A DNA stretch of 64,000 bases, taken from assembly GCF_002208115.1 (NCBI RefSeq), contig NZ_CP020946.1:186001-250000 (forward strand), written 5' to 3'. Each line of letters begins with the position of its first letter. Position 1 is the first letter of the stretch. The notes under the pieces are model-generated. The model did not search any database. It saw only the letters and a list, made by a program, of their open reading frames with translations, and had not been told where the DNA came from. This DNA comes from Bdellovibrio bacteriovorus. Its GTDB lineage: Bacteria > Bdellovibrionota > Bdellovibrionia > Bdellovibrionales > Bdellovibrionaceae. Below are positions 1-64,000 of the stretch, piece after piece. Made by a program: the position numbers and the translations under genes.

Positions 1-371
1 TCCATGGTGATGATCACATCTTCCAGGCCGTCATTAGAGTTGGACCGAACCCCTTTCAGATATTCAGGCATGAACTCCAAAGCGCTCATTTCTTGTTTTG
101 TAAAGGTCTGCTTGTCGGTGCGACCGGAAGAAATCAGTTTTCCTGAGTAAGATCCTTTTTTCATGTGGATCATATTGCCATAGTTCATGGTGAACTTGTC
201 TTTGGCGAAGGTCACAAAGCCGAAGTTCTTGTCGCAGGTGTACTGGATAGCCACCGTGGTTTTGATCATCTTTTCTGTTTCCTGCAGCTCACGCAGGTAA
301 GAGTTCACATCGGCCAGAGAGGTTGAAGAAAAGGCCAAAAGAGCCATCAGGGAAAGTACCGGTTTTTTCAT
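1..371 (-). CDS. Secreted hypothetical protein (3' part cut by window edge)
   Basis: An open frame reads from an ATG at 371 leftwards to the window edge without a stop, giving about 123 residues. The N-terminus MKKPVLSLMALLAFSSTSLA is a clear Sec signal peptide with a likely cut after SLA. The mature part starts with a helical, charged segment and contains one cysteine. A possible ribosome site (AAAGGAT) lies upstream of the ATG. I do not recognise a family; it is probably periplasmic or exported. The C-terminus lies outside the window. Confidence 0.7.
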   Translation of the reverse strand, partial: MKKPVLSLMALLAFSSTSLADVNSYLRELQETEKMIKTTVAIQYTCDKNFGFVTFAKDKFTMNYGNMIHMKKGSYSGKLISSGRTDKQTFTKQEMSALEFMPEYLKGVRSNSNDGLEDVIITM

Positions 372-537
372 AATCTATCCTTTTTGGTTGATAGCCCCTA
401 AAGAGCAAAGCCCTTGCCAGTCAGGCATTACCAAAAAAGCCGGGTACGGGGCCATGGGAGCCCATTTTAGAGGATTTGGCGCAGACGAGTGAACGGGATA
501 AAAAAGAGGGGATGTCGCGGATTCAGTCAGTGGTGAC

Positions 538-573
538 AAAAAAAATCCCCTCGCAGCCAGGGCTGGAGGGGAT
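538..573 (-). terminator. Intrinsic terminator of pepA
   Basis: Read on the minus strand, ATCCCCTC pairs with GAGGGGAT (545-552 with 566-573), with an inner CAGC/GCTG stem. A run of eight T follows (the A run at 538-545 on the plus strand). It lies 28 nt past the pepA stop. Confidence 0.8.
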
Positions 574-600
574 GAAAGCTCTCAGATTGTGCCTGAAAAA

Positions 601-2103
601 CTATGTGTACTGCTTCGCGATTTCAACGAAGGTACGGATCATCGCGCCGGAAGCGCCTTTCTTAGGGCAATAAGGCAAACGGTTGCCCACAGCCCAGCCA
701 GTGCCCGCGATATCGAAGTGCGCCCAAGGGATGCCTTCGCCCACGAACTGCTCAAGGAAGGCAGCGGCTGTTGCAGAACCTGCACCTTTGCCGGAAGAGA
801 TGTTGGAAAGGTCAGCATAAGTGCCCTTCATGTCTTTCACATGGAAGTCTGTCAAAGGCATGTTCCAAACCCATTCGCCGGATTCAGCAGCCGCTTTTTC
901 AACTTTCGTTTTCAAAGCAGAGTTGCGAGTGAAGTAACCCGTGTGAGTGTTACCCAACGCGATAACCATCGCACCCGTCAAAGTCGCTGCATCCACGATC
1001 ATTTGTGGTTGCAGTTCAGTTGCGTAAGAAAGAGCGTCTGCAAGGATCAAACGACCTTCAGCGTCTGTGTTGTTCACTTCGAATGTTTTACCATTGCGAG
1101 CTGTGTGCACATCGCCTGGTTTTGTCGCAGAACCATTGATCAGGTTTTCAGTGGAAGCAACAAGGCCGACAGCGTTCACTTTCAGTTTCAATTTTGCGAT
1201 CGCCAGCAATGTGCCGATAACGTTCGCGCCACCGCACATGTCGTATTTCATCTCTTCCATGCCAGCACCTGGCTTAATGGAGATACCACCGCAGTCAAAG
1301 GTCAGGCCTTTACCCACGAAGCAAACCGGCTTTTTGGAAGCGGCTGCGCCTTTGTATTCCATGATAATGAAACGTGGTTCCTGGTCAGAACCGTTGGAAA
1401 CGCCCAGAAGGCCGCCCATTTTCTCTTTTTTGATGCGCGCTTTATCCCAAACAGTCACTTTCAGGTTGGCGATGCCTTTGGCACCTTCAACTGCAGAGTC
1501 TGCAAGAATGGTTGGAGTCATCAGGTTGCCTGGCAAATCGCCCAGACGGCGGGAGAAGTTCACAACAGAGCCCAGGATCGCGCCTTCGTTGAAAGCAGCC
1601 TTCACAGCTTTGTCGTTACCCATCTTGGAAACAACGTGAACGTTGATTTCTTTGGCTTCTTTTTTACCGGACATCAGTTCGTTGAACACGTATGAAGTCA
1701 GGATCAGACCTTCTGCAGTTGCTTTTGCAAAGTCAGCAGCGTCTTTTTTGCCAGCAGTGATGCCGTCGAAGTGAACGGCAGCTTCAGTCACGTTCAAAGC
1801 CTTGATCGCCTCGTAAGCAGAAGCCATGGATTGACGAACGGATTCGTGAGTGATTTCGTTTTCTTTACCAAGACCCACCACGATTACGTGACGGAAACCT
1901 TTGAAGCTGAATTCACGGAAAACAACAGTTTCCTGATGCTTGCCGGAGATCGTTTTTTCTTCCAAAGATGGCAGCAAAGCTTTGTGAAGCTCAGAATGAG
2001 TCACTTTTGCGAGCTTGTCTTTTTGAGAAGAAGACTTGGAAAACACGACCAAAGCCGGGCAGGTCAGTGTGTCGATGTCTTTGTTAAGTAAGTTGAAAGC
2101 CAT
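601..2103 (-). CDS. pepA: Leucyl aminopeptidase (M17)
   Basis: A 500-residue cytosolic di-metal aminopeptidase that removes N-terminal residues from peptides, normally as a hexamer. The C-terminal catalytic domain carries the M17 signature NTDAEGRL, and upstream GKGLTFDCGGISIKP supplies a metal-binding lysine and aspartate. The N-terminal third is the more variable macro-like domain. Length matches the family. The start ATG at 2103 has AAGGGG just upstream. It is transcribed away from clpP, with a 117-bp divergent spacer, and ends in a strong terminator. It probably finishes peptides released by the ATP-dependent proteases encoded next door; that link is an inference from position only. Confidence 0.95.
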   Translation of the reverse strand: MAFNLLNKDIDTLTCPALVVFSKSSSQKDKLAKVTHSELHKALLPSLEEKTISGKHQETVVFREFSFKGFRHVIVVGLGKENEITHESVRQSMASAYEAIKALNVTEAAVHFDGITAGKKDAADFAKATAEGLILTSYVFNELMSGKKEAKEINVHVVSKMGNDKAVKAAFNEGAILGSVVNFSRRLGDLPGNLMTPTILADSAVEGAKGIANLKVTVWDKARIKKEKMGGLLGVSNGSDQEPRFIIMEYKGAAASKKPVCFVGKGLTFDCGGISIKPGAGMEEMKYDMCGGANVIGTLLAIAKLKLKVNAVGLVASTENLINGSATKPGDVHTARNGKTFEVNNTDAEGRLILADALSYATELQPQMIVDAATLTGAMVIALGNTHTGYFTRNSALKTKVEKAAAESGEWVWNMPLTDFHVKDMKGTYADLSNISSGKGAGSATAAAFLEQFVGEGIPWAHFDIAGTGWAVGNRLPYCPKKGASGAMIRTFVEIAKQYT

Positions 2104-2242
2104 AAAAACCCCTTAATATTATTCGGTTTTGTTGTGCGTTAATAGATGTAGCACAGCAGTTTTGGGGGTCAAAGGCTTTTTGATAAAGTCCTGCCATAGT
2201 ATTCCGATAGGTAGCACAGTATGACACCTCAATCACAACCAC

Positions 2243-2248
2243 AGGAGA
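2243..2248 (+). promoter_or_regulatory. Ribosome binding site fixing the clpP start
   Basis: AGGAGA lies 5 nt before GTG at 2254. The upstream in-frame ATG at 2221 has no purine-rich sequence in front of it and would place this site inside the gene. Confidence 0.6.
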
Positions 2249-2253
2249 CAGCA

Positions 2254-2859
2254 GTGGCCCTCATACCTTACGTCATCGAGCAGACCTCAAAGGGTGAAAG
2301 ATCTTACGATATTTACTCCCGACTACTAAAAGACCGCATTATCATTCTTGGTACTGCCGTTACTGATGAGGTGGCGAACTCTATCATTGCCCAGATGTTG
2401 TTCCTTGAAGTGGACAATCCTGAAAAACCGATTCATTTGTACATCAACTCTCCAGGCGGCAGCGTGTCTGCGGGTCTGGCGATCTACGACTTTATGCAGT
2501 TCGTAAAGTGCGACGTGGCGACCTATTGTATGGGTATGGCTGCGAGCATGGGTTCGTTGCTGCTGACCGCGGGTACGAAGGGCATGCGTTACAGTCTGCC
2601 GAACACTCGTATCATGATTCACCAGCCGCTTTTGTCCGGCGGGGGTCTATCCGGTCAGGTGACGGACATTGAAATCCACGCCAAAGAACTGGTGAAGACA
2701 AAAGAGAAATTGACTCGCATCTACGAGACACACACTGGCAGAGACTATGACACCTTGAGAGCGGCCATGGAACGCGATAACTTCATGGATCCTTATCAGG
2801 CGAAAGAGTTCGGTTTGCTTGATCATGTGGTTGAATCCCGTAAGGCAAAAAAAGGATAA
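2254..2859 (+). CDS. clpP: ATP-dependent Clp protease proteolytic subunit ClpP
   Basis: The serine protease barrel of ClpXP, about 201 residues from GTG 2254 (212 from ATG 2221). The family N-terminus [20 protein letters not shown] follows directly after the GTG, which supports that start. The catalytic triad is visible: Ser98 in MAASMGS, His123 in MIHQPL and Asp175 in MERDNF. The segment [12 protein letters not shown] is the typical substrate-binding strand and turn. The gene is followed by clpX after 6 nt and the two are surely co-transcribed. No trigger factor gene (tig) stands upstream, unlike in many proteobacteria; the upstream gene is divergent pepA. Confidence 0.96.
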
Positions 2860-2865
2860 GAGCCG

Positions 2866-4161
2866 ATGACTACTAAAGATACCAATGGTGCTTTGAGATG
2901 CAGCTTCTGTGGCAAGGGCCAAAAAGAGGTCAAGAAATTGATCGCCGGTCCTGGCGTTTACATCTGCGACGAGTGTATCGATCTTTGCAATGACATCATT
3001 GACGAGGAAAAAGAGCGCGAGACGGCAGTTAAGGGCACGTTCAAAGTTCCCAAACCTTCCGATATCAAAACTTATCTTGATGACTATGTGATTGGTCAGA
3101 CGCAAGCCAAGAAAACCCTGGCGGTTGCGGTTCACAATCACTACAAGCGTGTGAATGCAATGTCTCAGGGTAAAAAATCCGCAGACGTTGAAATGCAAAA
3201 ATCCAACATCCTTCTGATCGGTCCGACAGGTTCCGGTAAGACTTTGTTGGCTCAGACAATTGCCAAGGTTCTGAATGTGCCATTTGCGATGGCCGATGCG
3301 ACAACTTTGACGGAAGCCGGTTATGTCGGTGAAGACGTTGAAAACGTGGTGTTGAACCTGCTTCAGGCTTCTGACTATGACGTGGAAAAAGCGCAAAAAG
3401 GCGTGATCTACGTGGATGAGATCGACAAGATCTCCCGTAAGTCTGAAAACCCGTCCATCACGCGTGACGTGAGTGGTGAGGGTGTGCAGCAGGCGTTGCT
3501 GAAAATCCTTGAGGGTACTGTGGCGAACCTGCCTCCAAAGGGCGGTCGTAAGCATCCTCAGCAGGAATTCATCCAGGTTGATACGACGAACATCCTCTTC
3601 ATCGTGGGTGGTGCGTTCGTGGGTCTGGATAAGATCATCGAACAAAGAACGACGAACAAAACCATGGGTATCGCGGCGGACATCCGCACATCCGAGGAAG
3701 TTGAAAAGAGCGCGAATCTGCTTTCCAAAGTGGAGCCGGACGATCTTTCCAAATTCGGTCTGATCCCAGAGTTCATCGGTCGTTTGCCGGCGATTGCGGT
3801 TCTGGCTCCATTGGATGAAGAAGCTTTGCTCGACATCCTGGTTCGTCCGAAGAACGCGATCACGAAGCAGTACCAGAAGCTCTTCAGCTTTGAGGGTGTG
3901 GAACTGAAATTTACGGAAAAAGCCCTGCGTGCCGTGGCCCAGATGGCTTTGAAACGTAAAACCGGTGCCCGCGGCTTGCGTGGAGTTCTGGAAACAGCGA
4001 TGCTGGATGTGATGTACGACATTCCTTCAAAAAACAATGTGAAGGAAGTTGTGATCGATGAAAACGTGATCAACGAAGGCGCTCAGCCGATGCTCGTCTA
4101 CAAAACGGACGAAGAAATTCGTGCTGAGGAAGAAGAAGCGAAAAAGAAAAGCTCCGCCTAG
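2866..4161 (+). CDS. clpX: Clp protease ATP-binding subunit ClpX
   Basis: An AAA+ unfoldase of 431 residues that feeds substrates, including tmRNA-tagged proteins, into ClpP. An N-terminal C4 zinc-binding domain (CSFC...CDEC, residues 12-37) is followed by Walker A GPTGSGKT near residue 118, the pore loop GYVG, Walker B VIYVDEID and an arginine-finger region. The loop that normally reads IGF and docks on ClpP is instead MGI (residues 267-269, within KTMGIAAD), an unusual change. The C-terminus ends in a highly charged tail ([10 protein letters not shown]). The stop codon lies inside the terminator hairpin. Confidence 0.96.
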
Positions 4162-4174
4162 TCGGGGAGCTTTT
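4147..4174 (+). terminator. Terminator overlapping the clpX stop
   Basis: AAAAGCTCC (4147-4155) pairs with GGAGCTTTT (4166-4174), with the clpX TAG in the loop. The T tract is only four long, so termination may be partial. Confidence 0.65.
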
Positions 4175-4223
4175 CAAGAAATACACAAGATTAAGTAACT
4201 GTTTTGACGATCCGAAGGCCTCA

Positions 4224-5096
4224 TTGTCTAATCAACTGATGGCACTCGGATCGTTTCTTTTTTTATTCCTGCACGCTTTCTTGGTGGCTCAGCCTGCGAG
4301 TGCGGCTGAGGTTGTGCAGGTGGGTCTGATTGAAGATGTGCTGCGGGATTACAAATTATTCCTGCAGGAACGTGATCCGGTGAAAATCACTAAATTTGAT
4401 GGCAAGCATTCACGGCGTGATGTCGTTGAAGTTGTTCTATTCATGCAGGCTTTGCGACATGGAAAGTTTGCGGGGCAGGTGCAACTGGTGGGGCTTCCCT
4501 CCACGGGGCGCCTTCTTGAGCAGTTGCGAAAGGGCAAGGTGGCGGCCCTGGCAAATTCAGCCTGGGCGGAAAGTGTGCCTGATTCCGAAGTGCTGAAGAC
4601 CGAACCATTGATTCGTGATGGAGAATTCGTGGTGGGGATTTACACCCGTCCCGGGCATCAGAAGCTTCTGAATGCCAAACTTCCTGAACATTTCCCGAAT
4701 TTTTCCGCTGTCACCAATCCCGACTGGGGGCCGGACGTAAAAGCACTTCACAACCTGAACGTGGGAAAGGTTTTTGAAGTCGGCCACTGGGAGCTGATGA
4801 CGAAGATGGTTTCTTCAGGACGGGTGGATTTTACTCTGGCACCATTTAGAAACACCCTCGACAAGACCTTCACAGTGGGGAAAGAGATTTATGTGCCGGT
4901 CCGAAACTACAAGGTGAACCTGAAGGGCACGCGCCACTGGATGACTTCCAAAAAATATCCTGGAGGTATGGAGTTGCATCAGGCCCTTGAAAAGGGACGT
5001 CATTTCCTGGATCAGGAGGGGATTCTTCACCGCGCTTACCGCGAATCGGGATTTTTTCAGGAGGATGTGAAGGATTGGATGCTCTTAAACCGCTGA
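4224..5096 (+). CDS. Periplasmic solute-binding-like protein (type 2 fold)
   Basis: 290 residues starting at TTG 4224 (GAAGG lies about 6 nt upstream); an in-frame ATG at 4239 is an alternative. A signal peptide covers residues 1-28 (cut near ASA/AEVV). The mature protein resembles family 3 or PhnD-like solute-binding proteins: an opening beta strand VQVGLIEDVL, a segment LVGLPSTGRLLEQLRKGKV and a late strand VDFTLAPFRN. No transporter permease is nearby. Instead it converges on a histidine kinase/response regulator pair, overlapping the regulator's end by 12 bp. It may act as a ligand sensor rather than a transporter part, but this is inferred from position only. Confidence 0.7.
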   Translation: MSNQLMALGSFLFLFLHAFLVAQPASAAEVVQVGLIEDVLRDYKLFLQERDPVKITKFDGKHSRRDVVEVVLFMQALRHGKFAGQVQLVGLPSTGRLLEQLRKGKVAALANSAWAESVPDSEVLKTEPLIRDGEFVVGIYTRPGHQKLLNAKLPEHFPNFSAVTNPDWGPDVKALHNLNVGKVFEVGHWELMTKMVSSGRVDFTLAPFRNTLDKTFTVGKEIYVPVRNYKVNLKGTRHWMTSKKYPGGMELHQALEKGRHFLDQEGILHRAYRESGFFQEDVKDWMLLNR

Positions 5097-5483
5097 GTCT
5101 GAAAGCTTCAGGTCTTCACGGACAGCATCGCCCAGGCGGCTGAAATCCACGGGCTTGCTTAAGAAACGGGTGGCCCCCAGGGATTCGGCCTTGTTGCGGA
5201 ATTCCGAGGATTCATAGGCGCTGACCATATAGAAGGGCACCTTGATATGCAGGCCCTTTACCGCTTGAAGCAGTTCAAACCCGTCCATGCCGGGCATGTT
5301 GATATCTGAAAGAATCAAGTCGACCTGGGCCCCTTCCGGGGTGTTTAGAAAGTCCAGGCAGTCCGTCGCATTCAGGAAAGAGGTCAGATTAAGATCTCCC
5401 CAGTGCGCAAACAGCTTTTTGAACTTCAATTTATAAAGCAGATGTGTGTCTGCTTCATCATCGACTATCACAATGTGGATCAT
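5085..5483 (-). CDS. Single-domain response regulator (CheY-like)
   Basis: 132 residues, receiver domain only. The acidic pair follows MIHIVIVDDEAD, the phospho-acceptor Asp sits in LILSDINMPGMDG, and a Lys follows in RFLSKPVD. There is no output domain, so the signal must pass to another protein. Its ATG overlaps the stop of the upstream histidine kinase by 4 nt (5480-5483), which indicates translational coupling and that the two are partners. Confidence 0.9.
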   Translation of the reverse strand: MIHIVIVDDEADTHLLYKLKFKKLFAHWGDLNLTSFLNATDCLDFLNTPEGAQVDLILSDINMPGMDGFELLQAVKGLHIKVPFYMVSAYESSEFRNKAESLGATRFLSKPVDFSRLGDAVREDLKLSDSAV

Positions 5484-7027
5484 GAATTCGGTCTTTCGTG
5501 TGTAAGGGGCAGGGACATCGAAAACTCAGTCCATTGCCCGAACTCGCTATTGTATTTTAATGTGCCACCGTGTTTCTGGGCAATATTAAATGCAACAGTC
5601 AGGCCGAGTCCAGCTCCTTCACCCGCGGATTTTGTCGTCAGGAACGGATCGAAGATTTTTTCACCAAGAATTGTCGGGATGCCCACACCATTGTCGCGGA
5701 TGGTGATTTCCACCATGTCCCCGCGCACGGCTGTGGACAAAATAAGTTCTGGTTCAAAGTTCTTATTTGCACGCACTTTCTTTTCCAAAGCATGGATCGC
5801 ATTGTCCACGATGTTGGATAGGGCTCGCAGTAGCGACGTGGTGTAAACCGGTGCTTTGACCGACTCACCCAGGCGGTAAGTCACTTTCGGCGGCACATAG
5901 CTTGAACCCAATGAGCGGGTTGAAACCGTGTCCTGATAGGACTGTTTCACGATCTCATTGATGTCAGCAACCTCCAGCACGTCGCTGTCGTAACCCGACA
6001 GGATCTGCATGGAGCGGACGATCTGGTCGATGCGCTGACTGTGTTTCAGAATCACACGGCTGATCTCTTTGATCTCTTCCAGGTTTTCTGAGTCGGTCAG
6101 AAGCTCACTGAAGTTCAGAACAAAGTTCAGTGGATTGCGGATTTCATGCGCCACGCTGGCAGTCAGGCTTCCCAAGGATGCCAGACGTTCCTGAGCAACC
6201 AGTGTCGCCTGCATGCGTTTGATCTGCATCATCGCCTTTTCCAGGCTTTCATTTTTGGTGGTCAACTGGCGCGTGCGTTCAGCAACCTTTTGTTCCAGGG
6301 CCTGATTCAGGCTTTCCAGTTTTTGGTTGGCTTCCAGCAATTCTGAACGGAACTGATTGATGGACTCCACCAGAACATCCAGTTCATCCTGGCCCTTGTG
6401 GGCCCGGCGCTTCAGCTCAAGATCCTTGGCATCGCGGCCGCGGTTTTCCGCCAGATACCGGGCGATGTGCTGAATGTGAACGACCAGAATGCGGTTGAAG
6501 ATGAAATAAAGGAAGAACACCACGACCGCTGTTTTGGCAGCCTGTCGGATAAAGATCCAAATAGCTTCCTGGAAGTACTTTTCACGTAGGCTCTTGATAT
6601 CAAGTTCGACATCCAAAGCGCCCAGGATTTCGTTGGTGTTTTTGTGATAGATGTCGAAGCGCTTGTGGCTTTCTTCGGTCGGGTCGGATTTCCCGGTTTC
6701 GTAGATGGTTTTGTTGTCAGCCACCAAACGCAGATAACTTACACCCTGCAAACGACCCAGACCATCGAGCTGAATTTCCAAAAGTCTTGTGTCATATGAC
6801 CACAGATGTTCGGCCATGGAATCAAGGTAAGAGTTCTTGATGATGGTAAAGTTGTTCTGCAACTTATCAAAATCTCTTTGATAGTCCATGATGAGTTGAA
6901 ATGCGGTAAGAATCAGTGTCGCAAACGAGCTTACAGCCCAAGTCGCTATGAGCAGCTTGAGTGATAGCGAGTTGGTGCGGAACCATCTTTTGCTGTCTCT
7001 GGGTGTCACATAGCACTTATCGAACAA
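5480..7027 (-). CDS. Membrane sensor histidine kinase
   Basis: 515 residues. A first membrane helix lies around residues 23-47 and a second around 150-180, enclosing a periplasmic region of about 100 residues. A long coiled coil (roughly 205-275) leads to the HisKA domain with the phosphorylated His in ASVAHEIRNPLNF. The HATPase domain shows the N box, DNGVGIP (G1) and GAGLGLTVAF (G2). The kinase is co-translated with the single-domain receiver downstream. The stimulus is unknown; the periplasmic part is not a family I can name. Confidence 0.9.
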   Translation of the reverse strand: MFDKCYVTPRDSKRWFRTNSLSLKLLIATWAVSSFATLILTAFQLIMDYQRDFDKLQNNFTIIKNSYLDSMAEHLWSYDTRLLEIQLDGLGRLQGVSYLRLVADNKTIYETGKSDPTEESHKRFDIYHKNTNEILGALDVELDIKSLREKYFQEAIWIFIRQAAKTAVVVFFLYFIFNRILVVHIQHIARYLAENRGRDAKDLELKRRAHKGQDELDVLVESINQFRSELLEANQKLESLNQALEQKVAERTRQLTTKNESLEKAMMQIKRMQATLVAQERLASLGSLTASVAHEIRNPLNFVLNFSELLTDSENLEEIKEISRVILKHSQRIDQIVRSMQILSGYDSDVLEVADINEIVKQSYQDTVSTRSLGSSYVPPKVTYRLGESVKAPVYTTSLLRALSNIVDNAIHALEKKVRANKNFEPELILSTAVRGDMVEITIRDNGVGIPTILGEKIFDPFLTTKSAGEGAGLGLTVAFNIAQKHGGTLKYNSEFGQWTEFSMSLPLTHERPNS

Positions 7028-7347
7028 AATGGGCTAAAAGGGCATAAAAATGTTAGGACCTGGAATTACAATTAGGAAAGATTCTCAATTTCCGACACTT
7101 ATTAGAATTATTTTCGGTTAGCATTAGGGCTCATTATGATGCCTAAATTTAGGGCAAATTGGACTCGCTGCTAGGACCAGAAGTCTTTTTCACTGCAATA
7201 TATTTACTTCCCAGTAATCGTTCACATAGTTAGACTGAGTATAAGAATTTGCTCAGGGTTGAGATGGATTTTTTAACCTAAGCAGATTTGGTTCGGTTCT
7301 AAGTTAGGAACGAGCCTGCTCGTTAACCCACAGGGAGGGATAGGATT
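7028..7347 (+). other. Divergent intergenic region upstream of lon
   Basis: This 320-bp AT-rich spacer separates the divergent histidine kinase and lon genes, so promoters for both should lie here. A TATAAG near 7240 could be a -10 element for lon, but I see no convincing -35 partner. No ORF or stable hairpin stands out. The lon ribosome site GGGAGGGATAGG lies just before 7348. Confidence 0.4.
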
Positions 7348-9843
7348 ATGAGCGAGGGAAAAGTACAACAACTACCACTTTTGCCCCTAAGAGACCTCAT
7401 CATTTTTCCGCATATGATGATGCCTTTGTTTGTCGGTCGTGAAAAGAGCATCAACGCTCTTGAAGAGGCGATGAGCAAACAAACCGACATCGTTTTGGCC
7501 GCTCAAAAGGACGCCAAAACCAACAATCCCGAACCTAAAGATATCTTTGCAATCGGCACGGTTGGAACAATCATCCAATTGCTTCGTTTGCCGGATGGAA
7601 CTGTGAAGGTTCTGGTTGAAGGTAAACGTCGCGTAAAGATTAAGAATTTCGTAAACAACGATAACTTCTTCACAGTGGCTGTTGAGGCTCTGGATGAAGA
7701 TCCGACAAACATCGTTGAAGCGCAGGCTTTGGTTCGCTCCGTAAAAGGAACGTTCGAGACCTACGTGAAGCTGAACAAGCGTATCCCGCCTGAAATTCTG
7801 ATGCGTGTATCCACCATCGAAAATCCAGGGGAGCTTGCAGACATTATCGTGGCTCAACTGAACCTGAAACTTGAAGACAAACAGACTGTTTTGGAGATCA
7901 TCGATCCTTCCAAGCGTCTGGAACACCTTCTGAACCTGATGACCGGCGAGATCGAAATCCTTGAAGTGGAAAAGAAGATCCGCACGCGCGTGAAGAAACA
8001 GATGGAGCGCTCTCAGAAAGAGTACTATCTGAATGAACAGATGCAGGCCATCCAGAAGGAGCTTGGTGAGAAAGACGATTACCAGGCAGAACTTCAGGAT
8101 CTTGAGATCAAGACCAAGAACAAAAAAATGAGCCAGGAAGCCAAAGACAAGGTCATGAAAGAGATTAAAAAGCTCAAAATGATGTCACCTATGTCTGCGG
8201 AAGCGACAGTCGTTCGCAACTACATCGACTGGGTTCTGTCTTTGCCTTGGGCTGATTACACAGAAGAAAAACACGACATCAAAAATGCCCAGCGCATTCT
8301 TGATGACGATCACTGGGGTCTGGAAAAAGTCAAAGACCGTATCCTGGAGTACCTGGCAGTTTTGTCCATCTCCAAAGACATGAAAGGCCCTATCTTGTGT
8401 CTGGCGGGTCCTCCGGGGGTGGGTAAAACTTCCCTGGCTAGATCCATCGCGGAATCTTTGAATCGTCCCTTCGCGCGTATCTCTTTGGGTGGTGTGCGTG
8501 ACGAAGCGGAAATTCGCGGTCACAGAAAAACATACGTGGGTGCGATGCCAGGTAAAATCCTGCAGGCGCTTCGTAAAGTGGACAAAGGCAATCCACTGGT
8601 TCTTCTGGATGAAATCGACAAAATGGCCAATGATTTCAGAGGTGACCCGGCTGCTGCGATGCTTGAGGTTTTGGACCCTGAGCAGAACAACAACTTCCAG
8701 GATCACTACCTGGAGCTTGAATATGACCTGTCCAAAGTGATGTTTATCGCGACAGCGAACTCCTTGCACACGATTCCAAGACCTCTTTTGGATCGTATGG
8801 AGATCATCAACCTTGAAGGTTATATCGAGCAGGAAAAATTCCACATTGCGAAGAACTACCTGGTTCCGAAGCAGTTGGAAAACCACGGCTTGAAAGACTA
8901 CAAAGTCACCATCAAGGATGAAACTATCCGTGATGTGATCCGCTACTACACTCGTGAAGCGGGCGTTCGTAACCTGGAAAGACAGTTTGCAAACGTGGCT
9001 CGTAAGGTCGCCAAAGACATCGTGATGAACGAAACTTTGGAAAACTTCAAAGCTGAAGCTAAAACCGAGAAAAAAGCTGCTGCAGCCAAAAAAGGCGCGA
9101 AAACAGCGAAGACCTCCACGAAGAAGAACGAAGGTTATGTGGTTACTCCGCAGAAACTGGTCGAGCTTCTGGGTCCGCACAAGTACAAGTTCGGTATGAT
9201 CGAGACTGAAAACGAAATCGGTCTGACGAACGGTATGGCTTGGACGGAAGTGGGCGGTGACCTTCTGGCTGTCGAGGTGAGCGTGGTGCCTGGTAAAGGC
9301 AAGTTCACTGTGACCGGTCAGTTGGGTGATGTGATGAAAGAATCCTGTGCGGCGGCGATGAGCTATGTTCGATCCAGAGGTCCTTTGTTCGGTTTGGACA
9401 AAGAATACTTCTCTAACATCGACGTGCACATCCACTTGCCAGAGGGTGCAGTTCCTAAGGACGGTCCTTCTGCAGGTATCGCACTGACGACTTCCATCGT
9501 GTCAGCGATCATGAAAGTCCCTGTGAAGCGCACAGTGGCGATGACGGGTGAAGTTTCATTGCGTGGACGTGTGATGGCCATCGGTGGTCTGAAAGAGAAG
9601 ATCCTTGCTGCTCACCGCGGTGGCATCAAGCTGATCATCTGCCCTAAGGAGAACGAAAAGGATCTTAAGGACATCCCTAAGGATGTAATGAAGGATCTGA
9701 AAGTGATCCTGGTGGACCATGTGGATCAGGTTCTGATCAATGCTCTGGATATCAAGTCTCCAAAAGAATTGTTCAAGATTCAAAAGGAGCGCGAGTTCGG
9801 AATCAAAGCTCAGTACACGGGTCAGTCGGTACACCACCACTAA
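7348..9843 (+). CDS. lon: ATP-dependent protease Lon
   Basis: 831 residues, a cytosolic AAA+ serine protease that degrades damaged and regulatory proteins. In order: the N-terminal LON substrate domain ([15 protein letters not shown]), a coiled region, Walker A GPPGVGKT near residue 355, Walker [10 protein letters not shown], and the protease domain with Ser708 in PKDGPSAG and Lys749 in GGLKEKIL. An Ala/Lys-rich stretch (about residues 566-594, [14 protein letters not shown]) is inserted between the AAA+ and protease domains; many Lons lack it. The protein ends in three histidines. The gene is monocistronic, followed by a repeated 31-bp element and a terminator. Confidence 0.97.
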
Positions 9844-9850
9844 GAGTGGT

Positions 9851-9881
9851 TGGAAATTAGAGATTGGAAATTTGATTTAGG
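9851..9881 (+). repeat. 31-bp repeat, copy 1 (after the lon stop)
   Basis: This matches 28 of 31 positions of the reverse complement of 16411-16441. Both copies lie 7-9 bp after a stop codon, in the same orientation relative to the gene they follow, and before a terminator hairpin. Confidence 0.7.
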
Positions 9882-9890
9882 TCGAATTGG

Positions 9891-9918
9891 AAAGGCCGGT
9901 AGAAATACCGGCCTTTTT
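9891..9918 (+). terminator. lon terminator
   Basis: AAAGGCCGGTA (9891-9901) pairs with TACCGGCCTTT (9906-9916) around a short GAAA loop. A T-rich tail (TTTTTGTTTTT) follows. The stem is strong. Confidence 0.9.
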
Positions 9919-9936
9919 GTTTTTGCAATTTGGTTT

Positions 9937-10746
9937 TTATCTCTTGCTGCGGGATGCGCGCAGGTCTTTGGCGGTGAAGCCGCGTTTGCAGAAGTTTTTG
10001 AGTGCTGTTTCATAGGAGGCATAGTCCATCATGTTGCGGCTGGTGTAAGGAACCGCCTGATAGTCAGAAAGCTGAGTCATTCCGTCTGAATATACAACGT
10101 TGTACGTGCCCTTATAGTTGCTATCGTGAACCGTCAGGATGTAGCCATTCGCGGTTCTTTTCATGTCTACCACCAGCCAGGCGTGCGCCGTGATGCCTTC
10201 AATCTGCAGCATTTGGTAAGGGATGATCCCTTTACTGACTTCCACATACAACTCATCCATGCGTTTTTTCATTTCCGCTGCGGGAATGCTGTGATTGCCG
10301 GTGACACCGCGAACCCAACCGAACATCAGGCCACCGTCGACGATTTGACCTTCTTCCAAAGCCTGTTGAATTTCGTTCCTGTGAGCATATGAAAACTCGG
10401 ACAAATTTTTAAAGCCCGGAATCTCAACAACGCCTCGGTTGGCGGAAATGTCCATGATGATCTGGCGGACTTCGTTGCGATTGGGGCGGGGTTCTTCGGG
10501 ACGATAGATGGTCAGATAATTTGCGTTGCGGGTGAACATGGAATGCCACCAGCAAACACCCGCATCACCCAAACCACCGCGATTGGTGAAGGAAAGCTGG
10601 TTCTCGGTATCAGCCAGAAGGGCTCGCATAGCGGCCGGTTTGTGGGCCATTTCGCAGAATTCGGCTTTCGTGGTGGGGGCTTTGGCGTGGGCCCAGGCTG
10701 CGATTAAACTGGTGGCGGCAAAGGCGGTAAAAGCTTTCCATTTCAT
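9937..10746 (-). CDS. Exported protein with a possible papain-like fold
   Basis: 269 residues from ATG 10746, chosen because AAGGAGTC precedes it and a signal peptide (residues 1-21, cut after AHA) follows at once. The mature part has a cysteine in DAGVCWWHSM, a histidine in ITAHAWLVVD and, about 15 residues on, an aspartate in VHDSN. That order and the CW and HAW contexts resemble papain- or C39-like cysteine peptidases. This is pattern-based inference, not a family I can name. If right, it is an exported hydrolase, possibly used against prey or peptidoglycan proteins. An imperfect hairpin (10864-10888) separates it from the next minus-strand gene. Confidence 0.75.
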   Translation of the reverse strand: MKWKAFTAFAATSLIAAWAHAKAPTTKAEFCEMAHKPAAMRALLADTENQLSFTNRGGLGDAGVCWWHSMFTRNANYLTIYRPEEPRPNRNEVRQIIMDISANRGVVEIPGFKNLSEFSYAHRNEIQQALEEGQIVDGGLMFGWVRGVTGNHSIPAAEMKKRMDELYVEVSKGIIPYQMLQIEGITAHAWLVVDMKRTANGYILTVHDSNYKGTYNVVYSDGMTQLSDYQAVPYTSRNMMDYASYETALKNFCKRGFTAKDLRASRSKR

Positions 10747-10890
10747 GGCGGACTCCTTGTTCCTGTAAGCTAGGGCAAGGCAGGTGCCAAAATAAAAGGG
10801 ATTCAGATATCTCTGACTCCCTCCCTGAGTTTCCGCGAAGTACCTCGGCTGCCACAGGGCCAACAGGTGTCTATTCTTTAGACGCCTCTT

Positions 10891-12180
10891 TTACTGGGGC
10901 TTTGTCACGCATCGGAAGCCGACGTTATTCATCTTCAGATTCCAGGACGCCGGGGCCTGCATCTCATCGGCGGTAATATCCCCGATGTTGGCGGTGAAGA
11001 TTCCCGTAACACCTTTGGAATGAATGCAAAGGGCGCCTCCGCGAATGACTTTGCCAGAGCTTCCTCCGAACAAATTCCCCATCGAAGTGTCTTTCTTTCC
11101 GGCATCTGCAAGACCCGTGAAATCAAACAGCGCTTTGGAGCCCGGTTTCACGTCCCAGTTGTTGTTGTGATACTGGCGTCCATAGAAACTTGAAAGATCC
11201 GGATTGTACGAGTTGCCATAAATGGTGTCGCTGACCCACTCCCAGGCATTGCCACCGAAATCCCAGATCACTTTGCCGCTGGCAAGAACAAACGTTCGGC
11301 GCTCGCTGCCACTGGTTTTGCCGGTGCTGTCGTAAGGGTTGGTGACATCTTTGATTTCCACGGGCTCACTCCATCCGGAATAGTAGCCGGTGTACAGGGT
11401 GTCTTTCTTGTTTTTATCAATCCAGTTTTCCTGGGTGTTGTAAATTTCCAAAGCTGCCGCATTCCACTCGGAATTTGTTGGCAGGCGGTAACCCGCACCC
11501 AGAGCGGCACACGCGTCGGTGGCTACGGCTTTGGTGGCCAGCCAAGGTTTGTTCGCGGCCGTCGAAACAGCTTTTCCGCCCACTTTTTTCATTTCAAATT
11601 TCGCGATACAGAATGCTTCGGTTTTCACCGTGCTGTTGGCAGCAACAAGTTCATAGTTCTCTGGACAACCACTGATGGGAGTCGGCACAGGCTCAGGAAC
11701 TGGTGCGGGTTCAGGCACAGGCACCGGAGTCGGAGTTGGTGTCGGCTCTGGTGTTGGCTCCGGAGCGGGTTCTGGCGCCGGCGCGGGAGTCGGTGCTGGA
11801 GTTGGCTCGGGTGCTGGTTCCGGAGCCGGTTGTGGAGCCGGCGCAGGGCTTGGTTCCGGCGCAGGGGCTGGCGAAGGCTCTGGAGTTGGAACTGGAGCAG
11901 GAGCAGGCTCTTCCGGAGTTGGAGCTGGTGATGGCGATGGCTCTGGAGTCGGAGCCGGTTCTTCCGGCGCAGGCGCTGGAACTGGCTCAGGGCTTGGCTC
12001 AGCAGGCGTCGGCGTTGGCGCCGGAGTCTGCTGGCTTGGTGGTTGCGTTGGATTTGCCTGGGGAGGATTCTCCGCAGTCTGATCTTCTTGTCCTGATTTC
12101 TTTCCGCTAAAACTTCCTGAGCACGCAGAAAGAGTTGTCGTCAGACTCAAACACAAAATAATCAGTGGCAGGTTCTTCAT
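10891..12180 (-). CDS. Proline-rich lipoprotein with FGE/sulfatase-modifying-like domain
   Basis: 429 residues. The signal ends in a lipobox (TLSAC), so the protein should be lipid anchored. Residues about 35-165 are an extended P-A/P-E/P-T repeat, a likely rigid stalk across the periplasm or off the cell surface. The C-terminal 260 residues show hallmarks of the formylglycine-generating-enzyme-like fold (C-type-lectin-like): [41 protein letters not shown] and a closing VGFRCV. Many such domains are not enzymes but binding modules. A surface adhesin or sensor role fits the stalk architecture; this is inference. Confidence 0.85.
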
Positions 12181-12342
12181 TCAGAATCCTTCGTTAGGGG
12201 GCTGAACTTATTTTCACTGATTTTTAACGAACTTCGGAAAATTACTTATGTTAGCAGTCAAAACTCGCCTTAAGCCTTTCGCCTGAAAGGGTTACTCATT
12301 TTTTTTGCCAGCCCTTGGGTGGGTCGTGGTAAAGGATGTGTT

Positions 12343-12606
12343 ATGAACGACAACAACCCGGAAAACGCCACCCCTATTGAGATTCCCAAAGAAGCCCTGA
12401 GTGAACAGGCCCTGCGCGGAGTGATTGATAACTTCATTCAGCGTGAAGGCACCGACTATGGTGTGAATGAAATCTCTTACGAAACCAAGATGCAGCAGGT
12501 GCAAAAGCAGATCGACAAAGGGCACGTGCGCATCGTTTTTGATCCCAACACCGAAAGCGTCAGCTTGATGCCCGAGCATGAGTGGAAGAAGTTCCAGAGG
12601 CGCTGA
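12343..12606 (+). CDS. YheU family protein (UPF0270)
   Basis: 87 residues from ATG 12343, preceded by AAAGGA. The sequence IEIPKEALSEQALRGVIDNF followed by REGTDYG is the recognisable core of the YheU/UPF0270 family of small soluble proteins. The cellular role is unknown in all members I know of. It stands alone, with no operon partner. Confidence 0.85.
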   Translation: MNDNNPENATPIEIPKEALSEQALRGVIDNFIQREGTDYGVNEISYETKMQQVQKQIDKGHVRIVFDPNTESVSLMPEHEWKKFQRR

Positions 12607-12813
12607 AAAGCGCTCTCCTAGCGATTTCTTCACCTCACACGCCGCAATAATGCAGCTGGTTTCATTACCGGCGCATTACATTCCTGAAATCAATTCTCAC
12701 TATGCTCAAATTTTCAGCAACTGTCCGCGTCTTACATTGACGTATTCCTGACAATCTGTAAAAACCTGTCCCTCGCGAGTAATTTGTTTTTTGTTTTGGA
12801 GTTTTAAGACCTT

Positions 12814-13749
12814 ATGAGCCCTACTGATCGTGCTTTCGAGCTCGGCAAGCTTTACTACGACCGGGGAGAGTTCACGCCTGCCGTGGACAATCTTCAGGAA
12901 GCGACGAAAGCTTTCTTTGCCGAGAAGAATTTCTCTCAATACTTGAAGTGCATCAATTTGCTTCTGCGTATCTTTGCAGAGCGTGAGCAATTTGAAGAAG
13001 TGAATCTGACAAAAGAAAAACTCCAGGATTTGGTTCTGAAAGAGGGCTTCGAACTGAATTCCAAGACGTACTACACGCTCGCGGTGTGTGCGTCGTACAA
13101 AGGTCAAATCGACACAGCCATGGACTATCTCCAAAAGGCCCTGGCTATCGCGCTTGCTTCTGACAACAAGGAAGACATCTGTCACGCCATCTTCGGTCTT
13201 GCGATGGTGTACTCTCATCCGTCTTCCGCTCGCTATTCTGATGCTTTGAAAGAGATCTACAATCTTCAGGTCTTCTTCCAGGTTTATCAGATGCCGGATC
13301 TGCAGGCGTCCTCCCTGTTCCTGAATGCAGACATCCTGAAACAGATGAAAAAGTATGACGAAGCTATCGAGGTCCTGTGGAAGGCCTACGATATCGTTCG
13401 TGAAACCCGCAACGTGGTTATGTCCAACTATCTGATGGGCGCCCTGGCGGACACATACTTTGAAATCGGCGACAAGGACATGGCCCGCACTTACATCACT
13501 CTGGCGCAAAGATCTGTGGACACTGAAAACCACAAACGTCTGGCGCGCATGGTGAAAAACCTGGCGGAAAAAATCGGTGGCGAAACCCAGAGCAACTTCG
13601 ACCTTATCTTTGATGAGGCCAACCACTCTGTGATCGAAAAGAAACTGGGTCGCATTGATTTTAAAAACCAGTTCATATTATTGGATCGATCTTCTGCGCC
13701 TGTTCGTTCAGAACCAGGGTCAGATTTATTCCAAAGAATTCCTGGTTGA
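12814..13749 (+). CDS. TPR protein, 5' part of a frameshifted TPR/winged-helix regulator
   Basis: 311 residues in this frame. Repeated helical hairpins such as ALGKLYYDRGEF-like units and KYDEAIEVLWKAYDI are tetratricopeptide repeats. The last in-phase stretch (LGRIDFKNQFILLD) is the start of an OmpR-type winged helix, which then continues only in the next frame (13655-13921). The out-of-frame tail from about 13690 (RSSAPVRSEPG) is not family-like. The break coincides with a tandem GATC duplication at 13684-13691; removing one copy restores one continuous frame of about 367 residues. As it stands, the product lacks its DNA-binding domain. Confidence 0.8.
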   Translation: MSPTDRAFELGKLYYDRGEFTPAVDNLQEATKAFFAEKNFSQYLKCINLLLRIFAEREQFEEVNLTKEKLQDLVLKEGFELNSKTYYTLAVCASYKGQIDTAMDYLQKALAIALASDNKEDICHAIFGLAMVYSHPSSARYSDALKEIYNLQVFFQVYQMPDLQASSLFLNADILKQMKKYDEAIEVLWKAYDIVRETRNVVMSNYLMGALADTYFEIGDKDMARTYITLAQRSVDTENHKRLARMVKNLAEKIGGETQSNFDLIFDEANHSVIEKKLGRIDFKNQFILLDRSSAPVRSEPGSDLFQRIPG

Positions 13750-13921
13750 GAATGTCTGGAAGCAGCCTTATGATCCTGCCATCCACGACAATAAGATTTA
13801 CGTGACGATCAAACGTCTGCGTAAACTGATTGAACCGGATTACGAAAAACCTAAATATATCTTTAGAGCCAAAAACGGATATTACATGAATAAAGCGGCT
13901 CGAGTTCATTTCGAGCACTAA
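13655..13921 (+). pseudogene. Winged-helix C-terminal half of the frameshifted TPR regulator
   Basis: In the +1 frame relative to the upstream TPR gene, the sequence LLRLFVQNQGQIYSKEFLVE, then NKIYVTIKRLRKLIEPD and FRAKNGYYMN, is a complete OmpR/PhoB-type winged helix (recognition helix NKIYVTIKRLRKLI). No ribosome site or good start codon precedes it, so it is unlikely to be translated on its own. It most likely belongs to the preceding ORF. Confidence 0.7.
13684..13691 (+). repeat. GATCGATC tandem duplication causing the frameshift
   Basis: Two adjacent GATC copies. With a single copy the codons read TTA TTG GAT CTT CTG CGC CTG (LLDLLRL), which joins the TPR ORF to the winged helix with no gap in the family pattern. 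Confidence 0.65.
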
Positions 13922-13930
13922 GGGGGATTC

Positions 13931-14503
13931 ATGTTGAGCAAAATTTTGATCGCAACTTTGGTGACTCTATCGGGACTGACGTTCTCTGCAACTGCCTTTG
14001 CGAAGGATGAAGAGCACATCATGCCAGCCAGTGATGACCGCTGGGTCCCATGGCCAATGCACTTGGCACAGCCATTCCCATGGCAGGACATCCAGGGTCT
14101 TTGGAAAGCCCAACAGGGTGATTTCACGTCCTACTTTGCTCTGAAAGTGGTTCGTCAGAAATCCACTGGTGTTCGCCAGCTTCAGGTGAAGCAGTTCGAC
14201 GGCGAAACCTGCCGTGTGATTGCGACGGGCGTGGGTATTGAAAGAAACAAAAAGGTTCTTTCTCAGATGACCAGCAAGGGCGGAACAACCTTCCGTGTTC
14301 AACTGACGGCCTTTGATCAGAAAGATTCTCCACTTCCACCGTTGCGCGGGAACCTGCCGACGGAGGCTGTGATGCTTCTATCCTTCGGGGCGCTGGAGCA
14401 GCGTGGGACCGAAGAGCTGATTCATATGCAAATTATGAAGATTTCAGCGACTTTGACCCAGAAAACGTGCATGGACGACCTGAAGGCACTAAAAAAGTAC
14501 TAA
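13931..14503 (+). CDS. Secreted hypothetical protein
   Basis: 190 residues from ATG 13931 with AAGGGGG 5-7 nt upstream. The signal peptide MLSKILIATLVTLSGLTFSA ends after TAFA. The mature part contains a mixed beta-rich segment (FALKVVRQKSTGVRQLQVKQ) and two cysteines (ETCRV, KTCMD) that could form a disulfide. I do not recognise a family. It starts 9 nt after the winged-helix fragment, so it may be co-transcribed with the TPR gene. Confidence 0.8.
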   Translation: MLSKILIATLVTLSGLTFSATAFAKDEEHIMPASDDRWVPWPMHLAQPFPWQDIQGLWKAQQGDFTSYFALKVVRQKSTGVRQLQVKQFDGETCRVIATGVGIERNKKVLSQMTSKGGTTFRVQLTAFDQKDSPLPPLRGNLPTEAVMLLSFGALEQRGTEELIHMQIMKISATLTQKTCMDDLKALKKY

Positions 14504-14565
14504 AATTAAAAAAAGATATTGATTAAGGGACGGACCGTTGTTAGAAATGGTCCTCTCAAGACGAT

Positions 14566-14641
14566 AGGGAATTAGCTCAGTTGGTAGAGCGCCACCCTTA
14601 CAAGGTGGATGTCGTCGGTTCGAATCCGGCATTCCCTACCA
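14566..14641 (+). tRNA. tRNA-Val (anticodon TAC)
   Basis: A full cloverleaf: acceptor AGGGAAT/ATTCCCT, D stem GCTC/GAGC, anticodon stem CCACC/GGTGG around CTTACAA, T arm with TTCGAAT, and an encoded CCA (14639-14641). It is 76 nt long. The anticodon TAC reads GUA-family valine codons. Confidence 0.97.
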
Positions 14642-14665
14642 AACTTCTTCTAAGAAGTTTAAATC

Positions 14666-14689
14666 AACCACCGCCAAGGTGGTTTTTTT
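14666..14689 (+). terminator. Terminator after tRNA-Val
   Basis: AACCACC (14666-14672) pairs with GGTGGTT (14678-14684), followed by a T run. Just before it, AAACTTCT/AGAAGTTT (14641-14660) forms a second hairpin that overlaps the tRNA 3' end and may guide processing. Confidence 0.85.
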
Positions 14690-14871
14690 ATGCCTAAAAT
14701 CTGCCGCCGCATATTTAGCCCTCCTTTGCTTGAACAAAATTCCTGAATACACAATTGTTACACAATGCACAAATTTTGTACGGGCTATGTAATCTTTCTG
14801 CTAGAAGCTCTCCATCTTGAAACGACGAATTTCGTCCCTGAGGCGGAATAATTTTCTAAAGAGGAGAGATC

Positions 14872-15609
14872 ATGAATCGTCTACTGACTGTATTTGGCCT
14901 TCTGCTGGTGGCAACTTTGGCCTCCTTCAATGCTTTTGCTCAATCTTCCGCTCTGGAGCGCAAACTGATGGTAGAGGATTCTTACGAAGCTCCTCGTGGC
15001 CGTTTGTTCAATGAACAGGCTTATCTGCGTGGTGAAACTTACCTGAGCCAGTACACGAACGTGATCGTCATCAATAAAGCGGCATCCGGCTCCCAGGCTC
15101 AGACTCTGCGCTTGTACACAAACCGTCAGTTGATGCTTTCCACATATGTTTCCACTGGCCGTGAAGACGTTGAATACATCAGCAAAGTGCGCGGTGTTGT
15201 GAACAAGATCTTTAAAGGCACGACGTCTTCCCACTGGAGACATACTACTCGCGGCTTCTATACTATTAAGCGCGTTCACGGTTACAACTACCGTTCTGGC
15301 GAATCCAAATTCCAGATGCCATTTGCGATGTTCTTCAATGAACAGCGCGGCTTGGCAGTTCACCAGGTGCCGCCGGATCTTTCCGGCGGTGAAGCAGCTG
15401 GTGAGGCGATGCTGGGTAAACGTGCGTCCTCTGGTTGCGTGCGCGTTCATAAATCTCAAATTCAAACCATCCACCGTGCTGTGACTGCAGCGGACCGTGG
15501 CATTGTTCCAGTGCTGGATACTCGCACTGGTAAGCCTAAGTACGATCAGAACGGCAAAATCCGTTACGAAAGCGGTTACAAAACTATCGTTATCGTAGAG
15601 GAATATTAA
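14872..15609 (+). CDS. L,D-transpeptidase (YkuD family), exported
   Basis: 245 residues from ATG 14872 (AAAGAGGAGAG just upstream). The signal peptide is cut after AFA. The catalytic YkuD motif SSGCVRVH carries the nucleophile Cys, with the upstream His in AVHQVP. These periplasmic enzymes make 3-3 crosslinks or attach groups to meso-DAP in peptidoglycan. In Bdellovibrio, L,D-transpeptidases are known to modify prey and self walls during invasion; whether this copy does so cannot be told from sequence. It is monocistronic. Confidence 0.93.
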   Translation: MNRLLTVFGLLLVATLASFNAFAQSSALERKLMVEDSYEAPRGRLFNEQAYLRGETYLSQYTNVIVINKAASGSQAQTLRLYTNRQLMLSTYVSTGREDVEYISKVRGVVNKIFKGTTSSHWRHTTRGFYTIKRVHGYNYRSGESKFQMPFAMFFNEQRGLAVHQVPPDLSGGEAAGEAMLGKRASSGCVRVHKSQIQTIHRAVTAADRGIVPVLDTRTGKPKYDQNGKIRYESGYKTIVIVEEY

Positions 15610-15684
15610 GAGCGGGGCTTTAATAAGCCCCGATCTCTCGCGACACGCTCTGGTGGCTTGTTGACCTCGCCCCGAAAGGGGCAT

Positions 15685-15712
15685 AAAAAGGCTGGGTTTC
15701 CCCGGCCTTTTT
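15685..15712 (+). terminator. Terminator between the L,D-transpeptidase gene and the next gene
   Basis: AAAAAGGCTGGG (15685-15696) pairs with CCCCGGCCTTTTT around TTTC, with T residues following. A second GC hairpin (CGGGGCTT/AAGCCCCG, 15613-15632) lies right after the L,D-transpeptidase stop but lacks a T run. Confidence 0.8.
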
Positions 15713-15729
15713 GTATTTTAGGAGTGACT

Positions 15730-16365
15730 ATGAACCTGATTGAAATCGTAAACACCCCCGATGAACAACGTGACCATCAGTGGGAGATCGACTTTTTCAT
15801 GGCGGTCACTCAAGGCAACGTCAAGCTGATCCATGAAGTCCCTCAACAAGGTCCGGATGGCTGGCCTTACCTGCTGGTGGAAACCGGCGCAGAGGCGACA
15901 GAGCCCGCAAACAAAATCATGCAATGGGCCGCAACCAAAGGTGTGGGCCTGGTTGTGAATCCCATGAAGTCCTATCCCGACTATGTATTCACTTACGGCA
16001 TGCTTTGGAACTTCAAAGAAACCGGCCGATTCTATCAAGAGGCTGCTCAGTCTCCGGTAGGCACCGTGGAAATGGAAAAAGGTCAGGGTCTGCATGCAGG
16101 TCCCCCAGCGCCACACTATCTGCCTCAGTACGTTCGCAACATCCTGAAAGAATTCTTCCGCGATCAGGGCGTTCTGCGCCCACGCATTCTGGTGATGAGC
16201 CAGGACCGCAAACACTACGACCTGGCATTCTCCCTGGAGTCTTTGGGGAACCCACCAACCAAAGAACACCAGGGCATCGCCGAAGCCCTGAGCTGGTTCC
16301 TGCCACCGCACTATTCCGTGGTGCTGGTCTCCGAAATCGGTTTGCCACAATTCTCAGATCTATAA
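15730..16365 (+). CDS. Hypothetical cytosolic protein
   Basis: 211 residues from ATG 15730, chosen because GGAGTG precedes it; the longer frame to 15658 would run through a terminator. There is no signal peptide or membrane segment. The second half (residues ~130-211, YLPQYVRNILKEFF, ILVMSQDRKHYDLAFSLESL) looks like a compact alpha/beta domain vaguely like SseB C-terminal domains, but I would not assign it. The gene is flanked by terminators on both sides, so it is monocistronic. Confidence 0.8.
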   Translation: MNLIEIVNTPDEQRDHQWEIDFFMAVTQGNVKLIHEVPQQGPDGWPYLLVETGAEATEPANKIMQWAATKGVGLVVNPMKSYPDYVFTYGMLWNFKETGRFYQEAAQSPVGTVEMEKGQGLHAGPPAPHYLPQYVRNILKEFFRDQGVLRPRILVMSQDRKHYDLAFSLESLGNPPTKEHQGIAEALSWFLPPHYSVVLVSEIGLPQFSDL

Positions 16366-16371
16366 AAAAAC

Positions 16372-16402
16372 AAAAACCCCGCCAACAAAGCGGGGTTTTT
16401 TT
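16372..16402. terminator. Bidirectional terminator between convergent genes
   Basis: AAAAACCCCG (16372-16381) pairs with CGGGGTTTTT (16391-16400). An A run on one side and a T run on the other serve both flanking genes. Confidence 0.9.
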
Positions 16403-16410
16403 ATTAAGCT

Positions 16411-16441
16411 CCTAAATCCAATTCCCAATCTCAAATTTCCA
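16411..16441 (-). repeat. 31-bp repeat, copy 2
   Basis: On the minus strand this matches 9851-9881 at 28 of 31 positions. It sits between the stop codon of the gene at 16450-16938 and its terminator, the same position as copy 1 behind lon. Confidence 0.7.
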
Positions 16442-16449
16442 ATCGCCAC

Positions 16450-16938
16450 CTAGTATTCAACCACCACAGTTTTCACTTCAATGGTCTTCGTGCTCTGAGA
16501 GCCATCCTCATGGGTCACCAGAACCTGGCGCTGATAGCCTTGAGTCGACATCTTGGGAATCATCGTTGTGCTCGGAGTGATGTAGGCGGTTTGCAAAGGC
16601 TCAAGCACTTTGCCGCCAGAGCGAAGTTCCAGATTCATTTTGTCTTCGGAAGTCCAATTCAGTTCAAAGTTCACAACACCTTTTTGCGAGCGCACGGAAG
16701 TGATCAGTTGGCGATTGATGTAAACATCCACCACCGCACCGTCTCTGGCTTCTGTCAGAATGCTCAGGGCTTTGATATCGCGAAGCTGGGAAGGCTCGCT
16801 GGTGACGTCGGAGGAAAGGCGGCCAGCTTCCACGATAGTCAGGCTCACTCCGATAGTCCCGCTGGTCATGCCCGCAGAGGCGGAAAACGCACTAAGAAGC
16901 AAAGAACAAAACAGCAGGGAGGTGGCAGCGATCTTCAT
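16450..16938 (-). CDS. Secreted beta-rich hypothetical protein
   Basis: 162 residues from ATG 16938, preceded by AAGGAGTC. The signal peptide is cut after ASA (residue ~22). The mature part is rich in alternating hydrophobic residues, suggests a small beta sandwich, and has no cysteine. No catalytic motif is visible. I do not recognise a family. It ends in a TAG followed by the 31-bp repeat and the shared terminator. Confidence 0.8.
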   Translation of the reverse strand: MKIAATSLLFCSLLLSAFSASAGMTSGTIGVSLTIVEAGRLSSDVTSEPSQLRDIKALSILTEARDGAVVDVYINRQLITSVRSQKGVVNFELNWTSEDKMNLELRSGGKVLEPLQTAYITPSTTMIPKMSTQGYQRQVLVTHEDGSQSTKTIEVKTVVVEY

Positions 16939-17056
16939 GGAACAGACTCCTTGGTTGATTTCAAGCTTCTGTCTAAAGCAAGGCCTGTACCTGTTTTAAA
17001 TAATGCTGCTTAGATTTGACCAAACGGAGCTGTCTAAAGTTAAGACACCTGATGCC

Positions 17057-17806
17057 TTAAAGAGGGCGATACCAGCAAGCGGGGCGTTCTTGCAAAAGCG
17101 CACTGGCGCGGAACGTGTCCAGTCTGCATTGCGGGCTTGGGTAGCCTAACAACGTGGCTGGCGGCAGATTTGTTTCTTCGGCATCTAAAGCCGGGACCGG
17201 CTGATTATTTGAAAACACATTCCACTGCAAGCGAGCCATCAGGGCGCCGGACTGCAAAGCGCGACGGCAGACGGTGGGTTTGGCGGAATTAGCACAAGTC
17301 TGCTCAAGCAAAGCTTCATCGCGTTCTGACAGGCGCACTGTCGGGGTTTTCATCATTGAAGCTATGCGGGTGAAGCAGCCACGAATGGAATAATAGTCCG
17401 CCGCGCCTTCGGCCGAAGCCCACGTGTCTTTGCCGTCGCCGTCCGGGAAGTAGGGTTTGCCGCCTTTGTGGTGGCCGACCTCATGGCAGATCATCAGGGC
17501 CAGGCTGTCTGGGGTGGTGGTGGGCTCGCGCACCAATCCGCCATAGACGATGATCAGCTTGGATTCATCAAACCGCAGGGCCTGGGCATTGATGGTGTTG
17601 TTAAACCAGCTCGATTGAAAGTCGATGTCGGGATAGATTTTTTGGAAAAGCGTCAGCAGTTGATTCAGTTGGTCTTCAGAAAGGCCTTGGTCAACCTCGG
17701 TGCTGGCATTGACCGGCAGCAGGGCCGGGCACAGCACACGTTGCACGGCCACCTGGGAAGGGGCCAGCACGGCAAGAAGAAGAAGGGTGAACAGCAGCAC
17801 TTTCAT
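17057..17806 (-). CDS. Exported zinc metalloprotease-like protein (HEVGHH)
   Basis: 249 residues from ATG 17806, which places the hydrophobic signal KVLLFTLLLLAVLAP at the N-terminus; a GTG at 17845 would add 13 residues. Neither start has a good ribosome site. The zinc motif is MICHEVGHH, and a probable third ligand lies downstream in SAEGAADYY. Six or more cysteines in the C-terminal half suggest disulfides and a periplasmic or extracellular location. The family is not certain; the arrangement is that of gluzincin peptidases with an E-x-x-A-D helix. Confidence 0.8.
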   Translation of the reverse strand: MKVLLFTLLLLAVLAPSQVAVQRVLCPALLPVNASTEVDQGLSEDQLNQLLTLFQKIYPDIDFQSSWFNNTINAQALRFDESKLIIVYGGLVREPTTTPDSLALMICHEVGHHKGGKPYFPDGDGKDTWASAEGAADYYSIRGCFTRIASMMKTPTVRLSERDEALLEQTCANSAKPTVCRRALQSGALMARLQWNVFSNNQPVPALDAEETNLPPATLLGYPSPQCRLDTFRASALLQERPACWYRPL

Positions 17807-17873
17807 CAGGCCGGGATCATAAACCCGGGTTCGAAGGGGCTCCACTCAAATGGCGGCCAACTGAAAAGATTGC

Positions 17874-17904
17874 AAAAAAATCGCGGGATCTTTCGACCCC
17901 GCGA
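17874..17904 (-). terminator. Terminator of the PilZ-like gene
   Basis: On the minus strand TCGCGGG pairs with CCCGCGA (17898-17904 with 17881-17887) and seven T follow (17874-17880). Confidence 0.85.
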
Positions 17905-17924
17905 CTGGTGGTTTTCGTGGTGTT

Positions 17925-18317
17925 TTAATCAAGCTCGCCCGGGCGGGGCAGCAGATCCATCAGGCACTCACGCCAGTACTCCGGCGCCTCGTCGCTGTAG
18001 TCCACAGCCACATAGAAACCTTTTTTACCCAGAAGCTGCGTGCGCGTAATCACGCCAGAAACTTCAAGATTCATTTCCTCCAGATGCATGAACACGCGGT
18101 CGCCAATCAGGCAATCCAGGGTCAGCGTCTTGCGCAGGGCTGATGGAATCAGATCCTCGCGCTTCACCAGAAGCAAAAGTCCGGTGGAAGAGGCTTCGAC
18201 GATCTCACTGTTCTTTGCGATCTTTGCAAAGTCATCCAGTGATGTGAGATACGAAATATGAATGGGAGAGACTTCGGTCCTTGGAGCCACTCTGCGGTTG
18301 TATTTTGAACTTCCCAT
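17925..18317 (-). CDS. PilZ-like domain protein
   Basis: 130 residues, single domain. An Arg-rich N-terminus (NRRVAPR) precedes a beta-barrel-like sequence with EASSTGLLLLV. These match the two c-di-GMP-binding motifs of PilZ (RxxxR and D/NxSxxG), but the usual Asp/Asn of the second motif is Glu here. Bdellovibrio genomes encode many PilZ proteins that link c-di-GMP to motility and predation. Binding ability is uncertain because of the changed residue. The gene stands alone. Confidence 0.7.
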   Translation of the reverse strand: MGSSKYNRRVAPRTEVSPIHISYLTSLDDFAKIAKNSEIVEASSTGLLLLVKREDLIPSALRKTLTLDCLIGDRVFMHLEEMNLEVSGVITRTQLLGKKGFYVAVDYSDEAPEYWRECLMDLLPRPGELD

Positions 18318-18387
18318 TTTTCACCTACCTTAAAAACAAACTGCATTAGCGTCGGTTAATAAACTCTTCGGCAGGACTCGACCAAAG

Positions 18388-18924
18388 TTAAGAGGGAAAA
18401 ATAAAAAAGGCCAAACTCCAGGTGGAAATTTTCTTCACGACACCCCTGTTTTCAGAGGAGGAATTAAACGTTTCATAGTTTGAAAGACGGAATGTCTCAG
18501 TCTGAGAATCTATATTTTCCCACGACCCTATAGAAATTTTAGAGATCACCGAGGGCTGATCATAGGAACGAAGTGCTTTAAAACAAGCCTCTTTCGCACA
18601 CCACAAAGCCGCCGCACCGGGGGCCGTCGCCAGTTCCTCTGGTGATGACACGCGAGCCACCGTTTTGTCGCTCACACGTTCGGTGACTTCAACATCGACA
18701 CCAATCGGATGGGGGGAAAGCACGATGACACCCAATCCTTCCGTGTGGGAAGTGGATGAATGCCAGTTTTCAGGAAGAAGTTTTTGAATTTCCGCACGGA
18801 TCAAGTCGCGATGTGCGGGATTGTGGCTTCCCCATTCCGGGCGGGCATGAACTTGCAAGCCCGGTGACTGAAGAAGCTTTTGCGCGGACTCTGTCAGTTG
18901 TTCAGAAAGAACCAAAGAGTCCAT
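18388..18924 (-). CDS. 4'-phosphopantetheinyl transferase superfamily protein
   Basis: 178 residues. The motif IGVDVEVTE and, 40 residues on, WCAKEACFKAL are the two magnesium- and CoA-binding signatures of Sfp/AcpS-type transferases, which attach phosphopantetheine to carrier proteins. The size is between AcpS (~125) and Sfp (~230). Its start lies 6 nt after the nadA stop, so the two probably share a transcript. Which carrier it serves (fatty acid ACP or another) is not clear from context. Confidence 0.85.
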   Translation of the reverse strand: MDSLVLSEQLTESAQKLLQSPGLQVHARPEWGSHNPAHRDLIRAEIQKLLPENWHSSTSHTEGLGVIVLSPHPIGVDVEVTERVSDKTVARVSSPEELATAPGAAALWCAKEACFKALRSYDQPSVISKISIGSWENIDSQTETFRLSNYETFNSSSENRGVVKKISTWSLAFFIFPS

Positions 18925-18930
18925 AAAGAA

Positions 18931-19896
18931 TTAAACCGTGAATTCCGCAGGCCAGCTGACGGGTTTGCCGCTGGTGATGTCCATCATGCGATCCAAAGAC
19001 ACCTTGGCTTTCAGGCGCAATGCCTCATCCAGGCCCACTTGCGGCTGGAATGTTTCCAAAGCGTGTTTGATTTTTTCCATGTTGTTCATCTTCATGTACG
19101 GGCAGTTGTTGCAAGAACAACCTGCATCCAGAACCGGTGCCTGAATCAGCGTCACGTCCGGACGAAGTTTCTGCATTTGGTGGAAGATGCCGGTTTCAGT
19201 GGCCACGATGAACTTCTTCGCCGGGTTCTTTTGAACCTCTTCCAGCAAACGGGAAGTGGAGCCTGCCACGGATGCATACTGCAACACGGATTCATCGCAC
19301 TCCGGGTGCGCAATCACCACCGCATCCGGGTGCTGGGCAATCAGTTCGTGAAGTTTTCTGGCATTGAACAGCACGTGCACTTCGCACGCCCCTGGCCACA
19401 GGACAAATTCACGATTCAGTTTTTTCATCAACCAACGACCCAGATGCTGATCCGGTCCGAACAAAATCTTGCGGTCTTTGGGAATGGATTCCACGATCTG
19501 CTGGGCATTGGAAGAAGTGATGATCACATCAGAAATGGATTTCACTTCCGCACTGGAGTTGATGTAAGTCACCGCAATCCCGTCCGGGTGCTGCCGGCGC
19601 CAAGCCAGGTACTGATCGTAAGGCGCGCCTTTAACAAGAGAACAACTGGCTTCCATGTCCGGAACCAAAACTGTTTTGGTGGGATTTAGGATCTTCACGC
19701 TTTCAGCCATGAACACAACACCGGCAAGCAGGATGGTGTCTTGCTGAACTTGTTGGCCCATTTTCGCCAGATAGAAGCTGTCACCGACATAATCGGCGAT
19801 ATCCTGAATATCACCATCTTCATAATAGTGAGCCAGAATGACGGCGTTTTTTTCTTTTTTCAGGCGCTGAATATCAGCAGCAATATCATAAGACAT
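18931..19896 (-). CDS. nadA: Quinolinate synthase NadA
   Basis: 321 residues from ATG 19896 (GAGG 6-9 nt upstream); longer in-frame starts would add a non-family tail. A cytosolic [4Fe-4S] enzyme that condenses iminoaspartate and dihydroxyacetone phosphate to quinolinate for NAD synthesis. Early signature ILAHYYEDGDIQDIADYVGDS; cluster cysteines are in EASCSL, GACEVH and the C-terminal CSCNNCPYM. nadB and nadC are not in the window. Confidence 0.95.
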   Translation of the reverse strand: MSYDIAADIQRLKKEKNAVILAHYYEDGDIQDIADYVGDSFYLAKMGQQVQQDTILLAGVVFMAESVKILNPTKTVLVPDMEASCSLVKGAPYDQYLAWRRQHPDGIAVTYINSSAEVKSISDVIITSSNAQQIVESIPKDRKILFGPDQHLGRWLMKKLNREFVLWPGACEVHVLFNARKLHELIAQHPDAVVIAHPECDESVLQYASVAGSTSRLLEEVQKNPAKKFIVATETGIFHQMQKLRPDVTLIQAPVLDAGCSCNNCPYMKMNNMEKIKHALETFQPQVGLDEALRLKAKVSLDRMMDITSGKPVSWPAEFTV

Positions 19897-20001
19897 ATCT
19901 ACCTCGGGCCTATTGTAACCCAAATGAATACAGATGGGCCTCATATAGCACGAAGAGAACGAAATGCAACCCCACAAAAGCCCAGCCCTGACGGCCAAAC
20001 T

Positions 20002-20595
20002 CTATAGAGTGGTGCCACCTTTCAACACGTTGATAATGGATTTAGAAACGGTTTTAAGCGATTCAAAGACGCCACGGCCTTCAGAAGCGCAGCCTTCGAT
20101 TTCAGGGGCGTTATAAGGGTTCAGAGCGCTTCTAAGCTCTGCCAGGGACGCCACGTTCGGCAAATCACGCTTGTTGTACTGCATGATCAGCGGGATTTCG
20201 CGGATGTCATAGCCTTGTTGTTCCAAGTTTCTTTCCAGATTGCGCAGGGACTCTAAGTTTTCATCCATACGCTCAATTTGAGAGTCCGCCACGAAGATCA
20301 CGCCGTCCAGTCCTTTCAGGATCAGCTTGCGGGAAGCATCGTAAACAACCTGACCCGGAACGGTGTACAGGTGGAAGCGGGTTTTAAAACCACGGATGTC
20401 ACCGACGTTCAGTGGCAGGAAGTCAAAGAACAAGGTGCGCTCAATGTCCGTATTCAATGCCACCAGCTTGGATTTTTGGTCCTCTGCTGTTTTTTGATAA
20501 ACCCACTGGATGTTCGTGGTTTTACCGCCCAAGGAGGGGCCGTAGTACACGACTTTGCAGTGAATTTCTTTGGCATTGTAGTTAATAAAGGACAT
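20002..20595 (-). CDS. mglA: Ras-like small GTPase MglA
   Basis: 197 residues. The P-loop is GPSLGGKTTN, the switch II region reads TVPGQVVYDASRK (a Pro-Gly-Gln in place of the common Asp-x-x-Gly, typical of MglA), and the base-recognition motif is YNKRDL. MglA sets cell polarity in Myxococcus with the GAP MglB; in Bdellovibrio it is known to be needed for efficient prey invasion rather than gliding. The start ATG overlaps the recR stop by 1 nt (TAATG), so it is translated from the dnaX-ybaB-recR transcript. No mglB is adjacent. Confidence 0.95.
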   Translation of the reverse strand: MSFINYNAKEIHCKVVYYGPSLGGKTTNIQWVYQKTAEDQKSKLVALNTDIERTLFFDFLPLNVGDIRGFKTRFHLYTVPGQVVYDASRKLILKGLDGVIFVADSQIERMDENLESLRNLERNLEQQGYDIREIPLIMQYNKRDLPNVASLAELRSALNPYNAPEIEGCASEGRGVFESLKTVSKSIINVLKGGTTL

Positions 20596-21209
20596 TACAG
20601 CTCCACGCGGTTTTGCAGGGCGCGACCCATCGTTCTATCATCTACGAAATCGATGTCGCTGCCAATAGGAACTCCATGGGCAATGCGAGAAAGTTTCAAG
20701 CCTTTGCCCTGCAGTTGCTTCGCCAGGTACAAAATGGTGGTGTCGCCCTCAAGGTCCGCATCCAATGCAAGGATGATTTCCTTGATCGCAGGACCCGTGC
20801 CGTTCAAACCGTCTTCAACTCGGTCGATCAGCTCTTTGATTTTCAATTCTTTAGGACCAATGCCTTCCAGTGGAGAGATCGCCCCATGCAAAACATGGTA
20901 GCGGCCACGGAACGCGCCCGAAGATTCAATTCTCATGATATCGGATGGTTCTTCCACGACACAGATGGATTCGTCGGAACGGTGAGAATCCTCACAATAA
21001 CGGCAGACATCGGTGTCGGTGTAGTTGAAGCAGGTCGGGCAGTCGTGAACTTCAGCCTTGACGCGCAAAAGCGCCTCACTCAAACGTTCCGGGTATTCGT
21101 TCCCGGTGCGCAGAATGTAATAAGCCAGACGCTGAGCAGTCTTTGGCCCGATACCAGGCAGACGGCTCAACTCGTGGACTAATTTTTCAAGGGCGCTAAT
21201 GTGTAACAT
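20595..21209 (-). CDS. recR: Recombination mediator RecR
   Basis: 204 residues. The order is the helix-hairpin-helix region LSRLPGIGPKTAQRLAYYIL, the C4 zinc finger (CPTCFNYTDTDVCRYC) and a Toprim domain (ICVVEEPSD, LALDADLEGD). It loads RecA on SSB-coated gaps together with RecF/RecO. Its start lies 5 nt after the ybaB stop and its stop overlaps the mglA start. Confidence 0.96.
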   Translation of the reverse strand: MLHISALEKLVHELSRLPGIGPKTAQRLAYYILRTGNEYPERLSEALLRVKAEVHDCPTCFNYTDTDVCRYCEDSHRSDESICVVEEPSDIMRIESSGAFRGRYHVLHGAISPLEGIGPKELKIKELIDRVEDGLNGTGPAIKEIILALDADLEGDTTILYLAKQLQGKGLKLSRIAHGVPIGSDIDFVDDRTMGRALQNRVEL

Positions 21210-21214
21210 CTAAA

Positions 21215-21538
21215 TTAAAACATTCCTGGGATATTCAGGCCGCCAGTGATTTTTTCCATTTCTTTAGCGGAAGTATCACGGGCTGTTTTAACTGCTTCGT
21301 TGGTTGCAGACAGGATCATGTCCTGAAGCATCTCAACATCGCCAGCTTTCAAAACTTCAGGGTCGATGGTCAAAGCAGTGATCAAGTGGTCGCCGTTCAC
21401 TTTTACTTTTACAGCGCCGCCACCGGAAGTCGCTTCGTACTCAACTTTTGCAAGTTCTTCCTGGGCTTTCTTCATTTTCATCTGCATTTGGTTGGCTTGC
21501 TTCATCAGCTGGGCCATTCCGCCGGGCATACCCTTCAT
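21215..21538 (-). CDS. YbaB/EbfC nucleoid-associated protein
   Basis: 107 residues. The N-terminal helix rich in Met and Gln (GGMAQLMKQANQMQMKMKKA) and the strand GGGAVKVKVNGDH are diagnostic of the YbaB/EbfC family, small dimeric DNA-binding proteins. It sits between dnaX and recR, the widely conserved arrangement in bacteria. Confidence 0.95.
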   Translation of the reverse strand: MKGMPGGMAQLMKQANQMQMKMKKAQEELAKVEYEATSGGGAVKVKVNGDHLITALTIDPEVLKAGDVEMLQDMILSATNEAVKTARDTSAKEMEKITGGLNIPGMF

Positions 21539-21551
21539 AAAATCTCCTTTT

Positions 21552-23369
21552 TTAGTGGCCGCGCTTGTTCAGTTCAACGATGGACTTGATCTGTCCCTTG
21601 AACACGGTTTGAGCGGCTTTAACCATCGGGTTTTCAATGATCTTGTTGCGCAGATCCTCTTCGGCCATCTGCACTTTTTTCTGCTGGATGGCTTGGGCGG
21701 ATTCGCCGACCTGATCACGACTCATCAATACTTCAAAAGAATACCCAGCACCCCAGTACGAATCAATAAATCCCTGTAGTTTTTTGCGCACTTGGGCGTC
21801 AGCCATTTGGTCTTTCAGGAAGGCCAATTTCACAGGAACGCCAAGGCTGATCAGCTTTCCCTCTTCCTTAACAAACAGTAAATTTTCCACTTTTGCTGCA
21901 AACAAAGCGTCGTCCTGGCGAAGCAGTTCGACAAAGTTCACCCAGCGCTCTTTAGAGGTGGAACCAGAGGCAATTTTCGGTTTGCTTTCAACAACCGGAG
22001 TTGGTTGAGCTGCCGGAACCGGAGCGGCCGGTGCGGTCGCCGCAGGCTTTGCCACTGGTGCGGGATTTGATTTCAGGGAAGAGGCCGCGGAAGAAGCTTT
22101 GTTCAGCGCTGCCTTCATCGCCTCAAGGCCGGTCGGGCCATCAAGAACCTTCTGGGATTCCTCGATGCGATCATGTCCTTTTACGGGAAGGCTTACCGGC
22201 GGAACGTAGGGCCTGGCCCCACCTGCGCTGTGAGTGGGAATAGATCCGCCTTGCAACAAAGTCTTCAGATCCACAAGTTTGGGAGCAGAAGCCATGCGCA
22301 GCAAAGTCACTTCAAGCACAATGCGAGGATCCTGGGCGCGAGGAATGTCCGAACCGCCTTTTAAAGCCATGTCGAAGAGCATGTGGATGTCCTCTTCCGG
22401 CAGACGCTGAGCCATTTCGCTCAAAGCCTGCAGTTCAGAATCCGGCATTTCCAGAATCTGACTGGCTTGCGCTTCAGACACCTTGATCAGAAGCAGGTTG
22501 CGGATCATTTCCAAAAGATCCTGAGAATACAAGTGCGGCTCAAAACCGGCCGCAGCGATTTTCTCAATCACTTTCAAAACCGCCTGAGAGTTGCGATCAA
22601 TCAGAGCGTTCAAAGTTTCAAAAAGCAAAGCCCGGTCCGTCAGTCCCAGGATTTCAACCACACTGGCGCGGGTCAAAGGACCGTTGGCAAAAGTGATCAC
22701 CTGATCCAGCAAACTTTGCGAGTCACGCATGGATCCATCACCCTGACGAGCCACCACCCACAAAGCTTCATCATCCGCTGTCACGCCTTCACGATCACAG
22801 ATCAGTTTCAGGCGCTCGGTGATAGAGCGGGTGGAGATACGGCGGAAATCAAAACGCTGACAGCGGGACAGAATCGTCTGCGGGATCTTGTGCACTTCGG
22901 TGGTGGCCATGATGAACACCACGTGGGAAGGCGGCTCTTCCAATGTCTTCAACAGGGCGTTGAAGGCGCTGGTGGAAAGCATGTGCACTTCGTCGATGAT
23001 ATAGATTTTGTATTTTCCACTGGAAGGCATGAAAGCCACAGTGTCGCGAAGCTCACGGATCGCATCCACACCGTTGTTGGAAGCTCCATCGATTTCGATC
23101 ACGTCGATGCTGGAACCCCCTGCGATTTCTTTACAGGAATCGCACTCGTTGCACGGAACAAAGTTCTGGGCATTCGGGCAGCGAAGGGCTTTGGCAAGGA
23201 TACGAGCGGAAGAGGTTTTTCCTGTACCACGCGGACCTGTGAAAAGCAGGGCGTGAGGCAAGCGACCGTTTTTAAGGGCATTGGAAAGTGTTTGGGTAAT
23301 ATGATTTTGCCCGACAACGTCGGTAAATGATTGGGGACGCCATTTGCGTGCAATCACCTGATAAGACAA
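21552..23369 (-). CDS. dnaX: DNA polymerase III subunit tau (DnaX)
   Basis: 605 residues from TTG 23369, which has GAGGGG upstream and puts the family start SYQVIARKWRPQSF right after it; a longer frame would add 16 unrelated residues. The AAA+ clamp-loader part shows Walker A GPRGTGKTSSA, a four-Cys zinc module (C...CNECDSCKE) and Walker B YIIDEVHML. A Pro/Ala-rich linker (about 405-455) joins it to a C-terminal domain of about 120 residues that should contact the polymerase. I see no convincing slippery site for a shorter gamma form. Confidence 0.95.
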   Translation of the reverse strand: MSYQVIARKWRPQSFTDVVGQNHITQTLSNALKNGRLPHALLFTGPRGTGKTSSARILAKALRCPNAQNFVPCNECDSCKEIAGGSSIDVIEIDGASNNGVDAIRELRDTVAFMPSSGKYKIYIIDEVHMLSTSAFNALLKTLEEPPSHVVFIMATTEVHKIPQTILSRCQRFDFRRISTRSITERLKLICDREGVTADDEALWVVARQGDGSMRDSQSLLDQVITFANGPLTRASVVEILGLTDRALLFETLNALIDRNSQAVLKVIEKIAAAGFEPHLYSQDLLEMIRNLLLIKVSEAQASQILEMPDSELQALSEMAQRLPEEDIHMLFDMALKGGSDIPRAQDPRIVLEVTLLRMASAPKLVDLKTLLQGGSIPTHSAGGARPYVPPVSLPVKGHDRIEESQKVLDGPTGLEAMKAALNKASSAASSLKSNPAPVAKPAATAPAAPVPAAQPTPVVESKPKIASGSTSKERWVNFVELLRQDDALFAAKVENLLFVKEEGKLISLGVPVKLAFLKDQMADAQVRKKLQGFIDSYWGAGYSFEVLMSRDQVGESAQAIQQKKVQMAEEDLRNKIIENPMVKAAQTVFKGQIKSIVELNKRGH

Positions 23370-23400
23370 AACCCACCCCTCATCACAAACAGGAAAAAAA

Positions 23401-23502
23401 GTGGCCGAGCACCCCATATCACATAGTCCCTCGAGTGCCGTTGCTTCCTTCCGGACCTAGCGGGATTCGTCAAGAGAGCTATTGTATGGGACCCGGCCAC
23501 CG
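23401..23502 (-). ncRNA. ffs: Signal recognition particle RNA (4.5S)
   Basis: On the minus strand the apical SRP motif GGTCCGGAAGGAAGCAACGG is present, and the ends pair (GTGGCCGGG with the distal CGGCCAC at 23401-23407). A T run (A run 23394-23400 on the plus strand) follows the closing stem and probably ends transcription. It lies directly upstream of dnaX on the same strand, a common bacterial linkage. The RNA binds Ffh and directs membrane-protein targeting. Confidence 0.93.
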
Positions 23503-23551
23503 CTGGATGTATCCCATTGGTGGGGGGATTACATTCGATAACTCGCCGCGC

Positions 23552-23696
23552 ATTTCAGTTAGTTTGGGAGGGGAACCCCGCTTCGTCGGGCACGCCGTCC
23601 GGGCTCTGCTGGCGCCGGGGCGGGGCCCCGGTTCGGGCCGTCCGGGCCCCGCCAGAGGCCCTCCTTCGGGGGTTCCCCTCCCAAACTAACTGAAAT
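23552..23696. repeat. Long palindromic element: 28-bp perfect inverted repeat around a GC-rich core
   Basis: 23552-23579 and 23669-23696 are perfect reverse complements (28 bp) around an 89-bp very GC-rich core. The symmetry continues outward with TTCGATA (23534-23540)/TATCGAA (23706-23712) and ATCCCATT (23511-23518)/AATGGGAT (23723-23730), so the whole element may span 23511-23730. It abuts the SRP RNA's 5' end. I see no target-site duplication and no ORF. Confidence 0.8.
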
Positions 23697-23752
23697 ACCC
23701 GAAGCTATCGAAAATACTGGGGAATGGGATAACTGGGCGGTGGTGCTTGGGG

Positions 23753-23810
23753 ATTTTCTGGCTGGCCCTGCGGGCGCCGCGGTTTTTCTGGCTGGCCTTC
23801 GGCGCCGCCT
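23753..23810. repeat. Imperfect tandem repeat, about 29 bp x 2
   Basis: Two copies of a unit built from TTTTCTGGCTGGCC and GGCGCCGC follow each other, differing by a few bases (CTGCG versus TTC). It is part of the GC-rich non-coding stretch between the SRP RNA and 23965. Confidence 0.6.
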
Positions 23811-23859
23811 TTTTGGGGCTTGGCCCCTTTCCCCCCGGGGATGGGGAGCGGGGGAGAGG

Positions 23860-23897
23860 GTTAACTGGGAATTGTTGGGTTAACTGGGAATTGTTGG
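23860..23897. repeat. Perfect 19-bp tandem duplication
   Basis: GTTAACTGGGAATTGTTGG occurs twice back to back (23860-23878 and 23879-23897), about 70 bp upstream of the next start codon. Confidence 0.8.
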
Positions 23898-23964
23898 GGT
23901 GGGTCGTTGCTTGCTGTTCCTCATTCCTTGCGCGAGGATTATTCAACTTACCGAGGTGAATCCT

Positions 23965-24330
23965 ATGATGAAATTGATCCTTTCCCTGTCCCTGATCAGC
24001 TCCTTTGCTTTTGCTCAATCCGTCGGCGTGAAAGACATCCCGGCTGATGGCGACACCACCATCGAAATCAAAAAAGGCTCTAAAACTCAAAACGAGTACG
24101 AAGTCATCCAAAGCGAAGACGAAATCGAAGGCGATGCAGCTCCACTCCTGAAAGAAGCCCGTGTGAATTGGAAAAAAGCCTGCGCCGATTGGAAAGCTGA
24201 AACCAAAGATCTGAACAAAGAAAACCGTGTCTTGACCCTGAGCTGCGGAAAAATGGAGTGCTCCACCGTTGCGATGGAATCCACTTGCCGCTCTAAAACC
24301 AACGCCAAGATTAAAGTTAAGGTAAAATAG
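23965..24330 (+). CDS. Small secreted hypothetical protein
   Basis: 121 residues from ATG 23965 (GAGGTG about 7 nt upstream). The signal peptide MMKLILSLSLISSFAFA is cut before QSVG. The mature part is highly charged with four cysteines (ACADW, SCGKMEC, STC), so disulfides are likely in the periplasm. It ends in Lys/Val alternation. I do not recognise a family. Confidence 0.75.
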   Translation: MMKLILSLSLISSFAFAQSVGVKDIPADGDTTIEIKKGSKTQNEYEVIQSEDEIEGDAAPLLKEARVNWKKACADWKAETKDLNKENRVLTLSCGKMECSTVAMESTCRSKTNAKIKVKVK

Positions 24331-24358
24331 GGTAATTCTTTCCACGCCTATTTCGAAT

Positions 24359-24401
24359 AAAGCTCAACGTGTCTATATTTCCGGGCATGTTGAGCTTTTT
24401 T
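24359..24401 (+). terminator. Terminator hairpin overlapping the next gene's start
   Basis: AAAGCTCAACGTG (24359-24371) pairs with CATGTTGAGCTTT (24386-24398) with one G-T, and T6 follows (24396-24401). It terminates the upstream gene, yet its 3' arm contains ATG 24387 and its 5' arm contains GTG 24369, the only starts for the next gene. Confidence 0.75.
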
Positions 24402-25325
24402 ATTTCCCTTCTTCTTTCTTCCGTTTCTCCGGTTCAAGCGGCCACTGTGGGTTCCTGCAAAGGCGTAAACGGTGCAGTTCGTGAAGTGATCTTTCTCGAG
24501 CACCAGGACTGTGAACTGGCGGCAAGTCTGTCTGACATCTTCAATGAAATGGCTCAGACCTTTCAATCCACCGCCTCCGTGAATCTTGTGATCGGGGGGC
24601 CTTCTGATAATGCCAGCTTTGACAACGGCTCTATCGTGCAGGTGCCTTATCGTATGTTGTTTTACGGAAAGTACGGGCGCAGTTACGAAGTGCCGCTTTC
24701 AAATTTGTACGTCAGTGCGGCTCACGAATATGGTCATGCGATTTTCCACGAGGCTCTTCGCAAGTCGGCCGGGGATGAGTATAAAAATCTTTTTGCAAAG
24801 CTGGATGATCTTTCGGCACGCAAGCTGGCAATTCTAAAAGGGGCTTCGGATGTGAATTTTGTCGGTGATTCGACGGCGCTTTACTATTCGCCCGAGTTTC
24901 GTCACATCAGTTCGCGCATGGGGGCGTATTCGGAATTCTTTGCTGATGTGCTGGCTGTGTATCACTTCAATGACCGCCGGGCGATGGTGAAAGCGCTTTA
25001 TCACGATGGTCTTGATGACTTTCAATATAACTATATTCGGATGCGTGATTTTTCTTCTGATCCTGATCCCAAGTGGCAACATCTTATGACCGAAGATCAC
25101 GCCAAGCTCGCGCCCACCAGGGCTTTCGTGGGTCGGCACCTGTGGCCCGAAACTTCGGTTCAGGCCGGGGAGCTGGCGGACTGGATTTTATTTTCGGTGC
25201 TTCGTATGCTGACCGAAGACCTGATGGATGACGAAGAGCCGGAATGGGAACTCGCCAACCAGAATCTGATTCGCGAGCTTGAAAGTTTACCGCCTACAGT
25301 TGGCAAAGCGGCTTCTGTTCGGTAA
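24387..25325 (+). CDS. Exported zinc metalloprotease-like protein (HEYGH)
   Basis: 312 residues from ATG 24387 (318 from GTG 24369). The signal peptide MLSFFISLLLSSVSPVQA suits the ATG. The zinc motif is SAAHEYGHAIFHEAL, and a candidate third ligand helix, YSEFFADVLAV, lies about 75 residues on. Two cysteines near the mature N-terminus may pair. It is a secreted or periplasmic gluzincin-type peptidase by motif, but not of a family I can name. Both possible start codons lie inside a terminator hairpin, so expression may be controlled by that structure. Confidence 0.8.
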   Translation: MLSFFISLLLSSVSPVQAATVGSCKGVNGAVREVIFLEHQDCELAASLSDIFNEMAQTFQSTASVNLVIGGPSDNASFDNGSIVQVPYRMLFYGKYGRSYEVPLSNLYVSAAHEYGHAIFHEALRKSAGDEYKNLFAKLDDLSARKLAILKGASDVNFVGDSTALYYSPEFRHISSRMGAYSEFFADVLAVYHFNDRRAMVKALYHDGLDDFQYNYIRMRDFSSDPDPKWQHLMTEDHAKLAPTRAFVGRHLWPETSVQAGELADWILFSVLRMLTEDLMDDEEPEWELANQNLIRELESLPPTVGKAASVR

Positions 25326-25863
25326 GTCCTCCGTCTTGCGGGGTTGTCAGGAACTTGCAGGGATCATATCCCTTGTCCTGCAAAAATATCGTCAGGTCCT
25401 TCAGTGTCGCGGCGGGCAGATCCGGAGTGCGTGACAGAATCCAGCCGTAATCGCGGCTTGGGTGGCCCACCACCGCGAACTGATAGTTTTCATCCAAGCG
25501 GATGATCCAGTACTTTCCTCCAAAAATGTAAATCCAGCGGTCGCCAATTTTTACGAACGTCACTTTCAGTTTGGCGTTCGTCGTGGGATCCACGACTTTG
25601 CCACGGCCCTCAGACTGACTGCGATCGCCGCTGGCGGTCTGACACGAATTCAGAACTTTCACTTCGTTGGTGTCGGTCAGTAGTTCGTACTCTGCGGTGG
25701 TGTTACTCACACATTGTTTTTGAAAAGATTGAGGAATCGAGGCGATCTCGTGCCACTTTCCCATATAGCGGGGAATGTCCACTTGATCCACCACCGGCAG
25801 ATCTGCGGCAAAGGCGAAGCTCGTGGAAGAGAACAACAGTAAGCACAACAGCAGTGGCTTCAT
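25294..25863 (-). CDS. Lipocalin family protein (Blc-like)
   Basis: 189 residues with a signal peptide cut after AFA. The lipocalin signature is GKWHEIASIP near residue 35, and later RDYGWILSRTPDL matches the second conserved region of bacterial lipocalins. Unlike E. coli Blc it lacks a lipobox Cys, so it should be soluble in the periplasm. Cysteines in KQCVS, NSCQ and DPCK could form disulfides. It likely binds or moves lipids. Its 3' end overlaps the convergent metalloprotease gene by 32 bp. Confidence 0.92.
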   Translation of the reverse strand: MKPLLLCLLLFSSTSFAFAADLPVVDQVDIPRYMGKWHEIASIPQSFQKQCVSNTTAEYELLTDTNEVKVLNSCQTASGDRSQSEGRGKVVDPTTNAKLKVTFVKIGDRWIYIFGGKYWIIRLDENYQFAVVGHPSRDYGWILSRTPDLPAATLKDLTIFLQDKGYDPCKFLTTPQDGGLTEQKPLCQL

Positions 25864-26091
25864 GAAAACTCCTTGGTGTTTGAACTTTATACCTCTTTTG
25901 GTCTTGAAGGGGTTGGTCCTGTGCTAAAAGACAAATCTTCTTTCAGAGTATTCTCTGAACTGGATGCGCTTATTTAAAGCTGCCTCGCTTTTTACTAACC
26001 CTTCCTCCAGAACGAGAGGGTCCTGTCTATGAAAAATATGTAAGCATTGTAGGCTGACACTTCCTTGCGAAAACGCAATGAAGGAGATCAG

Positions 26092-26847
26092 ATGAAAATT
26101 AAGAATCACGCTATCACTATGATCGTCGCTCTGGGCTTGCCTCTTATCGGATGTCAGGGCGGATCAGAAGACTTCCAGAACTATTCCAGCACTTCTTCAG
26201 CACAAAACGATTCCCAAAATATCACCGACCCCACAGACACCACGGTCGAAGACAGTCACGATATCGCCGATCACATTCACAACGACATTACGGAAGCCAT
26301 CAGCGAAGACATTCAGGCGCTGGGTTGTGTGAAAGCTTCCACGTCACAAAAAAAGCAAGTGAACCTGGGGCTGTCCAAAAAAGAAGAGTTCCTTGCAAAA
26401 TGCTCCAAAGAGACCAACGGCTCTTCCTGGTGTGATGAGCTGGTTCGTCCGAATCCACGCAGTGTGAACACATTCCGTTGCACCTACGGTTCGTCCCAGG
26501 CGCACAACCTGATTCACCCGGATGAAAGCACCTGGAAATATCCAATCGCGGGTGTGCGCATCCTTCAGGATCTTTCTGCGAAAGGCCTTAAAATCAGCCA
26601 GATCTACAACTGGTGGAGACCTGAGCCCTACAACAAAAACGTCGGCGGGGCCGCCGGTCGCCATCCGTACGGAACTTCCATCGACGTTCGTTTCGCCAGC
26701 AACAGTGAAGCGGACCGCGCCTTCCGCGAGCTTTGCAAAATGCGTAAAGCCAAACGCCTGCGTGCGATTGGTCACTATGGCAGCGCCTCTTTGCACATTG
26801 GTGTGGGTGATAGAACCGCCAACACCTGGGGCAAAAGCTGCAACTGA
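26092..26847 (+). CDS. Lipoprotein with M15-type peptidase-like domain
   Basis: 251 residues from ATG 26092 (AAGGAGA upstream). The lipobox is LIGC. A Ser/Thr/Asp-rich linker (about 25-75) leads to a domain with GRHPYGTSIDV and, about 50 residues later, ASLHIGVG. The H-x(3)-G-x(3)-D and H-x-x-V-G spacing is that of M15/LAS-type D-Ala-D-Ala peptidases (PF08291-like). The Asp usual in the last motif is Gly here. It probably acts on peptidoglycan from the outer or inner membrane. Confidence 0.75.
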   Translation: MKIKNHAITMIVALGLPLIGCQGGSEDFQNYSSTSSAQNDSQNITDPTDTTVEDSHDIADHIHNDITEAISEDIQALGCVKASTSQKKQVNLGLSKKEEFLAKCSKETNGSSWCDELVRPNPRSVNTFRCTYGSSQAHNLIHPDESTWKYPIAGVRILQDLSAKGLKISQIYNWWRPEPYNKNVGGAAGRHPYGTSIDVRFASNSEADRAFRELCKMRKAKRLRAIGHYGSASLHIGVGDRTANTWGKSCN

Positions 26848-26896
26848 TTTTAATCTAATATCCAAGATTGTCCGTCCCTGAATCTGGACGGACCGG

Positions 26897-26926
26897 ACGC
26901 CGAAGACCCTCTTCGGCGTTTCTATT
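26897..26926 (+). terminator. Terminator after the M15-like lipoprotein gene
   Basis: ACGCCGAAGA (26897-26906) pairs with TCTTCGGCGT (26910-26919), followed by TTCTATTT. A second hairpin, TCCGTCC/GGACGGA (26871-26892), stands just before it. Confidence 0.8.
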
Positions 26927-26993
26927 TGAGCTGGCGGGGCCGCGAGTCTGGCCCGGGACTTGATATCTCCTACTTCCGAAAATAGGAGATGCT

Positions 26994-28211
26994 ATGAAAT
27001 CACTTTTTACCGTCCTTCCGTTTGCTCTGGTTCTGGCGGCTTGTCAGCCGGGTTCTGACTCCAACGGCGACCGTCCCCAAGAAGTCGTTCAGACTGCAAA
27101 TCCCGACGACCCTCAGAATCCGGACTCGAAGTCCACTTCAGAGCCCTCCGTCACAGTGTCTTTAGATCGTGAAGCAGAGCCCGGTGCAGTTATGGTTCGT
27201 ATCACCAAAGATAACAGTTCTTTCGGCATCGAGACGGTCGAAAGACTCGAAGTGAGCTCGGGCACTTCGGTCAGCGTTCCGGTCAACGGGGTGGATGTTG
27301 TTGATCGTCTTACCACCTCACGCAATGACCTGCGCCCTTGGCACTATAAATATGTCATTCACACAAATCACGGCCAGTTGGTTAAAGAGGTTCGGGTTTT
27401 AAAGGATTGGACCTTGGCAGAATCTGTTCGTATCTCTGATTTCAAAATCGAATCCAATCGTATTGAGCTTCGCAAACTGATTCTGAAAGAGGGAGCTGTC
27501 CTGATCACTGAGGGGCGTGACCTGCAGATTGACGCCGATGAACTTCGCAGTGACGCTTACACAAGCCTTCAAACCTTCACCGCTAAAGACATTGAAATGT
27601 CCAACACCACAAAGGTTCCTGGTCAGGGTGGGGGACGTCTGATTCTGAATTTTAAATATGCGACCGGCCTGTTGAAAATTGAAATGCGCGGACATCGCGG
27701 TTCTCGTGGTGAAAAAGGCATTGATGCGACTCAAGAGCGTCCGGCCCAAGCTGCCAGTGGCACGGCGGGAGCATTTCATCCGGGTTTTCCGGGCGGCCTT
27801 GATAACGGTGGCGAGCGTCCGAGCTGTGTCAGACAGCCTACCGACGGTCAGAGAGGTGCGAATGGCGTAGCGGGTGCCGACGGCTTCAATGGCTTCCAAG
27901 GAGGTTCTTCCGGTTCACTTTATCTGACGCTGCAATCAGCAAGGTTCTTTGACTACGAAGTCGTCTTTGTTCCTGGTGAAGGAGGCGAGGGTGGTGAGGG
28001 CGGCAAAGGCCAGCCGGGAGGCTTGGGTGGTCCGGCAGGAGCTTCTGCGCCTCTTTGCAGAAAAGCGAAAGCTGGAGCAGATGGTGCCAGCGGAGCTACC
28101 GGCCTTAAAGGCCAACAAGGCGCTGTGGGTATTTTGGGTGAATTCTGTCTAACGGTGGGGAGCAAAGGCACTTCTTGTGTGACCCGCGATCGATTCTCTG
28201 GAGGTTTATAA
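26994..28211 (+). CDS. Collagen-like lipoprotein
   Basis: 405 residues from ATG 26994 (AGGAGATGCT upstream). The lipobox is LAAC. Residues 25-50 form a Pro/Asp/Ser linker, the middle (50-230) looks like beta sandwich domains, and the last 170 residues contain four Gly-x-y collagen-like runs (GHRGSRGEKG; GQRGANGVAGADG; GEGGEGGEGGKGQPGG; GADGASGATGLKGQQG) separated by short globular pieces with cysteines (PSCVR, PLCRK, EFCL, TSCV). Short broken Gly repeats in bacteria may form triple helices or only flexible Gly-rich loops. Its TAA overlaps the next ATG (TAATG), so both are co-translated. Confidence 0.8.
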   Translation: MKSLFTVLPFALVLAACQPGSDSNGDRPQEVVQTANPDDPQNPDSKSTSEPSVTVSLDREAEPGAVMVRITKDNSSFGIETVERLEVSSGTSVSVPVNGVDVVDRLTTSRNDLRPWHYKYVIHTNHGQLVKEVRVLKDWTLAESVRISDFKIESNRIELRKLILKEGAVLITEGRDLQIDADELRSDAYTSLQTFTAKDIEMSNTTKVPGQGGGRLILNFKYATGLLKIEMRGHRGSRGEKGIDATQERPAQAASGTAGAFHPGFPGGLDNGGERPSCVRQPTDGQRGANGVAGADGFNGFQGGSSGSLYLTLQSARFFDYEVVFVPGEGGEGGEGGKGQPGGLGGPAGASAPLCRKAKAGADGASGATGLKGQQGAVGILGEFCLTVGSKGTSCVTRDRFSGGL

Positions 28212-30931
28212 TGAAAAACAAACTTATTCCCCTGACGGTAAGTGTGGTGCTGACCTTGTCTGCTTGTGCCCCTCAAAAAGAGACAGTGCGGGAGATCGTT
28301 CGTACAGGGGACAGCGCCGATATTCTCGATAACACATCATTATTTCCATTCTGGGAACAGGTGGCGGCGGGCAGAAGCCCGAACCCAGCCCTGGCCGAGC
28401 TGTTGATCCCGTATTTGTCAGAGCAGGATCGCTCCAAGTATCTGACAGCCAATGCGGCTGATGACACTGTTCTTGCGGCACTTGAAAGTGACCGTCAGAT
28501 GGCTAAAAACATTTATCTGCTACAAACCCTGGGCTTCCGAAATGATCCCTCGGTTTTGAATTTTACTTTGAACTATAAATACAACCAGATGTCCTTTAGT
28601 GCGAAGGGCCTCAGGGATGATTTCAATTTGAAATTGCAGATTCAGAGGCAGAATCAGGCCATGGACAGTCTGTTGAAAACTTACTCTGAAAGAGCGCAGA
28701 AGCTGGCAACCGAACTGATGCCGGCCTACATTCAGCAGCTAAGCCCCGAGGATCAGAAAAAACTTTCTGCTGCTGTTAAGGGTCCTCGCGCTGAGGCCAT
28801 TGAAAATACAGTTGAGATCCTGAAACGTTACGACAAAATTCTTGCCGCTTATAGTTTCCACGACGAAGACAACACCAAGCTGGTTGTTATCGGGCTTGTG
28901 GCCGGGGCTGTGGTGGATCACCTGGCAAAGCAACCCAGCATCCAAGAGCTGATTAAGAAAGCCCGTGAGGTCGGAGATATTGCTGCAAAGGTGCGTGAAG
29001 CCGCGTCCTTGGTTCAGCTGATCCAGGACAGTCGTCAAAAGATGGGCGACGACTGGAAGTCGGCCAAAGGCGCCATGGAAGCAATCCTTCAGGAAATCAA
29101 AAAAAGCAAATGGGAGCTTGAGTTCCGCCCAGAGACCCGTGTGGAATCTCTGCGCTTGATGAGCGACGCCCTGACCGGGAATCTGCAGTCCGCCGAGGGG
29201 CAAGGGCCTTTAAGTGAACCACAGGCCATCAATAAGAATATTGAAACATTTGTTAACAGTGCAGCTTCGGCGGCCGGTCGTCTGGACACGATCTTGAATG
29301 CGACGGAAAAACTGGCGGTCACGCTGGGAATCAAAATTGATCCGGGTGTGCAAAAGGCTATTGATACGGCTCGCACTGTGGCCTCGGTAGTAAATCTGAC
29401 TCAGTCGGTGATGAGCGCTTATGCCTCTGGAGGATTGATCGGTGCGATGAGCATGGTGGCTGGTGGTCCGGGGCCGGCATTGATGGGGGCTGTTTCCGGA
29501 GCGGCGATGCAGGCAGAAATGGCGGCCGACCTTAAGGCCATCCGTCGTGAGCTTGCAGAAATCAAACAACTGCAAAAGCAGATGATCGAAATTCAGCTTG
29601 AAACCATGAAAATGATCCGCGAACTCGCAGTTGTTGTTGAAGCTTATCACAAGATAGAAATGCGCAAGCTTCAAGAAATCAAGTCCATGATTGTGATGGA
29701 TATCGAGGCGCAAAGACTTCTCACGCACTCAGAAATTAATTCTTGCGAAAAGATGATTCAATACGGTGTCAGCATGAATGCTGATCGTTCCCAGCCGTAT
29801 CGCTTGGGTAGTGTTCGTACCGTTGAGGCCACAAGGCAGCTTCTGAAAACCTCTTTGCAGGAAAAAGGAGCGCTGGTGCGATTTGCCCGTTCCTCGGGAG
29901 AGTCTAACTATGAAACCTGCCAGCGAAGCATGACCAAAGCTTTTGGCAGCAAAAACGCCAACGAAAATCCGGTTCAGTTTGTGGCAAACTTCCGCAATGA
30001 CGAGCTGGCGACTTTTCACAAAGATATTTACCAGCCTCTGGTGGAAGCTCTTCAAAGCAAAAAGATTATTTCTTATCCGGTCATGCTGACGGGTTTGCAT
30101 CTTCCGGCGGTCAATGCAGATTCTTTAAGACGTAAGGTTGAATATGCAATCCGTGGTGAAGGAGCTGTTCACGGTGTTGAACAGTATGACCTGATCAATC
30201 TGATTTCAACGGAGGGGCTTGAACGCTACGTGGAAAATCTGCTGGTGCTTCATCCAATTCTTTCTTATGACAAGGCTGATTGGCTGGCGGCAGAAAAAGA
30301 CGTCAACACTCTGAAAGAGCGCTACAATATCAGCTGGGCCAGATCTAATTATTGGCTTGAAAATGCGCTGTCTCTGGTGCAGTCCGCGATTGCCCAGGAA
30401 AGTCTGATGGCTGGAGAGCCCTTGATGCCGGGTTTGGCGGATCAGTTTGGCAGCTTGAGTGAAGTCACAGAATGCAGGGAAGACAATCTTCCCAGCCAGC
30501 GTTTGGCGTGTGCCGTCCGTCGCAATGGGATTTTGAACAAGAACCTTCTTGGTTTCGTGATCAGACAGCGTATTCCGGTCGAAGGGTTGCGAACTCACTA
30601 TCAGAAGGCGCTTTCCGGACTTAAGACTCAGGCCCTTGAGCAGGCTTTGGGGTTGGACTTTGCTGGTAAAATCAAAGTGAAAGAGCCTAAAGAAAAGGAG
30701 GAGGGCAAAGAAAAGTATCTGGTCTTTTCCTGGCCGGATAAAGACGGGCTTTACGAAACCCGTTTGCCATCTCCTGATGAAGTCATTCGTGGGGAAATTG
30801 TATATACCAGCAACATGAAGCGCCTGCTGGTACTTCAGGATAAGCTGATTGAAGCCTATCTTGAGGTGACTCCAATGGCGGTGGATGAAAGCGTGCAAAA
30901 ACAAGTGCGCCGGATGATTCTGCAGAAATAA
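28211..30931 (+). CDS. Large alpha-helical lipoprotein of unknown function
   Basis: 906 residues from ATG 28211 (GGAGG upstream). The lipobox is LSAC. Most of the chain is predicted helical. Hydrophobic segments lie around residues 222-236 (LVVIGLVAGAVV) and 402-433 (a Gly/Ala-rich stretch such as GGLIGAMSMVAGG), followed by a long coiled coil (436-506). This helix-hydrophobic hairpin-helix plan recalls alpha-pore-forming proteins, but no family is recognised and that reading is speculative. Four or more cysteines in the C-terminal half could pair. It is co-translated with the collagen-like lipoprotein. Confidence 0.75.
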   Translation: MKNKLIPLTVSVVLTLSACAPQKETVREIVRTGDSADILDNTSLFPFWEQVAAGRSPNPALAELLIPYLSEQDRSKYLTANAADDTVLAALESDRQMAKNIYLLQTLGFRNDPSVLNFTLNYKYNQMSFSAKGLRDDFNLKLQIQRQNQAMDSLLKTYSERAQKLATELMPAYIQQLSPEDQKKLSAAVKGPRAEAIENTVEILKRYDKILAAYSFHDEDNTKLVVIGLVAGAVVDHLAKQPSIQELIKKAREVGDIAAKVREAASLVQLIQDSRQKMGDDWKSAKGAMEAILQEIKKSKWELEFRPETRVESLRLMSDALTGNLQSAEGQGPLSEPQAINKNIETFVNSAASAAGRLDTILNATEKLAVTLGIKIDPGVQKAIDTARTVASVVNLTQSVMSAYASGGLIGAMSMVAGGPGPALMGAVSGAAMQAEMAADLKAIRRELAEIKQLQKQMIEIQLETMKMIRELAVVVEAYHKIEMRKLQEIKSMIVMDIEAQRLLTHSEINSCEKMIQYGVSMNADRSQPYRLGSVRTVEATRQLLKTSLQEKGALVRFARSSGESNYETCQRSMTKAFGSKNANENPVQFVANFRNDELATFHKDIYQPLVEALQSKKIISYPVMLTGLHLPAVNADSLRRKVEYAIRGEGAVHGVEQYDLINLISTEGLERYVENLLVLHPILSYDKADWLAAEKDVNTLKERYNISWARSNYWLENALSLVQSAIAQESLMAGEPLMPGLADQFGSLSEVTECREDNLPSQRLACAVRRNGILNKNLLGFVIRQRIPVEGLRTHYQKALSGLKTQALEQALGLDFAGKIKVKEPKEKEEGKEKYLVFSWPDKDGLYETRLPSPDEVIRGEIVYTSNMKRLLVLQDKLIEAYLEVTPMAVDESVQKQVRRMILQK

Positions 30932-30934
30932 AAA

Positions 30935-30965
30935 AAAGAGGAGCCTTGCGGGGCTCCTCTTTCAT
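30935..30965. terminator. Bidirectional terminator
   Basis: AAAGAGGAGCC (30935-30945) pairs with GGCTCCTCTTT (30952-30962). It has A-rich and T-rich flanks and lies between the convergent 906-residue lipoprotein gene and icd. Confidence 0.9.
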
Positions 30966-30987
30966 TTTGTCTTTTAGGACAAATCAA

Positions 30988-32217
30988 TTACATGGAAAGA
31001 GCTTTTTTCAAGTTCTCATCCAACTTCGCCAGGAACGGCTCAGTGTTCATGTACTTGTCAGCTGGAACTTTGTCGCCATAGATGCAAACGGCAAGGTCTT
31101 TGGTCATGAAACCAGCTTCAACAGTCTCAACGCAGACTTTTTCCAAAGTCTGAGCGAACTTCACAAGCTCCTGGTTGTTATCCAGGTTACCACGGTGCTC
31201 AAGACCGCGAGTCCATGCAAAGATGGAAGCGATTGGATTCGTGGAAGTTGGCTTGCCTTGCTGGTGCTGACGGTAGTGACGAGTCACTGTGCCGTGCGCT
31301 GCTTCAGATTCCATGGTTTTACCGTCTGGAGTGACCAATACGGAAGTCATCAGACCCAAAGAACCGAAACCCTGAGCCACGGTATCGGACTGAACGTCGC
31401 CGTCGTAGTTCTTACATGCCCATACGAAGTTACCATTCCATTTCAAAGCGGAAGCAACCATGTCGTCGATCAGACGGTGCTCGTAAGTGATGCCGGCAGC
31501 ATCGAACTTCACTTTGAATTCTTTTTGATAGATCTCTTCGAAGATGTCTTTGAAGCGACCATCGTATTTTTTCAGGATGGTGTTTTTAGTGGATAGGTAC
31601 AACGGCCATTTTTTGCTCAACGCCTGGTTGAAGCAAGAACGTGCGAAACCAGTGATGGATTCGTCAGTGTTGTACATGGTCAATGCAACGCCATCACCTT
31701 TGAAGTTGTAAACTTCGTGAGTGATCGTTTCGCCACCGTTTTCAGGCTGGAAAGTCACAGTCAGCTTGCCTTTGCCTTTGGTAACGAAATCAGTTGCACG
31801 GTATTGGTCACCGAAAGCGTGACGACCGATGCAGATGGGCGCTGTCCAGTTAGGAACCAAACGAGGCACGTTTTTGCAGATGATTGGTTCACGGAAAACA
31901 GTACCATCCAAAATGTTACGGATAGTGCCGTTCGGGGACTTCCACATTTGTTTCAGGTTGAATTCTTTTACGCGAGCTTCGTCCGGAGTGATCGTCGCGC
32001 ATTTGATACCCACGTTGTACTTTTTGATCGCTTCCGCAGCGTCAACAGTCACTTGGTCGTTGGTGGCATCACGATGCTCCATGCCCAAGTCGTAGTACTT
32101 AATGTCGATATCAAGGTATGGAAGGATCAATTGTTGTTTGATGAATTTCCAGATGATTCTTGTCATTTCATCACCGTCGAGTTCAACGACGGGATTGGCA
32201 ACTTTGATTTTTTTCAT
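30988..32217 (-). CDS. icd: NADP-dependent isocitrate dehydrogenase
   Basis: 409 residues, cytosolic TCA-cycle enzyme making 2-oxoglutarate and [19 protein letters not shown] at the N-terminus, the substrate loop [19 protein letters not shown] and the later [20 protein letters not shown] are typical of the type II (eukaryote-like, IDH1/2) branch rather than the E. coli Icd branch. Length agrees with that branch. The start at 32217 has AAAGGAC upstream. Confidence 0.96.
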
Positions 32218-32403
32218 AAGTCGGTGTCCTTTGTGATTGGATTATAGAAGCCCTGAAAATATAGAATGCCCCTGCCGCGATGACAAAGAAAAACAGGGCA
32301 TCAAAACCTTCGGACAGCGCCTGAATGGCTGTTTAAGCCACAAAACTGAAGTGAATGCCCTGTTAACGCAAAGTATTGAAATCTCGGAAGAGTTCAAAAA
32401 CTT

Positions 32404-33006
32404 CTATTTCAAAAGCGCTCGTTCCAGAAAGACCAGATGGCCGTCGATAGCTTCGTTCAAAGCGGCCTTATTGGTCAGGCTTTGGAATTGACCATCGATC
32501 ATCAAAACCGAGAAACCATGAATGCCGGACCAAACCGACCGGCCCGCCTCTTCGGGATTGGATTTTTTAAAGATCTGGGACTTCATGCCGTCGTGCAGGC
32601 AGTCGGCCAGAATCGCAAAGGCCTTATAGCCCGCGGCTTCAAGCTCTGCGCGCTGGTCTTTGGCGCAGCGAAGCTCCTGATGAAACATCGCCCGGTAATG
32701 ACCTGAATGGCTTAAGGCAAACTCAATATAAGTTCTTCCCAAAGCCGTGAGACGCTGACGGGGGCTGCGAAGGCCTGCGGTGGAATTTTCAAAAGCGGCA
32801 ATAAGGTTGTTAAAACCCTCTTCGGCGATATGTGAAAGCAGATCCTGCTTGGATTTAAAGTGGCGGTAAACAGCGGTGTGGCTCACTTTGAGGCTTTGCG
32901 CGATTTCGCGTAAAGTAAAATCGGCTTCGCCTTTTTTTTGAATGATTTCAACCGTCTTTTTAATGGCGGCCGTTTTAAGGTCACCATGATGATATGTCTT
33001 TGCCAT
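32404..33006 (-). CDS. TetR-family transcriptional regulator
   Basis: 200 residues. The N-terminal helix-turn-helix (ADFTLREIAQSLKVSHTAVY-RHFKSKQDLL) is typical TetR; the C-terminal ligand domain is all-helical. It is divergent from the DoxX/quinone reductase operon, and the 64-bp spacer holds a long palindrome that is its likely operator. It therefore probably represses both itself and that operon; an electrophile or quinone-type inducer is an inference from the target genes. Confidence 0.9.
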   Translation of the reverse strand: MAKTYHHGDLKTAAIKKTVEIIQKKGEADFTLREIAQSLKVSHTAVYRHFKSKQDLLSHIAEEGFNNLIAAFENSTAGLRSPRQRLTALGRTYIEFALSHSGHYRAMFHQELRCAKDQRAELEAAGYKAFAILADCLHDGMKSQIFKKSNPEEAGRSVWSGIHGFSVLMIDGQFQSLTNKAALNEAIDGHLVFLERALLK

Positions 33007-33032
33007 GAAATAAAGACTAGCACCCCTTTTCT

Positions 33033-33072
33033 ATGTTTACAATGGTCACATTAATGTTAACATTGTAAACAT
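33033..33072. promoter_or_regulatory. TetR operator covering the start of the DoxX gene
   Basis: ATGTTTACAATG (33033-33044) and CATTGTAAACAT (33061-33072) form a perfect 12-bp inverted repeat. Overlapping the right half, AATGTTAACATT (33053-33064) is itself a perfect palindrome. The right arm runs into the start codon at 33071. TACAAT (33038-33043) could be a -10 element. Confidence 0.7.
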
Positions 33073-33517
33073 GAAAAAGCTCAATGCCTTTTACCGTATG
33101 TTAATCGTGTTTTCTTTGTTGGCGCTGGCGGCCAAGGCCGGCGGACTGCTGGCCACCTGGAGGGAGGTCCCTCTGTGGATCATGATTCAGGTCTTTTTCT
33201 TTGCCGGGGTCAGTCACTTTACGCCGCTTCGTCATGAGTTCGTGAAAATGATTCCGCCGGTGTTGCCGGCGAAAATGCTTTTGGTCTATGTGACCGGGGC
33301 GCTGGAAATTCTGGGCGCCGTGGATCTGGCAGATCCGGTCACGCGTCCTTTTGCCGCCAAGGCGCTGATTGTGTTTTTGATTCTGGTTTTCCCGGCCAAT
33401 TACTATGCCGCCAAGCATGACATCCGCTTCCGGGGTGCCAAGCCATTGTCAGTGCTTCAGCGCGGTTTGGTGCAGGCCGCTTTCATTGCCGCTTTGTATG
33501 TGGGGGGTGTCGCATGA
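33071..33517 (+). CDS. DoxX-like membrane protein
   Basis: 148 residues with four predicted membrane helices (about 10-28, 36-52, 72-88, 98-115, plus a short C-terminal one). The residue pattern FFAGVSHFTPLRHEFVKMIPP is typical of DoxX-like small membrane proteins. The ATG lies at the end of the TetR operator with no ribosome site, so the mRNA may be leaderless or very short-leadered. It overlaps the following reductase gene by 4 nt. Confidence 0.8.
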   Translation: MKKLNAFYRMLIVFSLLALAAKAGGLLATWREVPLWIMIQVFFFAGVSHFTPLRHEFVKMIPPVLPAKMLLVYVTGALEILGAVDLADPVTRPFAAKALIVFLILVFPANYYAAKHDIRFRGAKPLSVLQRGLVQAAFIAALYVGGVA

Positions 33518-34092
33518 AAAAGATTTTGATCCTGAACGGTCATCCGAACGAAGCAGCACTTTGCGGGTCCTTGGCGCAAAAATACTTTGATGGTGCGAAG
33601 GATGCCGGATTTGACGTGAAGTTGGTGCATCTGTCACGTTTGCAGTTTGATCCAATTTTGCATAAAGGTTATCTGCAGATTCAGGAGCTAGAGCCTGACC
33701 TGGTTCAAATTCAAAAAGACATCCTGTGGTCGGAACACATTGTGATCGTTCATCCCATCTGGTGGGGAACGGTGCCGGCTTTGTTAAAAGGTTTCCTGGA
33801 TCGAGTCCTGCTTCCGGGTTTTGCATTTAAGTATCGCAAGGACAATCCGTTGTGGGATCGTTTGTTGAAAGGTCGCACGGGCAGACTGATTATTACGACG
33901 GATGCACCATGGTGGTGGAACAAGTTTGTAAATTGGAATCCGGCGATTCATATGATGAAAACCACCGTGTTGGAGTTCTGTGGCGTCAAACCGGTGAAGG
34001 TCACACAGTTTGATGAAGTCAAAAACAGAAAGGCCCCACAGATAGAGGCCTTCCTGCAAAAAACTTACGAATTGGGAAAGAAGGGGATTTAA
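33514..34092 (+). CDS. NAD(P)H-quinone oxidoreductase, flavodoxin fold (NQO1/KefF type)
   Basis: 192 residues. The FMN/FAD fold is shown by ILILNGHPNEAALCGSLAQK and HPIWWGTVPALLKGFLDRVL, both characteristic of the NQO1-like flavodoxin_2 family. It reduces quinones by two electrons in the cytosol. It overlaps the DoxX stop (ATGA), so the two are translationally coupled under the TetR regulator. Confidence 0.92.
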   Translation: MKKILILNGHPNEAALCGSLAQKYFDGAKDAGFDVKLVHLSRLQFDPILHKGYLQIQELEPDLVQIQKDILWSEHIVIVHPIWWGTVPALLKGFLDRVLLPGFAFKYRKDNPLWDRLLKGRTGRLIITTDAPWWWNKFVNWNPAIHMMKTTVLEFCGVKPVKVTQFDEVKNRKAPQIEAFLQKTYELGKKGI

Positions 34093-34107
34093 GCCCCCTT
34101 CCACCGA

Positions 34108-34410
34108 TTACCTTTGCAGACTGAAAGGGTTTTGTAAGCGGGTTTCCAACAGCTTGGTTTCTGTCTCCAAAGTCTCGAAAGACTTTTCTGGATTTGAATA
34201 GCGCACCAGTTTCGGTCCATTGATCGTCCAAGACGCCAATGCAAGCATCATCCTTGTGGATTTGTACGCGAGGTACAGAAGGAAGCTTGTTACTTGACCG
34301 GCCTTTTTCACGCTTTCAACAGAAACATCAGCTGAGGTTTCGACGAGACTCATAAAGTATCGTTCGTTTTGGAATTCCCATTCTTTCTTCTTACGCATTA
34401 GAGCGTTCAT
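34108..34410 (-). CDS. Small hypothetical protein
   Basis: 100 residues from ATG 34410, which has a very strong ribosome site (GAGGAGGAAGC). A hydrophobic segment around residues 45-63 (FLLYLAYKSTRMMLALASW) may be membrane-associated or amphipathic; the rest is charged, with Glu/Thr-rich repeats near the end (FETLETETKLLETRL). No family is recognised. It converges on the quinone reductase gene with 15 bp between stops. Confidence 0.7.
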   Translation of the reverse strand: MNALMRKKKEWEFQNERYFMSLVETSADVSVESVKKAGQVTSFLLYLAYKSTRMMLALASWTINGPKLVRYSNPEKSFETLETETKLLETRLQNPFSLQR

Positions 34411-34491
34411 AGCTTCCTCCTCAGGATTAATGATGCTTGCAAGGCGCGGTGGCAAAAGGCCGTTTTGACCGTGCGGATGCAAGAGTTGAAA

Positions 34492-34544
34492 TTTCAGACC
34501 GTCAGGCGAAATCGCCCCATGCGAACACGCCTGAGGGACTGAAA
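34492..34544. other. Long imperfect hairpin in a 430-bp gap
   Basis: TTTCAGACCGTCAGGCG (34492-34508) and CGCCTGAGGGACTGAAA (34528-34544) pair at 15 of 17 positions. There is no T run on either side, so it is not an ordinary terminator. Within it, GGCGAAATCGCC is a smaller perfect hairpin. Apart from this and a small ORF (34646-34723), I see nothing in 34411-34840. Confidence 0.5.
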
Positions 34545-34645
34545 AAATAAAATTGTTTTTGGGTTAAGATCCAAGAATCAGACGCGGCAAAGCGTTTTAA
34601 TTCTTAGAATAGCAGTTCAATTGTCGTGGGATTGAATCTGAGTAC

Positions 34646-34723
34646 CTATGATTGGATATCAGAGGCCATCCCGATGACTGCGGATCCGTGGTGATTGGAT
34701 TTTTTAATGTTCATCAATTTCAT
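34646..34723 (-). CDS. Possible 25-residue small protein
   Basis: ATG 34723 is preceded by AAAGGAGGCC with good spacing, and the frame runs 25 codons to TAG (34648-34646). It begins MKLMNIKKSNHHGSAVIGMA. The strong ribosome site is the main support; there is no homology I can see. It lies between the LysR gene and the 100-residue gene, on their strand. Confidence 0.35.
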   Translation of the reverse strand: MKLMNIKKSNHHGSAVIGMASDIQS

Positions 34724-34840
34724 TGATGGCCTCCTTTCAATAGAGTGATTTCAAATATCGGCGAAGATGCTGAAAAAGTAAACTAAATTTTTTGAAATCA
34801 TTGATCAGAGCCAGTTCCAAGTTGGAACTTGAATGCGTAA

Positions 34841-35713
34841 TTACGTTTTCTTTGTCAGAGATTCGACAAGTTGTTTGAAATACGGCGGCATTTCGGTGCG
34901 TGGATACCATGCAAGCGCCACGGAATAATCCAGATGCAAATCACTCGCAAGAAGACAAAGACTGCCCTCTTTAATATAAGGCCGCGCGAATTCTTCCGTC
35001 AGAGTCGAATAACCCAGTCCCTGTTGCAGCATGTAGGTCAGCGCATCGATGTTGTTGGCATAGTTACGTAATTTTTGCGCTTTTCCGGCAAGTTTGTACT
35101 TCTTTAGCAGATCCAACGTCACCGTGTCTTGAGGATCAAAATCAATAATCGGTTCGTTGGTTAAAATATCATCGAGCGTTCTTTTCTTCCACGCAGAAGC
35201 TCCCACCAGAACATATCGTTCCGGGGCGAGCGTCTTGGAATCCAGCTCCAGCCCCACTTGACTTGCAGGCAAAGCCCCAATCTGGGCAAAGCCGGTTTTT
35301 AGTTTTCCTAAAACACTGTCGGTGTCGGTGATATCAAAGCGCACGCGCAGCTTCGGATTCTTTTTCATCACCAAGCTGGCTTTAGGGATGATCCGCGAAC
35401 GCATCAGTGTGGAAGTTCCACTGATGCAGACTTCAAAGAAGCTGGATTCTTTTTTGCCGGAAATTTTAGACAGGGTGTCCCCTTCGAGATCGCGGGCGGC
35501 CTGGACATAGCGCAGAAGGGATTCCCCTTCCTGGGTCAGACGCATGCCTTTACGGGAGCGGGTGAACAGCGTCACACCCAGTTGCTTTTCCAGGCTCCGG
35601 ATTCGTTGGGTCACCCCTGTCTGGGTGAGATTTACCATTTTAGCAGCTTCCAGGACCGTGCCCTTTTGGACGACGGCCCAGAAAGCTTCAAGGGAAGGGC
35701 TCAGTAAACTCAT
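34841..35713 (-). CDS. LysR-family transcriptional regulator
   Basis: 290 residues. The N-terminal winged HTH (VLEAAKMVNLTQTGVTQRIRS-type, then LEKQLGVTLFTRSRKGMRLT) is of the ArgP/LysG kind, and the C-terminal half is a periplasmic-binding-like effector domain. It is divergent from a secreted protein gene 86 bp away, which is the natural candidate target. No ligand can be told from sequence. Confidence 0.92.
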   Translation of the reverse strand: MSLLSPSLEAFWAVVQKGTVLEAAKMVNLTQTGVTQRIRSLEKQLGVTLFTRSRKGMRLTQEGESLLRYVQAARDLEGDTLSKISGKKESSFFEVCISGTSTLMRSRIIPKASLVMKKNPKLRVRFDITDTDSVLGKLKTGFAQIGALPASQVGLELDSKTLAPERYVLVGASAWKKRTLDDILTNEPIIDFDPQDTVTLDLLKKYKLAGKAQKLRNYANNIDALTYMLQQGLGYSTLTEEFARPYIKEGSLCLLASDLHLDYSVALAWYPRTEMPPYFKQLVESLTKKT

Positions 35714-35799
35714 TTAAAATCATATTAAAATAAAATATATGAATTATACAAATACTTTGTTTGAAAATAATTTCGCCTCCAACAACGTAGGAGGTTGTC

Positions 35800-36294
35800 G
35801 TGAAATTTAAGTCTTTGATGGTTCTTTCCGGTTTGATTCTTTCCACCACAGCGGCGCAGGCGGATTGTTTCCTTGATCGTGCCAGCAGTTATCAGTGTTC
35901 TTTCCCGAAGCAGATCACCTGCACGAAAGAAGCGGACCCTGCCACTGGCGGTAACACGCAGCAATTGTCTGTAACTTTCGATGACCAAGGGAAAGTGACT
36001 TACGATCTTTCAACTTGGGTTGCTGGGAAATGTCCAAGCCGTAACTGCGGCAGCGAAGTCCAATACACGAACGAAGGTTCCAGCGCAGAGCCAGGAAAAA
36101 CCGGCGGCGTGAACAACTACAATGATCACCAGTTGGTTTTGAATGTTGCAAACGGCAATGGCCTTGAGTTCCTGATGATCCTGGAGCACAAAATGCCACA
36201 GGCTTTGCAGTCCTTTGTTCCGATGACTGTGAAGACTTTGCAGGTTCAAGGCACAGAGCTGACAGGAAAAGGCACAAAGTGGGTCTGCCACTAG
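35800..36294 (+). CDS. Cysteine-rich secreted hypothetical protein
   Basis: 164 residues from GTG 35800 (TAGGAGG 6 nt upstream). The signal peptide is cut after AQA. Six cysteines (DCFL, YQCS, ITCT, KCPSRNC, WVCH) suggest three disulfides. No family is recognised. It is divergent from the LysR regulator, so it may be its target. Confidence 0.8.
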   Translation: MKFKSLMVLSGLILSTTAAQADCFLDRASSYQCSFPKQITCTKEADPATGGNTQQLSVTFDDQGKVTYDLSTWVAGKCPSRNCGSEVQYTNEGSSAEPGKTGGVNNYNDHQLVLNVANGNGLEFLMILEHKMPQALQSFVPMTVKTLQVQGTELTGKGTKWVCH

Positions 36295-36465
36295 TCTGCT
36301 GACCGGATTATCCCACGACAAAGTGGTATTTCGGGGCTTCTGAGTCGCGGTTTAAAGGGTCTTTTTGACAAAAGACTTGGAAAACCGTCAACTGATTCAG
36401 GGGACAAACTAAGGCCGATGCCTTTATAGTGGCCTCGGGTTTTAGTTTGGACAAAGGAGTCCCGG

Positions 36466-37281
36466 ATGAAAAAACTTTTAGCAGGTGTCTTTGGTATTGT
36501 GGCGATGAGCATGTCGGCACAAGCGGAAAAAAAGGCATCGAACTGTGAAGTCACGGGACTTGTGGATCGCATGACCTGCCCTTACTTGGAAAAGCTGGTG
36601 TCCGGTCCGCACCTGACTCGTCATGTGAAATACTCCCTGCCTAAGGGAAAAACGCCGAAAGCGGGATGGCCCACGGTCATTCTGTATCAGGGCAGCCTTT
36701 TCCCGGTGGAGTTTTCCCGCAGCAGTCTGATGATTGCCGGGGGTTATAACGAAATTCGTCTGATCCAGACGCTGCTTGATTCCGGTTTCGCGGTGATTGC
36801 GCCGCCGGCAATTGAAGGCGTGGCCTGGATGACGAATATCGTGGGCATTGACTATGACACTTCTGAAGATCGCTATTTCGTGGAAGAGCTATTAGTAGCC
36901 ATGGGGAATGGGGAATTCGGGAAGTTGAACATGGATCGTCTGTATGCCACAGGGATCTCCAGCGGTGGATATCATTCCAGCCGTATGGCGGTGGCCTTCC
37001 CAGGGGTGTTTAAAGCCCTTGCGGTTCACTCGGCGTCTTATGCTGATTGCGGGGGGCCGATGTGTTTTGTTCCGGCACAAGTTCCGGAAAATCATCCACC
37101 AACAATCTTTCTGCACGGCCGATTGGATCCGGTGGTTCCAGTGCGCACGATGTATCCATATCACGAGACTTTGAAAAATCAGGGTGTTGAAACCGAGATG
37201 TTCGTCAGCCCTTGGGCTCGTCACGAATGGCTGGAAGAAGCTCCCGAGCTGATCACCAACTGGTTCATCAACCATAAATAG
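36466..37281 (+). CDS. Secreted alpha/beta-hydrolase (PHB depolymerase/esterase-like)
   Basis: 271 residues with a signal peptide cut after AQA. The nucleophile elbow is GISSGGYHSS, the acid is in HGRLDPVVP and the His in ARHEWLEE, giving a complete Ser-Asp-His triad in the order expected for esterase/LpqC-like depolymerases. It is exported, so its substrate lies in the periplasm, in prey or outside; Bdellovibrio degrades prey polyesters, but the substrate is not told by sequence. Confidence 0.9.
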   Translation: MKKLLAGVFGIVAMSMSAQAEKKASNCEVTGLVDRMTCPYLEKLVSGPHLTRHVKYSLPKGKTPKAGWPTVILYQGSLFPVEFSRSSLMIAGGYNEIRLIQTLLDSGFAVIAPPAIEGVAWMTNIVGIDYDTSEDRYFVEELLVAMGNGEFGKLNMDRLYATGISSGGYHSSRMAVAFPGVFKALAVHSASYADCGGPMCFVPAQVPENHPPTIFLHGRLDPVVPVRTMYPYHETLKNQGVETEMFVSPWARHEWLEEAPELITNWFINHK

Positions 37282-37308
37282 TTGAAATAGATATCGTTCA
37301 ATTAACAA

Positions 37309-37338
37309 AAGCCAGGCGTCACAACCTGGCTTTTTTCA
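37309..37338 (+). terminator. Terminator of the esterase gene
   Basis: AAAAGCCAGG (37309-37318) pairs with CCTGGCTTTT (37327-37336), followed by TT. Confidence 0.9.
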
Positions 37339-37499
37339 TTTCTTAACTGATCAATCACAAGCAGATTGACGTCCTCTTGTGCCTTGCGGGTCTTGGTGGG
37401 TGTAAGGTTGCAACTATCTCAGAAAAAAGACGACCGAACTTTTTCTTCAGTTCAACCTAGGCTTCCAAATTCAAACCAAACCAAGACGAGGAGGTCTTT

Positions 37500-38018
37500 A
37501 TGAAAGTAAGAAATATTATTGCGGGCTTAGTATTCCTGGCAGCGAACTACGCGGTGGCGTATCCGATGGTGGGGGATAAAGTGGAATGGAAAGGCACGGT
37601 AGTGGGCACTGACGGCACTTCTACAGAGGTGTTGGGTTCTAAAGAAGTTCTTGAGCAGGATCCAACCACAATGAAGTGGCTGGTGAAATCCTGGTACAAA
37701 ATGGGCAAGTGGGAAAAAATGGAAACGAAGTACGCTAAAAAAATGTGGACTCCGGAAAAGTGGACGACTCTTCAGACAAACTGCGTGGCAAGGGGCGGGG
37801 TGCTTGAAGACGTGACCGTTCCAGCGGGCACCTACAGCACTTGTAAGCTTACGAAGTCTTCCGAGGACTTTGTCGGTCTTGGCAAGCATGATGATGACGA
37901 TGATGGAACCATGACAATGTGGATGGGGGATGTTCCATTTGGCGTGGTGAAAGTCATGCACACAGGGGACAAAGGAACAAAAACGATCGAGTTGAATACC
38001 GTTACTTTGGGCCAGTAA
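37500..38018 (+). CDS. Secreted hypothetical protein with acidic tract
   Basis: 172 residues from ATG 37500 (ACGAGGAGG upstream). The signal peptide is cut after AVA. The mature chain is beta-rich and carries a tract HDDDDDGT (about residue 127) that could bind calcium or another cation. Two cysteines (TNCVA, STCKL) probably form one disulfide. The plan VTVPAGTYSTCKL resembles DUF3108-like exported proteins, but I would not assign it. Confidence 0.75.
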   Translation: MKVRNIIAGLVFLAANYAVAYPMVGDKVEWKGTVVGTDGTSTEVLGSKEVLEQDPTTMKWLVKSWYKMGKWEKMETKYAKKMWTPEKWTTLQTNCVARGGVLEDVTVPAGTYSTCKLTKSSEDFVGLGKHDDDDDGTMTMWMGDVPFGVVKVMHTGDKGTKTIELNTVTLGQ

Positions 38019-38036
38019 GTGCCTGACTTTCAACTT

Positions 38037-38066
38037 CAAGAGCCGCCCAGTGCGGCTCTTGTTTTA
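38037..38066 (+). terminator. Terminator
   Basis: CAAGAGCCGC (38037-38046) pairs with GCGGCTCTTG (38052-38061), followed by TTTTA. Confidence 0.85.
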
Positions 38067-38152
38067 TAACAGCAAGGACATGATTTTAAAGGCCACCCGG
38101 AAAGAGTTCTCTACACTAGAGTCAGCAACATGAACAAACCGAGGAGCCAATC

Positions 38153-38620
38153 ATGAGACATGAACAAGTAAGAGAAAGTTCACGTGGCAGAAAAGCCGTT
38201 CGCGCCAGTTCTGTCGGCAGCTCAAAAAAAACGCGCAGAAAATCCGCCAGCGCAAAAAAAGCGGTCGGTGGATCCAAAGTTCGCAGCGTTCGTAAAAAAG
38301 CCGCGGCAAGCAAAACCGCCAAACCTAAATCCGCAGCAAAAACCCGCACGCGTCGCGCAGGGGCGTCTAAAACCATCGGTGGCACGGCTAAAAGAAAATC
38401 CGCCAGCAGCAAGGCCACACCACGAGCCCGCAATGAGGCCACAATTGACGAGATGAGCTTTGCTCGCGGCAGTGAAGAAAGATATTCGCGCGCAACGGCT
38501 CAGCCTAAAATGAGATTGCCACGCAAAGGGTTGCAAAAAGGAATTTCAAACCTCAGTGCCCGTGCTGAAAAGGACATTCTGCCTTCAAATTCCATCAACC
38601 CGGCACTTCGTCGACGTTGA
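38153..38620 (+). CDS. Very basic Lys/Ala/Arg/Ser-rich protein (histone H1-like)
   Basis: 155 residues from ATG 38153 (GAGGAG upstream). Residues 1-100 are almost only K, R, A, S, T and G with short repeats such as KKTRRKSASAKKA and KTAKPKSAAKTRTRR, like the C-terminal tail of histone H1 or bacterial H1-like proteins (HctB, AlgP). The last 50 residues are more ordinary. Such tails bind and compact DNA. It is monocistronic with its own terminator. It differs from the folded Bdellovibrio histone HBb, which has a histone fold. Confidence 0.7.
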   Translation: MRHEQVRESSRGRKAVRASSVGSSKKTRRKSASAKKAVGGSKVRSVRKKAAASKTAKPKSAAKTRTRRAGASKTIGGTAKRKSASSKATPRARNEATIDEMSFARGSEERYSRATAQPKMRLPRKGLQKGISNLSARAEKDILPSNSINPALRRR

Positions 38621-38645
38621 TTCTTTCAACAGAATGGCTGAAATG

Positions 38646-38675
38646 AAAAGACCCGCTGTTATGCGGGTCTTTCTT
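38646..38675. terminator. Terminator between convergent genes
   Basis: AAAGACCCGC (38647-38656) pairs with GCGGGTCTTT (38663-38672), followed by CTTT. It has an A-rich left flank and can serve both sides. Confidence 0.85.
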
Positions 38676-39649
38676 TATCCGATCTTCCAGGCGATCTTTT
38701 CCAGGGCTTCAACTTCTTCCGCCCAATAGGTGTATTTGTTAAATTCCGGGAACAGGCGCGGAAAGCTTGGATCTGTCCAGCGTTTTGCAATCCATCCGGC
38801 ATAGGAAACAATCCGCAAACCCCGAAGCATCGGGATCCAGGACCACTGATGATCCGGGAATTCGCGCAGTTCTTCATAGCCTTGAATGATCTGCATGCGC
38901 TCGTCATCCAGACTGTCTTCATCACCTGACAACAGCATCCAGAAATCCTGAATGACCGGGCCGTTGACGAAATCATCAAAGTCGACCAGGAAGAATTCTT
39001 TGCCGTTATTCAGTAAATTGCCTTTATGGCAGTCGCCGTGAATGCGGATAAATTCGGACGTATCAAAGCTGTCGTCAATGGCGTACAGAATATCTTCTGC
39101 GGCGATGTTGTAGCGTTCACGCAGTTCCGGGGTGATCCAGTCTTGCAAGAAATCCAATGTGTCCCAACCACCATAATAGCTGGTATCCAAAGTCGGACGG
39201 TGCGGGGCGGGCTTTCTTGCGCCGACGTTATGAACCTGCGCCATCAGGCGGCCGACCTTATGCAGTTCGCCGGATAAAAATTCTTGCGGCATACGGCCCA
39301 GAACCTTTGGGAAGAAAGCGACGTACATGCCATCGACTTCCTGGATGGTGGAATCATGGCCCTGGAACAGGGGGGCCACCGCCGGGATGCCTTCGGCTTT
39401 CAGAGACAGCAGAAATTCATGTTCTTCCAGGATGGCGTCTTTGCTCCAGCGCTGGGGGCGATAGAATTTGGCGATGACATTGTTGCTTTGGGCGCCGGGA
39501 AAGCTCGGCTGTTCCAGCTTGATATCAAAAACGCGGTTTTCATAGGAATTTAGCTGCGTGAATTCGCCGGTAGGATAAAAGCCCGCGTGTTCTGCTGCCA
39601 GCAGCACTTTTTCAGGGTCTAGACTGTAAAAAGAAGAGCTTTTATCCAT
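38675..39649 (-). CDS. srkA: SrkA/RdoA-like stress-response protein kinase
   Basis: 324 residues from ATG 39649; this start aligns with the E. coli SrkA N-terminus (LNSYENRVFDI near residue 31), whereas a longer frame adds 32 unrelated residues. It is a choline-kinase-like Ser/Thr kinase: Brenner motif IHGDCHKGNLL, metal-binding FLVDFDDF. In E. coli SrkA counters stress-induced death, and is often linked to dsbA, which is not adjacent here. The start lacks a clear ribosome site. Confidence 0.9.
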   Translation of the reverse strand: MDKSSSFYSLDPEKVLLAAEHAGFYPTGEFTQLNSYENRVFDIKLEQPSFPGAQSNNVIAKFYRPQRWSKDAILEEHEFLLSLKAEGIPAVAPLFQGHDSTIQEVDGMYVAFFPKVLGRMPQEFLSGELHKVGRLMAQVHNVGARKPAPHRPTLDTSYYGGWDTLDFLQDWITPELRERYNIAAEDILYAIDDSFDTSEFIRIHGDCHKGNLLNNGKEFFLVDFDDFVNGPVIQDFWMLLSGDEDSLDDERMQIIQGYEELREFPDHQWSWIPMLRGLRIVSYAGWIAKRWTDPSFPRLFPEFNKYTYWAEEVEALEKIAWKIG

Positions 39650-39694
39650 TATCAGATCTTGCCAGTTTTTAAGGCTTAAGTCATTCTCTGACTG

Positions 39695-40447
39695 ATGAGC
39701 GGCAAAGAAACTTTTCTCTTCGCAAAATGGCCTGTAGAGGTGCATCGACGGAATTTTCGTCGCTCGGTTTCCATTTATCTTTATCCCAATAAACCCATCA
39801 AGGTTGTCGCGGCGAAAAGCACGCCCCAGAAGGTCATCGTTGATTTTCTGATGGCGAAAAAAGACTGGATCGAAAAGAACTTTGAAAAGTTCCAGGAAAT
39901 CGCCGAAAAGTTCCCGGATAAAAAGATCAAAGCCTATGAAAACTTCCCGTTCAAAGGCAAAGAGCGAAAACTAAAAGTCGTCATCACCCTTCACAAAAAA
40001 ACCTTTGTGTCGGTGACCGATGAACATCTGCTGCTTCACATTCCAAGAAACGACTGGAGTGCCAATTCCCTGATCGAAGAGCATCCGACCGCTTTAAAGG
40101 AAATCCGCCACTTCTACAAACGTGAAGCCGTGGATTTTTTAAGTGAGCGTGTGAAGTTTTGGGCGGGTGAAATGAACCTGCATCCTTCACAGGTGAAATT
40201 CCGCGAACAAAAGACCCGCTGGGGCAGTTGTTCTTCGCGCAAGGTGATCAATTTGAACTGGCGCCTGATTGTGTTTACCCAGGAAATCATCGACTACGTG
40301 ATTGTGCATGAGCTTGCGCACTTGCAGCACATGAATCATTCCAGCCACTTCTGGAGTCTGGTCGAAAAGTACGTGGAAAACTATAAAGACATCGTCAAAA
40401 CAATGAAGGAATCCCAGTATCTGGTGGAATTCCTTTCTGAAACCTAG
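39695..40447 (+). CDS. YgjP-like metallopeptidase (DUF45, SprT-like)
   Basis: 250 residues. The zinc motif is IVHELAHLQHMNHS with a further His in HFWSLVEKY, and KTRWGSCSS precedes it; both are diagnostic of the YgjP/DUF45 family of cytosolic minigluzincins. Members have poorly known function. It is divergent from srkA with a 45-bp gap, and its stop abuts the convergent PAP2 gene. Confidence 0.92.
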   Translation: MSGKETFLFAKWPVEVHRRNFRRSVSIYLYPNKPIKVVAAKSTPQKVIVDFLMAKKDWIEKNFEKFQEIAEKFPDKKIKAYENFPFKGKERKLKVVITLHKKTFVSVTDEHLLLHIPRNDWSANSLIEEHPTALKEIRHFYKREAVDFLSERVKFWAGEMNLHPSQVKFREQKTRWGSCSSRKVINLNWRLIVFTQEIIDYVIVHELAHLQHMNHSSHFWSLVEKYVENYKDIVKTMKESQYLVEFLSET

Positions 40448-41140
40448 CTAGTAAATGCCGTTGCTGGTTTTCTTGCGCATCAGTTGCAGGGCCAGCAAAG
40501 TGCCGACATAACCCACACACGCACCAAAGATAATATCGCTGACAAAGTGGTCATGCACCACCACGCGGGTCAGGCAAATCAGCATCGCAAACGGAATCCA
40601 GAACCATTTGAATCTTGGGAATGCCACGCTCAGCATGGTTGCCACGGTGAAGATCACCTGCGAATGGCCGGAAGAAAACGAATGCCAGTGCCAATGCGTC
40701 GTAAAATGATCAAAGACGTAGGGATCGAAATCCGGTGTTTTGTGCGGACGCTGACGGCCGACGTTGAATTTGATGATATGGGTGATGGCACCAGAAACCA
40801 GCAGGGCCACAAAGAAATTCAAAGCCCAGCGGCGATAGTAGTCCACGCGGTCCAGATGTGTTTGCAGGAAGCTTAAACGGGGGCCGATCCATTTACAGAA
40901 GATCCACACCAGCAAAGCACCCACGAAATAGTACTCGGATAAAGCGATGTCCGTCAGGATGCGGGCAGGGGCGCGGATCAGGCCTTTGACTTCTTGTTCA
41001 GCAAAATACAAAGAAGCTTGTTGATCCACGAACACCAAGGCCAAACCAGCCAGGACCAGGGCGATCAGGGTGACTTTAAGAATATGTCGAATCAGTTTTT
41101 TTGGGTCGCTCAGAAGCTCGCCGAATTGTTGTACAGGCAT
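40448..41140 (-). CDS. PAP2-family membrane phosphatase
   Basis: 230 residues, five to six membrane helices. The three phosphatase motifs are present in order: KFNVGRQRPH, SFSSGHS and RVVVHDHFVSD. Such enzymes dephosphorylate lipid phosphates such as phosphatidic acid or undecaprenyl pyrophosphate on the periplasmic face. The substrate cannot be told from sequence. Confidence 0.93.
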   Translation of the reverse strand: MPVQQFGELLSDPKKLIRHILKVTLIALVLAGLALVFVDQQASLYFAEQEVKGLIRAPARILTDIALSEYYFVGALLVWIFCKWIGPRLSFLQTHLDRVDYYRRWALNFFVALLVSGAITHIIKFNVGRQRPHKTPDFDPYVFDHFTTHWHWHSFSSGHSQVIFTVATMLSVAFPRFKWFWIPFAMLICLTRVVVHDHFVSDIIFGACVGYVGTLLALQLMRKKTSNGIY

Positions 41141-41278
41141 GTAATTCCTTCTAAAAGCCAGTCTAAAACCTATCTGTATTGAAATACAAGGCCTGATGAG
41201 GGGTGACGAAATCTGGCCCGAGCCTTGCTAAAGGTCCTTTCTGAATTGGTTTATAGAAAGAATACTTGGAGGTTTCTC

Positions 41279-42640
41279 ATGTTACCAATGCTTCACAAGC
41301 ATACAATCATTACGGCCGCTTTGTTGGCTTCTTTGTCTCTTACTGCGTGTGGTAAGAAAAAAGACGTATTCAGTGAGCCTAAAAAAGAGGCGACTCAAAC
41401 AGACTCTAATAAGACGAGCGATACCAACGATAAATTAGGTGGCGGTCTTCCTGACCCTGCAGATCCTAATGCGGGCTCTAAGCCTCAACCACTTCCGGGT
41501 AAACAGCCGTCAACTCCGACGCCTCCTCCTCCACCAAAAACTCCAGAGGCGCCTCAGACTTCCAATCCAACACCTCCACCGGCACCAGTTCCAACGACTC
41601 CGCCGCCAGTGGTGGGCACTCGTCCCGCTCCGGCTCCAGGCACGAATGTGATTCCTGGGGACTATAACGAAAAAGACCCGAACAGTCTGAATCGTGACAA
41701 TCTGACAAAACGTATGACTGGTGGCGTGACTGAAGACGGTCTGGTTTATACTTCGTCATCTACCGATGAGCTTTTGAACTATCTAAGAGCTCGTAACGAA
41801 AAAGTTAGCTATGAAACTCGTCGTTTGAACAACGAAGCGGCGGCTTCTGTTCAGTCTGCGAAAATGTCTGTGGATGGTTTGTCCGGTGACGTGATCATCA
41901 CTTTGAAAATCAAAGAAGGTAATGACATTAAAGTGTACAACGTAGCGGGTTCTTCCGGTGAAGGTGCTGCTTCTCCGGTAAGATCTGTGCGCGCTGGTAA
42001 TGGTGAACGTTCCACAGGCACTCGCGCTTTGGAAGGCACTGTGAAATGTGTGGACTTGGATGGTCTTTGCGAAACAACTTTCGCGCGCTTGAAAATCGGT
42101 TCCAGCCCCACTTCTGCGATCATCAATATCGTATTCAGAAACTCTTCTGCTGACTTGTTCTTCAAACTTCCAGGCAACTACTCTGACAACCCAGAGTATC
42201 TGGTTCTGCGTGAGTTCATGAGAAACACTTACTTGAATGAAAACACTCAAGATAAAGTGAAGTCCGTGAAAATGTCCTCTTTCGAAGTTGTAAACGGTCG
42301 TTCCGGTTTCACAGTTCTGATGAAAGGTGGCAACAGCGAATTGCTGGCTTTTGCCGGTCCGTTGCTGGCTCCTGAAGCGGGTACGGGTGTGAACATTCCT
42401 CTTTCCCGTATCGCGAAAGATCAGGAAGACACTTTGGATTTGATCTCTTTGAACAACACCAAACTGACTTATGCTAACTGGATCGGCGAAGCTCGTCTTG
42501 TGGCGAACAACGGTTTGGGGCAGATTCGTTTGGCTTTGAAAATGAGAAAACGCGCAACTTATGCTCAAGATCAGTTCGCGATCACGTTCATGCGTAAGAT
42601 CAAACCTATCGTTGATCTTACTGATGACAACTTGAAATAG
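41279..42640 (+). CDS. Lipoprotein with proline-rich linker
   Basis: 453 residues from ATG 41279 (TTGGAGG upstream). The lipobox is LTAC. Residues about 50-125 are a Pro/Thr-rich stalk (PTPPPPPKTPEAP-like). The folded C-terminal part (125-453) is beta-rich and of no family I recognise; it contains one Cys pair (VKCVDLDGLCE). Same stalk plan as the FGE-like lipoprotein at 10.9-12.2 kb, but the head domain differs. Confidence 0.8.
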   Translation: MLPMLHKHTIITAALLASLSLTACGKKKDVFSEPKKEATQTDSNKTSDTNDKLGGGLPDPADPNAGSKPQPLPGKQPSTPTPPPPPKTPEAPQTSNPTPPPAPVPTTPPPVVGTRPAPAPGTNVIPGDYNEKDPNSLNRDNLTKRMTGGVTEDGLVYTSSSTDELLNYLRARNEKVSYETRRLNNEAAASVQSAKMSVDGLSGDVIITLKIKEGNDIKVYNVAGSSGEGAASPVRSVRAGNGERSTGTRALEGTVKCVDLDGLCETTFARLKIGSSPTSAIINIVFRNSSADLFFKLPGNYSDNPEYLVLREFMRNTYLNENTQDKVKSVKMSSFEVVNGRSGFTVLMKGGNSELLAFAGPLLAPEAGTGVNIPLSRIAKDQEDTLDLISLNNTKLTYANWIGEARLVANNGLGQIRLALKMRKRATYAQDQFAITFMRKIKPIVDLTDDNLK

Positions 42641-42678
42641 TCCCTAAAAGAACCCTTTCGAGGGTGGTTAATGTGTTG

Positions 42679-42715
42679 AGGGTCACTGATACTCCAAGGT
42701 CAGTGGCCCTTTTTT
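42679..42715 (+). terminator. Terminator
   Basis: AGGGTCACTGA (42679-42689) pairs with TCAGTGGCCCT (42700-42710) with one G-T, followed by TTTTT. Confidence 0.85.
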
Positions 42716-42807
42716 CGTTTTTCAGGGTCATTTTGGCCTCCAAAGGGTTGGTACGCGGGTTGCTTTAAGGGTCGGTGGGGGAACTTTCTAACCACTTGGG
42801 GGACATA

Positions 42808-43704
42808 ATGACTCTAAAAAACAGCCTTTTACTCTCTTTTGCCGCAATTACTTTATTCACCGCTGCTGCTGAAGCCTATATCGTGCCGGGTGGTTCTCGT
42901 CCGGGCCCAGCTCCGATTCCAGATGTCGGCCCTGGCTTCCCAGGTGATTTCGGACCGGGCGGTGATTTTGGACCAGCTCCAGGTTATCCGGGGGACGACT
43001 TCGGTAATGGCGGTGGTTATGGCCGTCAGGAACGTAAGGTCATCTATTTGAACCGTCGTGTGAACAACGAAACTTTGCACCTTCGCCAGTTGGCGGGCAT
43101 CGGTGAAAACTATCGTGGTTATGTTGTTGAGTCCGTGGAAGCGGAATTCCGCAGCAGCGGTTACAACACGGAAGTCATTTTGCTGACTGATGGCCGTCGT
43201 GAGGAAAGTGTTTATTCTCCTCAAGGGTCTGTTCTGCTTCGCCCGCAGTATCGTGCCGTTTTGGGTGAAGACATCCGCACTTTGCAACTAGAAATCCGTG
43301 GCAATGCCCAGCTTGAATCCGTCACTGTAAACTTGCGTGAACAGGATTCATACAATCCTCCAGGTCGTCCTGAGCGCACAATCGACGTGCCGTTGTATGT
43401 GAACCGTCGTTTGTACGGGAATGACCGTTTGGATCTGGGCATGTACCTGGATATGAACCGCTACCGTGGTTACAGAATCCAGGCGATCGAAATCGAGGCC
43501 AATGCTGTTTATAACGTGGCTTTGATGGATCTTCTGATCAACGGCTTTAACCAGGGTCAAACAATCCAGGTAGATCGTTACGGTCGTCGCCAGACTGTGT
43601 ACCCGCAAAATGCTGTGATCGGTCAGACGGCTTCCAGCATCGTGCTTTACACTCGCGGGGACTTGGATGTTCGCGGAGTGACTTTGAAGTTGTCCCGTCG
43701 CTAA
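42808..43704 (+). CDS. Secreted protein with duplicated beta domain
   Basis: 298 residues from ATG 42808 (GGGGGA upstream). A signal peptide (cut near AEA) is followed by a Gly/Pro-rich segment (residues 25-75, repeats such as GPGGDFGPAPG). Two homologous halves follow: YLNRRVNNETLHLRQL with YRGYVVESVEAEF, and YVNRRLYGNDRLDLGMYL with YRGYRIQAIEIEA. The same pattern in both shows an internal duplication. The family is unknown. It is likely an envelope or matrix protein. Confidence 0.8.
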   Translation: MTLKNSLLLSFAAITLFTAAAEAYIVPGGSRPGPAPIPDVGPGFPGDFGPGGDFGPAPGYPGDDFGNGGGYGRQERKVIYLNRRVNNETLHLRQLAGIGENYRGYVVESVEAEFRSSGYNTEVILLTDGRREESVYSPQGSVLLRPQYRAVLGEDIRTLQLEIRGNAQLESVTVNLREQDSYNPPGRPERTIDVPLYVNRRLYGNDRLDLGMYLDMNRYRGYRIQAIEIEANAVYNVALMDLLINGFNQGQTIQVDRYGRRQTVYPQNAVIGQTASSIVLYTRGDLDVRGVTLKLSRR

Positions 43705-43733
43705 TTGCTGAACGTTTTAAAACTTAGACTAGG

Positions 43734-43764
43734 AAAAGGGGCTCCAACAGGGGGCCCTTTTTTT
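43734..43764 (+). terminator. Terminator
   Basis: AAAAGGGGCTCC pairs imperfectly with GGGGGCCCTTTT, followed by a run of T. Confidence 0.7.
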
Positions 43765-43861
43765 ATGCCTTGCAATAAGTTAAGGATCTTTGCGCCAAAT
43801 CCGCTTGTTTTGAGGATTCAAATCAGGTGAACTAGTTTGAGTGCAAAGGAGAACCATTTCT

Positions 43862-45001
43862 ATGCAAAACCGCCAGCCAGAGTTTAGCAAAGGCAAAGAA
43901 ATTTCAATGGGTTCGCTCGTTCCGCCCGTATTATCTGATTACATGAACTATCGCCAGTTCTTGGCGGACTTCTATCTGTTTAAACGTAAGGCTTCCAAAG
44001 GCTCTTTGCGCGCATACACGTATGCCGTGTTCTCTGCCGCAGCCAATATCAAATCCCCGAATTACTTGAAAATGATCATCGAAGGAAAAAGAAATCTTTC
44101 CGACGACATGATCGGCAAGTTCGGTAAAGCCCTGGGCTTTATGAAAGATCAGACCGAAGAATTCCGTTTGCTGGTTCAATTCACGCAAGCGATGGATCCG
44201 GCTGAACGCAACATGTACCTCAAGAAATTGAGCGAACACCGTGTGGCGGGGAAACTGAAATCCGGCGAAATCGATCGCAAGACCTGGGAAAAAGTTCCGA
44301 ACTGGGTGGCGTGGATCATTTACGCAATGATCGATCAGGACGGTGTTTCCTTCGATACAGCGACGCTGAAAAACCTTCTGCGTGGCAAAGCTTCTGAAGA
44401 TGAAATCGATAACGCCCTTTCCACTTTGATCAGCTCTGGCGACCTTCGCCGTGACGAAGTGACGGGTGAATTGAAAAAAGCCCGCAGCCTGACTGAATCC
44501 CCGGAAGAAATCCCGGTGGCTTTGGTTCGCAAGCTGCAATCCCAGTTGATGTACTTGGGCCTTGAATCCCTGTACCAGGATCAACCAACCGAGCGTGAGT
44601 TCGGCACGTTGACTCTTTCTTTGACCAAGTCCGAGTTTGAAGAGATCAAATTCAAACTGCGCCAGATGAGAAAAGCCCTGCACAAGGACAACTCCATCGC
44701 GCGCATGAAGGACAAGGGCGAAAGAGTTTACCAGTTGAACATCCAACTGTTCCCGGTGACTAACGCGGTTGAAACTGCGGTGAAAGCACCAGCAATGAAG
44801 TCGGCTTTGGATATCCAGGTTGAGACTCCGATCGTTGAGACGACCCCTGTGGAAGCACCGGTGATGATGGCTGAGGCTCCAGCGGTTCCTCAAGCAGCAG
44901 CTCCGGCTGCCCCTGTCAGCGCTAAAGAACAGAAGAATGAACGCTCCAATGTGAGCTCTCTTGCCGCAACTGCAGCGTCCGCTGCCGACCTTTTCCGTTA
45001 A
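43862..45001 (+). CDS. TIGR02147/DUF4423 family protein
   Basis: 379 residues from ATG 43862 (AAAGGAGAACC upstream). YMNYRQFLADFYLFKRKAS and SPNYLKMIIEGKRNLSDDMI are the family hallmark, found in multiple copies in Bdellovibrio and Fibrobacter and thought to include a DNA-binding HTH N-terminus. The C-terminal 65 residues are a Pro/Ala/Val-rich low-complexity tail. Function is not known; regulation is a guess from the HTH-like N-terminus. Confidence 0.85.
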   Translation: MQNRQPEFSKGKEISMGSLVPPVLSDYMNYRQFLADFYLFKRKASKGSLRAYTYAVFSAAANIKSPNYLKMIIEGKRNLSDDMIGKFGKALGFMKDQTEEFRLLVQFTQAMDPAERNMYLKKLSEHRVAGKLKSGEIDRKTWEKVPNWVAWIIYAMIDQDGVSFDTATLKNLLRGKASEDEIDNALSTLISSGDLRRDEVTGELKKARSLTESPEEIPVALVRKLQSQLMYLGLESLYQDQPTEREFGTLTLSLTKSEFEEIKFKLRQMRKALHKDNSIARMKDKGERVYQLNIQLFPVTNAVETAVKAPAMKSALDIQVETPIVETTPVEAPVMMAEAPAVPQAAAPAAPVSAKEQKNERSNVSSLAATAASAADLFR

Positions 45002-45334
45002 TTCTGCACAATCTAAGGGCTGTCATTGAACGTGACAGCCCCTCGGATAAATTTAAGATTCTTAAATTTTGGTGTCAGTTTTGCCCCATTTTTCAGCCAA
45101 CAATGTGGATAACTCTGTGGAATAGCCCCATAAATGGTGGATATCTCAACCGTTTGGCGTAAATTGTCCCTTGCTAACGTTAGGATCTGGTTAGGATGAC
45201 ACCACCCAAGCAAGACAAAAGTCCTGCGTCACGAAAAATTTAATCGTTGAAAACAGGGGTCCGAGTGGGAAGGATAAACGATTTTCATTTTCCCGCGAAA
45301 TGCGAGATGATGAGAAAGAACTGTTTCACAACAT
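45002..45334 (+). other. Intergenic region upstream of ssrA
   Basis: 333 bp without an ORF. A GC stem GGGCTGTCA (45017-45025)/TGACAGCCC (45033-45041) right after the preceding stop may end that transcript, although its T tract is poor. The ssrA promoter must lie near 45290-45325; I cannot pick it with confidence. Confidence 0.45.
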
Positions 45335-45680
45335 GGGGGCGTACTGGCTTCGACGTGGGTGCTGAAGCATAAGGAGCATACCGGGGCGCATGAGGACCTC
45401 GTTAAAAACGTGCACTTTGTAATTGGCAACGATTACGCACTTGCAGCTTAATTAAGCAGCACGATCAACCTTGTGGTGGTTCCGCACTTGGATTGATCGT
45501 CATTTAGGGACCTCGGCGTGTTGGGTTTTCTCCAGCAGACATGCTTAAATTTACTGGGGGAGAGGTCTTAGGGATTTTGTCTGTGGAAGCCCGAGGACCA
45601 ATCTAAAACACTGACTAAGTATGTAGCGCCTTATCGTGGATCATTTGCGGACGGGGGTTCAATTCCCCCCGCCTCCACCA
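45335..45680 (+). ncRNA. ssrA: Transfer-messenger RNA (tmRNA)
   Basis: 346 nt. The 5' end GGGGGCGTACTGGCTTCGAC and 3' end GGTTCAATTCCCCCCGCCTCCACCA (tRNA-like) pair as the acceptor arm. The tag reading frame resumes at GGC 45425 and ends at TAA 45451, encoding GNDYALAA. Released tagged proteins are substrates of ClpXP, whose genes lie at 2-4 kb. Its 3' end is the left edge of the AT-rich Hachiman insertion. Confidence 0.96.
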
Positions 45681-45905
45681 TTTACTGCCATTGAACCTGA
45701 ATTAAATAGTATTAAATGTATAGATGCTTCCCCTTTTTGGGGAGGGAGATTAGTTTAAATAGTCGTGTTAGTTTTTTGCTTTAGATAGCAATAATAAGAT
45801 TTCCCCAATGTAACCAAGTTTTCTGTTGGACATCCGTCTAGAAGTGTCTTTAAAAACATAGTTAAGTTTACCAATCAATAAACTAAATTTAGTATTTACA
45901 TCATT

Positions 45906-46706
45906 GTGGCAACGATTGACGGAATTCAAATATATAAAGATCCGACTATATGTCTGTGCATCATCAACTCTTTCACTCCCGCTCTTAAAGAGTGTGCAAA
46001 GAAGCGACTTGTATCTGTGTGCCATGGTTCAAGTAGGGCTGAACTAGACGGTGAGTTCTATACATATAATTCCACTATCAAAGAGTTTTGGGAGAGGCTG
46101 AAAGAAAAAGACCCGCCGAAGAAAATGGGAATGGTCGCGGAATTTTTAACCCATGTTCTAATTTTGGAAATCTTTAAGGACTTCTTTCCTGCCAGTGTAT
46201 TCTTCAATCTTGAAGAGCGGAGCGTAAAAAAAGGTTTTGATCTGGTTTTTAAAAATAAAGCGGAGATATGGATAACGGAAATCAAATCAGGGCTCAAAAA
46301 CACTACAGACACATCTAATGATCGCATTAAAGAGCTAATTTCGATCGCCAAGAGAGATATCAAAGAGAAATTAAAAGAAGATCGATCTACCCTGTGGCAA
46401 AATGCAGTTAATCATGTGGACATTGCTTTAGTCCAAAGCGACGAGCGTAAGGCTATCAAATCTATTCTGATGCAAGGTAAAACGGCAGCCCTTGCTGGAA
46501 CTGCTCAACATCAAAATCATAATGTGGTTCTTGTAGCAGGTCTGTTTGCGAACGTAAGCGACCTCATACAGGACACGACCATTAAAATGGCGGCACAAGC
46601 AATTCGAAATGAGAATATTTTTAAAAAGGAAATCGTCATAGCCTTTCAAAAGAACACTTTTGAAACTGTTGTTAACTTTTTTGAAAGCGAAGCGCAGAAT
46701 GCCTGA
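45906..46706 (+). CDS. hamA: HamA, DUF1837 nuclease of a Hachiman defence system
   Basis: 266 residues from GTG 45906, the only start after an in-frame stop at 45879; no ribosome site is seen. The sequence GMVAEFLTHVLILEIFK, then KKGFDLVF and WITEIKSG, matches the DUF1837 HamA fold with PD-(D/E)xK-like residues Asp, Glu and Lys. HamA is the nuclease effector held by HamB until DNA damage or phage replication intermediates trigger it. The last 8 nt overlap hamB (ATGCCTGA). Strongly AT-rich codon use. Confidence 0.8.
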   Translation: MATIDGIQIYKDPTICLCIINSFTPALKECAKKRLVSVCHGSSRAELDGEFYTYNSTIKEFWERLKEKDPPKKMGMVAEFLTHVLILEIFKDFFPASVFFNLEERSVKKGFDLVFKNKAEIWITEIKSGLKNTTDTSNDRIKELISIAKRDIKEKLKEDRSTLWQNAVNHVDIALVQSDERKAIKSILMQGKTAALAGTAQHQNHNVVLVAGLFANVSDLIQDTTIKMAAQAIRNENIFKKEIVIAFQKNTFETVVNFFESEAQNA

Positions 46707-48237
46707 TATTACTTTTACCACCCTTAGAAAGAAGGACGGGGATTTTACGGCGTTTCGTGAGCTTTATACTAAGCTCTTACTAAACCAGCAGCTAGATGAA
46801 TTTCAACTTCAAAAGCTATTACAGATTGCAATCGTGTTCCTAAACTCAAAACGCGAACTTGTTCGATTTTTCGGCTATCGAATAATTCTTCAATATGCCT
46901 TGGCAAAAAACGATTTTACTGCTTTGAACGACATCTCCTTAAACTTGGGATATATTCCCATCTCAAAAATCCTGGAAAAAACATCTATCAATTCAGAATT
47001 TCAGGGAGAGTTTTTTAAAGAATTTCTGAGTTCTTATAAAAACTCCTTTCGCACAAGTGCTGGAACCTTTTTGACAGAGGGGCAGCGTGCTTTGCAGAGA
47101 GATCTTTTTGATAAGAAGAAAGACTCTAATAATGTCGTAATCGCGCCCACCTCATACGGTAAGTCGGAGGCCATTGTCTCTACAGCTCTCGAGGTTCCAA
47201 AGAGCTGTATCATTGTCCCAACAAAAGCACTTTTAGCGCAGACCAAGAAACGCTTCCTAAACTCTGGCGCTGATCTATCCGCAAAGACGATAATTATTCA
47301 TCATGAAATGTATTCGCCTTCTCAAGACAATTTAATTGCAATTCTCACCCAGGAAAGGTTGTTGAGTCTTTTGCAAGAGAATCCCAAGGCATACTTTGAT
47401 AAAGTTTATGTGGATGAGGCACATAACTTATTGGAAAAGGATTCAAGAGCAAACTTACTCGCCTCTTGCTTGGTTCTCTTGAAGTATCGAAATAAGAATA
47501 CGGTTTTCAATTTTTTTACACCATTCTTAAATGATGCGAGAAATCTTGAAACCAAGTTTCTTAGCTTGAATGCAGCTGAGCTTCGTAAAAATGAATATAT
47601 AAAATCCGAGAAAATATTCTTGATTGATTTTAGAAGGTCCGATGAGGCCTTGCTCCACTTGTATGATCAGTTCATGAATGAATTTATTGAGATTCCAGAG
47701 GCTACATATCGTTCTGATGTTGAATTTATAAATAGGCAGGCAGCTCATAAAAACATCATATACTTTAATACACCTAAAGATGTAGAATCGTATTGTTCTC
47801 AACTAATAAAAAGCCGACCTCTGATAACTTCAGATTTTGTGTCAAAAGCATATGAAAGTATTAAAAACTACATTCATAAAGACTATTTTTTGCTGAGATG
47901 CCTGTCTCGGGGAATTGTTTATCATCACGGCTCGATGCCAGATAACGTAAAGTTGTATATAGAGCAACTCTACATTGAAGAGCCACAGATTCAGTTTATA
48001 GTTACAACGTCGACGCTTCTTGAAGGCGTCAATATCCCAGCAGATCAAATCTTTATAATGTCGACGTCTAAAGGCATTCGGGATTTGTCATCATCTCAGT
48101 TTAAAAACTTAATTGGCCGGGTGTGTCGATATGGTGACATTTTTTCTGGCGGGAATCCCGAAAATCTTCAAAAGCTTATGCCGAAGATATTCTTGCTAGG
48201 AACAGAGTACTCGAGATCAAAATACAGAGGTAGATGA
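46699..48237 (+). CDS. hamB: HamB helicase, 5' part (frameshifted)
   Basis: 512 residues from ATG 46699, overlapping hamA. An SF2 helicase core: Walker A variant VIAPTSYGKSEA, motif II VYVDEAHNL, a late motif TSTLLEGVNIPADQ and motif VI LIGRVCR. The frame ends early at TGA 48235. The C-terminal domain continues in the +1 frame (48260-49105). An A4 run at 48219-48222, if A3, would give a continuous 802-codon gene, a normal HamB length. In Hachiman, HamB senses DNA and controls HamA. Confidence 0.75.
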   Translation: MPDITFTTLRKKDGDFTAFRELYTKLLLNQQLDEFQLQKLLQIAIVFLNSKRELVRFFGYRIILQYALAKNDFTALNDISLNLGYIPISKILEKTSINSEFQGEFFKEFLSSYKNSFRTSAGTFLTEGQRALQRDLFDKKKDSNNVVIAPTSYGKSEAIVSTALEVPKSCIIVPTKALLAQTKKRFLNSGADLSAKTIIIHHEMYSPSQDNLIAILTQERLLSLLQENPKAYFDKVYVDEAHNLLEKDSRANLLASCLVLLKYRNKNTVFNFFTPFLNDARNLETKFLSLNAAELRKNEYIKSEKIFLIDFRRSDEALLHLYDQFMNEFIEIPEATYRSDVEFINRQAAHKNIIYFNTPKDVESYCSQLIKSRPLITSDFVSKAYESIKNYIHKDYFLLRCLSRGIVYHHGSMPDNVKLYIEQLYIEEPQIQFIVTTSTLLEGVNIPADQIFIMSTSKGIRDLSSSQFKNLIGRVCRYGDIFSGGNPENLQKLMPKIFLLGTEYSRSKYRGR

Positions 48238-48259
48238 TAAGTCGACAGAAAAATCTCTT

Positions 48260-49105
48260 GTGGAGTTGATGGAAAGTATTGAAAAAAATTCAACTGGCGT
48301 CGAGGTGAGAAGAGCTACCACAGCATTTGGAAAATCATGTTTCAAAAATCGCATTTCAGAATTCGATATTTTTGAATTTGAGGGAGAAGGTCAAGAGAGT
48401 GTCGAGGCGCTGTTGTATGCCAAGAGAAAGGCCGATGACGTCCTGAAGGTCATGGAATTGGTCTTTGAGCTATTCGTGGAGCCTGTAAGAAGTAAATATA
48501 TAGATTCGGGCAATGATGATCTTCTTAAGAAGGAGTATAAATTCTTTCAGCTGGCAATCCAAGGGGCCCGAAATGCTTATGCCATGTATTTACGTTGGAA
48601 ATCAGAAAGCATTTCTTTCAGTCAAATGATTGCAGTTGTTGTGCAGCATTGGAAGCAAAATAACGAAGATGGGCTTGTCTATGTTGGCAAATGGGGCGAT
48701 GTCAGTAGGGATAGGATGGGTATATGGAAAAACTGGATAAATATAAAAAAGAAGACTGAATACGAATTGGTAAACATTGCCATTGTGAGAGTCAAGGATG
48801 AGCAAGACTATGTTGATCATTCTCTATTCAAGTTTATTGAAGTTCTAAATGATATGGGACTTGTTGAGGAAGACTTATTCCTGAAATTGAAGTACGGTAC
48901 TGCAGATCAAAATAAGATATTTTTTATCAAGGCTGGCTTTAGCTCGTCATTAACAAACCTATTGATTAATAAGTACAAGGATAAAGTGACTTTTGATATA
49001 GAGAAGAATGTGATTGTGATAGATCCAACTCTAATTGTAATGATGAATCAGAACGAGGAAAATGAGATCGTGATTCATGAAGTTACATATCACATCAAAT
49101 CTTAG
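48260..49105 (+). pseudogene. hamB: HamB C-terminal part, out of frame
   Basis: 281 residues from GTG 48260 with no ribosome site. Its frame can be read back through DDKSTEKSLVELMES to the A4 run near 48220, where it joins the helicase frame. The sequence is helical and charged (for example YLRWKSESISFSQMIAVVVQ) and shows no motif of its own. It is most simply the C-terminal domain of the broken hamB; independent translation is possible but unsupported. Confidence 0.65.
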
Positions 49106-49194
49106 ATATGGTGAATTTAAGTTGGGAAGCTTGATGCCTTGATTTCTTTTTTTCTTCGGCTTAAATATGCGATCACTACTTGTAAGGAATCTTC

Positions 49195-49809
49195 ATGGAA
49201 CTACCATTCTCCGCCGCTGCCGATCGTAATAAAGAACCCATCCTGGAAGTTCTTAAAAAAGTCATCCGTCACGAAGACCATAATCTGCTCGAGGTCGGTG
49301 CCGGCATGGGACAACACGCGGTTTACCTTGCGCCCTTCTTCCCAAAGATGGAATGGACTCCGACCGAAGTGGCAGAAAACCTGCCGATGCTTCGTGAGCG
49401 TATCCAACAAAGCGGGATTCCGAATATCAAAACTCCGTTCCGAATGGTTGTCGGGGAGGATGATTTCCCGATTCGCACTTTCGACGTGATTTTGACGATC
49501 AATACATTCCACATCATGTCCTGGAAAGAGTGTAAGACTTTTATCAAATTGATCGCGGGCCGTTTAGAGGAAGGCGGGAAGGTTCTGATTTACGGGCCGT
49601 TCAACTATAACGGCCAGTTCACGACCCCCAGCAATGAAGAATTCGACAAATCCTTGCGCGAACGAGATCCGCAAAGTGGCATCCGCAATTTTGAAGACGT
49701 CTTAAGCGCGATGTTTAAAAATGGTTTTGAGTTCGTGAAAGACTTCGAAATGCCAGCGAACAATCGCATGCTGCTTTTCCGCAGGCTTAAATTCGTAAGA
49801 AAGAAATAG
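49195..49809 (+). CDS. DUF938 SAM-dependent methyltransferase-like protein
   Basis: 204 residues. The opening ELPFSAAADRNKEPILEVL and the SAM motif LLEVGAGMGQHAVYLAP are diagnostic of the DUF938 family; FDVILTINTFHIMSW is the post-motif. The methyl acceptor is unknown. It marks the return to normal base composition after the Hachiman island. GGAAT upstream of ATG 49195 is a weak ribosome site. Confidence 0.9.
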   Translation: MELPFSAAADRNKEPILEVLKKVIRHEDHNLLEVGAGMGQHAVYLAPFFPKMEWTPTEVAENLPMLRERIQQSGIPNIKTPFRMVVGEDDFPIRTFDVILTINTFHIMSWKECKTFIKLIAGRLEEGGKVLIYGPFNYNGQFTTPSNEEFDKSLRERDPQSGIRNFEDVLSAMFKNGFEFVKDFEMPANNRMLLFRRLKFVRKK

Positions 49810-49831
49810 TCCTCATTTAAATTTAAAGGTC

Positions 49832-50674
49832 TCAGGCTTTGTTGTTAGCAACTATTTTGATATAAAGCCCGCCAAGAATAAGGGCCGTTGCAATAAAAAG
49901 TCTGAGACTTGTTTTTTCATTCAAAAGCAAGATTCCACCAAAGGCCGCGATGACCGGGCTTGACAGCATGGCCACGGCAGCAGTGCTTGTTTTCAGACTT
50001 TGCATGACGATATACCACAGTAAATATCCCAGCGCCGATGTCAGTGCTCCGGACAAAACGGCCCAAGTGGCACCCATGGTTGTCAGTTTTAGACCAAACA
50101 CAAGATACAAAGCCAAAACGACCGGAAGGGTGAAGATAAAGTTCATTGCGGTCGCGGTGACGGGATCAGCGGCTTTCTTTCCAAGAATAGAATAAATCCC
50201 CCAGGATATTCCTGAAAGAGCCATCAATATAGAGGCCTGAACCGGAGGAACATCAAAGCCCGGAAGCACTAGATAAACCAATCCGGAAAGCGCGATGATC
50301 ACGCCCAGCTTTTCAAAGCGTGACAGTTTTGCCCCGTTGTACATCGAGTATCCCAGCATCGTCATTTGCGCCGCCGGAAATACAATCAAAGCGCCCGTAC
50401 TGGCGGTCATCTGTACATAAGCCAGAGAAAAGAAAAGGGCATAGGAAAACAGCATGAACGCCGGGAGTAGGGCCACCCTATTAACGATGATTTTTTTGTC
50501 GTGGTAGGCCTTCAGGGCCAAAGGCAATAGAATCGCAGCCCCAGCAAATAATCTTAAGATAGTAAAAGAAACCGGATCATTTGAGTGGTCGCTCAACGCC
50601 AGCCTGCAGAAAATGGAATTTGCTGCAAAAGCCGCCATCGTCAGTGAAGTGAGTAGGATGATCCTAAGGTTCAT
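49832..50674 (-). CDS. EamA/DMT-superfamily transporter
   Basis: 280 residues with ten predicted membrane helices in two homologous halves, the EamA (drug/metabolite transporter) pattern. GISWGIYSILGKKAADPV opens the second half. It exports small metabolites or amino acids; the substrate is not told by sequence. It converges on the DUF938 gene. Confidence 0.9.
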   Translation of the reverse strand: MNLRIILLTSLTMAAFAANSIFCRLALSDHSNDPVSFTILRLFAGAAILLPLALKAYHDKKIIVNRVALLPAFMLFSYALFFSLAYVQMTASTGALIVFPAAQMTMLGYSMYNGAKLSRFEKLGVIIALSGLVYLVLPGFDVPPVQASILMALSGISWGIYSILGKKAADPVTATAMNFIFTLPVVLALYLVFGLKLTTMGATWAVLSGALTSALGYLLWYIVMQSLKTSTAAVAMLSSPVIAAFGGILLLNEKTSLRLFIATALILGGLYIKIVANNKA

Positions 50675-50774
50675 TCAAGCATTCAACGTCACTGACTTTG
50701 GTTTTGCATCAGTAAAGAGGGTTTCTAGGTTCTTTATCTGATGTTCAACATACGGGTGACTGAAGGCAGTCTTT

Positions 50775-51551
50775 TTAATTTTTGGTCTGTAATATCACGA
50801 TGGCTTGTCCGGTGCCTTTGATCGCAAGTTTTCCACTTTGCGCAAGAAGGCCGTCACCGTCTTTTATGTCTTTCCCGTTCCAAGAAAGATCCCCAATAGA
50901 AACCGCATAGGCGAACTTGTCTTCAGGAATTTCAAAGACCTGTTCGTCACCTTCAATCTTAGCAGCATACAACCACACATCCTGTCGGATATTCAGTGGG
51001 GCAGCACTAGGCCCCGCCAACAGATTGAAGCCCTTTTGGGTAAGACCTGCTTGCTGCACCACCGGCGTTCCCGATTTTGAATTCGGATGGATCCAGATCT
51101 GCAGCAGACGCAAAGGTTGGTCGCTGAGGTTCCCTTCCGCATGAAAAATCCCATCGCGAGCACTCATTAGTTGCAGATGCTCCGCCGGGACTTCCTGATT
51201 CGTTCCTTTGTCATCCAGATGCTGAAGCTTTCCATGAACCACCCAGGTCAGGATCTCCATGTCGTTGTGGGGATGATCGGGGAAGCGGGATTTGGGTTGG
51301 ATTTTCGCATCAGCCAAAACCAGCAGATTTTTCAGTTGTTCGCCGCGACCTGAATAAGGTCCCACGGTTGCGATAAAGTGATCTTTCAAAGACAGCCAGC
51401 CCAGATTCATTTCTGGCAACTGGGAATAAGGCCTAACTTGAATTTCGGATGTTTTTGAATTCATAGAGCTGTCTCCTAAAATCGCAAAGTGAAACAAAGC
51501 CGCCACTGAAAGAATTCCGATACCGGCAAACACAAGGAATCTTTTTCTCAT
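50775..51551 (-). CDS. Pirin-family protein with N-terminal membrane segment
   Basis: 258 residues. The cupin metal ligands are seen in FPDHPHNDMEIL, and HGKLQHLDD with GIFHAEGN complete the pirin N-terminal domain. Pirins of the YhaK/YhhW type are cytosolic quercetinase-like proteins; here residues 1-24 form a signal or membrane anchor (KRFLVFAGIGILSVAALFHF), so it is exported, which is uncommon. The ATG at 51551 follows AAGGAGCC. It is divergent from an HxlR regulator and is the likely target. Confidence 0.88.
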   Translation of the reverse strand: MRKRFLVFAGIGILSVAALFHFAILGDSSMNSKTSEIQVRPYSQLPEMNLGWLSLKDHFIATVGPYSGRGEQLKNLLVLADAKIQPKSRFPDHPHNDMEILTWVVHGKLQHLDDKGTNQEVPAEHLQLMSARDGIFHAEGNLSDQPLRLLQIWIHPNSKSGTPVVQQAGLTQKGFNLLAGPSAAPLNIRQDVWLYAAKIEGDEQVFEIPEDKFAYAVSIGDLSWNGKDIKDGDGLLAQSGKLAIKGTGQAIVILQTKN

Positions 51552-51590
51552 TCTTCACGGCTCCTTATGGTATTCTGGGGCAGGTGGTAT

Positions 51591-51627
51591 CTTTAGTAAA
51601 GTAGGGGTATTTTGGAAACTAGTTTCC
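51591..51627. promoter_or_regulatory. Palindromes between the pirin and HxlR genes
   Basis: CTTTAGTAAAG (51591-51601) and GGAAACTAGTTTCC (51614-51627) are perfect inverted repeats in the 88-bp divergent spacer, candidates for HxlR operator sites. Confidence 0.5.
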
Positions 51628-51639
51628 TGGAGTGAACTA

Positions 51640-51960
51640 ATGGCAAAAAGTAAATCATTGGAAGCCTGCCCGGTATATAAGACGGCGATGATTCTGGACG
51701 GAAAGTGGACGATTCTCATTTTTAGAGACTTGCTGGCTAATAAAGTCGTCCGGTTTAACGAACTTCGCCGGTCCCTGGGATCCATCAGTCCCAAAACCCT
51801 GACCGAGCGCCTGACGGAGCTTGAAGATCAAGGTTTGGTGAACAGAAAAGTCTACGCTGAGGTCCCGCCACGGGTGGAGTACTCGCTGACTGAAAAAGGC
51901 AAAGGCCTTTCTGCAGTTTTTGATTCCATGGCGAAATTCGGAGACAAGTGGCTGAGTTAG
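51640..51960 (+). CDS. HxlR-family transcriptional regulator
   Basis: 106 residues. EACPVYKTAMILDGKWTILI opens the HxlR winged helix; the Cys near residue 9 is at the position used for redox or quinone sensing in family members such as YodB. VRFNELRRSLGSISPKTLTE is the DNA-binding helix. It is divergent from the pirin gene. Its stop overlaps the convergent JmjC gene by 4 bp. Confidence 0.93.
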   Translation: MAKSKSLEACPVYKTAMILDGKWTILIFRDLLANKVVRFNELRRSLGSISPKTLTERLTELEDQGLVNRKVYAEVPPRVEYSLTEKGKGLSAVFDSMAKFGDKWLS

Positions 51961-52883
51961 ATCAAGCCACCTTCCTGAAGCAGAAGCCTGCCGGAAATTT
52001 CAGGCAGCTCTGTCGCCAGGCTTTTTAGCAAGAATTCAAAACGTGCGATAGCGGCTTCTTTTCGTTCTTGATCAGTGCCTTCAAGGCCATCCGCCAGTTC
52101 GCGCCATTCCGGTGATCTTAAAAGGACTTCCTGCAATGACTTGGTGAACACATCCGCCCACGTCGGTTGGCTGAATGTAAAGTTCAGTGAAAGGGATTCT
52201 TCTTCGGTGGTTGTTTCATGCCAATAACCGCGGGGAACAAACAAAACACAGCCCGGCTTCATTATGACTTCCATGCTGTCTTCATCCAAAGCATCGATCA
52301 GGTGAGCGTGGCACTGTTTTTCCAGGGCTGCCGGCATTTCTTCTGAACCCGTCGTAAAACGTTCGGTCGGGAATTCCACGGATTCATTCGGTGCAAGTCT
52401 CCATGTCTTGGTGCCTTTGATTTGAATAATGAAGTTTGCATTGGCATCAAAGTGCAGACGGGTGCCGCAACCAGCTGGTGTGGCATAGGCAATCGAACGT
52501 GCTTTGCACAGATCGTTTTCAGCTCCACCTGTTACCAACCCCAAGTCCGCGCGGACGTTCCCCAGCATGTCGGCAATTGTTGCATCCTGGCTTTGCATAG
52601 AATCAAAAACCAAGGTCATGTTGTTGCGATAGGCTTTCAGTGCATCACTGGGTTCAAGATGGATCGAGCTGTATTCGTCGTCAAAATCAGGCAGACACGC
52701 ACGAACCTTGCGCTGACGGGCCGAGATCAAATTTTTAAGGTCTTGCATTTGCTCTAAGGCAAAGATGTCCTGCAGTTTCCCCGGGGTCGCCGGAATAAAC
52801 AAAGGCTCTACAGGCCAGTGGGAATTAAAGAATTCAGGAAGCGTGACAGGGGCCAATAGTTCTGCAAGACCAAGTTTTTTCAT
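51957..52883 (-). CDS. JmjC-type 2-oxoglutarate oxygenase (YcfD/RoxA-like)
   Basis: 308 residues, cupin_4 family. The iron ligands are in TRLHFDANANFI (HxD) and PRGYWHETTTEE (distal His), and ATPAGCGTRLH precedes. E. coli YcfD hydroxylates Arg81 of ribosomal protein L16; the same target is plausible but not shown. There is a C-terminal helical part of about 90 residues, used for dimerisation in YcfD. Confidence 0.88.
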   Translation of the reverse strand: MKKLGLAELLAPVTLPEFFNSHWPVEPLFIPATPGKLQDIFALEQMQDLKNLISARQRKVRACLPDFDDEYSSIHLEPSDALKAYRNNMTLVFDSMQSQDATIADMLGNVRADLGLVTGGAENDLCKARSIAYATPAGCGTRLHFDANANFIIQIKGTKTWRLAPNESVEFPTERFTTGSEEMPAALEKQCHAHLIDALDEDSMEVIMKPGCVLFVPRGYWHETTTEEESLSLNFTFSQPTWADVFTKSLQEVLLRSPEWRELADGLEGTDQERKEAAIARFEFLLKSLATELPEISGRLLLQEGGLI

Positions 52884-52926
52884 GTCTTGATTTAACCCCG
52901 AGAAACCGATCAGCGCTATCTATTCT

Positions 52927-54669
52927 TTACGGTGCAAGCTCTTCAGCAAAGACTTTTTCGGTCACACGCCAGAACTTGTCCTGTTTTCTGGCGATGACAA
53001 AGATCGGGGAGCGGAAAAGCTTCTGGAACCGGATGACTTCCTGAGGGCTTGTCAGATCCACGGCCAGTTCCGGCAGTCTGAGGTGGGATCTTAAGAAGTT
53101 GATATTGAACTTCTTCACAGCTGTTGTGTTGTTGAAGAAGTGGACTTCGCTGAGGTAATTGGATTCCAGATCGTAATAACGGATTTCAAGGTAAGGATTT
53201 GAATTCTTGTCCTTGCGCTCTTCAAAGGAAATCCGGTCCGGAGTCATCACATGGGCGTTCTTGGAAAGCTTCGCCTGCTTCAGTTTGGCTTCAGCATCAA
53301 TTAAGACGGCATCGCACTTTTCGCAAGCCTTGGCCGTGATGTCGTTTTCACAGGAACAGTTATGGCAAAGTTTAAATCTGAAGCGGAATCCGCAGGGCTT
53401 GATTTCCAATGTGTTCGGGTCTTGAGAGGCCCCTTTGCATTTTCTGCCGAAATGTTCAAAGACCACGCCGTCATCATCGGCATAACCCCAGAAATCATTT
53501 TCAAAGGCACACTGGGGGCAGGCCACTTTGACCGGGACGGTGTCCTTGGCCGGGCGCTTGTCGCTGATCTCCGGGGCATAGATGTCGTGACCGACCCCGG
53601 TGTAATCCAGAACGTAACAGTCTTTTTTGTCTTCAGATAAACGAAGTCCGCGACCCACAATCTGCTGATACAGACTGTTGGATTCCGTGGGGCGCAAGAT
53701 CGCAATAACATCGACGTGAGGCGCATCAAATCCGGTGGTCAGGACGGAGACGTTGACCAGGTACTTGAATTTCTTCTGTTTAAAGTCGTGGATGATCTGC
53801 GCACGCTCTTTGATATCCGTGTCACCAAAGACAACGCGGGCCTGATCCGCCGGAAGATAGGTCATGATTTCTTCAGCATGTTTAATGGTGCTGGCAAAAA
53901 TCATCACACCCTGACGGTCGTACTTTTCCGTGATGTCGATGATGTTGTTGATAATCAAAGGGGTCAGGCGCTTTTGATTCTTAAGAACTTCTTCAACTTC
54001 GGCGGTGGTGAAGGCGCGGTCTTTTCCCAGCAGGTCTGAAAAGTCATAACATGTGACCGGAATATCAACTTTCACCGGGATGGTCAGATAGCCGTGGCGG
54101 ATCATGTAGGACAGTGGCAGTTCATACACGCACTGCTTGAAGAATCGACTTTGTTCGGTTTTAAGCTCGCCGCCTTGATTGTATTCATAGATCCAGCCTA
54201 AGCCCATGCGGTAAGGCGTGGCCGTCAGGCCCAAGACACACAAAGTGGGGTTGCGGTCCTGCAGCTTTTTAACGACTTCTTGATATTGTGTTGCGCCCTC
54301 TTCGGCGACACGATGGCATTCATCGATGATCAGCAAAGAAAAGTTGTTGAAGAATTCATCCGGGGCGCGGGCCACGGACTGCACGCTTCCAAAGATGGCC
54401 TTCTGATCGTGATCTTTCTTCCCCAGGCTGGCAGAAAAGATGCCGGCTTCCAGGCCATAGCTTCGGTACTTGTCATGGTTTTGTTCGACCAGCTCTTTGA
54501 CGTGTGCCAATACCAGGATGCGGCCACGGGCGATGCGGGCCAATTCGGCAATAACCAAACTTTTTCCCGCACCTGTCGGCAGCACAATAACAGCCGGTTC
54601 CCGTTTTTTCTGGAAATACCGGATCGTATTTGTAACCGCCTGCTGTTGATAGTCACGTAACCTGTACAT
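52927..54669 (-). CDS. radD: RadD-like SF2 helicase
   Basis: 580 residues, co-linear with E. coli RadD/YejH (586). Walker A LPTGAGKSLVIAELARIA, motif II IIDECHR, GLTATPYR (motif III) and QIVGRGLRL (motif VI) are present. Four zinc-binding cysteine pairs lie in the last third (CPQCAF, HNCSCEND, KACEKCD). RadD acts on stalled or crossed-over DNA after damage. It is monocistronic. The identity to RadD through both domains is clear. Confidence 0.92.
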   Translation of the reverse strand: MYRLRDYQQQAVTNTIRYFQKKREPAVIVLPTGAGKSLVIAELARIARGRILVLAHVKELVEQNHDKYRSYGLEAGIFSASLGKKDHDQKAIFGSVQSVARAPDEFFNNFSLLIIDECHRVAEEGATQYQEVVKKLQDRNPTLCVLGLTATPYRMGLGWIYEYNQGGELKTEQSRFFKQCVYELPLSYMIRHGYLTIPVKVDIPVTCYDFSDLLGKDRAFTTAEVEEVLKNQKRLTPLIINNIIDITEKYDRQGVMIFASTIKHAEEIMTYLPADQARVVFGDTDIKERAQIIHDFKQKKFKYLVNVSVLTTGFDAPHVDVIAILRPTESNSLYQQIVGRGLRLSEDKKDCYVLDYTGVGHDIYAPEISDKRPAKDTVPVKVACPQCAFENDFWGYADDDGVVFEHFGRKCKGASQDPNTLEIKPCGFRFRFKLCHNCSCENDITAKACEKCDAVLIDAEAKLKQAKLSKNAHVMTPDRISFEERKDKNSNPYLEIRYYDLESNYLSEVHFFNNTTAVKKFNINFLRSHLRLPELAVDLTSPQEVIRFQKLFRSPIFVIARKQDKFWRVTEKVFAEELAP

Positions 54670-54780
54670 GGGCCTACTTTACAGGATTAGGCTGAAAATC
54701 TCACTTCTTAAGTTTCTCTGGACACAAGCTTATTTACAGCTGAAAGCGCCATGACTAAACTGATTTTACAGGAGGTCTAT

Positions 54781-54975
54781 ATGGATGAAAGTGATTTTGA
54801 GGGAACCTTGGTTCTTGAGAAAATTGCAGAGATCAATAAGATTGACGAGTTCTTTGAGGCTCTGGATTCCGACGACTTTGACCAGGCCCGAGCCCTGATG
54901 AGACGCGCCGGGGTGGACGGCGAGACCATTATGATGGTTTTAAGAAAAATGCGTGCGGCGGACGGCGAACACTGA
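54781..54975 (+). CDS. Small acidic hypothetical protein
   Basis: 64 residues from ATG 54781 (AGGAGG 5 nt upstream; the longer frame start has none). The sequence is helical and acidic (LDSDDFDQARALMRRAG). No family is recognised. It is probably a small cytosolic regulator or partner protein. Confidence 0.7.
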   Translation: MDESDFEGTLVLEKIAEINKIDEFFEALDSDDFDQARALMRRAGVDGETIMMVLRKMRAADGEH

Positions 54976-55054
54976 AATTGTCCCCGTTCGCAGATTGCTT
55001 GAATGATCCAATCCGGTTAGATATGATCCCATGTACTGCTAGAGGGACGTGGTT

Positions 55055-56032
55055 TTGGCGTTAAACGACAAGAAAAAGACAATTGAGTATTTTAGTTCAT
55101 GGCATGTCCAGAACAAGATCACTTTGATCTGCCTGATTTCCATTTTGCTGCTTTCAGCCCTGTTTGTGGCGGCAGCGATCCTTCTACCGGCCATCACCAC
55201 CACGCAAATTATTGCTTTTATTATTCTGATTCCAGCCATCGCCTGCTTCGGCATTGCAACCTGCCATTCTTCCGGTCTGGAGTTGGAAAAAGCCCGTCGT
55301 GACTACGACAAAATGGCGCAGCGTTTGTCCGAAACCGAAGATTCGCAAATCACTCTGGATCGTTTCTTTACCATTTCCAATGACCTGATGGCGGTGGCGG
55401 GGAAAGACGGGCGTCTTAAGAAAGTCAGCAAGTCCCTGGTGAATACTCTGGGGTACAGTGAAGAGACTTTGCTCAGCACTCCGTTTTTTGAATTCATTCA
55501 TCCAGATGACCGCGTATCCACCCGCGAAAACATCAAGGCCTTAAGTTTGGGTCTGCGTTCCGTGGACTTTGTGAATCGCTATCGCACGGCCGAGGGCTCT
55601 TATCGCACCCTGAGCTGGAGTGCCGCCGCCGACGACGAACTGGGTGTTCGTTTTGCTTCGGCCCGCGATGTGACCGATGAAAGAAACTTCAGAACCCGTA
55701 TGCAGCAGATCCTGGATTCGGCTCCGTTCCTGCTGATTGTGAAAGACACCGAAGGCACTATCACCAATTGCAATGACGCCTTTGCCGGGATGGTGGGTTT
55801 CACCCGCGAATCCCTTTTGGGAAAAAACATCCGGCTTTTAAAATCTCCATTCCACTCGGCTCCTTCTGAAAAAGAGCAGGAAGTTCTAAGATCGCAGATC
55901 CCGGTCACCTATGACGAAGTGTTGGTGACAAATGGGACTGAAGAAAAGTATCTTTCCACGGTGTTCCCGATTGTGGATCAGACGGGCAAAGCGATTTCGA
56001 TCGGTAAAGTTTCAGTAAAGGTTTTACAGTAA
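55055..56032 (+). CDS. Membrane PAS-domain protein without an output domain
   Basis: 325 residues from TTG 55055, which has GAGGG at 8 nt; GTG 55049 is an alternative with poor spacing. Two membrane helices (about 18-40 and 45-66) and a short coiled coil precede two PAS domains (RFFTISNDLMAVAGKDGRLK; then FLLIVKDTEGTITNCNDAFAG). There is no kinase, GGDEF or other effector, so it must signal through a partner or simply bind a ligand. It ends 15 nt before the DJ-1/PfpI gene and is probably in its operon. Confidence 0.85.
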   Translation: MALNDKKKTIEYFSSWHVQNKITLICLISILLLSALFVAAAILLPAITTTQIIAFIILIPAIACFGIATCHSSGLELEKARRDYDKMAQRLSETEDSQITLDRFFTISNDLMAVAGKDGRLKKVSKSLVNTLGYSEETLLSTPFFEFIHPDDRVSTRENIKALSLGLRSVDFVNRYRTAEGSYRTLSWSAAADDELGVRFASARDVTDERNFRTRMQQILDSAPFLLIVKDTEGTITNCNDAFAGMVGFTRESLLGKNIRLLKSPFHSAPSEKEQEVLRSQIPVTYDEVLVTNGTEEKYLSTVFPIVDQTGKAISIGKVSVKVLQ

Positions 56033-56047
56033 CCTTGGGAGGCCTTC

Positions 56048-56650
56048 ATGGCTGCTAACGACAAAAAGATTTTGATCTATCTTCCAGATGAATACGCGGA
56101 CTGGGAGGGCGCTTACCTGATGAGCGAACTTTCCCAGAACAAGATTCCTTTTACCGTTGTGTCTGAAACGAAGAACACCATCACCTCCATCGGAAGCCTG
56201 AAAGTGCAGCCTCAGGCGGCTGTCTCAGACTTTACCGCAGATCAGGTGTCCGCTTTGATTCTGATCGGCGGGGAAAACTGGCCGAATATGGATCGCAATA
56301 AAGACGCGCGCGCACTGGCAGCCCAGGTTCTGAAGCAAAACTCTTTGCTGGCGGCGATCTGCGGGGCGACTTTTGCGCTGGCGCAAGAAGGTTTGCTGAA
56401 AGACCGCAAACACACCAGTAATGATCTGAATATGCTAAAGGCTTTTGTGCCGACTTACGCTGAAGACGCCAATTACCAGAACAAGCTTGCAGTGACGGAT
56501 GGAAATCTGATCACGGCATCCGGTGCCGGCCCGGTGGACTTCACGTTGGAGCTTTTGCGCGCTTTGGATGTTTACACCGAAGAAAAGCGTCAGCACTGGT
56601 ATAACCTGTTTAAAAACGGAACCCCGCCACCGGCAGAGTTCTGGACATAG
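56048..56650 (+). CDS. DJ-1/PfpI-family protein (class I glutamine amidotransferase-like)
   Basis: 200 residues from ATG 56048 (GGGAGG upstream). The nucleophile Cys sits in LAAICGATFALA, and the surrounding pattern is that of DJ-1/PfpI and YoaZ-like proteins. Members are proteases, glyoxalases or chaperones; which one this is cannot be told. It follows the PAS gene and precedes an FBP protein. Confidence 0.9.
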   Translation: MAANDKKILIYLPDEYADWEGAYLMSELSQNKIPFTVVSETKNTITSIGSLKVQPQAAVSDFTADQVSALILIGGENWPNMDRNKDARALAAQVLKQNSLLAAICGATFALAQEGLLKDRKHTSNDLNMLKAFVPTYAEDANYQNKLAVTDGNLITASGAGPVDFTLELLRALDVYTEEKRQHWYNLFKNGTPPPAEFWT

Positions 56651-56686
56651 TTTTCGAGGGCGCCGACGGGAATCTGAAGGGGAGCC

Positions 56687-57187
56687 ATGATTAAATCTCA
56701 CAGCAATAATTTCCAGGCCGAACATTCCTTTTCGATCAGCTCTGAAGATGAGCTGGTGAAATCGTTCCGTGTGCGTGATCAGAAGAAATTGGTTCTGCCC
56801 GATCGCCTGCGCTATCCGCTGAACATTCGTTCTTACTTCACCTGGAAAGAGCCTTCCGGCGTTTACACCTATCTGGTGATGAAGATGCCGAACTGGGATC
56901 TTCCCAAAGGGGTTGCGTTTAAAAGAACAGCTCCCAGCGGTGAGCCCACGGGCGGGCTGTGCAACTGGTGCCACGCCTATGGATCTTCAGAAGAAATCGG
57001 CCTCTTGTCGGTGGCGATGAGTGCCAATGTCAGTAATTCGTACATGATCTGTCAGGACTTGCGTTGTATCGAAAAGATCGAAGAAGCGGCGATGCTGGCT
57101 GGAAAAGATCCTGAAAAGAACATCAACGAGCTTTATCAGAAGATGCAAAAGCTCTTTGAAAATATCAGCGGCTATCGTCCTGATTAG
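56687..57187 (+). CDS. FBP-domain zinc-finger protein (EF-G-binding C-terminal type)
   Basis: 166 residues from ATG 56687. Four cysteines in GLCNWCHAYG and MICQDLRC form the treble-clef zinc finger of the FBP_C family, otherwise known from fusidic-acid-resistance proteins (FusB) that bind EF-G. The N-terminal helix bundle of FusB is shorter here. It may therefore act on the ribosome or EF-G, but this is inference from the finger only. The stop overlaps the convergent TetR gene. Confidence 0.8.
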   Translation: MIKSHSNNFQAEHSFSISSEDELVKSFRVRDQKKLVLPDRLRYPLNIRSYFTWKEPSGVYTYLVMKMPNWDLPKGVAFKRTAPSGEPTGGLCNWCHAYGSSEEIGLLSVAMSANVSNSYMICQDLRCIEKIEEAAMLAGKDPEKNINELYQKMQKLFENISGYRPD

Positions 57188-57819
57188 GCTTTTAGAATTT
57201 CAAAATATCTTTTTAAGGAATCATAAAGAGCATTAAAGGCTTTGGGGTCTTCAAGGCCTTTTAGCATTCCGTAAAAACCCTCATGCGCCATCACCACGAA
57301 ATGCGCCACCTGACGGGTGTTGATATCTTCACGCAGATACCCCGCTTTTTTGGCGCGCTTGAGTTCCTGATCCATACCATCGATCCAATAGTTCAGAGCA
57401 TCTTGCAAACGTGCTTTAAAGCCCGGATCCACCGGAGCCATTTCCTGCACCAGATTATTCAAAGGACAACCATAGCGAAGTTCCTGAGGATCGGCTTTGC
57501 CGATCAGGTTTTTTAGCTGCAACAAGATCCCTTCCAGGGGGTTTTCATAGGTTTTCAGTGGATCAATCCAGCGGGCGTAGGTCATCGGTTTGATGACTTC
57601 ATCGACCAGGGCATAGCCCAGATCCAGTTTTGTCGGGAACTGATGGTAAAAGGCCCCTTTGGTCATCGATGTCTTTTTGACAATTTCATCGATGCTAACC
57701 CCTTGAAATCCGCGGGTAAAGACCTCCCAAAAGGCCGCATCTAAAATCTCTTTGCGGGACTTTTCCAGGTTTCGGGTCTTTTTAACGGGTGCTTTCTGCC
57801 CCTTTTTTCCTTCTTCCAT
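57184..57819 (-). CDS. TetR-family transcriptional regulator
   Basis: 211 residues. The HTH reads GVSIDEIVKKTSMTKGAFYH, then QFPTKLDLGYALVDE, typical TetR (AcrR group). A basic Lys-rich N-terminal tail precedes. It is divergent from an SRPBCC-VOC-AHSA1 operon with a palindromic operator between, so it likely represses that operon. Confidence 0.9.
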   Translation of the reverse strand: MEEGKKGQKAPVKKTRNLEKSRKEILDAAFWEVFTRGFQGVSIDEIVKKTSMTKGAFYHQFPTKLDLGYALVDEVIKPMTYARWIDPLKTYENPLEGILLQLKNLIGKADPQELRYGCPLNNLVQEMAPVDPGFKARLQDALNYWIDGMDQELKRAKKAGYLREDINTRQVAHFVVMAHEGFYGMLKGLEDPKAFNALYDSLKRYFEILKA

Positions 57820-57852
57820 GTAAAGAGTCTAGCAAAAAAGACCGATCTTTAC

Positions 57853-57872
57853 AACATACTAAATAGTATGTT
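57853..57872. promoter_or_regulatory. TetR operator
   Basis: AACATACT (57853-57860) and AGTATGTT (57865-57872) are perfect inverted repeats with a 4-nt spacer, the classic TetR-family half-site spacing, between the divergent regulator and operon. Confidence 0.75.
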
Positions 57873-57897
57873 AATGTTTCTCATATAGGAGGTCGTT

Positions 57898-58428
57898 ATG
57901 TTGATCAAAGTAGTCGTGGGTATGCTGGTTGTCGTGGCACTGTTTTTGGCCTTTATCGCCACTCGCAAGGGTGAGTTCCGTTATGAAGTCAGCGAAGTGA
58001 TCGCGGCTCCGCCGGAAAAGATCTTTCCATATATTAGTGATTTGAAGCTGGGCGGGGAGTGGTCTCCTTTTGAAAAAGTGGACCCCAACATGAAAAAAGA
58101 ATTTATCGGTGAACCGAATCAAGTCGGCAGCAAAATGACCTTTGCGGGGAACAAAGACGCTGGCGCAGGATCAATAGAAATTATCCGAATTATTCCCAAC
58201 GAGCTGGTGCAGCTTCGTCTGCTGATGACGGAGCCCTTGGCTGCTGACAACATTGTGGAATACCGCCTGACCCCCGAAGGACAAGGCACCCGTTTCAGTT
58301 GGTCCATGTCCGGTAATGGCGGTTATGTTGGAAAACTTGTTACATTCTTTATCGATTGCGAAAAAATGGTCACGGATCAATTCCGCCAGGGTTTTGAAAA
58401 TCTTAAAGCCATCGTGGAAGTAAAGTAA
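57898..58428 (+). CDS. SRPBCC-fold protein with N-terminal membrane helix
   Basis: 176 residues from ATG 57898 (ATAGGAGG upstream). Residues 1-20 form a membrane anchor; the rest is a START/SRPBCC helix-grip domain (IAAPPEKIFPYISDLKLGGE-type opening; GGYVGKLVTFFIDCEKMV near the end). It binds hydrophobic ligands. It is the first gene of the TetR-controlled operon. Confidence 0.85.
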   Translation: MLIKVVVGMLVVVALFLAFIATRKGEFRYEVSEVIAAPPEKIFPYISDLKLGGEWSPFEKVDPNMKKEFIGEPNQVGSKMTFAGNKDAGAGSIEIIRIIPNELVQLRLLMTEPLAADNIVEYRLTPEGQGTRFSWSMSGNGGYVGKLVTFFIDCEKMVTDQFRQGFENLKAIVEVK

Positions 58429-58438
58429 GGAGCTGCAA

Positions 58439-58852
58439 ATGAAAGGTGAATTTTGGATCAACCTTCCTTCGAAAGACATTGAAAAGACCCGCAAGTTCTA
58501 TACGGAGCTGGGTTTTGAAATGAACACCGCCCATGCAGCCCCGCACATGGTGGGAATGTTTTTGGGAAGCAAGAAGGTGGTGCTGAACATATTTCCGGAT
58601 GTGATGTTTAAGGAATTTATTGGTGGATCTGCTGTGACGGAAAGTCATGAATCCGGAGAAGTGTTGTTTTCATTGGGTGCGGACTCGGTCGAGGAAGTGG
58701 ATGATTGGGCCCGCCGCGCTGAAAAAGCAGGGGCTAAATCCTTTGGGGATCCTGGAGACAAAGACGGTTGGATGTACGGATGTGGCTTTGCCGATCCCGA
58801 TGGCCACCGCTGGAATATTTTATTTATGAACATGAGCAAGATGCCGAAATAG
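58439..58852 (+). CDS. VOC/glyoxalase-superfamily protein
   Basis: 137 residues from ATG 58439 (AAGGAG upstream). It opens FWINLPSKDIEKTRKFYTEL and closes CGFADPDGHRWNILFM, both typical of the VOC fold in glyoxalase/bleomycin-resistance proteins. The middle gene of the TetR operon, 10 nt after the SRPBCC gene. Confidence 0.9.
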   Translation: MKGEFWINLPSKDIEKTRKFYTELGFEMNTAHAAPHMVGMFLGSKKVVLNIFPDVMFKEFIGGSAVTESHESGEVLFSLGADSVEEVDDWARRAEKAGAKSFGDPGDKDGWMYGCGFADPDGHRWNILFMNMSKMPK

Positions 58853-58861
58853 GAGGCCGTT

Positions 58862-59344
58862 ATGAAGATTGATCCAAAGCTTGATCTGGTGCTTGAAAGA
58901 GTTATTGATTTGACCCTTGAACAGGTATGGAAGGGCTGGACGACTCCAGAGATTCTGACCAAGTGGTTCTGTCCAGAACCATGGAAAACCATCGAAGCCG
59001 AAGTGGATCTGAAGCCCGGTGGGATCTTCCGCACGGTGATGCAGTCTCCGGAAGGTGACAAGTACCCGAATGTCGGCTGCTTCCTGGAAGTTGAAAAAAA
59101 CAAGAAGCTTGTGTGGACCGATGTTTTGGCTCCTGGATTCCGTCCGGTTCCGACGGTGGAATCTGGCGCGGGCTTCCCGATGACGGCTTTCATTTTGCTG
59201 GAAGAGCATCAGGGTAAAACCAAGTACACGGCCGTGGCTCGCCATCGCAGTGAAGAGGACCTGAAAAAACACGAAGCCATGGGTTTTCACGAGGGCTGGG
59301 GCATTTGTGCCGATCAGCTTGTGAAAGTGATGAAGAGTCTTTAA
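58862..59344 (+). CDS. AHSA1/SRPBCC-family protein
   Basis: 160 residues from ATG 58862 (AGGAGG upstream). [20 protein letters not shown] and [14 protein letters not shown] are the AHSA1 signature. These small soluble proteins bind lipid-like ligands or modulate others. It is the last gene of the operon, before a clear terminator. Confidence 0.92.
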
Positions 59345-59350
59345 AAAGAA

Positions 59351-59380
59351 AAAGCGGCTTGTAACAAAGCCGCGTTTTTT
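59351..59380 (+). terminator. Operon terminator
   Basis: GCGGCTT (59354-59360) pairs with AAGCCGC (59367-59373), followed by GTTTTTT. Confidence 0.9.
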
Positions 59381-60152
59381 ATTTCTTCAGTGTCAGGCGC
59401 ACCGGACAGTGGTCAGAGCCCATCACATCCGGGCAGTGAGCCGCTGCTTTGAGGCGGTCGGAAGCCTCTTTGTTCACCAGGAAATAATCCAAGCGCCATC
59501 CGATGTTCTTTTCGCGAACTCCGGGCCGGTAGCTCCACCAGGTATAATGATCAGGCCCCTGTTCAAATTTTCTGAAACTGTCGACCCATTCAAGCTTATC
59601 CAGGAACCGTGTCATCCATGCGCGTTCTTCGGGAAGGAATCCGGCATTTTTCATATTGGATTTCGGATTGCGCAGATCGATCTCTTTGTGGGCGATATTA
59701 AAGTCTCCGCAAATGATGACCTCGCGGCCTTTTTTTCTGAGTGCCTGCAGGCGCTTTTCCGCCGCCGCACAGAATTCAAGCTTAAAGGGCAAACGGGTGT
59801 GTTCGCGCTGACTGTTTGGCCAATAGCTGTTCACAACGGTGATGGGGCCAAAATCCGCCTCCAGCCAGCGGCCTTCGACATCAAACTTGGCAATACCCAA
59901 ACCAATGCGCACATCGTCGGGTTCTTTCTTGGAATAAAGCGCCAGGCCGGAATAACCGGCTTTTTCCGCAAAAGCCCAAGAAGAATGGTATTTCGCTGGA
60001 TGATAGAATTCTTCATCCTTTTTGATGGCTTCGTCGGTGATTTTAATTTCCTGCAGGCAGACGATGTCGGCTTTTTCTTTTTCGAACCATTCGCGGAAAT
60101 TTTTGCGGTGGACCGAGCGCAACCCATTAACATTCCAAGAGATCATTTTCAT
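59379..60152 (-). CDS. xth: Exodeoxyribonuclease III
   Basis: 257 residues, cytosolic AP endonuclease/3'-5' exonuclease of base-excision repair. Motifs in order: KMISWNVNGLRSVHRK, CLQEIKI (catalytic Glu), the Tyr/Asp region FEGRWLEADF-like, GDFNIAHKEIDL (catalytic Asp-Asn) and GSDHCPV (Asp-His). Length matches the family. The start ATG 60152 precedes a spacer of 107 bp to the next divergent gene. Confidence 0.96.
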   Translation of the reverse strand: MKMISWNVNGLRSVHRKNFREWFEKEKADIVCLQEIKITDEAIKKDEEFYHPAKYHSSWAFAEKAGYSGLALYSKKEPDDVRIGLGIAKFDVEGRWLEADFGPITVVNSYWPNSQREHTRLPFKLEFCAAAEKRLQALRKKGREVIICGDFNIAHKEIDLRNPKSNMKNAGFLPEERAWMTRFLDKLEWVDSFRKFEQGPDHYTWWSYRPGVREKNIGWRLDYFLVNKEASDRLKAAAHCPDVMGSDHCPVRLTLKK

Positions 60153-60259
60153 AAGCCCTACAATAGGGGGTTTTGCCGATGGAGGTCAAGGCCGGTCGAG
60201 GGTTGCCGTCGCCCGGGTTTTGATATTATAAAAGGCTCAGCTTTCAGGGACGTTTAAAG

Positions 60260-61258
60260 ATGAATATGAACGAATTTAACATCGCAGCTCAGGACTTTTT
60301 GCAGAGGGTATTCAACAAATTGGATGCTCAGAATATCCAATTGGATAAGCACTGGTTCATTGACCATCTTTGTTATCGCGTTTCTTCTTTGGAAAATTAT
60401 AACGCCTTCAAAGTGCAGTTCGCGTCCTTTGCCGAACTTTTGATTGAAAGCGACGTGAACGGGCGTCCAATTGCCACGTACAAGTTTGCAGAGCCGATTC
60501 TTTTTAGAGATTGGTCGATTCAGGTGGTGGAACTTCCGGCACCCAAGCCGGGTAAAGTCACTATTGAAGGTTTCGAACACTTTGAGGTGGTCGCCGATAT
60601 CGGCTTTGATGAAATCAAGTCTCGCTATCCAAATGCGGTATTCAGTGAATCAGGCTTAAAAAAGGATTTTAATCCGGAGCTTGAAATTTCGCTGGATGAA
60701 CTGGCGATCAAATTTCATCCACTGTCTTTGGAATCTGTTATCCGACTGGAAAAGAACGAAGCCGTTTATGCGGCTGTGAAAAGTTCAGGTGTTCTGAAAT
60801 CCCTGAAGGAACATCAGCCCCTGTTGGTGGGAACTTACCCGCTGGGTCTGAATGTTTCCGGATCTGACGTGGATGTTCTGATCAACGTTCCAGATCTGAC
60901 GACAGCCGAGACCTTGTTTAAAAAGCATTTCTCCGGCTTTGAAAAATTCAAGGCCGAAACCCACGGGCAGTATGCTGCGGTGACAGCTTCTTTTGACTTC
61001 CACGGCGTGGCCTTTGAGGTCTTTGCTCAAGCGAAAGACACAGCCAAACAAAACGGAAACCTGCACTTCCTGGCAGAAGAGCGTCTGTTGCATGTGGGTG
61101 GATCATCATTGGCTGAAAAGATTCTGGCTTTGCGTAAGGGCGGGGATAAGACCGAGCCTGCTTTTGCCAAGGCTTTGAATTTGTCAGGCAATCCTTATGA
61201 CGAGCTTTTGCGATTACAAAAGCTCATTGAGTCTGAGCTTCGTCAGCTTCTGAAATAA
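60260..61258 (+). CDS. Fusion of YecM-like and DUF4269 nucleotidyltransferase-like domains
   Basis: 332 residues. Residues 1-165 match YecM: HWFIDHLCYRVSSLENY, NGRPIATYKFAEPI, and EGFEHFEVVADIG. Residues 170-332 match DUF4269: LVGTYPLGLNVSGSDVDVLI, a nucleotidyltransferase-like G-S-x(8)-S-D-x-D core. Both halves are otherwise seen as separate proteins. The joint function is unknown. A weak ribosome site and two nearby ATGs (60260, 60266) leave the start uncertain by two codons. Confidence 0.85.
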   Translation: MNMNEFNIAAQDFLQRVFNKLDAQNIQLDKHWFIDHLCYRVSSLENYNAFKVQFASFAELLIESDVNGRPIATYKFAEPILFRDWSIQVVELPAPKPGKVTIEGFEHFEVVADIGFDEIKSRYPNAVFSESGLKKDFNPELEISLDELAIKFHPLSLESVIRLEKNEAVYAAVKSSGVLKSLKEHQPLLVGTYPLGLNVSGSDVDVLINVPDLTTAETLFKKHFSGFEKFKAETHGQYAAVTASFDFHGVAFEVFAQAKDTAKQNGNLHFLAEERLLHVGGSSLAEKILALRKGGDKTEPAFAKALNLSGNPYDELLRLQKLIESELRQLLK

Positions 61259-61261
61259 AAG

Positions 61262-61290
61262 AAAGGCCGTGGGTATTCACGGCCTTTTTC
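61262..61290. terminator. Bidirectional terminator
   Basis: AAAGGCCGTG (61262-61271) pairs with CACGGCCTTT (61278-61287), followed by TT; an A-rich stretch on the left can serve the convergent gene. Confidence 0.88.
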
Positions 61291-61294
61291 ATTC

Positions 61295-62248
61295 TTACTT
61301 TTTTGCCAGTAAGTCTTCCAGTTTGTCGAAGGATCCGGTCCATCCTTGAGTCATTCCGGCGCGGCCCTGAACAAAGGTTGCCAGTTCCTCTTTCGTCCAA
61401 GTGCCGTGAGCTTCCCAGGTGATTGTGACCCGGGTTTCATCCGGCGCTTCCTCGGTCAGCAGTACCGTGGTCTTCATGGATTCAGGCCATGTGGGCGCCA
61501 GTGGGTGACGGGATGGTTTTTCGTCCTTATCACAGAACTGCTGCGTGTACACGATGCGGTCCGGGCGATTGATTTCCAGATAGTGAGCGCGGCTATAGAA
61601 TTCGACCCCCTGTCCGTTGGTCATCATGCAAAGCGTGCTACCGCCAGTTTTAATATCCGCACGCAGGAACTTCATGGTGAACCCTGTCGGTGGAATCCAT
61701 TTGGCAAAGTGTTCTGGATTCGTCCACATTTCAAACACCGTGTGGATCGGTGCTTCAAACGAACGGTTGATCACAAAGGTCTCGTGTCCGGTGGATTCCT
61801 TTTCCAGATATTCTGCCAGACGGTCCCAAGTGGAATTGCCACCTGCAGCTTTGATAAACTTTTTGGTTTCTTGAGCGGCTTCCGGTGTCGGCAAAGTCAT
61901 GGTCATTTCAAGTTTGGTTTTGCCTTTGACGTCCTGGAATGTCGCCGTCACACGGAACAGAGGAGGCCTGTCATCATTACCTCCATGATCGTACACCAGG
62001 CGGGAACGCTCTACGACTTCATGATAGATGGTTTTGTTTTCCCAGTTGGTTCCGTCAGGTCCATGCATGGTGTAAGCCCAGTGGCCGCCGGGGCGCAGGT
62101 CCTTGCTGTGAGTGGTGATTGTGAATCCTCGCGGACCCCACCACTTGGCGACTTGATCAGGGTCCGTCCAGGCATCCCACACGGCCTTCACCGGAGCATC
62201 GTAGATTCTGGTAATTTTAATTTCGTTGGATTTACTTTTTGCGGCCAT
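61295..62248 (-). CDS. Tandem AHSA1/SRPBCC protein (two domains)
   Basis: 317 residues. Two helix-grip domains: the first opens ITRIYDAPVKAVWDAWTDPDQVAKWWGP, split here as two motif halves, and the second opens FVINRSFEAPIHTVFEMWTN and ends with a helix GWTGSFDKLEDLLAK. Duplicated AHSA1 proteins are usually single domain per chain. It overlaps the ArsR gene upstream by 17 nt, the common ArsR-AHSA1 arrangement, and is likely under its control. Confidence 0.9.
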   Translation of the reverse strand: MAAKSKSNEIKITRIYDAPVKAVWDAWTDPDQVAKWWGPRGFTITTHSKDLRPGGHWAYTMHGPDGTNWENKTIYHEVVERSRLVYDHGGNDDRPPLFRVTATFQDVKGKTKLEMTMTLPTPEAAQETKKFIKAAGGNSTWDRLAEYLEKESTGHETFVINRSFEAPIHTVFEMWTNPEHFAKWIPPTGFTMKFLRADIKTGGSTLCMMTNGQGVEFYSRAHYLEINRPDRIVYTQQFCDKDEKPSRHPLAPTWPESMKTTVLLTEEAPDETRVTITWEAHGTWTKEELATFVQGRAGMTQGWTGSFDKLEDLLAKK

Positions 62249-62597
62249 GTTTTTTCCCTTTCGGTTTTTCTTTCACAGTGACGGTTTTTAAGTAGGCATC
62301 TAAGCGATCAAGGCTTTCTTCCCAGAAGACCCGGTATTGCTCCATCCAGTCGGCGACATCTTTTAAGCCGTCGCCATTCAATTTGCAGGGGCGCCACTGG
62401 GCCTCTTTGGATTTCGTAATCAGGCCCGCTTTTTCCAGGACCTTCAGATGTTTGGTGACAGCAGGCAGGCTCATTTCCTTTAGAAATGGCTTTGCCAAAT
62501 CCGATACATTGGCTTCACCTTTTGAAAGCTGAGCCAGCATCGCCCGGCGGGTCGGGTCGGCAAGGGCGGCAAAGGTCAGGCTAAGATGGTCTTGCAT
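62232..62597 (-). CDS. ArsR-family transcriptional regulator
   Basis: 121 residues. The winged helix carries LSLTFAALADPTRRAMLAQL and SLPAVTKHLKVLEKAGLI, the non-metal-binding ArsR group usually paired with SRPBCC/AHSA1 genes. No metal-site Cys pair is seen. An inverted repeat stands directly upstream. It probably represses itself and the downstream AHSA1 gene. Confidence 0.93.
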   Translation of the reverse strand: MQDHLSLTFAALADPTRRAMLAQLSKGEANVSDLAKPFLKEMSLPAVTKHLKVLEKAGLITKSKEAQWRPCKLNGDGLKDVADWMEQYRVFWEESLDRLDAYLKTVTVKEKPKGKKHGRKK

Positions 62598-62615
62598 AAT
62601 ACACCTATCGGTTAA

Positions 62616-62631
62616 TTAACTAATAAGTTAA
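62616..62631. promoter_or_regulatory. Candidate ArsR operator
   Basis: TTAAC (62616-62620) and GTTAA (62627-62631) are inverted around 6 nt, 19 nt upstream of the regulator's start. The adjacent GTTAATTAAC (62611-62620) is also a perfect palindrome. Confidence 0.55.
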
Positions 62632-62746
62632 ATATAAACCTCTGGAAAGGGTCTGTCAAATTTAGCCTTAAACCAAGTGATTTCAGTAAGTTATAAATAT
62701 CACAAAAACGCGTGGCAAAGGCCCTGGTCTGTAATAGAACACAGCC

Positions 62747-64000
62747 ATGGTGAAAGTTTCCCGAATCCTGCATGCTGGTTACGTCTTTGAGTGCGAGGGC
62801 ACGCGTGTGGCCTTTGATACGATCTTTGAAAATCCCTTCAGTCGTAATTGCCATGCATTTCCTGCGGTGGAATTTGATAAGGAGCAGATTCGGGATCTGA
62901 AATTTTCCGCCGTTTTTATTTCACACTATCATGACGACCACTGTTCTTTGGACAGCTTGAACCTGCTGGATCGAAGCACGCCGATATACATGTACTGTGT
63001 TTTTGACGAGATCTTTGATTGGATTCGACAACTTGGGTTCACGAACGTGAACTCTTTGGCGCTGAATGTGCCAGTCAAGATCGGGGAATTTGAAATCATC
63101 CCGCGCCGGGCTTTGGATGCGGATGTGGATTCGTTGTTTCAGATCAAGGCCAAAGGTTTAAACATTCTGAATGTCGTGGATTCCTGGATTGACTACGACA
63201 CTTTGGATTTGTTGCGTGCCCAAGGTCCCTGGGACCTGATTATGTGGCCTTTTCAGACCATGCGGGAAATTGAAGTCATCGCCCCCAGAAGTGCGGCCCC
63301 GTCCGATGGTTTGATCCCAAAAGAATGGGCCGAACAGCTTAAGGCACTTAATCCCCGTTTTGTGATCCCAAGCTCTTGTCAGTTTTCGATGGAAAGCTGG
63401 TCTTGGTATAATCATGCCTTTTTCCCTGTGTCCTATGCCGGATTTCAAAAGCAGCTAAAGGACCTTTTGCCACAAGCGCAGGTGGTCCGCTTGAATCCGT
63501 CCTGCAGTGTAATACTGAATGGGGAAGGTGTGAGCCCGGCCGCGGCGCTGCCTTGGATTAAACCAGTGGGACCGCAGGATGTTGACTATGACTATCAGCC
63601 GAAACTGGTTCCGCCTAAAACCGCAGAAATCGCCAAGCGCTTTCCGGCTCTGACGGCGGAACAATTCCGCCGTGTGATTGAATACTGCCAGTCAGACCTT
63701 TTGGAAAAGTACCGTTCAATGGGTCCCCCGGAAGATGTCTATTTCGAAAATCCTCGTCTGTGGCGACTTTCCGTTTTTGATCACCAAGGTCAGGGTCAGG
63801 AATTCTTGTATCAGGTCCACGGGGCCGAGATCGAAACGCGGACCGCTGCCACCGAAGACATTGGCTGGACGACGGAAGTGTCTCTTTACAAGCTGCATGC
63901 GGCCTTGCAGGCAGGCGAGACCCTGACATCCATGTACATGCGGATTAACGATTATGATTTTGCACCCGAACTAAGTTCCGCTGTGGCTGAAGTGGACGTC
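62747..64000 (+). CDS. Metallo-beta-lactamase-fold protein (cut by window edge)
   Basis: An open frame from ATG 62747 to the window end, at least 418 residues, with no stop. The motif ISHYHDDHCS near residue 65 is the metal-binding H-x-H-x-D-H of the MBL fold. The frame continues beyond the MBL domain into a region with no motif I can name (from about residue 270), so the protein is larger than a minimal hydrolase. No signal peptide. Promoter and ribosome site are weak. Confidence 0.8.
   Translation, partial: MVKVSRILHAGYVFECEGTRVAFDTIFENPFSRNCHAFPAVEFDKEQIRDLKFSAVFISHYHDDHCSLDSLNLLDRSTPIYMYCVFDEIFDWIRQLGFTNVNSLALNVPVKIGEFEIIPRRALDADVDSLFQIKAKGLNILNVVDSWIDYDTLDLLRAQGPWDLIMWPFQTMREIEVIAPRSAAPSDGLIPKEWAEQLKALNPRFVIPSSCQFSMESWSWYNHAFFPVSYAGFQKQLKDLLPQAQVVRLNPSCSVILNGEGVSPAAALPWIKPVGPQDVDYDYQPKLVPPKTAEIAKRFPALTAEQFRRVIEYCQSDLLEKYRSMGPPEDVYFENPRLWRLSVFDHQGQGQEFLYQVHGAEIETRTAATEDIGWTTEVSLYKLHAALQAGETLTSMYMRINDYDFAPELSSAVAEVDV

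What the first reader, a model, noticed from the sequence alone, without database searches (positions are those of the whole stretch)
26994..30931. Operon of a collagen-like lipoprotein and a 906-residue lipoprotein
Two lipoproteins are co-translated (TAATG). One has four collagen-like Gly-x-y blocks; the other is a very long helical protein with Gly/Ala-rich hydrophobic segments and a coiled coil, like an alpha-pore former. I know no described system of this pair. It is a candidate for a new surface or prey-interaction complex.
Basis: inference. Interest (0 to 1): 0.6.

Follow-up and report, generated by a model that had tools for sequence, protein, structure and literature searches.

The report
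Bdellovibrio two-lipoprotein surface module
Two lipoprotein genes of a predatory bacterium always travel together and change unusually fast; one looks like a phage-tip-style gripping protein rather than collagen and the other like a long helical, possibly membrane-active partner, so they may form an undescribed tool for touching other cells, but no function has been shown.

Summary
Window 26994-28211 encodes a 405-aa lipoprotein (P1) and 28211-30931 a 906-aa lipoprotein (P2); they overlap at TAATG and lie between two terminator-like hairpins. The pair is real: in 21 intact loci from Bdellovibrio and Bacteriovoracaceae a P1 gene sits directly upstream of P2 (-4 to +20 nt), and the two protein trees agree (r = 0.87). 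P1-type domains also occur alone. 'Collagen-like' is probably wrong as structure. The Gly-X-X blocks are short (4-8 triplets), proline-free here, and AlphaFold2 folds them inside a single chain (pLDDT 89-95), best matched locally by polyglycine-II bundle proteins (snow flea antifreeze protein, 1.6 A over 57 residues). With its beta-helix and its indel-rich loops, P1 has the plan of T-even phage gp38 receptor-binding tips. P2 belongs to no described family I could find, is predicted all-helical, and in all 21 pairs carries an uncharged Gly/Ala-rich stretch just before a long coiled coil. The operon is the most diverged pair in an otherwise 95-99% identical neighbourhood. I favour a contact module: P1 adhesin, P2 membrane-active stalk (0.4). 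Direct evidence of function is missing, and the P2 model is poor.

The parts
26897..26927 (+). terminator-like hairpin and T-rich tail that ends the preceding lipoprotein gene, so the pair starts its own unit
   Evidence: fold (-17.5 kcal/mol, z -3.55); sequence
26984..26989 (+). RBS-like AGGAGA for P1
   Evidence: by eye
26994..28211 (+). P1: 405-aa lipoprotein with Gly-X-X blocks
   Evidence: predicted fold
26994..27044 (+). P1 signal peptide and lipobox LAAC (Cys17, +2 Gln)
27339..27689 (+). P1 beta-strand-rich part, residues 116-232, beta-helix-like
27690..27725 (+). P1 Gly-X-X block 1 (residues 233-244)
   Evidence: pLDDT 89-92
27762..27842 (+). P1 variable loop, residues 257-283: most length variation in the family, low pLDDT, holds conserved Cys278
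27846..27908 (+). P1 Gly-X-X block 2 (residues 285-305)
   Evidence: pLDDT 93-95
27975..28046 (+). P1 Gly-X-X block 3 (residues 328-351, one phase break)
   Evidence: pLDDT 93-94
28047..28073 (+). P1 second variable loop, residues 352-360 (insertions of up to 52 aa in relatives; conserved Cys355)
28074..28145 (+). P1 Gly-X-X block 4 (residues 361-384)
   Evidence: pLDDT about 95
28200..28204 (+). RBS-like GGAGG for P2, inside the end of P1
   Evidence: by eye
28209..28213 (+). TAATG: stop of P1 overlapping start of P2
   Evidence: spacing -4 to +20 nt in all 21 pairs
28211..30931 (+). P2: 906-aa helical lipoprotein
28211..28267 (+). P2 signal peptide and lipobox LSAC (Cys19, +2 Ala)
28934..29125 (+). 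P2 predicted long helix, residues 242-305
   Evidence: low to moderate pLDDT
29375..29515 (+). P2 uncharged Gly/Ala-rich stretch, residues 389-435; the longest uncharged stretch in all 21 paired members maps here
29534..29725 (+). P2 predicted 64-residue helix, coiled-coil-like, residues 442-505
29741..30928 (+). P2 C-terminal helical region, residues 511-906, most conserved part, with conserved Cys 512, 570, 755, 767
30935..30962 (+). terminator-like hairpin after P2, usable from both strands (convergent icd-type gene)

Best explanation
A dedicated two-lipoprotein module of the Bdellovibrionota cell surface. P1 is a lipid-anchored adhesin: a flexible tether, then a beta-helix that continues into a polyglycine-II-type bundle from which length-variable loops project, the same plan as the gp38 receptor-binding tip of T-even phages. 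P2 is its co-translated partner: a long lipid-anchored helical stalk with a conserved uncharged Gly/Ala-rich segment placed just before a coiled coil of about 95 A. Proposed action: P1 loops bind a target-cell surface structure, and P2 then spans or enters the facing membrane with its Gly/Ala segment, holding or perforating the target. Shown: the operon arrangement, lipoboxes, co-inheritance, accelerated divergence, the conserved segment. Predicted: the P1 fold, P2 helicity. Inferred: outer-membrane surface location, physical complex, target binding, membrane insertion, link with predation.
For: Pair: 21 intact pairs with spacing -4 to +20 nt, matrix correlation of the two trees r = 0.87 (maximum of 5,000 permutations 0.37), several genomic sites, three copies of the whole pair in one genome, Bacteriovoracaceae too. 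P1: residues 140-405 mostly predicted with high confidence including all Gly blocks; snow flea antifreeze protein Z 5.5, 1.6 A over 57 residues; nine-helix springtail antifreeze protein Z 5.0; phage PP01 gp38 Z 4.8; beta-helix passengers Z about 7. Indels concentrate in loops between Gly blocks, as in gp38, described as beta-helix plus PGII sandwich plus receptor loops with hypervariable regions flanked by Gly-rich motifs (PMC12892980). Surface-type evolution: highest pN of 27 window genes against the HD100-sized genome, boundaries at the operon ends. P2: 21 of 21 members have their longest uncharged stretch at the same place. No Asp at +2 of any lipobox found, consistent with outer-membrane sorting by the enterobacterial rule. 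Lipobox adhesin Bd0875 of B. bacteriovorus is on the outer surface (PMC11003981).
Against: No binding, pore or localisation data. P2 model mean pLDDT 56, pTM 0.47, and its fold matches are generic helical bundles. The gp38 match (Z 4.8) is below the level the tool regards as specific. PGII bundles also serve unrelated functions (Obg, antifreeze, carboxylases; PMC8409303). Pair-type P2 is in only 9 of 24 genus genomes searched and P1 is broken by an insertion element in one. P2 hydrophobicity is moderate (maximum 1.28 on a 19-residue scale at the Gly/Ala segment), and in several relatives the stretch is short enough for chance. High synonymous divergence suggests imported or old alleles as much as positive selection.
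Confidence: 0.4

Rival explanations
1. Surface or matrix scaffold: P1 and P2 form a structural layer or spacer on the predator's own envelope, with no prey target. The variation comes from escape from phages or other enemies, not from target choice.
For: Patchy presence in the genus (9 of 24), insertion-element disruption in one genome, allelic divergence in an otherwise conserved region, stand-alone P1-type lipoproteins in many relatives.
Against: The conserved uncharged Gly/Ala stretch and the concentration of indels in P1 loops suggest a more specific job; two lipid anchors are not needed for a passive spacer.
Confidence: 0.25
2. Kin or strain recognition: polymorphic lipoproteins used between predator cells, for example to exclude or recognise relatives, in the manner of polymorphic exchanged lipoproteins of myxobacteria (recalled, not tested).
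For: Strain-level allelic divergence restricted to the operon; lipoprotein nature of both products.
Against: No immunity-like third gene is constant next to the pair; no expression or co-culture data.
Confidence: 0.12
3. Envelope-internal role: both lipoproteins face the periplasm and P2 is a tether or assembly factor, P1 its rigid cap.
For: Lipobox proteins of Gram-negatives usually face the periplasm (established knowledge); conserved Cys in P2 and Cys278/355 in P1 fit an oxidising compartment, which includes the periplasm.
Against: The fast divergence of the pair and P1 loop indels are unusual for a periplasmic housekeeping part.
Confidence: 0.15
4. True collagen-type trimer: the Gly-X-Y blocks of three P1 chains form a triple helix.
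For: Gly in every third position; weak Pfam Collagen hits in 2 of 10 relatives.
Against: Blocks of 4-8 triplets, no proline in the 23 triplets of P1, block length often 7 across relatives, confident single-chain packing and antifreeze-bundle match.
Confidence: 0.06

Closest known systems
T-even phage gp38 receptor-binding tip (S16, PP01)
   Same: beta-helix followed by packed Gly-rich PPII helices with variable loops between conserved Gly motifs (PMC12892980; P1)
   Different: gp38 is a phage protein on a gp37 trimer; P1 is a bacterial lipoprotein with a partner P2. No sequence match in phage records; structural Z only 4.8
Glycine-rich PPII bundle proteins (snow flea and springtail antifreeze proteins, Obg)
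   Same: repeated short Gly-X-X helices of similar length packed in one chain; 1.6 A over 57 residues to the snow flea protein
   Different: no antifreeze or ribosome context; P1 has a beta-helix part, loops and lipid anchor
ClyA-like alpha-pore-forming toxins, including two-component XaxAB/YaxAB
   Same: long helices with an apolar segment between them; two components (PMC6162564; P2)
   Different: P2 is 906 aa and lipid-anchored, with four conserved Cys; P1 is not a helical toxin; no sequence or fold match was found
Bdellovibrio prey-contact adhesins: MAT fibres and MIDAS protein Bd0875
   Same: predator surface proteins; MAT fibres are phage-fibre-like, Bd0875 has a lipobox and faces outward (PMC10769870, PMC11003981)
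   Different: MATs are trimeric fibres and Bd0875 has a VWA domain; neither is described as a Gly-X-X/helical lipoprotein pair
Bacterial collagen-like proteins (Scl type)
   Same: Gly-X-Y repeats
   Different: no long, Pro-containing tract; predicted to fold as a single chain

Membership tests
Bacterial collagen-like proteins | long uninterrupted Gly-X-Y tract | tested here: not met
   four blocks of 4, 7, 4 and 8 triplets separated by loops and strands
Bacterial collagen-like proteins | Pro in X/Y positions as in stable triple helices | tested here: not met
   no Pro in the 23 triplets of P1; 0-13% in relatives
Bacterial collagen-like proteins | match to the Pfam Collagen model | tested here: not met
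   no Pfam match for P1 up to E = 1; 2 of 10 relatives weakly, best 0.0065
Bacterial collagen-like proteins | trimeric triple helix | not testable with these tools
   no complex prediction or biochemistry available
Polyglycine-II bundle fold | several Gly-rich PPII helices packed in one chain | tested here: met
   at prediction level only: pLDDT 89-95 over the Gly blocks; 1.6 A over 57 residues to 2pne/3bog. Coordinates could not be inspected for torsion angles
gp38-type phage receptor-binding tip | beta-helix plus PGII bundle in one protein | tested here: inconclusive
   architecture agrees, but Z 4.8, 4.1 A over 131 residues to 9v85 is not specific
gp38-type phage receptor-binding tip | hypervariable loops flanked by Gly-rich motifs | tested here: met
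   within the bundle region indels concentrate in loops 257-283 and after 356, none in Gly blocks 2 and 3
gp38-type phage receptor-binding tip | sequence homology to phage gp38 genes | tested here: not met
   no tblastn match in 50,697 phage records at E 1e-3 (low-complexity filter on); PHROG hits only weak and probably compositional
gp38-type phage receptor-binding tip | binds an outer-membrane receptor of another cell | not testable with these tools
   needs binding assays
ClyA-like alpha-pore-forming toxins | five-helix-bundle fold | tested here: inconclusive
   P2 model mean pLDDT 56; no ClyA-type row among the matches listed
ClyA-like alpha-pore-forming toxins | apolar membrane segment between long helices | tested here: met
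   uncharged stretch 389-435 between predicted helices, position conserved in 21 of 21 pairs; hydrophobicity only moderate
ClyA-like alpha-pore-forming toxins | pore formation in target membranes | not testable with these tools
   needs liposome or lysis assays
MAT fibres of Bdellovibrio | conserved beta-rich domain of about 130 aa after the signal peptide, trimeric fibre | not tested
   no MAT sequence was compared; description from PMC10769870

The most novel reading that the evidence does not exclude
A new kind of contact-dependent, two-component membrane-engaging device of predatory bacteria: a phage-tip-like polyglycine adhesin (P1) that selects the target cell and a co-translated lipid-anchored helical protein (P2) that inserts into it, with P2 as a common core that takes different upstream partners (a Gly-X-X adhesin in one branch, a small secreted coiled-coil protein in another).
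Probability: 0.22. Interest if true: 0.85.

Novelty: new variant of a known kind. Interest (0 to 1): 0.55.

Why it matters
How predators choose and breach prey is still open; known adhesins are redundant (PMC11003981). This is a strictly paired, fast-diverging lipoprotein operon restricted, as far as searched, to Bdellovibrionota, with one partner predicted to use a fold known from phage tips and antifreeze proteins. The HD100-sized genome carries it, so deletion and allele swaps in a standard laboratory predator can test whether it sets prey range or entry. P2 also defines a large protein family without a described function.

Tried and rejected
Family libraries: no Pfam or NCBIfam model fits P1 or P2; single hits such as Kdo_hydroxy or ANAPC4 are chance-level. 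PDB sequence searches gave mainly collagen peptides for P1 and designed coiled coils for P2. Colicin Ia is the top P2 structural row (Z 8.4) but with 32.6 A rmsd and a low-confidence model; rejected as evidence. No ClyA-type structure was listed; with this model that says nothing either way. Plasmids, phage records and viral contigs hold no relative; the profile of P1 was too loosely conserved for a viral scan. Literature: no paper in the library links Bdellovibrio with such a pair; I could not assign HD100 locus tags, so the published expression data (PMC12546842, PMC2797640) could not be used. Positive selection as sole cause of divergence rejected: synonymous sites are also near saturation against the HD100-sized genome, pointing to exchanged or old alleles. 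A near-identical tract shared with the Tiberius-sized genome (about 27.88-28.06 kb) suggests local recombination.
Full report
WHERE IT IS. The window is part of a 3.77-Mb single-contig genome. Relatives in the same genus include genomes whose sizes equal those I remember for B. bacteriovorus HD100 (3,782,950 bp) and Tiberius (3,988,594 bp) (the identification by size is from memory). Record titles of further relatives read Bdellovibrio and Bacteriovoracaceae.

THE OBSERVATION. P1 (26994-28211, 405 aa) and P2 (28211-30931, 906 aa) are as described, with TAATG overlap, lipoboxes LAAC and LSAC, RBS-like motifs, and terminator-like hairpins before and after. Four Gly-X-X blocks exceed chance. P2 has a 47-residue stretch free of charged residues before a long predicted helix.

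THE PAIR. P2 relatives were found in 11 of 60 near genomes, in 35 of 369 genomes of the phylum with a profile, and in 11 loci of 84,980 species genomes by a pattern scan, all from Bdellovibrionota-type records (L094, titled only 'Proteobacteria', carries the same P2 as a genome of the phylum search). In every locus of the paired clade with upstream sequence, a P1 gene is directly upstream on the same strand; in G013 an insertion element with transposase genes splits P1. One genome holds three separate pairs (L051-L053). Spacing is -4 to +20 nt in 21 intact pairs, and the two trees are nearly congruent (r = 0.87 against a permutation maximum of 0.37; shared descent of the species contributes to this). 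The pair sits at several different genomic sites, so it has moved or been retained as a unit.

P1 ALONE AND P1 IN PAIRS. The domain 150-405 of P1 also occurs in lipoproteins without P2 in many relatives, including a second copy in this genome. In a tree the paired P1s group apart from the stand-alone ones, with one exception (L060), which lies inside the paired group and probably lost P2.

P2 WITH OTHER PARTNERS. A divergent P2 branch (L057, L058, L117; core-only profile E 1e-19 to 1e-31) lacks P1 but has its own conserved secreted partner of about 134-150 aa directly upstream (pairwise E 1e-25 to 1e-42). This suggests that P2 is a common core with an exchangeable upstream partner. Inference, three loci only.

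FOLD OF P1. With an alignment of ten sequences AlphaFold2 gives pLDDT about 85-95 for most of 140-405 except the loop 261-280 and around 201-210; residues 1-108 are of very low confidence. DSSP shows long strands (156-164, 177-193, 215-232, 308-326) and unassigned but confident Gly blocks, as expected of PPII helices. The second-look aligner finds snow flea antifreeze protein (Z 5.5, 1.6 A, 57 residues), a nine-PPII-helix springtail protein (Z 5.0), phage PP01 gp38 (Z 4.8), and beta-helix proteins (Z up to 7.3). The Z values are modest; the low rmsd to pure PPII bundles is the telling part. Glycine-rich PPII bundles are known in Obg, carboxylases, antifreeze proteins and T-even phage tips (PMC8409303), and gp38 consists of a beta-helix, a PGII sandwich and receptor loops (PMC12892980). 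Indels of P1 relatives in this region concentrate in loops between the blocks (257-283; after 356, up to 52 aa), whereas block 2 and block 3 have none. Blocks are often 7 triplets long and contain little or no proline. Hence polyglycine bundle rather than collagen.

FOLD OF P2. The model is weak (mean pLDDT 56, pTM 0.47; C-terminal part 70-88 in places) but consistently helical, with helices of 64 residues at 242-305 and 442-505. Structural matches are generic helical bundles. The uncharged Gly/Ala-rich stretch at 389-435 is the longest such stretch in all 21 paired members, 20-49 residues long; in about a third of them its length alone would not be exceptional, so the conserved position is the evidence. 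More distant members carry similar Gly/Ala-rich stretches near residues 50-140 and about 400. This fits a membrane-active or tightly packed hairpin; it does not prove a pore.

EVOLUTION. In the part syntenic with the HD100-sized genome most genes are 95-99% identical at protein level, but P1 is 55% and P2 65% identical (77% and 90% to the Tiberius-sized genome). Nucleotide identity drops and recovers at the operon ends. pN is 0.302 and 0.214, the two highest of 27 genes, with pS 0.67-0.69 near saturation. So divergent alleles are exchanged or kept at a fixed site, a pattern common for surface proteins. Two nearby genes (24369, 32404) are also raised.

HOW IT MAY WORK. Steps shown: overlapping genes in one unit, lipoboxes, co-inheritance, accelerated divergence. 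Predicted: P1 bundle and loops, P2 helices. Inferred: both sit on the outer surface; P1 loops bind another cell; P2 carries its Gly/Ala segment into or against the facing membrane. I give 0.4 to this as a whole, about 0.8 to the polyglycine-type fold, about 0.75 to a physical P1-P2 complex. The rivals (own-surface scaffold, kin recognition, periplasmic role) share most of the evidence.

NOVELTY. No family, structure or paper describes the pair in the sources searched. P1 works, by predicted fold, like known PGII proteins but is not a member of the phage gp38 family by sequence. P2 is a family of its own. I call it a new variant of a known kind for the whole, since function is unknown.

Noticed in passing
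G000:C1:3226787-3227506 (L003, L059:6794-7729): Second, stand-alone P1-type Gly-X-X lipoprotein (311 aa, CVEVRD type) in the same genome, at a site conserved in other Bdellovibrio.
   Followed up: partly
L057, L058, L117: Divergent P2 branch paired with a conserved 134-150-aa secreted coiled-coil-type protein instead of P1; in G003 and G007 it lies at the chromosomal site where G001 and G009 have a stand-alone P1-type gene.
   Followed up: partly
L056:7262-8466: Insertion element with transposase genes inside the P1 gene of G013, a natural P1 disruption with P2 left intact.
   Followed up: yes
window 27881-28060: Tract of P1 nearly identical at DNA level (95-100%) to the Tiberius-sized genome between strongly diverged flanks, suggesting recent local recombination.
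   Followed up: partly
window 45906-49105: Three-gene block with a DEAD-box/ResIII helicase between unknown genes, without a match in the fetched syntenic part of the HD100-sized genome and only 34-41% similar in the Tiberius-sized one; possibly a variable defence-type locus.
   Followed up: no
window 24369-25325 and 32404-33006: Two further genes with unusually low identity (76-79%) and high synonymous divergence to the HD100-sized genome near the operon; the region may be a recombination hot spot.
   Followed up: no
L087:10780-11106, L088:4622-4948, L090:5081-5476: Small secreted Cys-rich gene directly downstream of P2 in three Bacteriovoracaceae loci, a possible third member of the module there.
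   Followed up: partly
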